Source: Verrucomicrobiota bacterium (GTDB lineage Bacteria; Verrucomicrobiota; Verrucomicrobiia; Chthoniobacterales; UBA10450). Taken from it: a stretch of DNA of 40,758 nt. Made by a program: the position numbers and the translations under genes. Positions 1 to 40,758 of the stretch are shown here, piece after piece; within the stretch, counting starts at the first letter, position 1, and each line of letters begins with the position of its first letter. The notes below the pieces were generated by a model. That model was given only the letters and a program-made list of their open reading frames with translations. It was not told where the DNA came from and made no database searches. The stretch spans positions 1-40,758 of the forward strand of contig QHQE01000114.1 of assembly GCA_003219265.1 (NCBI GenBank), in the 5' to 3' direction.

Positions 1-90
1 ATATTGCTGGCTCGCGCGTTCCTCGAAACGACGGATCAGCAGCATCAGCGCGAGCATCTCGACCTCGTCGCGTTGCTCGGGCCGCTGCAT
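1..90 (-). CDS. pdhA: pyruvate dehydrogenase E1 component subunit alpha, N-terminal fragment (runs off left edge)
   Basis: Reverse complement of 1..90 reads MQRPEQRDEVEMLALMLLIRRFEERASQQY, matching the typical E1-alpha N-terminus (..MLLIRRFEEKAAQ.Y). Partial. Confidence 0.72.
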   Translation of the reverse strand, partial: MQRPEQRDEVEMLALMLLIRRFEERASQQY

Positions 91-97
91 CGGAGAA

Positions 98-727
98 CTA
101 CGCGACGCGAGCCAAGGCCGTTCCTGTGCGGGAGCGCGCGGCGTTGCGGCCGAAGCTCATGCAAACAACAAAGAGCAGGGTGAAGAGAAGATCGCTCAGG
201 AGCGAATTGCGGAAAAACATCCAACTCGGCGTCGCGCTGTATTGGGGCAACCCAACCGTCAGCGCTTGAATCAAGCCCGCGAAATTTTTTGCGTAACCGG
301 GATCGGTCAGCCAGGCGAAGGCGTTGGTGATCACATAAAAAATTGTCGATCCAACGATTGAAGCCGGCAGAAGCGTTTTCAGCGAAGCACGACTGCGCAG
401 CAAGAGTCCGATGCAGCCGGCCAGAGCAAGGGCGAGATAGCGACAAAGAATCAGCGGATCGGTCAGCGCCGCGCCGTAATGAAAATTGAGCACTGCGTCC
501 GAGATAAAAAGCGCGATGAGCGGGACAGTGAACTTGTATTTCGCCGGAAAATAAGCGGCGCTACAGAGCGCGATGGCCGCCAGCGGCGTGAAGTTCGACA
601 ACCAGGTCGCGCCCGAGTGGACCAAAAGCCCCATCGTGACGCGGTAGGCGACAGCTGAAAGCAGGAGAAAAAGCGCGGGGATCATCGGCAAAGAATTTAT
701 CCGTCCTGCCAGATATGCAAAGACCAT
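98..727 (-). CDS. DUF6580-like integral membrane protein (putative ECF-transporter S-component-like)
   Basis: 209-aa hydrophobic ORF with NFTPLAAIALCSAAYFPAKYKFTVPLIALFISDAVLN, characteristic of this membrane family. Confidence 0.7.
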   Translation of the reverse strand: MVFAYLAGRINSLPMIPALFLLLSAVAYRVTMGLLVHSGATWLSNFTPLAAIALCSAAYFPAKYKFTVPLIALFISDAVLNFHYGAALTDPLILCRYLALALAGCIGLLLRSRASLKTLLPASIVGSTIFYVITNAFAWLTDPGYAKNFAGLIQALTVGLPQYSATPSWMFFRNSLLSDLLFTLLFVVCMSFGRNAARSRTGTALARVA

Positions 728-779
728 TTGCTCCGGCGCTAATGAACCTGCCGTAGATCAAAAATCGATTCTGAAACTA

Positions 780-1031
780 CTACGCGGATGCGGCGACGAC
801 TGCTTTGTTGAGTCGCCCTTTGCGGCGATTAGCGGCATTGCGATGAATGATCCCTCGTTTGGCAGCTTTGTCGATTGCGGAGATGACGGCACGAATTTGA
901 TCTGGTTGGGCGCTTTGCGATGAATGCACCTGCTTTTGCATCTTACGTAAACGTGTCACAACACTGCTATTGCGGAGCGAACGCTTCAATGTTTGGCGTG
1001 CGCGCTTGGCGGCTGATTTTGTATTGGCCAT
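780..1031 (-). CDS. rpsT: 30S ribosomal protein S20
   Basis: MANTKSAAKRARQTLKRSLRNSSVVTRLRKM... classic S20. Confidence 0.97.
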   Translation of the reverse strand: MANTKSAAKRARQTLKRSLRNSSVVTRLRKMQKQVHSSQSAQPDQIRAVISAIDKAAKRGIIHRNAANRRKGRLNKAVVAASA

Positions 1032-1159
1032 TGCTTATTCAAAAAATTGCGGGCGTGGACGCTCGCAGTCGCGATTGCGATTGTCAAGAGTGACTCGCGA
1101 GGCGGCGCATTCCGATGCCAAGATCGACAATGAATGTTTGCGGAGCCGGCCGACTCCTC

Positions 1160-1987
1160 TTATGCGCGAGGATTTTTGCTTTGCGCGATTGTCTCGCCGT
1201 TGTTCAGTACCGGCGTCGCTTTATCTTTCGGGCGCGCACTGGATCCGCGCGTGCTCGTTTGCTTTTGTCGCTCTGCAGCGAGCGCTCCCGCCACTCGCAT
1301 TTGCTCGACCGTGAGTGAAGGAGGGGCCGATTTGGAGCCAAGCTGATCCTGGCCTTTCGTTTTTTCCAATTCCGCCACTAGTGTATCGCTCGGTGGCATC
1401 GGCCGCGCCTTTGGCACTTTGGGCAGACGACCTTGGATAATTTGCACGATTGAGCCGAGTGGAAGCTGATCATAGACAGCCGCGACGTCGCTCGACTTCA
1501 TCCGGATGCAGCCGTAGCTGGCCGGGCGACCGATTGTTTTCTCCTGCGGCGTGCCATGGATGTAAATGCAGCGCGTAAAGGCATGGGCGTTTTGGACTTC
1601 AAGTCCGCGCAGCCAAATGATACGCGTAATCACAGGATCGCGGCCAGGCGCATTTGGCGCAAGAATTTCACCGGTAAACCGGCGATTATGGAACACGGCA
1701 CCGATCGGTGCGTGGTCACCGATTTTTTGCGCGATGGCAAAATAACCGAGAGGAGTTGTCATTCGCCCCAAAAAATCGCCGAGCCCGAACATCGAAGTGG
1801 AAACGGGATAGGTCGCCACCTTGGCGCCGTTTTGCAGGAGCATTAATTTTTGGTCGCGCACACTAATGATGACGCAATCCAAATTGTCCGGCGCGATGGC
1901 GGCAGGAAGCCCGGACGGGCAAAGGCAAAGCACGAAAACGACCACCGAAAAACGAAACATCGGCGCCTTCTTACTCGAAATAGACAT
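1160..1987 (-). CDS. L,D-transpeptidase (YkuD domain), secreted
   Basis: IHGTPQ...SYGCIRM catalytic motif; signal-like N-terminus MFRFSVVVFVLCLCPSGLPAAIA. The ORF extends to 2230, but the upstream GT ends at 1993, so the start is probably 1987 or 1960. Confidence 0.88.
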   Translation of the reverse strand: MSISSKKAPMFRFSVVVFVLCLCPSGLPAAIAPDNLDCVIISVRDQKLMLLQNGAKVATYPVSTSMFGLGDFLGRMTTPLGYFAIAQKIGDHAPIGAVFHNRRFTGEILAPNAPGRDPVITRIIWLRGLEVQNAHAFTRCIYIHGTPQEKTIGRPASYGCIRMKSSDVAAVYDQLPLGSIVQIIQGRLPKVPKARPMPPSDTLVAELEKTKGQDQLGSKSAPPSLTVEQMRVAGALAAERQKQTSTRGSSARPKDKATPVLNNGETIAQSKNPRA

Positions 1988-1992
1988 TCTTG

Positions 1993-3489
1993 TCACGCGG
2001 GAATTGTGGCGGCGGCACGTGAACCGCCAAAGTTGATTCTTGGCCACCAGGGCGCAAGCGAGGAGAGCGCGACATAGAGAAAGCCACTCTGGAACATGAG
2101 CAGAAACGGGACCGAGATGAATTGTCGATGTGCGATCGCGAACCAGACGAAGTAGCTGAAATAAATCGCGAAGGCTAGCTCCGCGATGGGCAAGGCCGAT
2201 TTGAGCGGCCGGTATTTGCAGGCTCGCCACGGCTGCGACTTGCGTTCGATGCCGTACTTGGGCGTGCGCGTGAAATCGGATTTGTGATTAAAGAGAGCTT
2301 CCAGCACGGCGCGGGCGTTGTTGAGGGAGAGGCCGATGCCGAGCGCGAGCAAACAGGGCAGGAAAAGAATTTCTTTCATCCAGGTGCGCGGATACAGCTC
2401 GCGTTGCGCGCAAATGTAAAATACCGCCACCGATACCGAGGCGGCGAGGAAAATGGGGACGTCGATCAAAAGCGTGCGCAGCCACCCGACTTGCGGCCCC
2501 CCGACAGAGGGATGCAAGAGCACGCACAAGCAGGCCAGAAGCAGGTAGGCGAAGTTCGACATCAAGTGACCTGTGGCCTCGAGTTTAATCGGAAACGGCA
2601 ACTTGCTGCGCCAAATGGTGGGCAGGAGTTTCTTGCACGTCTGGATGGAGCCTTTGGTCCAGCGATGCTGTTGCGATTTGAAACCGTTCATGTCCACCGG
2701 CAATTCCGCCGGGGTCACCACATCAGGGAGAAAAATAAATTTCCAGCCCACGAGCTGCGCGCGATAGCTCAGATCAAGATCTTCGGTGAGCGTGTCATGC
2801 TGCCAGCCGCCCGCTTCCTCGATACAGGAGCGCCGCCAGAGACCGGCTGTGCCGTTGAAATTAAAAAAGCGCCCGCTCCGGCTGCGCGCGGTTTGTTCGA
2901 GCAAAAGATGTCCGTCCAGAAACATCGCCTGCGCGCGTGTGAGCAATGAATAGCTCCGATTTAAATGCCCCCAGCGCGTCTGGATCATGCCGACTCTCGG
3001 ATCGGTGAAAAAATCAATTGTGCGCTTGAGCAAGTCCGGCTGCGGAACAAAATCGGCGTCGAGAATACAGACAAACTCGCCTTCCGCGGAGTCGAGTCCG
3101 ACAGCGAGCGCACCCGCTTTGAAACCAGTGCGATCGACGCGATGAATGAGCTGGACGTTGAAGCCGCGACACCGCAGTTCGTCCGCGCACGAGGAGGTGA
3201 TCTCGCGCGTATCGTCGGTCGAATCATCCAGCACCTGAATCTGGAGAAGTTTTCTCGGATAATCCAATTCGCTGACCGAGTGCAGCAAACGCTCGACCAC
3301 GTAAACTTCGTTAAAGATCGGCAACTGCATCGTCACCTTCGGCAGTTGCTCAAAGCGGCGGGCTGGGACCAGCTCGCGCTTTCTGTTTTTGAGAAAGAGA
3401 TAAATGATGAAATAGCGATGCACGCCGTAGGCGGAAAGACCGATGAGCACACTCAGATAGCAGATCGTCCAGATAACGTTTCCTTGCAT
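1993..3489 (-). CDS. glycosyltransferase family 2 (cellulose synthase / mannan synthase-like), membrane
   Basis: PKVTMQLPIFNE, LDDSTDDT, ILDADFVP, TEDLDLSYRAQLVGW, QQHRWTKG motifs plus C-terminal TM segments. Confidence 0.92.
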   Translation of the reverse strand: MQGNVIWTICYLSVLIGLSAYGVHRYFIIYLFLKNRKRELVPARRFEQLPKVTMQLPIFNEVYVVERLLHSVSELDYPRKLLQIQVLDDSTDDTREITSSCADELRCRGFNVQLIHRVDRTGFKAGALAVGLDSAEGEFVCILDADFVPQPDLLKRTIDFFTDPRVGMIQTRWGHLNRSYSLLTRAQAMFLDGHLLLEQTARSRSGRFFNFNGTAGLWRRSCIEEAGGWQHDTLTEDLDLSYRAQLVGWKFIFLPDVVTPAELPVDMNGFKSQQHRWTKGSIQTCKKLLPTIWRSKLPFPIKLEATGHLMSNFAYLLLACLCVLLHPSVGGPQVGWLRTLLIDVPIFLAASVSVAVFYICAQRELYPRTWMKEILFLPCLLALGIGLSLNNARAVLEALFNHKSDFTRTPKYGIERKSQPWRACKYRPLKSALPIAELAFAIYFSYFVWFAIAHRQFISVPFLLMFQSGFLYVALSSLAPWWPRINFGGSRAAATIPA

Positions 3490-3682
3490 GGTGCTTCCAG
3501 GCGCTGCCCTTGGTTAAGGCAGCGAGGGCGACATGATGACGTGTCCGCCACGGGCGTCAAATCAAAAAATGCCTCTGACGGTGAACAGATTTCAGCGCGG
3601 AACGCTTTCGGGACTGCTCGCAACCCTGAACACTGCCCGCGCTTTGCCGATGGAAATCGCGACGCGCTATCAACTATCAAGC

Positions 3683-3765
3683 TGTAGTCGCTTCGCTCTG
3701 CAAAGCGCGACGCAGAGGCATCTAAAACACACCCGCGTCGCGTCGCCCGGATGGCGACAGCTACA
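3683..3765. repeat. REP-pair-like palindromic element, copy 1 (TGTAG...CTACA)
   Basis: Bracketed by TGTAG (3683-3687) and CTACA (3761-3765). Perfect stem GTCGCC-CGGAT-GGCGAC (3742-3758). Shares TTCGCTCTGCRAAGC with copy 2 (reverse orientation). Confidence 0.6.
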
Positions 3766-3816
3766 AGGCTGGCAAGCTATTCATCATTCGCTTGCCTGAG
3801 GCGGGGAGCGGGTTAA

Positions 3817-6342
3817 TTGGTGATAAGCCGCTTTTCGCGGCCCAACGGGATGCAATTGCGCGACAGATTCAAGAGATGGGAACGCAACTATTTCAAGCGT
3901 TTTAATATCGTCTTTCCCATTCTTCTGGCCGGATGGGTGCCGTCGATCTTAACCCTGGTCGTTTCCTACACCATCCTGGAAAAAACCCTTGAATCGAAAA
4001 TCCTGCGCGATCGCCAGACTTTCATTCAATTGGTCGCCCATCTGGTGGGCGACGATCTGGGCCGGACCAGCGGCATCATTGAGTATTATCAGACGCTACC
4101 GGAGGTAGTGAAAATCTTGAGCGCATCCAATCCTCAAGCCCTCGCTCAACAATGGCTCAGCGCAACATTTTATTCGCAGCCGCGTATTGATGGAATGTTC
4201 ATCACCGGGCCCGATGGCCATCTGATCGCCTCGCTTCCCTCCGATCCGGAGCGGGTGGGCAAGGATTTTAGCTCCGACCTGTGGGAACAGGCGCGCACCT
4301 CGAACGGCGCTTTTGTCTCGGCGGTGCATCCTCGCCTGACAGATAAGCGAATGGCGACGGATATCGTGGGCGCGGTGCGGGCGCCGGATGGGGCCATTGC
4401 CGGCTATCTCGGAGTCTCCGTGTTAGTGGAAAGAATCGGGCGCCGTTTATCGACGATTGAGTTTGCCGACCAGTCGATGTGCCAGGTGCTCGATCAAAAC
4501 GGCGCTGCGCTTTTTGCGAGTGGTTTCCAGCCAAATCCCAGCGCCGTTTCTCCCGCAGCAGCAATGTTAATGAAGGAGATCGGCCGCAGCAGAAGCGGGC
4601 ATTTCGAGCGGCACGGCAATCTCTATTCTTTCAGCCCGGTGGAATCGACCGGTTGGATGACGCTGGTGGAGCAGCCCAAAGCCGTTGCCTACAAACCGGT
4701 GCATGATCTCCTCGGACGAATGCTTGTCCTGGCCCTCTGGTTGATCGCGCTCACCTCTATCTTCGCCTGGCTCGCCAGCAAGTTTTACCGCCGCCAGACC
4801 GAGGCGACCCGGCGAATCGAGCGGGAAGTTATCTTTAACGAAAAAATTCTCGCGAACATGCCGAGCGGCATCGCTTTTGTCGATCCGGCTTCGCGGCGTT
4901 TTCTTCAGGCGAACGGGGCCTTCGCGCAGATGGCGCGTCGTTTTGGAAATCTGGCACCCGATCGCGACATTGCGCAAGCGACTTACGACGACGTGAAGAT
5001 CGCTCCGCCGGGAGCGATCGAAAAAGTGCTGGCTTTTGGAACGCCGTTTCAACTGGTCGAGCAACCGCTCAAAGATAATACGGGCGTGACGCATTTCGTG
5101 AACATCAACCTGCTCCGGTTGCAGGGCTCGCGACAAAGCGTGCAAGGCGTCCTTTATCTCGTCGAAGACAAGACACGCGACGTGACGCTGCGCCAGGAAC
5201 TAGTGCGCGCAAATGCGGCTAAGGACCAATTCCTCGCCCTGCTCTCTCATGAATTGCGCAATCCCCTCTCGCCCGTTATCGCCATGGTCGGGGAATTGGA
5301 GGCGAGCATTCCCGATTCGCCGCCGGTTCGGCAGGCGCTCGAGGTCATCCGGCGCAATGTCGAACTGGAAGCGCGCTTGATTGACGATTTGCTCGACGTA
5401 ACGCGGATCGCAAGAGGCAAGCTGCAATTAAGCTTCGAGACTATTTGCGTGCACGAAATCCTGCAGCGGGCCTACGAAATTTGCCGAGAAGAGATCGCTG
5501 GCAAGCGTCTCCAGGCGGAATTTCGACTCCGCGCCCAACATGCGCATGTCGAAGGAGATCCGGCACGTTTGCAGCAGGTCTTTTGGAATCTCATCAAGAA
5601 CAGCGTGAAATTCACGCCGGACCAGGGCCGCGTCATCATCCAAACCCGCAACCCGACGCCGGAAGAGATTGAAATTCAAATTACCGATACTGGCATCGGT
5701 ATCGAGCCGGAAAAGATCGACAAGATCTTCAACGCTTTCGAGCAAGGCCAAAGCTCGATTACGCGCCGCTTTGGCGGACTCGGTCTGGGTCTTGCTATCT
5801 CCAAAGCTATGGTTAACGCGCATGGCGGAAAAATCCGCGTAGAAAGTCCGGGCAAGGATCGCGGTTCGACTTTTACGCTAAACTTGAAGACGGCACCCGC
5901 TCCGGTGAGCGCGCAAACTGGAGACGGCGAGTATCCTGCCGTCGATGCGCAAAAGAAGTTCGTCGCATCGCGTCCGCGGCGCGTTCTCGTGGTGGATGAT
6001 CATCACGATACCTGCACGGGGATGAAAATGATGCTCGAGCGCCGCGGCTACCAGATTACCCTAGCCCATTCCGCTGAGCAGGCACTGGAAAAAGCGCGCA
6101 TGCAAGATTTCGATCTGCTCATCAGCGACATCGGCCTGCCGGACCGAAGCGGTTACGATCTCATGCGCGAACTGAGAAACAGTAAAGGCCTACGCGGCAT
6201 CGCCCTCAGCGGCTTCGGCATGGAGCACGATGTGAGCAAGGCGCGAGCGGCCGGCTTCTCAGAACATCTGACCAAGCCAATCAATTTTGAGCGGCTGGAA
6301 GAGGCTATCCAAAATTTGATCGACCCGATTTCCCAATCGTAA
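3817..6342 (+). CDS. hybrid sensor histidine kinase: Cache-like periplasmic sensor, PAS-like, HisKA, HATPase_c, C-terminal receiver
   Basis: LLSHELRNPLSPVIAM H-box, ITDTGIGIEPEKIDKIFNAFEQ, GGLGLGLAISK, then VLVVDDHHDTC...DLLISDIGLPDRSG receiver. Confidence 0.93.
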   Translation: MVISRFSRPNGMQLRDRFKRWERNYFKRFNIVFPILLAGWVPSILTLVVSYTILEKTLESKILRDRQTFIQLVAHLVGDDLGRTSGIIEYYQTLPEVVKILSASNPQALAQQWLSATFYSQPRIDGMFITGPDGHLIASLPSDPERVGKDFSSDLWEQARTSNGAFVSAVHPRLTDKRMATDIVGAVRAPDGAIAGYLGVSVLVERIGRRLSTIEFADQSMCQVLDQNGAALFASGFQPNPSAVSPAAAMLMKEIGRSRSGHFERHGNLYSFSPVESTGWMTLVEQPKAVAYKPVHDLLGRMLVLALWLIALTSIFAWLASKFYRRQTEATRRIEREVIFNEKILANMPSGIAFVDPASRRFLQANGAFAQMARRFGNLAPDRDIAQATYDDVKIAPPGAIEKVLAFGTPFQLVEQPLKDNTGVTHFVNINLLRLQGSRQSVQGVLYLVEDKTRDVTLRQELVRANAAKDQFLALLSHELRNPLSPVIAMVGELEASIPDSPPVRQALEVIRRNVELEARLIDDLLDVTRIARGKLQLSFETICVHEILQRAYEICREEIAGKRLQAEFRLRAQHAHVEGDPARLQQVFWNLIKNSVKFTPDQGRVIIQTRNPTPEEIEIQITDTGIGIEPEKIDKIFNAFEQGQSSITRRFGGLGLGLAISKAMVNAHGGKIRVESPGKDRGSTFTLNLKTAPAPVSAQTGDGEYPAVDAQKKFVASRPRRVLVVDDHHDTCTGMKMMLERRGYQITLAHSAEQALEKARMQDFDLLISDIGLPDRSGYDLMRELRNSKGLRGIALSGFGMEHDVSKARAAGFSEHLTKPINFERLEEAIQNLIDPISQS

Positions 6343-6366
6343 CCTCAACCGACTGGACGGTTGCGC

Positions 6367-6723
6367 TTACTGGCCGTTGTGGCTCTCCACCGCCGCGTTC
6401 TCTTTCCGTTCGGAAGCTTCTTTCAATTCCCGCGAAAGTTTCTCGACTCGTTGGCGCATGATCTTGCCAGCCTTAAATTTCACTGTGGCCCGGGGTGGAA
6501 TTACGAAACTGCTGCCTGGCTGATTTGGGTTGCGTCCCACCCGCGGCTTCGTCAGCCGTGGCTGAAAAACACCGAAATTACGTAACTCGACGGCCACGTT
6601 ATTAGCCAAACTGTCGGTGATCTTATCGAGCGTTCGCTGAACCACGTCGAAAACTTCGTGTTGCACCATCCCTGTTTGGTTGCTGATGGCGACGACAATG
6701 TCGCGTTTGGTTAGCTTTGCCAT
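6367..6723 (-). CDS. HU/IHF family DNA-binding protein
   Basis: MAKLTKRDIVVAISNQTGM...VELRNFGVFQPRLTKPRVGRNPNQPG. Confidence 0.93.
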   Translation of the reverse strand: MAKLTKRDIVVAISNQTGMVQHEVFDVVQRTLDKITDSLANNVAVELRNFGVFQPRLTKPRVGRNPNQPGSSFVIPPRATVKFKAGKIMRQRVEKLSRELKEASERKENAAVESHNGQ

Positions 6724-6851
6724 ATGTATTTAATAATCGCTACACGCAGCCCGAGCGGCGGCCAAATTTTTTTAAAAAGAGATTTTCTGACAGCTAACCT
6801 CCTCCCAAAGAGGAGTAAACGCAATGGCCAGCTTCCCTGACGAGAGAAAAA

Positions 6852-7286
6852 TCAGTGAGCTGGGGTCAGCCGCCCCAAGATGCGATTCAGATGATGGCGG
6901 AACACAGTTTGGCCGGCCAAGGCCTTCCGCTGCGCTTTGAGCTGACCCTGCACCACACCGAGCTTCGTGAACACAGCGTTCCAATCCATCTCCAGCCGGC
7001 GGACGTCGTCGTTCGATAGCTCGCGGACGCCACGCACGGAAGAACCGCGCTGTAACACATTCATCAGTTTGCCCGACAGTTCGCCAAGAATGTTCAGTCG
7101 GCTGAAAATATGTTCCGTCTCTTGCAAGAGATGCGAGCGAATTTCGGTAAACTGGCGCTCCTGCTCGGCCGAGATGATTGGCTTCGCCTTGTCCAGCCCG
7201 TAAGTAGTCAAGTCGTGCAGCTTCTTCCAGTTATCCAGCTGGAGCGTGAGCAGGCGAAGCTTGGTTTCGAGCTCTTGATCCCTCAT
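6852..7286 (-). CDS. hypothetical helical protein, translationally coupled to the DUF4388 gene
   Basis: 144-aa ORF overlapping the upstream gene's stop by 4 nt (TCAT at 7283-7286); helix-rich composition. Confidence 0.7.
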   Translation of the reverse strand: MRDQELETKLRLLTLQLDNWKKLHDLTTYGLDKAKPIISAEQERQFTEIRSHLLQETEHIFSRLNILGELSGKLMNVLQRGSSVRGVRELSNDDVRRLEMDWNAVFTKLGVVQGQLKAQRKALAGQTVFRHHLNRILGRLTPAH

Positions 7287-8041
7287 GATTGCGATTCTTG
7301 CGACTGTTCGGGCGGCACGCCGACGAGTTCGAGCGTCTCGTCGAATTTCTGCAGGTTATCGATCAACAGATGTGCCCAGGGGCGATCGACTGTTTCCACC
7401 TGGCTAATGATCCCTTCCTCAAAATAAAACCGCCCCTGCCGCCACCGGAAAATTTCCGCCACCGCCGCTTCGCCTTGGAGCGATCCAAAGACCCCGTGAC
7501 GTATCGATCCGTGATGCAGATAAATTTCGCTGCTGCCCCGACCAGACTTGAACGTAAAACGTCCGCTCCGCTGGCTCAAACAGCTCATCTGTAGAATTTC
7601 CGCGGCTGAGAATTGATTCAGATTACCGATGAGCGAATGACAAGGATCAATCCCCTCAGCCGCCGTCCCTGCTTGCCTCCCGAGCGAACGCACAAAACTC
7701 TTGAGGAGCCGCTCCATCCGGCGCTTGCTTTGCTCGCTCAAGATCAAAGTGATCTCCTGCTGCGCCGCGAGGGCGGCGACTTCGGCTTCGCCCCGGTCCG
7801 ACACCAGGCAAATAATCTTGAGCGAGGGAAAATGCTGCCGGACGTTCGTGGCCTGCTCCAGCGCCAGTTTCGACTCCCCTTCCACGACAAAAGCGTCGAA
7901 ATTCTCAGCCAGAAGAAACGATACCGCTTCGGAAAGAGTTCGTACAATGCGGGTGTCCACCCCTTCCATCGCCTCGAAGATGGCCAGCTCCTTGTCTCGA
8001 AAGACAGGATCTGCGTTCAGGATGAGGAGCCGGGTTCCCAC
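7283..8041 (-). CDS. pseudo-receiver + DUF4388 domain protein
   Basis: N-terminal receiver-like fold MGTRLLILNADPVFRDKELAIFEAMEG...; C-terminal LIGNLNQFSAAEILQMSCLSQRSGRFTFKSGRGSSEIYLHHGSIRHGVFGSLQGEAAV is typical DUF4388 (PatA N-terminus-like). Confidence 0.85.
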   Translation of the reverse strand: MGTRLLILNADPVFRDKELAIFEAMEGVDTRIVRTLSEAVSFLLAENFDAFVVEGESKLALEQATNVRQHFPSLKIICLVSDRGEAEVAALAAQQEITLILSEQSKRRMERLLKSFVRSLGRQAGTAAEGIDPCHSLIGNLNQFSAAEILQMSCLSQRSGRFTFKSGRGSSEIYLHHGSIRHGVFGSLQGEAAVAEIFRWRQGRFYFEEGIISQVETVDRPWAHLLIDNLQKFDETLELVGVPPEQSQESQS

Positions 8042-8111
8042 AATTGCTAAGCGAGCGTGAAAATATGTAGCAGAAACCTTGCCCGACGCCTCTGCAAACC
8101 GCGATCAGCGG

Positions 8112-9059
8112 TTACTTTCGCCAATCTCCTCGCGGAGGCGGCGCGGCATAGGCACTTGGCGCAATCTCGTGCGCCGTCCGGAAATGCACCTTCGCCACTT
8201 CGCGCAGCCTCCGCGGCCCGCTCTTTTCCACGAGCTTTTTCGCGGTCTCTTTTACACTGGCCGATACCCCTCGCTCCAAGCGCAAACCAAGCTCTTTCCC
8301 TCGGCGCTCCAGCCAACCGATAAATGCTTCACGCGCTAGAATCGACGCTGCCGCTACCGCGATATCGGATTCCGCCTTCGGCCGCTGTTGAATGTCGATC
8401 TTGCGGCCATGTTGCAAAAGTGATTGTTTGATGACGCGCCCATCCGCAAATTGATCCGACAACGCGCGCGGACAATCCGGTTTTTTTGCCAGCAGATTTT
8501 CAATGACGCGCGCATGCCCCCAGCCGAGCAAACTGTTCAGGTTCCCGAACTTCTCATAAAGCTCGTTGTACCGTGCCGGACCGATCAGCACCGTCTCGAT
8601 CAAGCCGCCGGCAGTTTTCCGGATAATTTGGCCCAGGGTTCGAATGCGCGCATCCGAGCCGATTCGCTTGCTGTCCTGAACGCCCGCGTCTAGAAGCTTG
8701 CGCGCGATCCCACGATCGACATACACGCCCGAAATCACCAGCGGTCCAAAAAAATCGCCCTTCCCGCTTTCATCCACGCCGAAATGCGCCTCGAACATCT
8801 CCGGCACATGCACTTCTTCGTAACCCAGTTTGGCTTCACCGAAAATTTTCGGCTCGAGCTCGAACTGCACAAACTCTTCCACTCCTTTGCCCTGCACTAA
8901 AACCTTCGGCCCCTTCTCATAAACCGCCACGCTCAGTTTGTTCTTCTGCGCAAAAAAAAGCGTGTACTGCTTTGGCGCAAACTGAAAACCGAGCTCCTCA
9001 AGTAGCGCGCGAAGTTTCGTCGCCTGCTCCGGTGTCAAGGCATGCGCGTACGAGTTCAT
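8112..9059 (-). CDS. rnhC: ribonuclease HIII
   Basis: FGVDESGKGDFFGPLVISGVYVD motif with N-terminal TBP-like domain. Confidence 0.93.
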   Translation of the reverse strand: MNSYAHALTPEQATKLRALLEELGFQFAPKQYTLFFAQKNKLSVAVYEKGPKVLVQGKGVEEFVQFELEPKIFGEAKLGYEEVHVPEMFEAHFGVDESGKGDFFGPLVISGVYVDRGIARKLLDAGVQDSKRIGSDARIRTLGQIIRKTAGGLIETVLIGPARYNELYEKFGNLNSLLGWGHARVIENLLAKKPDCPRALSDQFADGRVIKQSLLQHGRKIDIQQRPKAESDIAVAAASILAREAFIGWLERRGKELGLRLERGVSASVKETAKKLVEKSGPRRLREVAKVHFRTAHEIAPSAYAAPPPRGDWRK

Positions 9060-9073
9060 CTTGCCAGCAGAAA

Positions 9074-9212
9074 ACGCTCAACGTTCAACTTCCAACGCGC
9101 AACGTTCAATGATCTTCTGAATTCAACGCCTGCTCGCGAAAACATTCGGAGTTGGACGCTGAGCGTCTGCCATACCGTAGTCTTGCGAAGGCGGGTTGAG
9201 CGTTGCACGTTT
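9074..9212. repeat. TCAACG-type dispersed repeat, copy A
   Basis: Degenerate tandem CAACGTTCAA / TCAACG words; contains CAATGATCTTCTGAATTCAACG (9107-9128), found inverted at 33475-33580. Confidence 0.65.
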
Positions 9213-10246
9213 CTACCAACCTGATCTCGCCGCCAGACTCCCGCAATTTTCGCGCCGCTTTGCTGCGCTGGTATCGCCGTCGCGGCCGCGATCTGCCGTG
9301 GCGCCGCACCCGCGACCCATACGCCATCCTCGTTTCCGAGTTCATGCTCCAGCAAACGCAGGTCGCCACCGTCCTCTCTTATTATAATGAGTGGCTACGC
9401 CGATGGAGCGATTTCTCCGCCCTGGCGCGTGCTTCGGAATCGAGCGTACTACACGCCTGGCAAGGCCTCGGCTACTACGCACGAGCGCGAAATCTTCACG
9501 CTACTGCCAGGATTGTCGTGGATCGATACGGCGGACATCTTCCGAGAACAATCGCGCGAACACGCGCATTGCCGGGCATCGGACGATATTCCGCGCACGC
9601 CATCGCCACCTTCGCCTTCGATCAATCCGTGCCGATCGTCGAAGCCAACACCGCTCGTGTCCTGTCCCGGCTTTTCAATTTCCGTACGCCAATCGATTGC
9701 ACAGTGGGTCGCGAAGCACTCTGGAATTATGCGGAATCACTTCTGCCCAAGCGCTCTGCCCGCGTTTATAACTCCGCGCTCCTCGATCTCGGCGCACTCG
9801 TCTGTCTTCCACGCCAGCCCAAGTGCGCAATTTGTCCCGTGAAGAAATTTTGTCGCCCCAAGAATCCGCAAACTCTCCCGATCAAAAAAATCCCGCGGCC
9901 ACCAAAAGAACTTATCGAAGCGCGCGCCTTCACTTTCCGTCGCAATCGAATTCTACTCGAGCAATCAAGCGGCCGCTGGCACGGCATGTGGATTCTCCCG
10001 CCGGCGCGGGTAAGATCGGTAATCACCCGCCCAATTCATACGTCGATCTTCCCTTTCACGAATCACCGCATCACCTTGAAAGTTTTCGCGCAGCCGGCGC
10101 CTCGCACGCGGGCACGAGGGCAAGGTCGTTGGTTCTCAATCGCTCAGCTCGCCTCGATTCCGCTCCCTTCTCCGCACCGCCGGGCGGTCGAGCAACTTCT
10201 CGCCAAGCGACCACAAAAGCTTGGCAGCACCCTTGCCGAAGCCTAA
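9203..10246 (+). CDS. mutY: A/G-specific adenine glycosylase
   Basis: FMLQQTQVATVLSYYNEWL, LPGIGRYSAHAI, 4Fe-4S C-x6-C-x2-C-x5-C (CLPRQPKCAICPVKKFC). Confidence 0.95.
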   Translation: MHVSTNLISPPDSRNFRAALLRWYRRRGRDLPWRRTRDPYAILVSEFMLQQTQVATVLSYYNEWLRRWSDFSALARASESSVLHAWQGLGYYARARNLHATARIVVDRYGGHLPRTIARTRALPGIGRYSAHAIATFAFDQSVPIVEANTARVLSRLFNFRTPIDCTVGREALWNYAESLLPKRSARVYNSALLDLGALVCLPRQPKCAICPVKKFCRPKNPQTLPIKKIPRPPKELIEARAFTFRRNRILLEQSSGRWHGMWILPPARVRSVITRPIHTSIFPFTNHRITLKVFAQPAPRTRARGQGRWFSIAQLASIPLPSPHRRAVEQLLAKRPQKLGSTLAEA

Positions 10247-10320
10247 CTTCGTTTCGCATGAGCCAAATCGAAATGCTGCGCGATGCCCGCTTCGGTTTCA
10301 ATGGAGAAACATCCTGACCT

Positions 10321-11196
10321 ATGAGAAGCATGACCGGTTACGGCCGCGCCGAGACCGATCACGGCGGGACAAAGTTTAGCGTCGAACTCAATTCCGTGAA
10401 CCGGAAACAAGGCGACATCGTGGTCAATCTGCCACGCGATCTCGCCGAGCTCGAGCCACGCATTCGCCAGACGATCAACGAAAATATTTCGCGCGGCCGA
10501 ACCAATGTCGTCGTGACTTTTCACAACGGCCCAAACGGTGCGCGCAACCTCGCCCTCGATACCGAATTGGCCCGCTCCTATCACGAAGCGATGCGCGCCC
10601 TTCAAAAAGAACTCGACGCGCCGGGCGAGATCACGATCAGCACAATCCTCCAGGCGCCGGGCGTGATGCGTTTTCCGGAACAAGCAGTGAGGGCAGAAGA
10701 AGCATGGCCCGCGATCGATCGCGCGCTCCGCGCCGCCCTCGCCGATTTGATCAAGATGCGCGAACGCGAAGGCAGACATCTGGCCAAGGACTTGATTCAC
10801 CGGCTGAAAGCGATGCGGAAAAAACTCAAAGAAATCCGCGCGCTTCATCCCGATGTGGTAAAAAGATATCGTACCGCGCTGCTTGATCGCCTGCAAAAGG
10901 CTGGTCTGCCGATCGCAACTGACGACGAACGTTTGCTGAAAGAAATTTCCTTCTTCGCCGACCGTGCCGACATCTCGGAGGAATTGACGCGCGTGGAAAG
11001 TCACCTCGCGCAGTTCGCCCATCATCTTCGCAAGAACGAGCCGGTCGGCCGCACGCTCGAATTCATCACTCAGGAAATTTTTCGCGAACTCAATACCCTC
11101 GGCGCAAAGGCAAACGATGCTGCCATCTCGCAGCGCGTCGTCGCCTGCAAAGCGGAGCTGGAGAAAATTCGCGAGCAAGTCCAGAACCTTGAATAA
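10321..11196 (+). CDS. yicC: YicC family endoribonuclease/stress protein
   Basis: MRSMTGYGRAE...; C-terminal DISEELTRVESHLAQF...GRTLEFITQEIFRELNTLGAKANDA. Confidence 0.95.
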   Translation: MRSMTGYGRAETDHGGTKFSVELNSVNRKQGDIVVNLPRDLAELEPRIRQTINENISRGRTNVVVTFHNGPNGARNLALDTELARSYHEAMRALQKELDAPGEITISTILQAPGVMRFPEQAVRAEEAWPAIDRALRAALADLIKMREREGRHLAKDLIHRLKAMRKKLKEIRALHPDVVKRYRTALLDRLQKAGLPIATDDERLLKEISFFADRADISEELTRVESHLAQFAHHLRKNEPVGRTLEFITQEIFRELNTLGAKANDAAISQRVVACKAELEKIREQVQNLE

Positions 11197-11800
11197 ACAG
11201 TTCGGCCGTCACGGAATTCTTTTCGTCATTTCCGCGCCATCCGGCGCAGGAAAGACGACACTCGTCGAGGCGCTTCGCCAAAGCTCCGATTTTGTTTACT
11301 CGATCTCTTGCACCACGCGGGCGCCACGCGCCGGAGAGATCGAAGGCGAAGATTATCAGTTTTTGTCCGCCGCCGATTTTCACGCGCGCGCCAAGGCCCG
11401 CGATTTTCTCGAATACGCGCAAGTCCACGGAGATTATTATGGAACGTTGCGCAAACCGTTGCTTTCGAATTTGAAAAACGGCGTCGATGTTTTGATCGAC
11501 ATCGACACGCAAGGCGCGGCCACCATTCGCAACTGCGACGATTCATTCATTCGCCAGGCGTTGACCGATGTTTTTATTATGCCGCCCGATCTCGACGAAC
11601 TCCGCCGCCGTTTGATGAAGCGCGGAACGGAAACGGCCGAGCAGATCGACTCGCGTCTCGTCACCGCCGCGCGCGAAATGGAATTGTGGCGCGATTATCG
11701 CTACACCATCATCAGCCGGTCGGTCGAAGAAGATTTGCAAAAATTCCGGCATATCATGGGCGCGGAACGTTATTTGAGCCGGCGCCTCATCCAGAAGTAA
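11189..11800 (+). CDS. gmk: guanylate kinase
   Basis: LFVISAPSGAGKTTLVEAL; likely TTG start overlapping the yicC stop (TTGAATAA). Confidence 0.94.
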   Translation: MNKQFGRHGILFVISAPSGAGKTTLVEALRQSSDFVYSISCTTRAPRAGEIEGEDYQFLSAADFHARAKARDFLEYAQVHGDYYGTLRKPLLSNLKNGVDVLIDIDTQGAATIRNCDDSFIRQALTDVFIMPPDLDELRRRLMKRGTETAEQIDSRLVTAAREMELWRDYRYTIISRSVEEDLQKFRHIMGAERYLSRRLIQK

Positions 11801-11813
11801 TTGTCGATCTTTC

Positions 11814-12437
11814 ATGGAAAGAGATTCAAAACGCAGAAGCGAAAGAACGAGCGCGCGAAAAGTCGTGCGCCTTCGTTCGACCACGAAATCAATTGTGCTC
11901 GGAATCACGGGATCAATCGCCGCCTACAAATCCGCCGAGCTCGCCAGTCTGCTAGTCAAACAAGGTCATCAAGTTTTCGTTGTGATGACACAGGACGCGA
12001 TCGAATTCGTTTCACCGCTCACATTGCGAACGCTTTCCAAAAATCCAGTCACGACCAGCTTCTTCGACGAAAAAGAAAGTTGGCGACCCGGTCACATCGA
12101 GCTGGCGGATCGCGCGAATCTGCTCCTTATCGCGCCGGCCACCGCGCACATCATGGCCGAGCTTGCGCATGGTCTTGCCAATCATCCGCTCGCCGCCATC
12201 GCGCTCGCCACCCGCGCATCGATTCTGCTCGCGCCCGCCATGAATGGAAAAATGTGGTCGCATCCGGCCACGATGGAGAACGTGGAGAAATTGAAATCGC
12301 GCGGCGTCGAGTTTATCGGACCGGAAGAAGGAATGCTCGCCTGCGGTTACGAAGGCCTCGGCCGCCTTTGGAAAGTCGAAGACATCGCCTTTCGCGCGGA
12401 ATTTCTGCTCGCGCGCCAGGAAAATCTCATCGCGTGA
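11814..12437 (+). CDS. coaC: phosphopantothenoylcysteine decarboxylase (flavoprotein) as a separate polypeptide
   Basis: IVLGITGSIAAYKSAELASLLVKQGHQVFVVMT...; ends where the coaB GTG starts (GTGA overlap). Confidence 0.92.
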   Translation: MERDSKRRSERTSARKVVRLRSTTKSIVLGITGSIAAYKSAELASLLVKQGHQVFVVMTQDAIEFVSPLTLRTLSKNPVTTSFFDEKESWRPGHIELADRANLLLIAPATAHIMAELAHGLANHPLAAIALATRASILLAPAMNGKMWSHPATMENVEKLKSRGVEFIGPEEGMLACGYEGLGRLWKVEDIAFRAEFLLARQENLIA

Positions 12438-13087
12438 GATTTCTCATCACGGCGGGACCGACACGTGAGCCGATCGATCCCGTTCGCTATCTCAGCAATC
12501 GCTCATCGGGGAAAATGGGCTACGCGATCGCCGAAGCGGCCGTCGAAGCTGGACACGACGTCACTTTGATTTCCGGCCCCGTGCATCTCGATCCACCGCG
12601 CGCCGCGCGCTTGGTGTCAATCGTGACGAGTGATGAAATGTCCGACGAGATACATCGACATCTTCGCGACTGCGATGCCCTCGTCATGTGCGCGGCGGTC
12701 GCTGATTACAAACCGGCAGAAGTTTCTCCGCGGAAAATCAGGAAGCGTGATGAGACCCTCTCGCTCGAGCTAATTCCCACGCGCGACATCCTCTCCTCGC
12801 TGCCAAAAAAAGATCGCGAATTTCTCGTCGTCGGTTTCGCGGCGGAAACAAATGACGTTGAAGAAAGCGCCGAGAAAAAACTTCGCGCGAAAAATTGCGA
12901 CGTGATTGTGGCGAACGACGTGAGCCGCGCCAACTCTGGAATGGAAAGCGACGAAAATGAGGTGACGATTCTATTCCGAAGCGGTGAACGACAAAAAATT
13001 TCTCGCGCGCCGAAAAAAATTATCGCGCGCGAGCTCGTAAAAATATTTTCAAACATGCGAGAAAAATGTTTGACAAAAAAAATGTGA
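12434..13087 (+). CDS. coaB: phosphopantothenate--cysteine ligase as a separate polypeptide
   Basis: VRFLITAGPTREPIDPVRYLSNRSSGKMGYAIAEAA; GTG start at 12434. The longer 11801..13087 ORF is a frame extension antisense-free artefact. Confidence 0.9.
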   Translation: MRFLITAGPTREPIDPVRYLSNRSSGKMGYAIAEAAVEAGHDVTLISGPVHLDPPRAARLVSIVTSDEMSDEIHRHLRDCDALVMCAAVADYKPAEVSPRKIRKRDETLSLELIPTRDILSSLPKKDREFLVVGFAAETNDVEESAEKKLRAKNCDVIVANDVSRANSGMESDENEVTILFRSGERQKISRAPKKIIARELVKIFSNMREKCLTKKM

Positions 13088-13177
13088 TGGTTACTGAACC
13101 GTTTGTAAGTGAAGTTGAATTCATCTCGAACTCTTCACAACCCTCCGCATCTGCGGATTGAAAGGGGGGAATAGTCG

Positions 13178-13234
13178 ATGGCAAAAAAACGCAAAAAGGC
13201 TGCCAAGAAAAAAGCAAAGAGAAAGAGGCATTAA
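13178..13234 (+). CDS. 18-aa Lys/Arg-rich micro-ORF MAKKRKKAAKKKAKRKRH
   Basis: ATG preceded by AAAGGGGGGA Shine-Dalgarno-like stretch; followed by two hairpins, the second terminator-like. Confidence 0.55.
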   Translation: MAKKRKKAAKKKAKRKRH

Positions 13235-13252
13235 CGCCCCGCGCTTCATAAC

Positions 13253-13274
13253 GACCCCGAACGCTTTCGGGGTC
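13253..13274 (+). other. stable hairpin GACCCCGAA-CGCT-TTCGGGGTC
   Basis: 9-bp perfect stem with 4-nt loop. Confidence 0.7.
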
Positions 13275-13292
13275 ACAACTCCTAACTTCAAC

Positions 13293-13330
13293 CCGGGAGG
13301 AGAATTTAATTTTCCTCCCGGTTTTCTCTT
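13293..13330 (+). terminator. Rho-independent terminator
   Basis: CCGGGAGGAGAA...TTTCCTCCCGG stem followed by TTTTCTCTT. Confidence 0.8.
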
Positions 13331-13411
13331 GTAGCCGTCGCGCTCTGCGCGACGCGACGCGCGCGTTGGATGGCAGATCCGCCCGGGCTTCGCAGAGCGA
13401 AAGGCACTACA
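13330..13411. repeat. REP-pair-like palindromic element, copy 2 (TGTAG...CTACA)
   Basis: TGTAG at 13330, CTACA ending 13411; perfect hairpin GTCGCGC-TCT-GCGCGAC (13337-13353). Similar length and ends to copy 1. Confidence 0.6.
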
Positions 13412-13448
13412 GCGGGCAACGCGCGAACAAAATTGCAATTTGATTTCC

Positions 13449-13473
13449 GTTGTGCACTTCGTGCTCTTTGTGC
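13449..13473. repeat. CTTCGTG/CTTTGTG heptad-type intergenic repeat remnant
   Basis: GTTGTGCACTTCGTGCTCTTTGTGCG; antisense translation gives HKEHEVHN. Confidence 0.35.
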
Positions 13474-13487
13474 GAGGTAGTTTCGCC

Positions 13488-14234
13488 ATGAAGCATTATC
13501 TCGACGCGGCCGAGAAAGCGGCCCGCGCCGCAGGCGAAATGCTCCGCCAAAATTTTCAGCGGCCACTCCGCGTCAATTCTTCGGAAGCGCACGACATCAA
13601 ACTCGAAATCGACGTGCAGGCGCAAGAGTTGATCACACGGTTGCTTCTCAAACAGTTTCCGCAGCACTCGCTTTACGGCGAGGAAGGCATCGTCGGCGAT
13701 CAATCGAGCGAGCATCAGTGGGTGGTCGATCCGCTCGATGGCACGGTGAATTATTTCTACGGCATTCCGCATTTTTGCGTCTCGATTGCTTTGCGATTCC
13801 AGGGCGAGATAATCGTCGGCGTCATTTACGATCCCGTGCGTGACGAAATGTGGAGCGGACAAAAGGGCGAAAGCCCACGCTTGAACGGACAGCATTTTCG
13901 CGTGAGCGCGCGCGCCGATCTCGCCGAAGCCGTCGTCTCGGTCGGACTTTCCAAAACCGGCGTGACCATTGAAGCGGGCCTGCCGCTTTTGCAACAAATG
14001 ATTCATCGCGCGCGCAAATGTCGCTTGCTCGGCAGCGCCGCGCTCGACATGGCTTATGTGGCGTGCGGACGTCTCGACGCTTACATCGAGCAAGGCATCA
14101 GCTTGTGGGATATCGCCGCCGGCTGGATTTTGGTTGAAACGGCCGGCGGCGCGGTCGATCTGCGGCCACGGCAAGATATGAAAAACAAATACAGCATCGT
14201 CGCCTCTAACGGCGTCATCGATTTGAAACTCTAA
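13488..14234 (+). CDS. inositol monophosphatase family protein
   Basis: GEEG, WVVDPLDGTVNYFYGIPHFCVSIAL, WDIAAGWILVETAGG. Confidence 0.94.
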   Translation: MKHYLDAAEKAARAAGEMLRQNFQRPLRVNSSEAHDIKLEIDVQAQELITRLLLKQFPQHSLYGEEGIVGDQSSEHQWVVDPLDGTVNYFYGIPHFCVSIALRFQGEIIVGVIYDPVRDEMWSGQKGESPRLNGQHFRVSARADLAEAVVSVGLSKTGVTIEAGLPLLQQMIHRARKCRLLGSAALDMAYVACGRLDAYIEQGISLWDIAAGWILVETAGGAVDLRPRQDMKNKYSIVASNGVIDLKL

Positions 14235-14236
14235 AA

Positions 14237-14713
14237 ATGATTCGATGCGGAATCGGTTACGACGTGCATCGTTTGGCCGAAGATCGACAATTGGTCGTCG
14301 GCGGAGTTGAAATCCCGCACTCGCGCGGGCTGGAGGGACATTCCGATGGCGATGTTCTCTCCCATGCAATTGCGGACGCGCTCCTCGGCGCGATCTGCGC
14401 CGGCGACATCGGCCAGCATTTTCCAAACACCGACGAATCGATTCGCGGCATCAGCAGTATCAAGATTTTGCAACGGGTGAACGAATTGCTCGCCGAAAAA
14501 AACGCGCGTGCCGTGAATGTCGATGCAACCGTGATTGCCGAGGCGCCCAGAATTACGCCGTACATTCCGGCGATGCGAAAAAAAATTGCACAGGCGATCG
14601 GCGCGCCTGAGTCACGCGTCAGCATCAAGGCGACGACGAACGAGCGGCTTGGTGCGATTGGGCGCGGCGAAGGCATCGCCGCGATGGCGATCGCAACAGT
14701 GGAGCAGGAGTAA
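14237..14713 (+). CDS. ispF: 2-C-methyl-D-erythritol 2,4-cyclodiphosphate synthase
   Basis: RCGIGYDVHRL...GHSDGDVLSHAIADALLGA, IKATTNERLGAIGRGEGIAAMA. Confidence 0.97.
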   Translation: MIRCGIGYDVHRLAEDRQLVVGGVEIPHSRGLEGHSDGDVLSHAIADALLGAICAGDIGQHFPNTDESIRGISSIKILQRVNELLAEKNARAVNVDATVIAEAPRITPYIPAMRKKIAQAIGAPESRVSIKATTNERLGAIGRGEGIAAMAIATVEQE

Positions 14714-14801
14714 AGGAGTGATGGAATATTGGAGTAATGACGTAATGCATTGCGCTGTTCCACCACTCGATTGCTCTAGCACTCCTTCGCTCCATCGATA
14801 G
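14714..14801. repeat. GGAGTRATGGA-type degenerate inverted repeat between ispF and cysS
   Basis: GGAGTGATGGAATATTGGAGTAATGA... and, on the opposite strand, GATGGAGCGAAGGAGTGCTAGAGCAATCGAGTGG. Confidence 0.45.
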
Positions 14802-14803
14802 AA

Positions 14804-16222
14804 ATGGCACTCCGCTTTTTTAATACGTACTCGCGACAACTCGAGGAATTCCGGCCGCGGGATCCGGCAGCGCACAACATCGACATCTACACTTGCGGCC
14901 CAACGGTTTACAGCCGCGCGCACATCGGAAATTTTCGCGCTTACATCTTCGAAGATTTGCTCCAGCGTCATCTCGAGCTGCGTGGTTACAAGGTGCATCG
15001 CGTTATGAACATCACCGATGTGGATGACAAAACAATCCGCGGCGCGCGCGAAGCTGGAGTTCCGCTTTCGAAATTCACCGCGCAATTCAAGCAAGCATTT
15101 TTCGAAGACATCGAAACTTTGCGGATCAAGCGCGCGGATGAATTCCCCGCCGCGACCGATCGGCACTATATCGACAAGATGATCGAGATGATCAGCATGC
15201 TCATTTTCCGTGGGCTGGCTTATCAAGCCGAAGACAAATCAGTTTATTTTCGGATCAACAAATTTTCCGATTACGGGAAGCTCGCGCATTTCGATCTCAC
15301 GCAATTGCAATCGACCGGCCGTGTAAAGCACGACGAATACGACAAGGAGCACATTGGCGATTTCGCGCTTTGGAAAGCGTGGGACGAAGAAGATGGCAAC
15401 GTCGGCTGGGAAAGTCCGTGGGGTCGCGGCCGACCGGGCTGGCACATCGAATGCAGCGCAATGGCCACCGCGCTGCTCGGCGATCAGATCGACATTCACT
15501 GCGGCGGCGTGGACAACATTTTCCCGCATCACGAAGCGGAGATCGCGCAAAGCGAAGGTGTGACCGGCAAGAAATTCGTGCGCTATTGGCTGCATTGCGC
15601 CCATCTGTTGGTCGATGGACAGAAGATGTCGAAGTCGTTAGGCAACTTCTACACGCTTCCCGATCTCCTGGAGAAAGGGTACAGCGGCCGCGAGATTCGT
15701 TATGCGTTGATGCGAGTGCACTATCGTGCCCCGCTGAATTTCACGTGGGAGGGAATGGACGAAGCGCGGCAGGCGCTCGCCCGCATCGACGAGTGGTTAG
15801 CGCGATTGCTCGAAACCAGCGGCGATAAGATCGACGACAAAAACGTCGACATTGAACTCGGCCAGCAATTTGAAGAGGCGCTCGACGATGATCTGAACAT
15901 TTCGGCGGCGCTCGGGTTTTTGTTCGAATCGATCCGGGAAACAAATCGCGCAATGGATCGAAATGAACTCGATGCCGCTTCGGCGAATACGTGGTTGAAT
16001 TGGTGGAAGCGCATAAACAGCGTGCTCGACCTTGAGGGCGAAACAGATGAGTTACCGGCCGCAGTCGCCCAGCTCGCCGACGAACGCGAGCGCGCGAGAC
16101 TGGCGAAAAAGTGGAAAACAAGTGACGAGCTACGTGATCGGATCGCCGCGCTCGGATGGGAAGTGCGCGACACCAAAGACGGCCAGAAACTTACGCGACG
16201 CCGCGAAGCACAATCTGGGTAG
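14804..16222 (+). CDS. cysS: cysteinyl-tRNA synthetase
   Basis: YTCGPTVYSRAHIGNFR, GRPGWHIECSAMA, DIHCGGVDNIFPHHEAEIAQSE, KMSKSLGNF. Confidence 0.98.
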   Translation: MALRFFNTYSRQLEEFRPRDPAAHNIDIYTCGPTVYSRAHIGNFRAYIFEDLLQRHLELRGYKVHRVMNITDVDDKTIRGAREAGVPLSKFTAQFKQAFFEDIETLRIKRADEFPAATDRHYIDKMIEMISMLIFRGLAYQAEDKSVYFRINKFSDYGKLAHFDLTQLQSTGRVKHDEYDKEHIGDFALWKAWDEEDGNVGWESPWGRGRPGWHIECSAMATALLGDQIDIHCGGVDNIFPHHEAEIAQSEGVTGKKFVRYWLHCAHLLVDGQKMSKSLGNFYTLPDLLEKGYSGREIRYALMRVHYRAPLNFTWEGMDEARQALARIDEWLARLLETSGDKIDDKNVDIELGQQFEEALDDDLNISAALGFLFESIRETNRAMDRNELDAASANTWLNWWKRINSVLDLEGETDELPAAVAQLADERERARLAKKWKTSDELRDRIAALGWEVRDTKDGQKLTRRREAQSG

Positions 16223-16275
16223 CGCACGCGGCTCGCGTGTTGGCGCTGGCGTCCTCGCCCGCGCGAACTTTTCCC
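16221..16275. repeat. REP-like hairpin cluster downstream of cysS
   Basis: CACGCG-GCT-CGCGTG perfect stem (16225-16239) followed by GGCG...CGCC. Confidence 0.4.
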
Positions 16276-16351
16276 GGGGCATCCGCACGCCGTGAATTTG
16301 CGCTCGCCGAATGCGATGAGTTTTGATCATTTTAGGCGCTGAGGGAAAAAA

Positions 16352-17041
16352 ATGTTTGCGCCCGCTGAATTTCTCGATCTCGAGCACACGGCCCATCCGA
16401 AGTTGTTTGAGAACCAGAAGTATGTCTGGGACGCACTCAGACAAATTGCGAGTTATCTACAGTTTCGCTTGAAACCGGCCGTGTTCGGCGAGCTCATCGG
16501 GAAACCTTTCATCAGCAGCAATGTGTTTGTCGGGCGTGGGACGATTGTCGAACAAGGCGCGGTTTTGAAAGGGCCGGCCTGGATCGGCGAGAATTGCCAC
16601 ATCCGCAGCGGCTGCTATGTGCGCGAGAATGTAGTGGTGGGCGATGGCGTGGTGATGGGAAATTCGTGCGAGTTCAAAAATTGCATTCTCTTCGATGAAG
16701 CAAAGGCGCCGCATTTTAATTACGTGGGCGATTCCATTCTGGGTCACGGTGCACATCTCGGCGCCGGCGTGATTCTTTCGAACGTGAAACTCGATCATGG
16801 CGAAATCACGGTGGCAGCGAGCGACGGCAACGTCGCCACCGGTCTAACGAAATTCGGTGCGATCGTCGGCGACCGGACCGAAATCGGTTGCAACGCGGTG
16901 ATCAATCCCGGTTCGATTTTGGGACGCGATTGTCTCGTTTACCCCGGCGTGAACTTTCGAGGCGTCCTGCCCGAAGGCAGCGTCGTCAAATTACGGCAGG
17001 AAATTCAGGTCCTGGAGCGGCGCGATGGAAGAGAAACTTAG
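16352..17041 (+). CDS. left-handed beta-helix (hexapeptide) acyl/nucleotidyltransferase-like protein
   Basis: Hexapeptide repeats VFVGRGTIVEQGAVLKGPAWIGENCHIRSGCYVRENVVVGDGVVMGN... Confidence 0.85.
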   Translation: MFAPAEFLDLEHTAHPKLFENQKYVWDALRQIASYLQFRLKPAVFGELIGKPFISSNVFVGRGTIVEQGAVLKGPAWIGENCHIRSGCYVRENVVVGDGVVMGNSCEFKNCILFDEAKAPHFNYVGDSILGHGAHLGAGVILSNVKLDHGEITVAASDGNVATGLTKFGAIVGDRTEIGCNAVINPGSILGRDCLVYPGVNFRGVLPEGSVVKLRQEIQVLERRDGRET

Positions 17042-17064
17042 ATTCGCGGCAGAAAATTGCCGTG

Positions 17065-17152
17065 TGGCGGATGGGCGGGGATTCGAACCCCGGGTGCCTT
17101 TCGGCACACACGCTTTCCAGGCGTGCACAATAGACCGCTCTGTCACCCATCC
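17065..17152 (-). tRNA. tRNA-Ser(GGA), CCA encoded
   Basis: GGATGGG...CCCATCC acceptor, anticodon loop CTGGAAA (GGA), long variable arm TGTGCCGAAAGGCACC, T-loop GGTTCGAATCC, 3' GCCA. Confidence 0.95.
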
Positions 17153-17165
17153 CAGAAATCGGCGG

Positions 17166-17987
17166 TCAAAGTTGTAGCCGCCGGAACAATTCGTCGAGCG
17201 GCAGTTGAATGCCGATGTAAAACTCGCCGAAGTCCGCGTATTCCGCGCTCACCGGGTCGAACCGCATTTGGTAAACGATCGCTTTGATCTGAAAGGTGTC
17301 GCGCGCAAAAAGAGTCACGCCCCATTCCGCGTCATCGAGACCGGTCGAACCGGTGATGAGTTGTTTGACTTTCCCGGCAAACTTGCGACCAACTGCGGCA
17401 TGCCCTTTCATTAAATTGCGGCGTTCTCCGTAGGGGAGCGCGTACCAATTGCGCTGCTCGCCGCGCCGTTTGCTCATATTATAAAAGCAAACCACCGGCC
17501 AATCAGGCAGCGTGGGATAAACACGTTCCTGTCGATATTTTTTCATGCGTTCGCGAAACGAATTCATTGCCTCGGCAAATTGCTCCGAGTCGGGCTTGAT
17601 GTTTTGCTCCTTCACGAGTGTTTCCGCGTACTCATCTTCAGTCGTGATATATTCACTTTCCTCCGTGAGCGAGAGATAACTGTAAACCGGCGTTAACACA
17701 TCGGGGCCTAACGAGAGCGCAAGTTGCTTGTCGATCTTGTTTGCGATTTGCAAATCCGGCGCGAGCAACATGAAACCCACGTCCGCTTTCGGCGTGACCA
17801 TGCTGAGCGTGAGCAATTGCGTCGATTCGATGGCGCGAACTTCCTGCACAAGCGACGCAAGATTTGTCTTGGCGGCGTTCTGTTCTTCGCGGCTGAGCAC
17901 TTGCCATTGTGCGAACTCAATCCGATAAAACAAATGCAGGCAATGCCAGCCTTCCTCGGGAATAAGCTCGGCGTTCTTGTCGGTCAT
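17166..17987 (-). CDS. hemQ: chlorite dismutase-family coproheme decarboxylase (HemQ-like)
   Basis: EGWHCLHLFYRI..., WYALPYGERRNLMKGHAAVGRKFAGKVKQLITGSTGLDDAEWGVTLFARD. Confidence 0.88.
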   Translation of the reverse strand: MTDKNAELIPEEGWHCLHLFYRIEFAQWQVLSREEQNAAKTNLASLVQEVRAIESTQLLTLSMVTPKADVGFMLLAPDLQIANKIDKQLALSLGPDVLTPVYSYLSLTEESEYITTEDEYAETLVKEQNIKPDSEQFAEAMNSFRERMKKYRQERVYPTLPDWPVVCFYNMSKRRGEQRNWYALPYGERRNLMKGHAAVGRKFAGKVKQLITGSTGLDDAEWGVTLFARDTFQIKAIVYQMRFDPVSAEYADFGEFYIGIQLPLDELFRRLQL

Positions 17988-18055
17988 CGCGCTAGTTTCC
18001 GCCGTGGAGATTTGCGGTCAAGCCGCGGAACGGCCATCCGCTGGCACCTCCGGCA

Positions 18056-18835
18056 CTACAAAACACTCTGGGCGTGCGGCAAATGAGGTACGCAATATTC
18101 TTCGCCGTCGCGCGCGACGCGAAAGTCGAGATTCGGATCGCTCAATTCCGTCGCTCCGCAGACCGCGCATTTGTGAAGTGGTTCGGCCTCGCTGCGGGAG
18201 TGGACCTCGAAACGTCTGCGCCGCGTCGAAACTTCCTGGCGGTTTCGCGCTGCATGAAAGATTTCGCGGCCGAAAAAGATCAAATAATTGCTCAAGGCCG
18301 CCACCAGCGCCATGCGATACGAATTTGTCCCGATGAAAAAACCGTAGAACAAAAGTGCCCCCATCGCCCAGGCGACCCACTTGATCTTTACGGGCAAAAT
18401 AAAAAATATGTAGATAACCACATCCGGATAAAAGCGCGCGAACGCGTAAAAGAGCGACGCGATCAGCATGCTATTGGAAAAATTTCCCCCGAAGAAAAAC
18501 GCCGCGGCCGTGGTGCCGATCATCCCGACGAGAAAATAAAGAGTCAGTCGAAACGAACCCCACGCTCGTTCGAGACCGTCACCGATGAACCAGAGAAACC
18601 ACAAAACGAAAACGATCCACAAAAAGCTGAACGTTTGCGGGATAAAAATGTAAGTGACGAGTCGCCAGACTTCGCCGTGGCGAATGCGCGCTGGATCGAG
18701 ATTGAGCACCGAAACAAAATCCGGATTCAGGCGCACGAGGACAAAGACGAGCGCGTTGAACCCGACGATGATGCGAATCAATCCGGGGATTCCGAGAAAA
18801 CCGAAGCGGCGTTCGAGTTTATCGAGCCAAGCCAT
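18056..18835 (-). CDS. rhomboid-like membrane protein with C-terminal zinc-ribbon-like Cys motif
   Basis: Multiple TMs (LVTYIFIPQTFSFLWIVFVLWFLWFIGDGLERAWGS); C-terminal CAVCGATELSDPNLDFRVARDGEEYC. No GxS protease motif seen. Confidence 0.75.
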   Translation of the reverse strand: MAWLDKLERRFGFLGIPGLIRIIVGFNALVFVLVRLNPDFVSVLNLDPARIRHGEVWRLVTYIFIPQTFSFLWIVFVLWFLWFIGDGLERAWGSFRLTLYFLVGMIGTTAAAFFFGGNFSNSMLIASLFYAFARFYPDVVIYIFFILPVKIKWVAWAMGALLFYGFFIGTNSYRMALVAALSNYLIFFGREIFHAARNRQEVSTRRRRFEVHSRSEAEPLHKCAVCGATELSDPNLDFRVARDGEEYCVPHLPHAQSVL

Positions 18836-18935
18836 GTTGCGGCCACGTTAAAGGAACGCAGCGAGGCTTCAAGGTGCATCGGCCGCTCGTTCGGGCGATG
18901 CTATTCAAATATGCGGCTTCGCCGCCAAATGTAAC

Positions 18936-18956
18936 ATCGAGCAAGGACTGCTCGAT
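18936..18956. other. perfect hairpin ATCGAGCA-AGGAC-TGCTCGAT upstream of gcvT
   Basis: 8-bp perfect stem, 5-nt loop; preceded by GCGGC-TTC-GCCGC at about 18914-18926. Confidence 0.5.
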
Positions 18957-18995
18957 CCATCTTTGACTGCGCAAACTCGCCGCTTAGCTTGCCGC

Positions 18996-20096
18996 GTGAG
19001 CGACGGCGCGCAAAAAACCACGCCACTTTACGACGAACACATGCGGCGCGGCGCGAAGATGGTCCCCTTCGGCGGCTGGCTCATGCCGGTGCAATACACG
19101 AGCATTGTCGAAGAACATCGCGCCGTGCGAAAGAACATCGGCATGTTCGACATTTCGCACATGGGACAATTGATTGTCGATGGAACCGGCGCACGCGACT
19201 GGCTGAATACGATGCTAACGAATAACATCGACAAGTTGGATGTCGGCACCGGGCAATACACTTTTCTGCTCAACGACGCGGGCGGGATCATTGATGACTT
19301 GATCGCTTACCGAATCGGCGACGAGAAATTTCTCCTCGTCGTCAACGCGTCGCGCACCGATGAAGACTTCTCATGGTTAGATCGACATCGTGCAAACGAT
19401 GTCGATCTTAAGAATCGCAGCGCGGATTACGGCGGTGTCGCAATTCAAGGCCCGCGCGTCGTCGATCTCTTCCATGCGGTGCTCGGCGAACGTCTCGATC
19501 TTCCACCGCGAAATCACATTGTCGATCTTGCGCGCAATGGAAAGGAACTCCTGATCGCGCGTACTGGGTACACTGGCGAAGATGGCGTCGAAGTTTTCTT
19601 TTGGGCGAGCGAGGCGACGTGGTTTTGGAATCTTGTTTTGGAAAAGGGGAAGCAATTTGGAATCGAACCGTGCGGACTCGGCGCGCGCGACACGTTGCGC
19701 CTGGAAATGTGTTATCCGCTCAACGGCTCCGACCTGTCGCCGGAGCGAAATCCAATCGAGGCTGGTCTCGGGTTCTTCGTCGATCTAACGAAACCGAATT
19801 TCACTGGTCGCGAAGTTTTGCTCAAAACCAAGGAGAATGGGCCAGCGGAGAAACTTGTTGCGTTCCGAATGCAGGGCAAAGGTCCGCCGCCACGGCCGCA
19901 TTATTCTATTTTCGACAACGGCGAGCGCGTCGGCGAAGTGACGAGTGGCACAGTTTCGCCGAGCTTGAATTACGGAATCGGAATGGCGTATGTCTCGGCG
20001 TCACATGCGAAGATTGGATCGAATATCGAGATTGAAATTCGCGGGCAGAAATTTCCAGCTACGATCGAGAAGAAACCGCTCTACAAAAGATCATGA
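18996..20096 (+). CDS. gcvT: glycine cleavage system T protein (aminomethyltransferase)
   Basis: KTTPLYDEHMRRGAKMVPFGGWLMPVQYTSIVEEHRAVR...GMFDISHMGQ; GTG start at 18996 or TTG at 18963. Confidence 0.96.
   Translation: MSDGAQKTTPLYDEHMRRGAKMVPFGGWLMPVQYTSIVEEHRAVRKNIGMFDISHMGQLIVDGTGARDWLNTMLTNNIDKLDVGTGQYTFLLNDAGGIIDDLIAYRIGDEKFLLVVNASRTDEDFSWLDRHRANDVDLKNRSADYGGVAIQGPRVVDLFHAVLGERLDLPPRNHIVDLARNGKELLIARTGYTGEDGVEVFFWASEATWFWNLVLEKGKQFGIEPCGLGARDTLRLEMCYPLNGSDLSPERNPIEAGLGFFVDLTKPNFTGREVLLKTKENGPAEKLVAFRMQGKGPPPRPHYSIFDNGERVGEVTSGTVSPSLNYGIGMAYVSASHAKIGSNIEIEIRGQKFPATIEKKPLYKRS
19379..19408. other. 13-bp perfect inverted pair of the GATCGACA/TGTCGATC motif
   Basis: AGATCGACATCGT-GCAA-ACGATGTCGATCT inside gcvT. 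Confidence 0.75.
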
Positions 20097-20470
20097 ACGT
20101 TCCCGACGATTTGCTTTACACCGAGACACACGAATGGGTTAAACGCGAAGGCGACAATGTCCGCGTCGGCATCACCGATCACGCCCAGTCCGAATTGACG
20201 GACGTCGTTTACGTCGAGCTCCCAAAGATGGATCGACAAGCAAACGCGCGCGAGGCGATCGCAGTGGTCGAATCTGTCAAAGCGGCGAGCGATATTTACG
20301 CGCCGGTAAAAGGCAAAGTGGTCGAGGTAAACAAAGCGCTCGAAGCAAATCCCGGCTTGATAAACCGCGACCCGTTCGGCGAAGGTTGGATTTTCGTTCT
20401 CCAGATCGACGACGCCGGCGATCTCAAACAATTGAGAGACGCAGCTGCGTACAAAAAGCAGATCAGCTAG
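20093..20470 (+). CDS. gcvH: glycine cleavage system H protein
   Basis: DLLYTETHEWVKREGDNVRVGITDHAQSELTDVVYVELP...VESVKAASDIYAPV; ATGA overlap with gcvT. Confidence 0.97.
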   Translation: MNVPDDLLYTETHEWVKREGDNVRVGITDHAQSELTDVVYVELPKMDRQANAREAIAVVESVKAASDIYAPVKGKVVEVNKALEANPGLINRDPFGEGWIFVLQIDDAGDLKQLRDAAAYKKQIS

Positions 20471-20622
20471 AGCTTGTTGGCCTGCCGGAGATTCTGCGAA
20501 TTCGCGGCTTTCGATTCTTCTTTTTCAGCCACGACGGCCCAGAGCCGCGTCATGTTTATGTCGAGCGGGCTGAGCGTGACGCCAAGCCGGTGGAGTCGAT
20601 CGGCATCGGAGTTGACATCCAT
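20467..20622 (-). CDS. short hypothetical ORF (51 aa)
   Basis: MDVNSDADRLHRLGVTLSPLDINMTRLWAVVAEKEESKAANSQNLRQANKL, with GC-rich third positions, just downstream of the DUF1345 stop. Confidence 0.35.
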   Translation of the reverse strand: MDVNSDADRLHRLGVTLSPLDINMTRLWAVVAEKEESKAANSQNLRQANKL

Positions 20623-20629
20623 TTCCCGC

Positions 20630-21331
20630 TTAGAGAAGGCCGGAGACGGTGTTGATGAGGAGCGCGAGGATGACGGTGTTGAAGCCAAAGGAAAGCACGC
20701 TGTGCACCAGCGTTAGTCGCCGCATCCTTCGCGAAGTCACTTGAACATCCGAGACCTGGCAAGTCATGCCGATCACGAACGAAAAATAAGCGAAATCAAA
20801 ATAGTCCGGCATTTGCTCGCTGCCTGGAAACAAGAGACCGCCCGCGTATTCATCGGCGCCCGGATCGTCGCTATCGCCATAAAAAGCATGAGCGTAGCGC
20901 AACCCAAAAACTGTGTGCACCACGGACCATGAAAAGACCACTGTGCCGAGCGCGAGGATCAGATGCGCAGTGACATGACCATGCAACTCGGCTTTGTTAA
21001 CACTGATCAGAAACCCTACCGCAAACAATGCCGCACAAGCCGCCACCACGACAAAAACAAAAATCACCAACCGGCCGACGTCCTGCTCTCTGGCGCGCGA
21101 ACGCAATTTTTGGACAGGCGTCGTCAGAATGGTGAGCCACGCGAGGAAAAGCACACAAAAGACGAAGGCGTCCCAAGTCGCGATCGCTTCGGTGGAAGCA
21201 TGCACGTGACCGCGCAGAGAAAGAGTGACAGCGGTTGCGGCAAAAAGCGCGACGACCAGCCGATGGCGGGCGTCCTGCCGGGAAATCAAGTCGAGAACGC
21301 GCACCATACGCTCGACGCCAGTTAACAACAT
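20630..21331 (-). CDS. DUF1345 domain membrane protein
   Basis: HLILALGTVVFSWSVVHTVFGLRYAHAFYGD...YFDFAYFSFVIGMTCQVSDVQVTSRRMRRLTLVHSVLSFGFNTVILALLIN. Confidence 0.88.
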   Translation of the reverse strand: MLLTGVERMVRVLDLISRQDARHRLVVALFAATAVTLSLRGHVHASTEAIATWDAFVFCVLFLAWLTILTTPVQKLRSRAREQDVGRLVIFVFVVVAACAALFAVGFLISVNKAELHGHVTAHLILALGTVVFSWSVVHTVFGLRYAHAFYGDSDDPGADEYAGGLLFPGSEQMPDYFDFAYFSFVIGMTCQVSDVQVTSRRMRRLTLVHSVLSFGFNTVILALLINTVSGLL

Positions 21332-21437
21332 TCACGGCGAACCACGCAAGCCGCATTCGCGGCGCGGCCAAGATCGACCGCTCGCACAAGTCGCGCTTTT
21401 CTCTTAGGCGACGCTGTGCTTAGTTCTAAATTTGCCG

Positions 21438-21755
21438 ATGAGTAGCAAGCCGAAACCGCCGGGCGCGCAATTGAACTTTGAAGGTGCAATGGATCGACTC
21501 GAGACGATTGTCGAGCAGATGGAGTCGGGGAAACTGCCGCTGGAAGATTTGATTGTGCGTTACGAAGAGGGAATGAATCTGGTAAAGATTTGCCAGGAAA
21601 GACTGGCCAGCGCGGAGCAGAAGATCGAGATGATTGCCCGCAACCGCGCCGGCAAAGCGATCGTGAAAGATTTCGAAGCAACGCAGGAGCCTGCTGCGCC
21701 AGCCAACGTGATTGATGAAACCGAAAACGAAAATGACGAAATCAAACTCTTCTAA
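21438..21755 (+). CDS. xseB: exodeoxyribonuclease VII small subunit
   Basis: FEGAMDRLETIVEQMESGKLPLEDLIVRYEEGMNLVKICQERLASAEQKIEMI. Confidence 0.93.
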   Translation: MSSKPKPPGAQLNFEGAMDRLETIVEQMESGKLPLEDLIVRYEEGMNLVKICQERLASAEQKIEMIARNRAGKAIVKDFEATQEPAAPANVIDETENENDEIKLF

Positions 21756-23670
21756 GTCTGCTGAGACGGCCGCGCCCGCGCGCTTGCTCGACGGAATCCG
21801 TTCGCCGGCTGACGTCAAAGCGCTGCGCGAAGAAGACCTGCCACAGCTGGCGCAGGAAGTGCGCGACGAGCTGATCAAAGTGTTATCGCAAACCGGCGGG
21901 CATCTTGGTCCAAATCTCGGCGTAGTCGAATTGACCATCGCGCTGCATCGCGTCTTCGACACGCCGCGCGACCGCTTTGTCATGGACGTGAGCCACCAAG
22001 GTTACGTGCACAAAATGCTCACTGGCCGTCTCGATCGCTTTTCCACAATGCGACAATACGGCGGCCTCAATGGCTTTCTCTTGCGCACGGAAAGCGAGCA
22101 CGATTGCTACGGCGCGGGTCATGCCGGGACGGCGCTTTCCGCTGCACTCGGCATGGCGGTGGGGCGCGATCTAAGCGGCGGGAGCGATCACGTGGTGGTG
22201 GTGGCGGGCGATGCCGCGCTCACGTGCGGAATCAGTTACGAAGCGCTCAACAATGTGAAAGCGAACACCAAGCGCTTCATCGTGGTGCTTAACGACAACG
22301 AATGGTCGATTGCGAAAAACGTGGGCGCGATTGCAAATTACTTGAATAACATCGTGACGAGTCCGACCTACGCGCATTTGCACGACAAAGCGCGCGGATT
22401 CATCGAGGCGATCGCCGGAAAAACCGGAGTTCATTTCGCGCACAAGGTTGAGGAAAGCGTGAAGGGCTTGCTCGTGCCGAGTGTGATTTTCGAAGAACTC
22501 GGCCTCCGCTACTACGGGCCAATCGATGGACACGACATCGCGTTGCTCACGCGGACGTTTGAGTTTTTGAAAACTCAGGAGGAGCCGGTGCTTCTGCACA
22601 TCCTGACGAAAAAAGGCAAGGGCTACGAGCCGGCGATCAAGCAGCCGGACAAATTTCACGGCCTCGGTAAGTACAAACTCGAAACTGGCGAAACCGCGCC
22701 CGCGCCGACGCCGACTTATTCTGAAATTATCGGCAAGACGCTGGCAAAATTCGCCGAGACGAATCAAAAAATCGTCGCGATAACGGCAGCGATGCCAAGT
22801 GGCACCGGTCTGGCGCATTTCGCGAAGGCGCATCCGACTCGTTACTTCGATGTCGGCATCGCCGAAGAGCACGCGGCGCTTTTTGCCTGCGGTCTCGCCA
22901 CGCAGGGGTTGAAACCGTTTTTGACGATCTACTCCACCTTCATGCAACGCGCCTATGACATGACGATTCACGACATCGCGATCCAGAAACTAAATGTCGC
23001 GCTTTGCATGGATCGCGCCGGTTTGAGCGGCGATGATGGCCCGACCCATCACGGCTTGTTCGACATTGGTTACCTGCGGCACATCCCAAACTGGTTGCAC
23101 ATGCAGCCGAAAGACGAGGACGAATTTGTCGATATGCTTTGGACAATGGCGCACTACAACTCCGGGCCGATTGCCATTCGTTATCCGCGAGGTTCCGGCC
23201 CGGGCGCGCAAATCAAACCTCAACCGAAACTTCTCGAGATCGGCAAATCCGAAGTGGTGCAGCACGGTCGTGACGTGGCGATTTTCGGTTTGGGGAACAT
23301 GTTCGAAGTCGCCGAAGAAGCTGCGCGGAAGCTGGAGGAAAAAGGGATTTCAGTCGCGCTGATCAATCCGCGCTGGATCAAACCGATTGACACCGGCACG
23401 CTCGAATTTTTTGCGCGCAGCGCCGAAGTCGTCTGCACGATCGAAGACCATGTCTTGCACAACGGCTTTGGCTGCGCGGTGATTGAGCATCTGCATTCGC
23501 AAATGATCAACACGCCGGTCGTGCGCATCGGTTGGCCAGATGAATTCGTCGAGCACGGCACCATTCCGATCCTGCGCAAAAAACACGGCGTTACGGCTGA
23601 CGCGTTGGTGGAAAAGGTGCTGCCGCTTCTGAAAAAGAGAACGGTCAAGACACAATCGACCGCGGCGTAG
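21712..23670 (+). CDS. dxs: 1-deoxy-D-xylulose-5-phosphate synthase
   Basis: GGHLGPNLGVVELTIALHRVFDTP, GHAGTALSAALGMAVGRD, GDAALTCGISYEALNN, DRAGLSGDDGPTHHG. Confidence 0.95.
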   Translation: MMKPKTKMTKSNSSKSAETAAPARLLDGIRSPADVKALREEDLPQLAQEVRDELIKVLSQTGGHLGPNLGVVELTIALHRVFDTPRDRFVMDVSHQGYVHKMLTGRLDRFSTMRQYGGLNGFLLRTESEHDCYGAGHAGTALSAALGMAVGRDLSGGSDHVVVVAGDAALTCGISYEALNNVKANTKRFIVVLNDNEWSIAKNVGAIANYLNNIVTSPTYAHLHDKARGFIEAIAGKTGVHFAHKVEESVKGLLVPSVIFEELGLRYYGPIDGHDIALLTRTFEFLKTQEEPVLLHILTKKGKGYEPAIKQPDKFHGLGKYKLETGETAPAPTPTYSEIIGKTLAKFAETNQKIVAITAAMPSGTGLAHFAKAHPTRYFDVGIAEEHAALFACGLATQGLKPFLTIYSTFMQRAYDMTIHDIAIQKLNVALCMDRAGLSGDDGPTHHGLFDIGYLRHIPNWLHMQPKDEDEFVDMLWTMAHYNSGPIAIRYPRGSGPGAQIKPQPKLLEIGKSEVVQHGRDVAIFGLGNMFEVAEEAARKLEEKGISVALINPRWIKPIDTGTLEFFARSAEVVCTIEDHVLHNGFGCAVIEHLHSQMINTPVVRIGWPDEFVEHGTIPILRKKHGVTADALVEKVLPLLKKRTVKTQSTAA

Positions 23671-23730
23671 CTGTCGATCTTGGGCGAACGTGAGTCGATC
23701 GTTCGCAAGGCCGGTTCATTACCCTGACGC

Positions 23731-24697
23731 ATGAGCGCCATCGAAGCTCACAACCTTACGAAAGTTTACCGCACTTATCGAAAAGAGCACGGACTGTGGG
23801 GCTCGATTAAGGGACTCGTTAGGCGGCGGCACGATGAAACCCGGGCCGCCGACAAAGTTTCATTTCGGATCGACGAAGGCGAGTTCGTGGGATTTCTCGG
23901 ACCGAACGGCGCTGGCAAGACCACCGTTCTCAAGATGCTCTCCGGATTGCTTAATCCTACCTCCGGTGACGCACGCGTCCTCGGCTTTGTCCCGTGGGAG
24001 CGGCGGAACGAAATGAAGCGGCAATTCAGCCTGCTCATGGGGCAGAAGAACGCGCTCTGGTGGGATTTGCCGGCGCAGGAATCGCTCGAGCTCAATCGCG
24101 CCATTTATGGAATCGATCGCGCGCGCTTCAACAAAGTGGTAGGCGGATTGTCGGAACTTCTCGAAGTGCAGGACAAAATGAATGTGATGGTGCGCGAGCT
24201 GTCGTTAGGCGAGCGAATGAAGATGGAGTTGATCTCTGCGCTCATCCATGAGCCGCGCGTGCTTTTTCTCGATGAGCCGACCATCGGTCTCGATGTTGTC
24301 AGTCAAAAGCGCGTGCGGGAATTTCTGCGCATCTACAATGAGGAGCATCGCATCGTTACCATGCTCACCAGCCATTACATGCAGGACATCGAAGAGCTCT
24401 GCCCTCGTGTCATCATCATTGACCACGGCAAGATCTTTTTTGACGGCCCGCTTACCTCGATTATCGACCGTTTTTCCGGTTACAAAATTCTCAGCCTCAC
24501 GTTCGAGAACCAGACGATACGCGATTTCTCAGAATTCGGCCACGTAATCGAGCAAACTCCGGTCTCGGTGCAGTTGAAAGTGCCGCGCGCAAGAGTCACG
24601 GAAACATGCCGACAATTGCTCGACGCTTGTTCGGTGAGCGACATCAACGTGCAGGAATTGCCGGTCCAGCGCAGAAGCCAGTGCGCCGGTGACCTAG
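23731..24697 (+). CDS. ABC-2 type transporter ATP-binding protein, apparent aberrant C-terminus
   Basis: FLGPNGAGKTTVLKMLSGLL, LSLGERMKMELISALIHEPRVLFLDEPTIGLD. Recognisable homology ends about 24675 (DINVQELPV). The reading frame stays open to 25227 antisense to other genes. Confidence 0.85.
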
Positions 24698-24960
24698 CGC
24701 CGCATCACGGCTTGTTTCAATTCGTGCACATAAGCCGGGTTCACCTCGAACGCCGTCACCGGCATTTCCGCGAGTTGGACTTCCGCGTAGTAAGGAATGC
24801 TCTCGACGAAGCCAGCCGCCATCAAGCTGTTGAGCGCATCGGTCACGTCTTCCAGTTCCATGCGGGTGAAATCCTGAATCTCCGCCCCGAGCATCGATTC
24901 CGCGAAACCGATGGCCCGCACAACGGTCGCCTCCCGACCAGTGAGCTTGATCTGACGCAT
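24694..24960 (-). CDS. small hypothetical protein (about 88 aa)
   Basis: MRQIKLTGREATVVRAIGFAESMLGAEIQDFTRMELEDVTDALNSLMAAGFVESIPYYAEVQLAEMPVTAFEVNPAYVHELKQAVMRR looks like a genuine globular domain. Confidence 0.65.
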   Translation of the reverse strand: MRQIKLTGREATVVRAIGFAESMLGAEIQDFTRMELEDVTDALNSLMAAGFVESIPYYAEVQLAEMPVTAFEVNPAYVHELKQAVMRR

Positions 24961-25028
24961 CCTTTCAGAAAAAAGCAGCTTCCATACCGGTGTCTTGCCA
25001 GGTCGAACCGCGCTAACCACTGCGTCAG

Positions 25029-25889
25029 TCAGGCGCCGCCTTGCCTGAAACCTGCCAGGATGCTCTTTTCCATCGCCTCCGCGAATGTAGGGTATCGCGG
25101 CCTCCAGCCGAGGCCGCGCAGCTTTGCATTGCTCACACGCTTGTTGCTCTCGCCGCGCTTGCGTTGTGATGGCGCTTTTCCGATCGACGGAAGTGGACGA
25201 TTCAACTTCCCGGCGAGCCAGCGATAGCACTCGCTTTGCAAAATCGGCTGGTCGTCCACGACATTGTAAATTTGTCGCGGGGACGAATGTCGATCCAGCA
25301 ACAAAAAGAGCGCGGCTGCGATGTCATCCCGATGCACTTGATTGATGAAGCGATCATTTTCCGGGTCGACACTCGCTTCGCCGGCCAAAAATTTCGTGAG
25401 CACCGCGGAGCGTCCCGGTCCGTAGATCCCCGCCAGGCGCGCGACGATGCCGCCGCCACCGAGCACTAACTTTTCCGTTTCAAGCACTATTCGACCCGTC
25501 TCGCGCATCGGTTCGGTCTCACTCTCTTCGGTCACCCACGATCCATCTTTTTGCCCGTACACGCTCGTGCTGCTGGTAAACGCGACGGTCGATCCAACGA
25601 ACCGATCGAGGAGATTGCGCGCGCCATTCAAGTAGATTCGGCGATAAACATCGGCCTCGCCGCCATGCGTGCTCGCGCACAGGATCACCGCGTCGAAATT
25701 TTCCGGACGGGCGTTCACTTGATCTCGGTGCGCGAGATCGACCGGAATAACCGGATAAGGTTTGCCCGAGAGTTTGGCCGCTGACTCCGGCGAAGAGACC
25801 CAACCTTCCAGTTCCCAGCCGGCGACGTGAAACAAGTCCGCAGTCGCTTGTCCGACATAACCGCAACCGGCAATCAAAACCCGCGACAT
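25029..25889 (-). CDS. NAD-dependent epimerase/dehydratase (extended SDR)
   Basis: VLIAGCGYVGQATADLFHVAGWELEGWVSSPES...FTSSTSVYGQKDGSWVTEESETEP...QVHRDDIAAAL. Confidence 0.9.
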   Translation of the reverse strand: MSRVLIAGCGYVGQATADLFHVAGWELEGWVSSPESAAKLSGKPYPVIPVDLAHRDQVNARPENFDAVILCASTHGGEADVYRRIYLNGARNLLDRFVGSTVAFTSSTSVYGQKDGSWVTEESETEPMRETGRIVLETEKLVLGGGGIVARLAGIYGPGRSAVLTKFLAGEASVDPENDRFINQVHRDDIAAALFLLLDRHSSPRQIYNVVDDQPILQSECYRWLAGKLNRPLPSIGKAPSQRKRGESNKRVSNAKLRGLGWRPRYPTFAEAMEKSILAGFRQGGA

Positions 25890-25901
25890 AATTGTCGATC
25901 T

Positions 25902-26627
25902 TTACGCGGTCGCGGACGCGATTTCAATTTCGTCAAAGATGTTCTTCTGGATCGCGCGCACTTGCTTCAAACGAATCAACTCCAGGAGGGCGATGAAGGT
26001 GACGACGACTTCGAGGCGCGAAACGATCGCGCCAAACAAATCCGAAAAGCGAATCCGGCCGCCGGCTCCAACCCGTTGCAAAATTGTGTCGATCTTCTCC
26101 GAGACGCTAAAACGTTCGCCCGGAAGCTCCTGCAAGTCCTGACGGGCTTCGACTCGTTTAATGACATTTTGGAACGCGTTGATGAGCTGGAAGATTCCAA
26201 CCTCGCCCAGCTCAAGCAGCCCCTCGGCAGGCGGAGACGAACCTCCTTCCCGGGCGAAAATGCGCTCCTGTTCCAGCTCACGCAGATGCAACTGCGCGCC
26301 CGCTTCCTTGAATTTCTTGTATTCGATAAGTTGCCGGATCAATTCCCAACGCGGGTCATCTTCCTCTGCATCTTCCTCGGGCGGCTGTTGATCGACCGGC
26401 AACAGGCTGCGGCTTTTCAGGTAAATCAGGTTTGCCGCCATCGCGACGAACTCGCCGGCGAGATCGATGTTCAGTTCCCTGAAAGCCTGAAGATGTTCGA
26501 GGTATTGGCGAGTGATGCGTTCAATCGAGATGTCGTAAATATCGATCTCGTCGCGCTTGATCAGGTAAAGCAGGAGATCGAGCGGCCCTTCGAAAATCTC
26601 CAGCTTGACCTTGTAATCGCTCTCCAT
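25902..26627 (-). CDS. scpA: segregation and condensation protein A
   Basis: YKVKLEIFEGPLDLLLYLIKRDEIDIYDISIERITRQYLEHL...LAGEFVAMAANLIYLKSRSLLP. Confidence 0.95.
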   Translation of the reverse strand: MESDYKVKLEIFEGPLDLLLYLIKRDEIDIYDISIERITRQYLEHLQAFRELNIDLAGEFVAMAANLIYLKSRSLLPVDQQPPEEDAEEDDPRWELIRQLIEYKKFKEAGAQLHLRELEQERIFAREGGSSPPAEGLLELGEVGIFQLINAFQNVIKRVEARQDLQELPGERFSVSEKIDTILQRVGAGGRIRFSDLFGAIVSRLEVVVTFIALLELIRLKQVRAIQKNIFDEIEIASATA

Positions 26628-26722
26628 GCGTCGCGCCCGACTTTAGGCAACCGAAGAGGCAAAGTAAACCAACGGACCGGCCGCTGGTCGATGTGAATCT
26701 TGCAGAAAAATTCGCCCGGAGT

Positions 26723-27835
26723 TTAGCGGGCAAATTTTCGATGCACCCAAACGCTGTTCACGATCCCGAGCCCGAACATGATCATGAGCACAAACGAGCC
26801 GCTGTAACTGATCAGGGGCAACGGCACGCCCGTGATTGGCAACATCGAGATCGTCATGCCCACGTTCTGAAAGATATGCGTGAAGATGAGGGCGGTGACG
26901 CCAACGACGAGGAGGAGACCGAATTGATCGCCCGCGAAAAAGGCAACGAAGAGACACGTCACGAGGAGCAAGGCAAACCCACCAATGAGAAACATGCCTC
27001 CGACAAATCCCCACTGTTCGCCGATGGCGGAGAAAATATAATCGTTATGAACGGCGGTGGCCGGTAGAAAGCCGAGCTCGATCTGTGTGTTGGGCGCTTT
27101 GAATCCTTTTCCAGCCCATCCGCCCGACCCGATGGCGATGAGCGATTGATTGATCGCCCAGGAGGCTCCCTGTTTATCGATATCGGGATTGATGAAAGCC
27201 GTGATCCGTTGTTGCTGATACGGTTTTAAACCGAGATTGACCGCGATCGGGATAAAGGCGAGCAAGATGAGAATGATGCAGATCAAGTAGCGCAGCGGAA
27301 GCCCGGCGGCGAACAACAGCGCCATGAGCACGGGCAGCCAGATAATGCATTCACCGAGATCGGGCTGCATTAGAATCAAAAGAATTGGCGCGGCAACAAT
27401 CGCCCCGCACAGGAGCAGCCGAAGCATCGGATGCATTTGGCGGAACTGGCTCAGGAATAAAGCCAGCACCATGATCCCGGCGACGACCGCGAGCTGCGCG
27501 GGCTGAAAGTTGATCGGCCCCAGATGCAGCCAACTGCGCGCGCCGTAAACTTTCGAGCCGATAAACTTCGTGAGAATCAAAAAGAAAAGGCCGGCCAGAT
27601 ACATCGGCAGCGCGCCCCAACGAATCCAGCGATAGTCGATTAAACTGGTGATCATGAAGGCGAAGAAGCCGACCGCGACCCAGTTTGCCTGCTTGCGCCA
27701 GAATTCCGCCGCCGCGGAATCTTCGCGCATATAAGTCGCGCTGTAGATTGCCACCACTCCGAAGATCGCGAGCGCGAGCATGTTCGCGAGTAGGAGCCAA
27801 TTGAGCCCGAGCAACTTTCGGAAAAACGGCGTCAT
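26723..27835 (-). CDS. rodA: rod shape-determining protein RodA (SEDS family)
   Basis: LHLGPINFQPAQLAVVAGIMVLALFLS, MQPDLGECIIWLPV, FLPATAVHNDYIFSAIGEQWGFVGG, TGVPLPLISYSGS. Confidence 0.95.
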   Translation of the reverse strand: MTPFFRKLLGLNWLLLANMLALAIFGVVAIYSATYMREDSAAAEFWRKQANWVAVGFFAFMITSLIDYRWIRWGALPMYLAGLFFLILTKFIGSKVYGARSWLHLGPINFQPAQLAVVAGIMVLALFLSQFRQMHPMLRLLLCGAIVAAPILLILMQPDLGECIIWLPVLMALLFAAGLPLRYLICIILILLAFIPIAVNLGLKPYQQQRITAFINPDIDKQGASWAINQSLIAIGSGGWAGKGFKAPNTQIELGFLPATAVHNDYIFSAIGEQWGFVGGMFLIGGFALLLVTCLFVAFFAGDQFGLLLVVGVTALIFTHIFQNVGMTISMLPITGVPLPLISYSGSFVLMIMFGLGIVNSVWVHRKFAR

Positions 27836-28115
27836 GTCGATTTAATGTCGCTTAAACTTCCGCCACGAGCACGGAATCGAGGAGGAGTATACGCATGTTG
27901 CGCTTCTGGTAAATCTCGGCTGCATTTTGAAAAAGTTGCTCCGGAGATCATGGAGATTCTGCAAACGGCCCGGAACCAACCCGGTGCAAGAGATCGACAT
28001 AACAGTTTCATAGTAAGCCATTTGCATACCTAACAACAAATAATTAACGCCTTTTCTTGTCCAGCCAGTCAAAGCACACTAAAATGCTTATTCGTTTCAA
28101 CCCCGGATTCAAGAA

Positions 28116-28568
28116 ATGGCCAAGAAGACAAAACGAAAACTCGCGCACCCGACCCTGCCGATGCAACGCCAGTTGAATTTGCGGCATGAGGGGACGCATT
28201 TCGATCTGCACGCGATTTTTGAGCGATTGAACGAACGCTATTTCCGCGGACGTCTGCGCGGTTACAAAGTGATGTGGGGTCGCCGGCGAAGACATCGCCC
28301 GAAGGAATATTTTATTTTCGGCACCATTCAGGAAGAAGAGCGCGTGATTCGAATCAATCCGTTGCTTGATCAACCGTTCGTGCCGCTCTGGTTTCTGCGC
28401 TACGTGCTTTATCACGAGATGCTCCATTCCGTCGTGCCGGACGAGACCGCGTCGGGCGGCCGGCGGCGCGTGCACACGGAAGAGTTCAATCGCCGCGAGC
28501 GCGAGTTCCCGAGTTACCGGCGCGCTCGCCGTTGGGAAGACGAAAATCTCGCGCGCTTCTTACGCTGA
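28116..28568 (+). CDS. SprT-like zinc metalloprotease domain protein
   Basis: FDLHAIFERLNERYFRGRL...WFLRYVLYHEMLHSVVP (HExxH). Confidence 0.82.
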   Translation: MAKKTKRKLAHPTLPMQRQLNLRHEGTHFDLHAIFERLNERYFRGRLRGYKVMWGRRRRHRPKEYFIFGTIQEEERVIRINPLLDQPFVPLWFLRYVLYHEMLHSVVPDETASGGRRRVHTEEFNRREREFPSYRRARRWEDENLARFLR

Positions 28569-28582
28569 AGGAGCGCTTAACG

Positions 28583-28732
28583 TTAACGCCTTTCCGTCAT
28601 CGTCGTACCCGAGGCCGGTTCAGACCGCGAGGGGGTCGTCGCTACGTTCTTTTTGATCAGGTACCAAAGGGTTGTCGCGAGCAGGAGGGAGATCAACTTC
28701 GCGCGCCAGTTTTTCAGGATCAGTCTCTTCAT
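28583..28732 (-). CDS. 49-aa YbbR/CdaR N-terminus-like single-TM peptide overlapping cdaA
   Basis: MKRLILKNWRAKLISLLLATTLWYLIKKNVATTPSRSEPASGTTMTERR; resembles the CdaR/YbbR membrane anchor (NW..KL.SLLLA..LWY) but has no YbbR domains. Confidence 0.6.
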   Translation of the reverse strand: MKRLILKNWRAKLISLLLATTLWYLIKKNVATTPSRSEPASGTTMTERR

Positions 28733-29495
28733 AATTGCTGTGCAGCAGAATTTCCGCGATGCGTTGCCGGAATGTTTCTGGAGTAAAATTGCGCTCGATC
28801 CGGCGCGGGTGACAAATAGAAATGCCGCCGGTCTCTTCGGAAACAACCACCGCCACAGCATCCGATTCCTCGGTAATGCCGAGACCGGCGCGATGACGCA
28901 ATCCGAGACTGCGGTCTAGTGTTTCCCGCTGGCTGACCGGGAAAATGCATGCCGCGGCCGCGATCCGGCCATTACGCACGATCACCCCACCATCGTGAAG
29001 AGCGGCCTTCGGATGAAAAATTGCCAGGATAAGTTCGACGGAAAAATCGCTATCGAGCGTCACGCCGGTTTCTTCATAAACGCGAATCGAAGTGTCTCGC
29101 TCGATCGCGATAAGGGCGCCGAATTGTTTGTTGGCCAGTTGCGTCACCGCCTCGGCCAGGTCGTGGACGGTCTCCCGTTTTTCGCTCGTTAGAGAAAAAA
29201 TCGGATGCCCGCCCAGCTCGGCCAGACCACGCCGCAACTCCGGTTGAAAAATTACGACCAACGCGACCGCGAGGAAAACCGAGAAACTCCGGACGATCCA
29301 GCCGATCACGACCAGATTGAGCAACTGCGAAATCAACGTCAGCGTCAAAAAAACAATCGCTAGTCCGGTTAGCACCTTCGCGCCGCGCGTCCCGCGAAAG
29401 TAGATGTAGCCGTAGTAGATCCCCACGCTCAGCAAAATGATCTCGAAGGCGCTGCGCCATCCTCCGAGCCAAAAATGGATGAGTTGCTCAATCAT
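28620..29495 (-). CDS. cdaA: diadenylate cyclase (c-di-AMP synthase)
   Basis: VVIFQPELRRGLAELG, FGALIAIERDT, LHDGGVIVRNGRIAAAACIFPVS, LGLRHRAGLGITEESDAVAVVVSEETG. Confidence 0.96.
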   Translation of the reverse strand: MIEQLIHFWLGGWRSAFEIILLSVGIYYGYIYFRGTRGAKVLTGLAIVFLTLTLISQLLNLVVIGWIVRSFSVFLAVALVVIFQPELRRGLAELGGHPIFSLTSEKRETVHDLAEAVTQLANKQFGALIAIERDTSIRVYEETGVTLDSDFSVELILAIFHPKAALHDGGVIVRNGRIAAAACIFPVSQRETLDRSLGLRHRAGLGITEESDAVAVVVSEETGGISICHPRRIERNFTPETFRQRIAEILLHSNYEETDPEKLAREVDLPPARDNPLVPDQKERSDDPLAV

Positions 29496-29496
29496 T

Positions 29497-30336
29497 TCAC
29501 AAGATTGCTTCCGTTACGCGCAATGCGTTTGCATTTTCCTTTACATCATGCACGCGAAACACGTCGGCGCCCCGCGCGCGCAGAAGCGGAGTCAACGCCA
29601 CCACCGGCGCGAGCCGGTCGCTCATATTCGATGAGCCGATCAGTTTGGCGAGAAAAGACTTGCGGGAAACGCCAACCACGAGCGGGCGTTCATCCACTCG
29701 AAGAGCGCCCAGATTGTCGATGAGCTCGAGATTATGCTCCAGCGTTTTCCCGAAACCGATTCCCGGATCAAACGCAATGGCCATGGGATCAACGTTGCAC
29801 TCTAGGGCGCGGGCATATTGTTGTCGAAAAAAATCAGCCACCGCCGAAACAACATCGTCATAGCGCGGCTCGAGCTGCATTGTCTTCGGATTTCCCTGCA
29901 TGTGCATGATGATGAATGCCGCCTGGCTCTTTGCAACCAGCGGCATCATTTCCGTGTCGCCTCGCCCGCCGGTCACGTCATTGACAATGGAAGCTCCTGC
30001 TTCGATCGCCGCACGCGCGACCGCTGCCTTGGAAGTATCAATCGAAATAAAGATGTCGATCTTCGCCCGCAATTTTTCGATCACCGGAATGACGCGGCGA
30101 AGCTCTTCCTCCGCCGCGATCGCTTCGGCGCCCGGCCGCGTCGATTCACCGCCCACGTCGATAATGTGCGCGCCATCCACTGCCATTTTGAGTCCGTGTT
30201 CGACCGCTTTCTCTGCCGCAAAAAATTTACCCCCATCCGAAAACGAATCGGGCGTGACGTTCAGCACGCCCATAATCATGCCGTGACGCGAAAGATCGAC
30301 AATGCGGCCGGCGATTTTCCAGAGTGTCGCACCCAT
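29497..30336 (-). CDS. folP: dihydropteroate synthase
   Basis: MIMGVLNVTPDSFSDGGKF, DVGGESTRPGA, SIDTSKAAVARAAIEAGASIVNDVTGG, DPGIGFGKTLEHN. Confidence 0.97.
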   Translation of the reverse strand: MGATLWKIAGRIVDLSRHGMIMGVLNVTPDSFSDGGKFFAAEKAVEHGLKMAVDGAHIIDVGGESTRPGAEAIAAEEELRRVIPVIEKLRAKIDIFISIDTSKAAVARAAIEAGASIVNDVTGGRGDTEMMPLVAKSQAAFIIMHMQGNPKTMQLEPRYDDVVSAVADFFRQQYARALECNVDPMAIAFDPGIGFGKTLEHNLELIDNLGALRVDERPLVVGVSRKSFLAKLIGSSNMSDRLAPVVALTPLLRARGADVFRVHDVKENANALRVTEAIL

Positions 30337-30386
30337 CAGAGTGAGACTATCACAGCGAGAAAGTTATTCGAATGGTGTGGCCGAAC

Positions 30387-30932
30387 TCAGTGACTGCGCG
30401 AATAATGCCCCATCAACTCGCCTTGCGCGATCACGTGCCCTTTCATCGCCGAATCGAGCTGGGCGCGCTTTGAGCCAGCCGCGAGATTTATTTCCTGATC
30501 CAGCGCGAAAATCCTAAAGAAATAACGATGCGTGCCGGAAGGCGGGCAAGGTCCGCCGTAGCCGGATTTGCCGAAGTCATTAGTTCCTTGCGTCCCTTTT
30601 GGCGCGCTTCCTTCCGCGATCGTGCTCGTTTGCGGAGAAATGTTCCAAGCAATCCAATGCGTAAACAAACCGCTCGGCGCATCTGGATCATCGACAATCA
30701 GGACAAGGCTCTTGGCTGCCGGAGGAATTTCTTGAATCTGCAAAGGTGGGCTCGTATCCGCACCGTCGCACGAAAACTTGGAGGGAATATTTGCACCTTG
30801 TTGAAAAGCGGAACTCGTGATCTTCATCTTCTTGCCTCCAGTGGCCGATGACGACTGGCCGTGCGCGATCATGGGCAACACAATCGCCACCAGACCGACA
30901 ATAATGCGAGAAGCCATCATTCGGTTCTCCAA
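30387..30932 (-). CDS. YbhB/YbcL-family PEBP (Raf kinase inhibitor-like), secreted
   Basis: FSCDGADTSPPLQIQEIPPAAKSLVLIVDDPDAPSGLFTHWIAWNI..., GYGGPCPPSGTHRYFFRIFALD; signal peptide. Confidence 0.94.
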   Translation of the reverse strand: MENRMMASRIIVGLVAIVLPMIAHGQSSSATGGKKMKITSSAFQQGANIPSKFSCDGADTSPPLQIQEIPPAAKSLVLIVDDPDAPSGLFTHWIAWNISPQTSTIAEGSAPKGTQGTNDFGKSGYGGPCPPSGTHRYFFRIFALDQEINLAAGSKRAQLDSAMKGHVIAQGELMGHYSRSH

Positions 30933-30978
30933 AATCTCGTTACATCGACAATCGGGTCGATAATATGCTTTCGCTCAC

Positions 30979-33144
30979 ATGACTCAAGACGGACGTAAAA
31001 TTCGAGAAAAGATTCGCGCGCTCCTCGCTCGGAAAGACTACCGGCCACTCGATAAGATCGACATCGCGCACAAGCTCGGTTTGACCGGCGGCGAACGAGT
31101 CACGCTGCGCAAAATTTTGCGTGAGCTGGAACGCTCCGGCGAGATCGCGCGCATTCGCAAGAATCGTTACGTTTTGCCGGCTGAAGCCGATCTTGTCACC
31201 GGCACATTGTCGATCCATCAAGCCGGCTACGGCTTCCTCATTATCGAAACTCCAGGCGAGCCGGACATTTTTATCGCCGCAGAAAACACCGGCACGGCCA
31301 TGCACGGCGACCGCGTGGTCGCGCGGATCACGCGCGATGAAGCTTATGCGCGCGCGAAAGATCGACGTGGGCGGCAGGAAGGCCGTGTCATTCGAATCCT
31401 GGAACGCGCGCGCGATACGATCGTGGGCACGCTTCAGCACTCGCGGAACTTTTATTACGTCGTCCCGGATGATCCGCGTCTTGTTCACGATGTTTACGTT
31501 CAACTTCCGACGCGCGCGAAGCTGCCGAAGGCTCCGGGCCGCGGCGACAAGGTCGTGGTTCGATTGGAGCCGTGGGAATCGCGGCATGTTAATCCGGAAG
31601 GCGAGATCATCGAACTGCTCGGACCGGCCTCCGCTCCGGGCGTCGATATGCTCTCGATCATTCGGAAGTATGATCTGCCGACCGAATTTCCTCGCGCAGT
31701 TGTCGATGAAGCGAATCGGATTCCCGAGACCATCGGTGCACGGATGCTCGAAGGCCGCGAAGATTTGCGAGAAAAATTCATTGTCACCATCGACCCGGAT
31801 GACGCGCGCGATTTTGACGACGCGATTCATGTGGACAAGACCGACAACCAGGGCTGGCGACTCGGAGTTCACATTGCTGACGTTTCGGCTTATGTGAATC
31901 CCGACAGCGCGCTCGATCGCGAAGCCCGCCGGCGCGGAAACAGCGTTTATCTTCCGGACCGCGTGATCCCGATGTTGCCCGAACGCTTGAGCAACGGCGT
32001 TTGCAGTCTCAATCCGGGCGTCGATCGACTCACGCATTCCGTTTTCATTCAGTTCGACAAGAGCGGTCATGCAAAAAACGTCCGCTTCGCCAAAAGCGTG
32101 ATCCGCAGCGCGCATCGTCTGACTTACAAGCAGGCTTACTCGATCTTGCAGTCAGCCCCGCGCGACCGATTGAGCGAGCATCTGCATCAGGCGTGGGCGC
32201 TCGCATCATTGCTTCGCCGCCGGCGTTTCGAGCACGGCTCGCTCGATCTCGATTTTCCGGAAGTAAAAGTACATGTCGATGCAAACGGCGAGCCACTGAA
32301 GCTGGAGCGAGTTGAAAACGATGAATCGCACCAGCTCATCGAGGAATGCATGCTGGCCGCGAATGAGACGGTCGCGCGCGAGCTGAAGAAGCGTGCGATT
32401 CCAACGATTTATCGCGTGCATGAAAATCCGGACCCGGAGAAACTCGCGGAGTATCGCGAGTTCGCGCTCAGCTTTAATTATAAGGTCGGCGATCTGACGC
32501 ATCGTGCCGAGTTGCAGCGCCTGCTTGCTTCCATTCGCGGGAAACCGGAAGAGCAAGCGCTCAAGATCGCCCTGCTCAAAAGTTTGAAGCGGGCGCGTTA
32601 CTTTCCCCAGCCGCTCGGACATTACGGGCTGGCCAAAAATAACTATACGCATTTCACGAGTCCGATCCGGCGTTATGCGGACTTGGTCGTGCATCGCGCG
32701 CTGGTGGAACGCGATGGGAAGCGCCGACCGCGAACCGACATGAGCCAAATCGCTTCGGTGGCCGAGCATATTTCAACTACTGAACGCGTCGCCGCCGAGG
32801 CGGAGATCGAAGCTGTGCGGATGAAGAAGCTCGAGTTTTTTCAACGGCAACTCGACGAGCGCAATCCGCAGGTCTTTCGCGCAGCAATTGTTGATGTACG
32901 CAATTACGGCATGGTGGTTGAATTGCCGGATGTTCTTATCACGGGCCTTATCCACGTCTCTTCGCTGACAGACGACTTTTATGTATTCGAGCCGGTCCAA
33001 CGCCGTTTGATCGGCCGGCGATTCCGAAGACGTTTCGCGATCGGCGATGAGCTCCGCGTCTTTGTCGCGCGCGTGGACCGATTCAAGCGGCAGATTGATT
33101 TCGCATTGGCGGATCAACAAAAAAATCGAGCCCGAGCGCGCTGA
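30979..33144 (+). CDS. rnr: ribonuclease R
   Basis: VTIDPDDARDFDDAIHVD, HIADVSAYV, LNPGVDRLTHSVFI, HYGLAKNNYTHFTSPIRRYADLVVHRAL; C-terminal S1 domain. Confidence 0.96.
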   Translation: MTQDGRKIREKIRALLARKDYRPLDKIDIAHKLGLTGGERVTLRKILRELERSGEIARIRKNRYVLPAEADLVTGTLSIHQAGYGFLIIETPGEPDIFIAAENTGTAMHGDRVVARITRDEAYARAKDRRGRQEGRVIRILERARDTIVGTLQHSRNFYYVVPDDPRLVHDVYVQLPTRAKLPKAPGRGDKVVVRLEPWESRHVNPEGEIIELLGPASAPGVDMLSIIRKYDLPTEFPRAVVDEANRIPETIGARMLEGREDLREKFIVTIDPDDARDFDDAIHVDKTDNQGWRLGVHIADVSAYVNPDSALDREARRRGNSVYLPDRVIPMLPERLSNGVCSLNPGVDRLTHSVFIQFDKSGHAKNVRFAKSVIRSAHRLTYKQAYSILQSAPRDRLSEHLHQAWALASLLRRRRFEHGSLDLDFPEVKVHVDANGEPLKLERVENDESHQLIEECMLAANETVARELKKRAIPTIYRVHENPDPEKLAEYREFALSFNYKVGDLTHRAELQRLLASIRGKPEEQALKIALLKSLKRARYFPQPLGHYGLAKNNYTHFTSPIRRYADLVVHRALVERDGKRRPRTDMSQIASVAEHISTTERVAAEAEIEAVRMKKLEFFQRQLDERNPQVFRAAIVDVRNYGMVVELPDVLITGLIHVSSLTDDFYVFEPVQRRLIGRRFRRRFAIGDELRVFVARVDRFKRQIDFALADQQKNRARAR

Positions 33145-33260
33145 CTTTTAACGCAAACTACCGCGAAAGGCTTCTTGCCAAAGAACTTGCGGCTAGATTT
33201 TCGTGTAAAATTTTCTTCCATTTTGCAAACAAGGCACCGTAAACTCGCCCGGTTCAGAAA

Positions 33261-33470
33261 ATGGATAATATCATCGAGGCGAGAGAAGTGCAGATCGAGC
33301 GCAAGCATTTTTACGTGGAATTCCGGGAGAACGAGCGTGGGAAATTCTTGCGAATCACTGAGGAAGCTCACGGCCGCCGCAATACCATCATCGTACCGAG
33401 CACCGGAGTAGATGATTTTACCGCGGCCATTGCTGAAGTACTTCAAGGCGTCGAGAGCGCGCCTGCCTAA
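33261..33470 (+). CDS. PUR-alpha-like / DUF3276 nucleic-acid-binding protein
   Basis: MDNIIEAREVQIERKHFYVEFRENERGKFLRITEEAHGRRNTIIVPSTGVDDF. Confidence 0.85.
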   Translation: MDNIIEAREVQIERKHFYVEFRENERGKFLRITEEAHGRRNTIIVPSTGVDDFTAAIAEVLQGVESAPA

Positions 33471-33474
33471 AGGA

Positions 33475-33580
33475 AACGTTCAACGCTCAACGTCCAACAC
33501 TCAACGTTGAATTCAGAAGATCGTTGAAAGAAGGTTCAACGGCGTTGAACATTTTCCGGTTGGCCGTTCTCGCGCGTTGA
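33475..33580. repeat. TCAACG-type dispersed repeat, copy B (inverted relative to copy A)
   Basis: AACGTTCAACGCTCAACGTCCAACACTCAACGTTGAATTCAGAAGATCGTTGAA...; core CGTTGAATTCAGAAGATCGTTG is the reverse complement of copy A core with one mismatch. Confidence 0.65.
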
Positions 33581-33633
33581 CACCCCAAGACGCGGAATTA
33601 CTGTGCGCTTCCGCGGAGCCGTTCAAAATCTTT

Positions 33634-36387
33634 ATGGCTAGGAAAAGGAAAGCTTCCGAACGCACATCGCTGCCAAAACGGAAAACGTCGCGCTACGTTT
33701 ATTATTTCGGAGATGGTCACGCAGATGGCGCTGGCAACATGAAGCCGCTCCTCGGTGGCAAGGGAGCAAATCTGCACGAGATGACACGCATCGGTTTGCC
33801 TGTGCCGCCGGGATTTACCATCACAACCGAGGTCTGCACTTATTTTTACGACCACGAACGCAGCTACCCGCCACAACTCGAAGCGGAAGTGGCGGCGGCG
33901 CTGGCCAAAGTTGAGAAATCAGCCGGGAAAAAACTCGGCGACAAAGAGAAGCCGCTCCTTGTTTCCGTGCGCTCAGGGGCGCGCGATTCCATGCCCGGAA
34001 TGATGGACACGATCCTGAACCTGGGGATGAACGACGAGGTCGTGGAGGTTGTTGCCAAAAAAACAAACAACCCGCGCTTCGCCTGGGATTCGTATCGGCG
34101 TTTCTTGCAGATGTATGGCGACGTGGTGATGGGCGTACAGAAAGCTCCGGACGAAGACCACGAACCGTTTGAAAGCGCGATCGAACACCTGAAGGACCAG
34201 CGTTACAGCAAGCATGACTTCCCGGACGTGAAACTGACGCATGCTGATTTGAAGGAGCTGGTGAAACGCTTCAAGGCATTAATCAAAGCACGGACCGGCA
34301 AATCGTTTCCACAGGACGCGAAGGAACAACTTTGGGGCGCGATCGGCGCGGTTTTTGGCTCGTGGATGAATGATCGCGCGATTGTTTACCGGCGAAAGTA
34401 CGGACTCCCGCACGATTGGGGAACGGCGGTCAATGTCCAGACAATGGTGTTCGGAAACATGGGCGACACCAGCGCGACCGGAGTTGCATTCACGCGCGAC
34501 CCAGCAAGCGGCGAAAGAGTTTTTTACGGCGAATATTTGATCAACGCGCAGGGCGAGGACGTGGTGGCGGGCGTGCGCACGCCGCATCCGATCGCCGATC
34601 TGGCGAGGCAAATGCCGGCGGCGCACAAAGAGCTAATGAAGGTGCGGGCGAAGCTCGAAAACCATCTCAAGGACATGCAAGACCTCGAATTCACAATCGA
34701 GGACAAGCGCCTTTACATTTTACAGACGCGCAACGGCAAACGCACCGGCCACGCCGCGGTCCGCATCGCGGTCGAGATGGTCGGCGAAAAATTGATTACA
34801 AAAAAAGAGGCCGTGCGGCGCGTCCCGGCGGATTCGCTCGCGCATCTTCTGGCGCCGATCTTTGATCGGCGATCAGAGAGCCAGGCAAAAAAAATCGGAA
34901 GTGGTTTGGCCGCGGGACCAGGGGCAGCGTCTGGTCATGTGGTTTTCAGCGCCGCAGAAGCGGTCGCACGCTCGGAGAAAGGCGAGAAAGTGGTGCTCGC
35001 GCGGATCGAAACTTCGCCAGAAGATCTGCGCGGCATGATCGCGGCCGAAGGTATTCTGACTTCGCGTGGCGGCGTTTCATCCCATGCGGCCCTGGTCGCG
35101 CGACAAATGGGAAAGGTGTGCGTGTGCGGAGCGACCGGGATTCAGATTGATTATCGAAAGCGAACCTTGAGCGCAAACGGCACGACATTAAAGCAGGGCG
35201 ATTACATGTCGATCGATGGAACAGCGGGTGAAGTCTTCGCGGGAGAAGTCGCGACCGCGCCCTCAGAGATTGTACAAGTTCTGGTCGATCGTTCGCTCGA
35301 TGGAAAGAAAAGCGCGACGTACCAGCAATACGCGAAGTTGATGGATTGGGTGGATGAGTTTCGCAAACTCAACGTGCGCGCGAACGCTGATACGCCCGAG
35401 CAGGTGGCAAACGCAGTCGCTTTTGGCGCAGAAGGCATAGGGCTTTGCCGCACCGAGCATATGTTTTTTGAAGGCGATCGGATAGATGCCATGCGAGAAA
35501 TGATTCTGGCGGGCGGCAAGGAAGACCGGGCGCACGCACTGGCCAAACTGCTTCCGTATCAACGCGACGATTTCATCGGTATCTTTACGGCCTTAAAAGG
35601 TTTGCCCGCTACGATCCGCTTTCTCGATCCGCCGCTCCACGAGTTTTTGCCTAACGATCCCGCACAACAGGAGGAACTCGCGAACAAACTCGGCGTCTCT
35701 GTTGAACAAATCTCGCGGCGCGTGCGCGAGCTGCACGAATTCAATCCCATGCTCGGACATCGCGGCTGTCGGCTCGGCATCGTTTATCCCGAAATTTCCG
35801 AGATGCAGGCGCGCGCCATTTTTGAAGCGGCTGCAGAAGTGCAAGGCAAAGACATCAAGGTCCGTCCTGAGATCATGATTCCGCTGGTCGGCTTTCCGCG
35901 TGAACTCAAATTGCAAATCGAGATCGTCCGCCGCGTGGCTGAGAAAGTAGCGAAGGAGAAAAAGACGAAGTTCCATTATCTTGTCGGGACGATGATCGAA
36001 ATTCCGCGCGCCGCGCTGGTGGCCGACGAGATCGCGCGCGACGCCGAGTTCTTCAGCTTCGGCACCAACGATCTCACCCAGACAACACTCGGCATGAGCC
36101 GCGATGATTCCGGAAGTTTTCTGCCGGCGTATGCGGAACTCGATATTGTCGATGCAAATCCATTTGCGTCTATTGATCAGAAAGGCGTTGGGCGGCTGAT
36201 GGAAATTACGCGCGACCTCGGACGCAAGACTCGGCCCGACATCAAGCTGGGGATTTGCGGCGAACACGGCGGCGAGCCGACGAGCGTGAAGTTCTGTCAC
36301 CGGCTCGGCTTGGACTACGTAAGTTGCAGTCCTTTTCGGATTCCGATTGCGCGCCTGGCCGCAGCCCAAGCCGCGCTCGAGAAATAG
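33634..36387 (+). CDS. ppdK: pyruvate, phosphate dikinase
   Basis: [79 protein letters not shown]. Confidence 0.97.
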
Positions 36388-36397
36388 TTACGCCAGA

Positions 36398-38797
36398 TTA
36401 TCTGGCCGCTCTTGCCTTCGCCTCGTGAAACGCTTGCCAGGCGTTCCAGGCCCGTTCCCAGTTTTGCTTGGCAGCCCAAGATTGCGCTTCCAGGAAATGA
36501 AAATATACGGGCGCATTCGGCCGCTCGCTAAAATGACGGGCGGTGAGGAGCGCGTCGTCGATGTGCCCGCGCTGCATTTGCTCGCGATAAAGAGCGTAGC
36601 CGACCGCGTAATTATCGGGGGCGGCATAAAAGCGGCTTTGCAGTTCTTGCAGGGAAGATGTCGATGTGATTCGAGGCAGTGCGACTGCTTCGCCGAACCG
36701 CTGGGTCAATTCGTAGGCAGAACGAAAATCTTTCCTGGTGGCGTCATATCTCGCCATGCCGAGCCAAGCATAGCTGAGCCAATCCGGATACTGCTGAACA
36801 ATCTTGGAGAGTTGCTCGAGGTCGCTGCGTTCCGACCACAATGAGAACAGCGCTAGCTTTTCCGTCTCGCTGAGTGTTTCCAAATTCGGATCGTGCTTAA
36901 AAAACTCTCCGAGCGCGTGATTAAAAAGCTCGCCTGAAACGCGGCTGAGATAAGCCAGCACCAGGTCGTGCTGACGGAGACCGATTTCTTCGAGAATGCG
37001 ACTCACCTCCGGGCTCTGCATCGACGCGTTGGACAGCATGCTTGAGTAAGCTTCGGGCCGCTGTTCCGGCCCGGCCCGGCGCAACGCTTCCCGCCAGGCC
37101 GTCGCCGCAAGGACGGGGCGCGACGATAACCAAACGTTCCCTTCCGCGAGCGGAACTTCGTAAGCGTTAGGCTCGAGAAAGCGAGCCCGGCGGAAATCAT
37201 CGAGGGCACTCGATGGTTGTTTCATTCCCACTTCTCCGAGGGAGCGCAGGAAATAAAGCTGCCAATCGAGAGGCGCCCACGCCAGAGCGTGATTAGTCAG
37301 CGAGACGGTTTCGGCAAAATTGCGGTCACGGTTTGCAGCGGCCGACAATTCTTTGGCGTTAGCAACTCCGACAACTCCGGGCAGCGGCATCTTGCCGCGG
37401 GCGGCGACAGTCCATGATGCGCCGCTCACCACCAGGAGAAGACCGACCAGACGAAAAAGACTCGCGATCCACCGGCTTGGCTTTAACCCCAATGGCCGGT
37501 GCAAGGAAAGCCCTAACAAAAAGATGCCGGCGAACGCGGTGCCGACCCGGTGTCCGGGAACATCGAGAAGTCCATGCAGAGCGAATACGACCGCGCCGAT
37601 GAGCGCGGCTAGGCGGAACCGCTGATTGGTTCCTTCCCGCAAAGGCAGAACCCGGCGTATCAGAAACGCTGCGCCAATGACGATCAACGCGACTGCGGGC
37701 CAACCCAACTCGCTCCACAACCAGAGCCAATCGCTTTCCGGGTGTAAGGCGCGCGTGTCGCCCGACGAAGCCGAGCGGAAAATCGCAAAGACGGCGTCGA
37801 AATTTCCCAAACCGATCCCGCACCAGGGCGATGCGCGAATCAGTTGGAAAGCGTCGCGAAAGATCCGCCACCGAAAATCTGTTGAAATTCCCAGGCCCCC
37901 GACCTCGCGGAGGTGAAATCGTTCCAGCGTTTGTCCTCCAAAGAGCAGAATCGCGGTCAGTAAGAGCAGCAGGAAAGAGAATCCTAGCGCAATGCGCGCC
38001 GAAGAGCGCTGCCGGAGCGCGACGACCGCAATCCAGAGCGAACTACCGCCAACCAGAATAACCAGGCCGGCGCGAGAAAAATTCAGAACGATCGCCGCGA
38101 TGAGAATTCCGAGTGCCATGAGCCAGATGAGCCAGCGTTTTCTTCCGTGACGAAGGTCATCCTGCCCGCACGCCAGTAGGACAATCGCCGTGATGCCAAA
38201 AAGATCGGCGGTGTGATTTCGATTTGGGAACGGCCCGAAGCCGCGCTGGTTAATCCAAAAAGGGAAAGCCGCGTGCGCCAAATAAAGCGCGATGCTAATC
38301 CCGGCCAGGGCAACGATGCCGGTGACAAAAAGCCGAAGCTGAAAACGAACGGAGCGAAGCCCGATTTCCTGCGTGCAGACCAAATAGAGCCAGCTCATCC
38401 CCGCGATCAAGCTGATCAGACAACCCACCGTCATCCATGGCTGCGGCGTGATGGTTATCGGGAGGGAGATTGTGAAATCATTAATCAGCGCGCTCCGCCA
38501 TGCTGGCATAAAAAACCAGCCGGCAGGCAGGAAGGCGATTGCCGCCAAGCAAATCAGCGCGACAAAAATGCAATTTGTGGCTGGGCCGAGCGAAGCGCGA
38601 GGAGGTCGAACAAACAGATACAATCCAAGCAACGCCGCTATGATTCCCTCCGCCCATTTTTGTGAGCCTCCACCCAGGAAACAAGCTAGTACAGGCAGAA
38701 GAGCAATGGCAGCGTTGCTCATCCATTGCGCCGCCGAAATGCTGCCCCGAATCCTTTCGGGGTTGCGGCGTTGGGACTGCGGCTCGGAATCTCGCAT
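36398..38797 (-). CDS. O-antigen ligase family protein (Wzy_C) with C-terminal TPR-like region
   Basis: Polytopic membrane protein; FGPFPNRNHTADLFGI, SPWCGIGLGNFDAVFAIF, HPESDWLWLWSELGW; helical repeat C-terminus. Confidence 0.87.
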   Translation of the reverse strand: MRDSEPQSQRRNPERIRGSISAAQWMSNAAIALLPVLACFLGGGSQKWAEGIIAALLGLYLFVRPPRASLGPATNCIFVALICLAAIAFLPAGWFFMPAWRSALINDFTISLPITITPQPWMTVGCLISLIAGMSWLYLVCTQEIGLRSVRFQLRLFVTGIVALAGISIALYLAHAAFPFWINQRGFGPFPNRNHTADLFGITAIVLLACGQDDLRHGRKRWLIWLMALGILIAAIVLNFSRAGLVILVGGSSLWIAVVALRQRSSARIALGFSFLLLLLTAILLFGGQTLERFHLREVGGLGISTDFRWRIFRDAFQLIRASPWCGIGLGNFDAVFAIFRSASSGDTRALHPESDWLWLWSELGWPAVALIVIGAAFLIRRVLPLREGTNQRFRLAALIGAVVFALHGLLDVPGHRVGTAFAGIFLLGLSLHRPLGLKPSRWIASLFRLVGLLLVVSGASWTVAARGKMPLPGVVGVANAKELSAAANRDRNFAETVSLTNHALAWAPLDWQLYFLRSLGEVGMKQPSSALDDFRRARFLEPNAYEVPLAEGNVWLSSRPVLAATAWREALRRAGPEQRPEAYSSMLSNASMQSPEVSRILEEIGLRQHDLVLAYLSRVSGELFNHALGEFFKHDPNLETLSETEKLALFSLWSERSDLEQLSKIVQQYPDWLSYAWLGMARYDATRKDFRSAYELTQRFGEAVALPRITSTSSLQELQSRFYAAPDNYAVGYALYREQMQRGHIDDALLTARHFSERPNAPVYFHFLEAQSWAAKQNWERAWNAWQAFHEAKARAAR

Positions 38798-38950
38798 TAG
38801 TTGAAGAGGATTGCCATGGTATGGGAATAGCTAGTTCAGCCCGAGCGTGTCGTCTGCGCAATGCGCAGCTCTCATGTTCGCGTCAAGCTTACCACCAGTT
38901 GAAGCCACGCCGCCATCGCGTACTCTCCACCTGACTCCAGCGCCATAGCC

Positions 38951-39658
38951 ATGGTTACGCAACGCACGGAAGGTCTCTACCGCCTTTTCCTGCTCTGCCA
39001 GATCGTCATCGTCGCTCTTCTGTTCTGGTTCGGTGTTTGGGTGATGGTGACGTTTTACTCTCCGGGCGCGGAACTGACCTGGCGACGTTACAGCATCTAC
39101 TGCGGCCTGCTCATTCTCGGCATGTGTCTGGAAGCGCTCACTCGCGGCGGTTCGAGAAATTATTTTCTGCAAAACGAATTGTTGCGGCAGCATCGGCTCA
39201 GTCTTCGGCAAACTATCGCCAGCACCGGCCTGCTGGTTCTTTATCTCATCGCCACCAAGGACGCCTTCATTTCGCGAATTTTCTTCTTTAACTTTGTTCC
39301 CTGGCTCTATGTCGCCCTGCTCTTCTCGCATTATTATCTTCCGCCGCTTTTGGCGCGCGGAATTTTCACGCGGCTGCGCGAAGAGAAAACTCTCCTGGTA
39401 GGTTCTCCGCGTAAAGCAGCTCAGCTTCGCAGCTGGCTGCGACGCAAAGCAGAAATCGGATTTCGCACCGTCGGATTGATTTGTGAAGAAAGTAATCCGG
39501 GAGCTTGGCATCACCCAGGTCATTTTGTTGGAATTTCCCCTCTTCACCGAGATCAACCGCAATATTATTCGCATCTGCGATCAACTCGGCATCCGGCTGC
39601 TCATTGTCAGCGATCTGGAGGAAAAGCTGCGCCATTCGGTCACGCACTTCGAAGATGA
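38951..39658 (+). CDS. exopolysaccharide polyprenyl glycosylphosphotransferase, N-terminal part (frame broken after about 39495)
   Basis: TM-rich N-terminus then [34 protein letters not shown]; residues after this are out-of-frame noise. Confidence 0.7.
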   Translation: MVTQRTEGLYRLFLLCQIVIVALLFWFGVWVMVTFYSPGAELTWRRYSIYCGLLILGMCLEALTRGGSRNYFLQNELLRQHRLSLRQTIASTGLLVLYLIATKDAFISRIFFFNFVPWLYVALLFSHYYLPPLLARGIFTRLREEKTLLVGSPRKAAQLRSWLRRKAEIGFRTVGLICEESNPGAWHHPGHFVGISPLHRDQPQYYSHLRSTRHPAAHCQRSGGKAAPFGHALRR

Positions 39659-40298
39659 CGGCTTCCGCTTTATCGGTCTCCGCGAAGAACCGCTGGAGAA
39701 TCCCCTGAACCGCTTCTTTAAACGGGCGATCGATCTCGCCATCGCCTTGCCGGTAGTGCTTTTCATATTTCCCATCCTGGCGGTACTTGTCTGGGTCGCA
39801 CAGCGCTACCAATCGCCCGGCCCACTCTTTCATGCACAAACCCGTGCCGGCATGCAAAATCGACAATTCATCATCTTCAAATTTCGCACCATGCGGCCCG
39901 ATCACGATGAGCTCGCGCGTCAGGCGCGGGATCGAGACGAACGCGTTTATCCACTCGGCAAGTGGTTTCGCAAGCTCAGCATCGATGAAGTGCCGCAGTT
40001 TTGGAATGTTCTGCGCGGCGATATGAGCATCGTTGGGCCGCGCCCGCACCTGATCGAGCACAATAACCAGTTTTCGCGACTCATGGAGAACTATCACGTC
40101 CGCGCATTCGTCAAACCCGGAATCACCGGCCTCGCCCAAGTGCGCGGGTTCCGTGGTGAAGCACGGAATAACTCCGACATCGAGAACCGCGTTGCGTGCG
40201 ACATCGAGTATCTGGAAAACTGGCATCTCTCGCTCGAGTGCGGAATTATCCTGCGCACCTTTGCGCAGCTCATCGTGCCGCCACGCACGGCCTACTGA
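39483..40298 (+). CDS. exopolysaccharide polyprenyl glycosylphosphotransferase, C-terminal catalytic part (bacterial sugar transferase)
   Basis: [58 protein letters not shown]...[25 protein letters not shown]. Confidence 0.9.
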
Positions 40299-40758
40299 GT
40301 CTTTTCGCGTAACGACTTCAGCTCGCCGAGAAATTTCTCGAGCACGCGGCGCTGCTCGAATTGCTCGACATAAGCGCGGCCATTTGCGCCACAGTGGCGC
40401 AGTTGCTGTCGATCCTCGCTTAGCTTTCGCAGGCAGTTCGCGAGCTGTTCTGCATGTCCCGGCAAGATATTTTTGCCACATTGTCCGTTTGCCACGGCCC
40501 GCGCCAGCGCGCTTTCCTCGTCCGCGACCGTCACGACTGGAGATGAATACGCCAGCGTGATCAAAAGTTTGCTGGGAAAGAATGCATTTCCCGATCCGCC
40601 TTGCTGGGTGATTAACGAAACGTCCGCATCGACGAGCAATTCTTTGTAATCAGTTCCGTACTGGAGCGGCAACATGGACATGTTGTTTCGATCGCGAATC
40701 CCTTTCGCGATTTTTCCGCGCGCCGCGCCATCACCTGCGATCACGATGCGAATCTTTT
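40292..40758 (-). CDS. glycosyltransferase family 4, C-terminal part (runs off right edge)
   Basis: KIRIVIAGDGAARGKIAKGI...LLVDADVSLITQQGGSGNAFFPSKLLITLAYSSPVV...GQCGKNILPGHAEQLANCLRKL. Confidence 0.85.
   Translation of the reverse strand, partial: KIRIVIAGDGAARGKIAKGIRDRNNMSMLPLQYGTDYKELLVDADVSLITQQGGSGNAFFPSKLLITLAYSSPVVTVADEESALARAVANGQCGKNILPGHAEQLANCLRKLSEDRQQLRHCGANGRAYVEQFEQRRVLEKFLGELKSLREKTQ

Follow-up and report, generated by a model that had tools for sequence, protein, structure and literature searches.

Genes for c-di-AMP synthesis have the canonical order cdaA-cdaR-glmM, and the outer repeats of CdaR (YbbR) are usually taken as its sensing part. In the window, by which we mean the whole analysed stretch of 40,758 nucleotides, the 3' end of cdaA is overlapped by an open reading frame of only 49 codons. 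Is this frame a gene, and if so, is it what became of cdaR? The sequence-only reading had taken it for a membrane anchor of the YbbR type, encoded over the end of cdaA. The coordinates, the translation (MKRLILKNWRAKLISLLLATTLWYLIKKNVATTPSRSEPASGTTMTERR, followed by the stop codon) and the overlap of 113 nt were confirmed. The features of the locus are:

28583..28732, minus strand: mini-cdaR, putative anchor-only CdaR with a single helix and the motif K-x6-A-x3-W, 49 aa, stop included
28620..29495, minus strand: cdaA, membrane diadenylate cyclase, 291 aa, stop included; TIGR00159 at 3e-63, above cut-off, PF19293 and PF02457
28620..28732, minus strand: two-frame overlap of mini-cdaR and cdaA, 113 nt, substitutions following the mini frame
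28583..28619, minus strand: 3' part of mini-cdaR free of overlap, encoding a variable C-terminal tail; residues 42-49 with low pLDDT
29497..30336, minus strand: folP-like gene for a pterin-binding enzyme, next to cdaA on its upstream side, PF00809 at 2.8e-84; context only
28116..28568, plus strand: SprT-like ORF, convergent, ending 14 nt from the mini-cdaR stop, PF10263 at 8e-07, above cut-off; context only

The cdaA product is composed of CdaA_N and DAC domains (PF19293, PF02457). Relative to cdaA, mini-cdaR lies in the +1 frame, such that its third codon position coincides with the first codon position of cdaA, and it extends 37 nt beyond the cdaA stop. The mini frame stays open upstream of 28732, where an ATG at 28861 would give 92 aa; the conserved start is the ATG at 28732, and all 52 of the aligned family sequences have ATG at this position. 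No Pfam or NCBIfam model matched the ORF. The YbbR repeat (PF07949) was likewise absent from it in the Pfam search, in agreement with the sequence-only reading. The glmM gene of this genome is located on another contig (C30) and not beside mini-cdaR. By kinship the genome is a soil MAG, with MAGs of Candidatus Udaeobacter, Chthoniobacterales and Spartobacteria as its closest named records.

The relationship to CdaR was analysed with a profile (A1) built from the small ORFs only, with which 195 genomes from this phylum were searched. Outside the class, the profile gave 26 matches, all of them in the gene after cdaA: a comparison of coordinates by hand placed 25 immediately after the DAC domain in the same orientation, and the remaining one (G224) was confirmed downstream of DAC at locus L134. 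In 24 cases the genome has YbbR repeats in its post-cdaA gene, and the other two (L124 and L134) are anchor-only themselves. Comparison of A1 with the N-termini of full-length CdaRs from other classes by hhalign yielded a probability of 97.6% (E 2.6e-12). In this phylum sample, each of the 33 class genomes with a CdaA-type DAC had an anchor match and none (0/33) had YbbR. The motif K-x6-A-x3-W was present in 82 of 84 small ORFs and in 31 of 39 longer CdaRs, and CdaRs with one or two repeats carry the same anchor. Judged by these profile comparisons, mini-CdaR is homologous to the N-terminal anchor of CdaR, as had been proposed. An ORF newly created inside the cdaA 3' end, resembling the YbbR anchor by convergence, would fit the deep overlap in the family of the window, and hydrophobic helices can look alike by chance. 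However, such an origin explains neither why the small-ORF profile finds only the post-cdaA gene outside the class nor the profile-profile E-value, and it is also at odds with the shared anchor of the one- and two-repeat intermediates and with the unchanged position before glmM in relatives. Homology and gene order thus rule out overprinting, and we assign it a negligible probability.

The sequence-only reading had named conservation of the frame in close relatives as a check of its proposal. Each of the 35 same-family loci that contain the cdaA 3' end has mini-cdaR there, and the ORF also adjoins cdaA in all 19 same-order loci, giving 54 of 54 for family and order together. This conservation, together with the lack of new stop codons in either frame and the codon-position bias of substitutions described below, is far beyond chance. 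Among the same-order loci the start lies between -154 and +25 relative to the cdaA stop. Starts without deep overlap occur at -3 (L036, L053, L054), +5 (L038), +9 (L042) and +25 (L049, L052), and the anchor sequence is the same in these shallow or non-overlapping loci. The order cdaA-mini-cdaR-glmM is kept in L042, L047, L049, L050, L052-L054 and some relatives of the class. A repeat-bearing CdaR retained at another site was considered and rejected: no YbbR repeat was found in the window's own genome (84% complete), nor above cut-off in the 59 genomes of the order, 58 relatives among them. The ORF is therefore not the remnant of a CdaR kept elsewhere, an outcome that had been foreseen as a possible refutation. 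Two loci of family f62 (L273, L274) have cdaA and glmM without mini-CdaR between them, an apparent complete loss, and mini-cdaR is thus not indispensable everywhere. In family f14 (L097, L103-L107, L110, L113, L114) a dethiobiotin-synthetase-like ORF follows mini-cdaR in place of glmM.

Translational coupling, which had been suggested from the 113-nt overlap, found no support at this locus. The cdaA stop comes 112 nt after the mini-cdaR start, a Shine-Dalgarno match of at least three bases is lacking for 42 of the 69 distinct starts, and the deep overlap is missing in several relatives starting at -3, +5, +9 or +25. Coupling is plausible in those relatives whose start at -3 forms an ATGA.

Selection in both frames, a second check put forward with the original proposal, was compared using codon-position counts, which are approximate and were obtained by parsimony on a FastTree tree. 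Within the overlap, substitutions at mini codon positions 1/2/3 numbered 38/50/181 (p = 3e-31). In the upstream part of cdaA the counts by its own codon positions were 261/72/2085. Because mini position 3 is cdaA position 1, the pattern in the overlap is opposite to that expected for a constrained cdaA, and the accumulation of third-position substitutions identifies the mini frame as the constrained one. Changes synonymous in the mini frame and nonsynonymous in cdaA had a relative rate of 2.28, versus 0.69 for changes nonsynonymous in the mini frame and synonymous in cdaA. Changes silent in both frames were over-represented (25 observed at 1% of opportunity), and the tail of the cdaA frame may be under weak constraint of its own; this excess was given little weight since the opportunity is small. 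In the tree of 72 distinct sequences, a stop codon was gained in neither frame. The non-overlapped 3' end of mini-cdaR is near-neutral (116/96/165) and encodes a tail rich in Pro, Ser and Thr within the family.

Further copies of mini-cdaR are located away from an intact cdaA at eight loci (L202, L211, L213, L215, L217, L218, L221, L222) of related soil MAGs, where an N-terminal stretch is tandemly repeated. The cdaA frame is broken by stop codons in several of these copies. Between groups, their dN is ~0.07-0.16 versus a dS of 0.4-1.3, corresponding to dN/dS of roughly 0.1-0.3. In some of these loci an FHA-domain ORF follows the second copy. Taken together, conservation in family and order, the substitution pattern and the second copies are three independent tests, and they establish mini-cdaR as a real gene under purifying selection. 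The loss of every YbbR repeat and the complete absence of the ORF from L273 and L274 could instead mark the ORF as the residual N-terminal end of a cdaR undergoing decay, held open by the cdaA frame. Yet purifying selection acts on the mini frame and not on cdaA, conservation extends to loci in which the ORF hardly overlaps cdaA (L036, L038, L042), second copies persist with the cdaA frame broken, and on the CdaA tree the principal anchor-only clade comprises 54 rows. The substitution pattern in particular rules out decay, which retains only a very small chance of being correct.

How could a gene of this kind have arisen? The lengths of post-cdaA genes fall into clusters of 31-94, 127-172, 221-229 and 308-356 aa, corresponding to the anchor plus about 0, 1, 2 and 3+ YbbR repeats; typical lengths of these steps across the phylum are ~50, 140, 225 and 320 aa. 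A larger sample of the class contained YbbR in 30 of 286 genomes, mostly as short proteins with one or two repeats, and this contradicts an absence of YbbR from the class as a whole. The CdaA tree, built by a quick method with weakly supported deep branches, recovered one clade of 54 rows (SH-aLRT 95) whose typed rows comprise 47 anchor-only loci, four with an anchor fused to CdaA or a CdaA-borne helix, and two with the ORF lost. Anchor-only groups were also present outside this clade (L237-L239 with L250; L124 with L134; a few inside a one-repeat clade). This scattered distribution suggests that total repeat loss probably happened several times, with the weak deep support of the tree in mind. 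Mini-cdaR would accordingly go back to a full-length CdaR from which every extracytoplasmic YbbR repeat has been lost.

The overlap itself appears to be younger. In outgroups, cdaR starts ~-16 to +40 from the cdaA stop without deep overlap, so that the deep overlap is the derived state. Probably, the cdaA tail was extended over a pre-existing mini-cdaR: loss of the cdaA stop would have let the tail read on across mini-cdaR, producing the overlap of 113 nt. The description of the ORF as laid over the cdaA end thus holds for the overlap and fails for its direction, as the mini frame is constrained and the cdaA tail is what likely spread. A mini frame serving mainly to extend or terminate CdaA, or acting as a leader with an inert peptide, would be in line with the constant position of the cdaA stop across 103 loci and with the excess of changes silent in both frames. 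We consider this quite improbable. The tail in question (CdaA residues 254-291) is the least confident part of an AlphaFold model that is poor overall (mean pLDDT 51.5, shallow alignment), it is missing in relatives, and it changes freely compared with the mini frame.

The predicted structure of mini-CdaR consists of one helix (residues 3-32) and a disordered tail. In 65 of 84 small ORFs the net charge is higher ahead of the helix than behind it, consistent with an N-in/C-out orientation. Mini-CdaR would hence be a single N-in/C-out transmembrane helix of ~30 residues with a short disordered tail. Its association with CdaA is near-obligate. In Firmicutes, the transmembrane domain of CdaR binds that of CdaA (PMC10243994, PMC8573169). 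Our main reading, to which we assign a probability of about 0.72, is that mini-cdaR is a genuine anchor-only CdaR gene that has lost its repeats and whose product most likely packs on the transmembrane helices of CdaA. The helix is proposed to contact the N-terminal transmembrane helices of CdaA and might thereby stabilise the cyclase complex or tune its oligomeric state and c-di-AMP output, acting as reported for the ordinary CdaR anchor with the outside sensor removed.

Regulation of c-di-AMP synthesis by mini-CdaR is plausible by analogy with CdaR. Loss of CdaR leads to higher c-di-AMP in S. aureus (PMC11520302) and in P. gingivalis (PMC9259658). Depending on conditions, CdaR is reported to activate or to repress, and its mode of control over CdaA is said to be unclear (PMC8573169). 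S. aureus YbbR expressed in E. coli had no clear effect (PMC6368335). The effects of CdaR on CdaA thus differ between species. This counts against the main reading, as do the loss of the ORF in L273 and L274, the weak Shine-Dalgarno signal in the family, the absence of glmM beside mini-cdaR in the window's own genome and the possible constraint on the cdaA tail.

In-frame fusions of CdaA with the anchor were found at L276 (f17, anchor 4.6e-16) and L103 (f14, anchor 1.4e-9), in both cases at the cytosolic C-terminus of CdaA. This arrangement forces an N-in/C-out topology and ties the anchor to CdaA. At L126, CdaA and a repeat-bearing CdaR share one open frame of ~600 aa. CdaA-CdaR fusion proteins also occur in some streptococci (PMC10243994); there, as here, cyclase and CdaR anchor are joined in one polypeptide, implying joint action. 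In contrast to these, L276 and L103 are fused without repeats, and the window has two separate, overlapping genes. The fusions make the anchor a permanent part of the enzyme, and with no repeats in the ORF, none above cut-off in relatives and a short, near-neutral tail, the helix could be a fixed subunit that stabilises CdaA or inserts it into the membrane, signalling having ended with the sensing repeats. We regard this as possible, if somewhat doubtful: sequence cannot tell a structural role from regulation, and the free-standing second copies suggest a diffusible partner. CdaA of L266 and L267 (family f86) has an extra C-terminal hydrophobic helix directly before glmM. It may represent a third built-in anchor, the helix being weaker and the anchor profile giving no confirmation.

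Mini-cdaR resembles cdaR in lying directly after cdaA, in an N-terminal anchor helix with K-x6-A-x3-W, in having glmM next in several relatives, and in its homology by profile comparison. It differs in its size of ~50 aa without any PF07949 repeat, versus 300 aa or more for CdaR, in the deep +1 frame overlap within the family of the window, and in that glmM does not follow it in the window. Since the repeats are a defining feature of YbbR-domain proteins, mini-CdaR is not classed among them; as far as homology can tell, it is an anchor-only descendant of CdaR, for which the name mini-CdaR is fair. Small membrane proteins with a single helix are known as a class of binding partners and modulators of larger membrane enzymes. 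Mini-CdaR is similar to these in its ~50 aa, its one transmembrane helix and its position beside or over the presumed target, and unlike them its origin can be traced to the anchor of a multi-repeat regulator.

These results suggest that what is essential in CdaR is the anchor, rather than the large outer domain. The broader proposal, on which we are evenly divided, is that the anchor helix is the sufficient CdaA-modulating core of CdaR in general, the repeats being optional and lost singly, to zero several times, leaving ~50-aa c-di-AMP microregulators throughout the class. A large helix-only clade, strongly selected and linked to CdaA, shows which part of CdaR evolution keeps and offers a ready minimal CdaR for testing, and the steps of 0, 1, 2 and 3+ repeats within one phylum provide natural CdaR truncations. 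Mini-CdaR also constitutes a small-protein family missed so far, lacking a Pfam or NCBIfam model, and short overlapping ORFs like this one are presumably easily missed by annotation. No published description of an anchor-only CdaR was found in a search of mainly openly accessible literature, so absence of a record does not prove novelty.

A different DAC protein of ~450 aa is present in some families of the class, which show neither an anchor match nor YbbR. At L136-L144 (f13, f16, f19-f22), where CdaA and mini-CdaR are lacking, the ~450-aa protein carries DAC at its C-terminus, and its N-terminal part appears PTS EIIA-like by eye.
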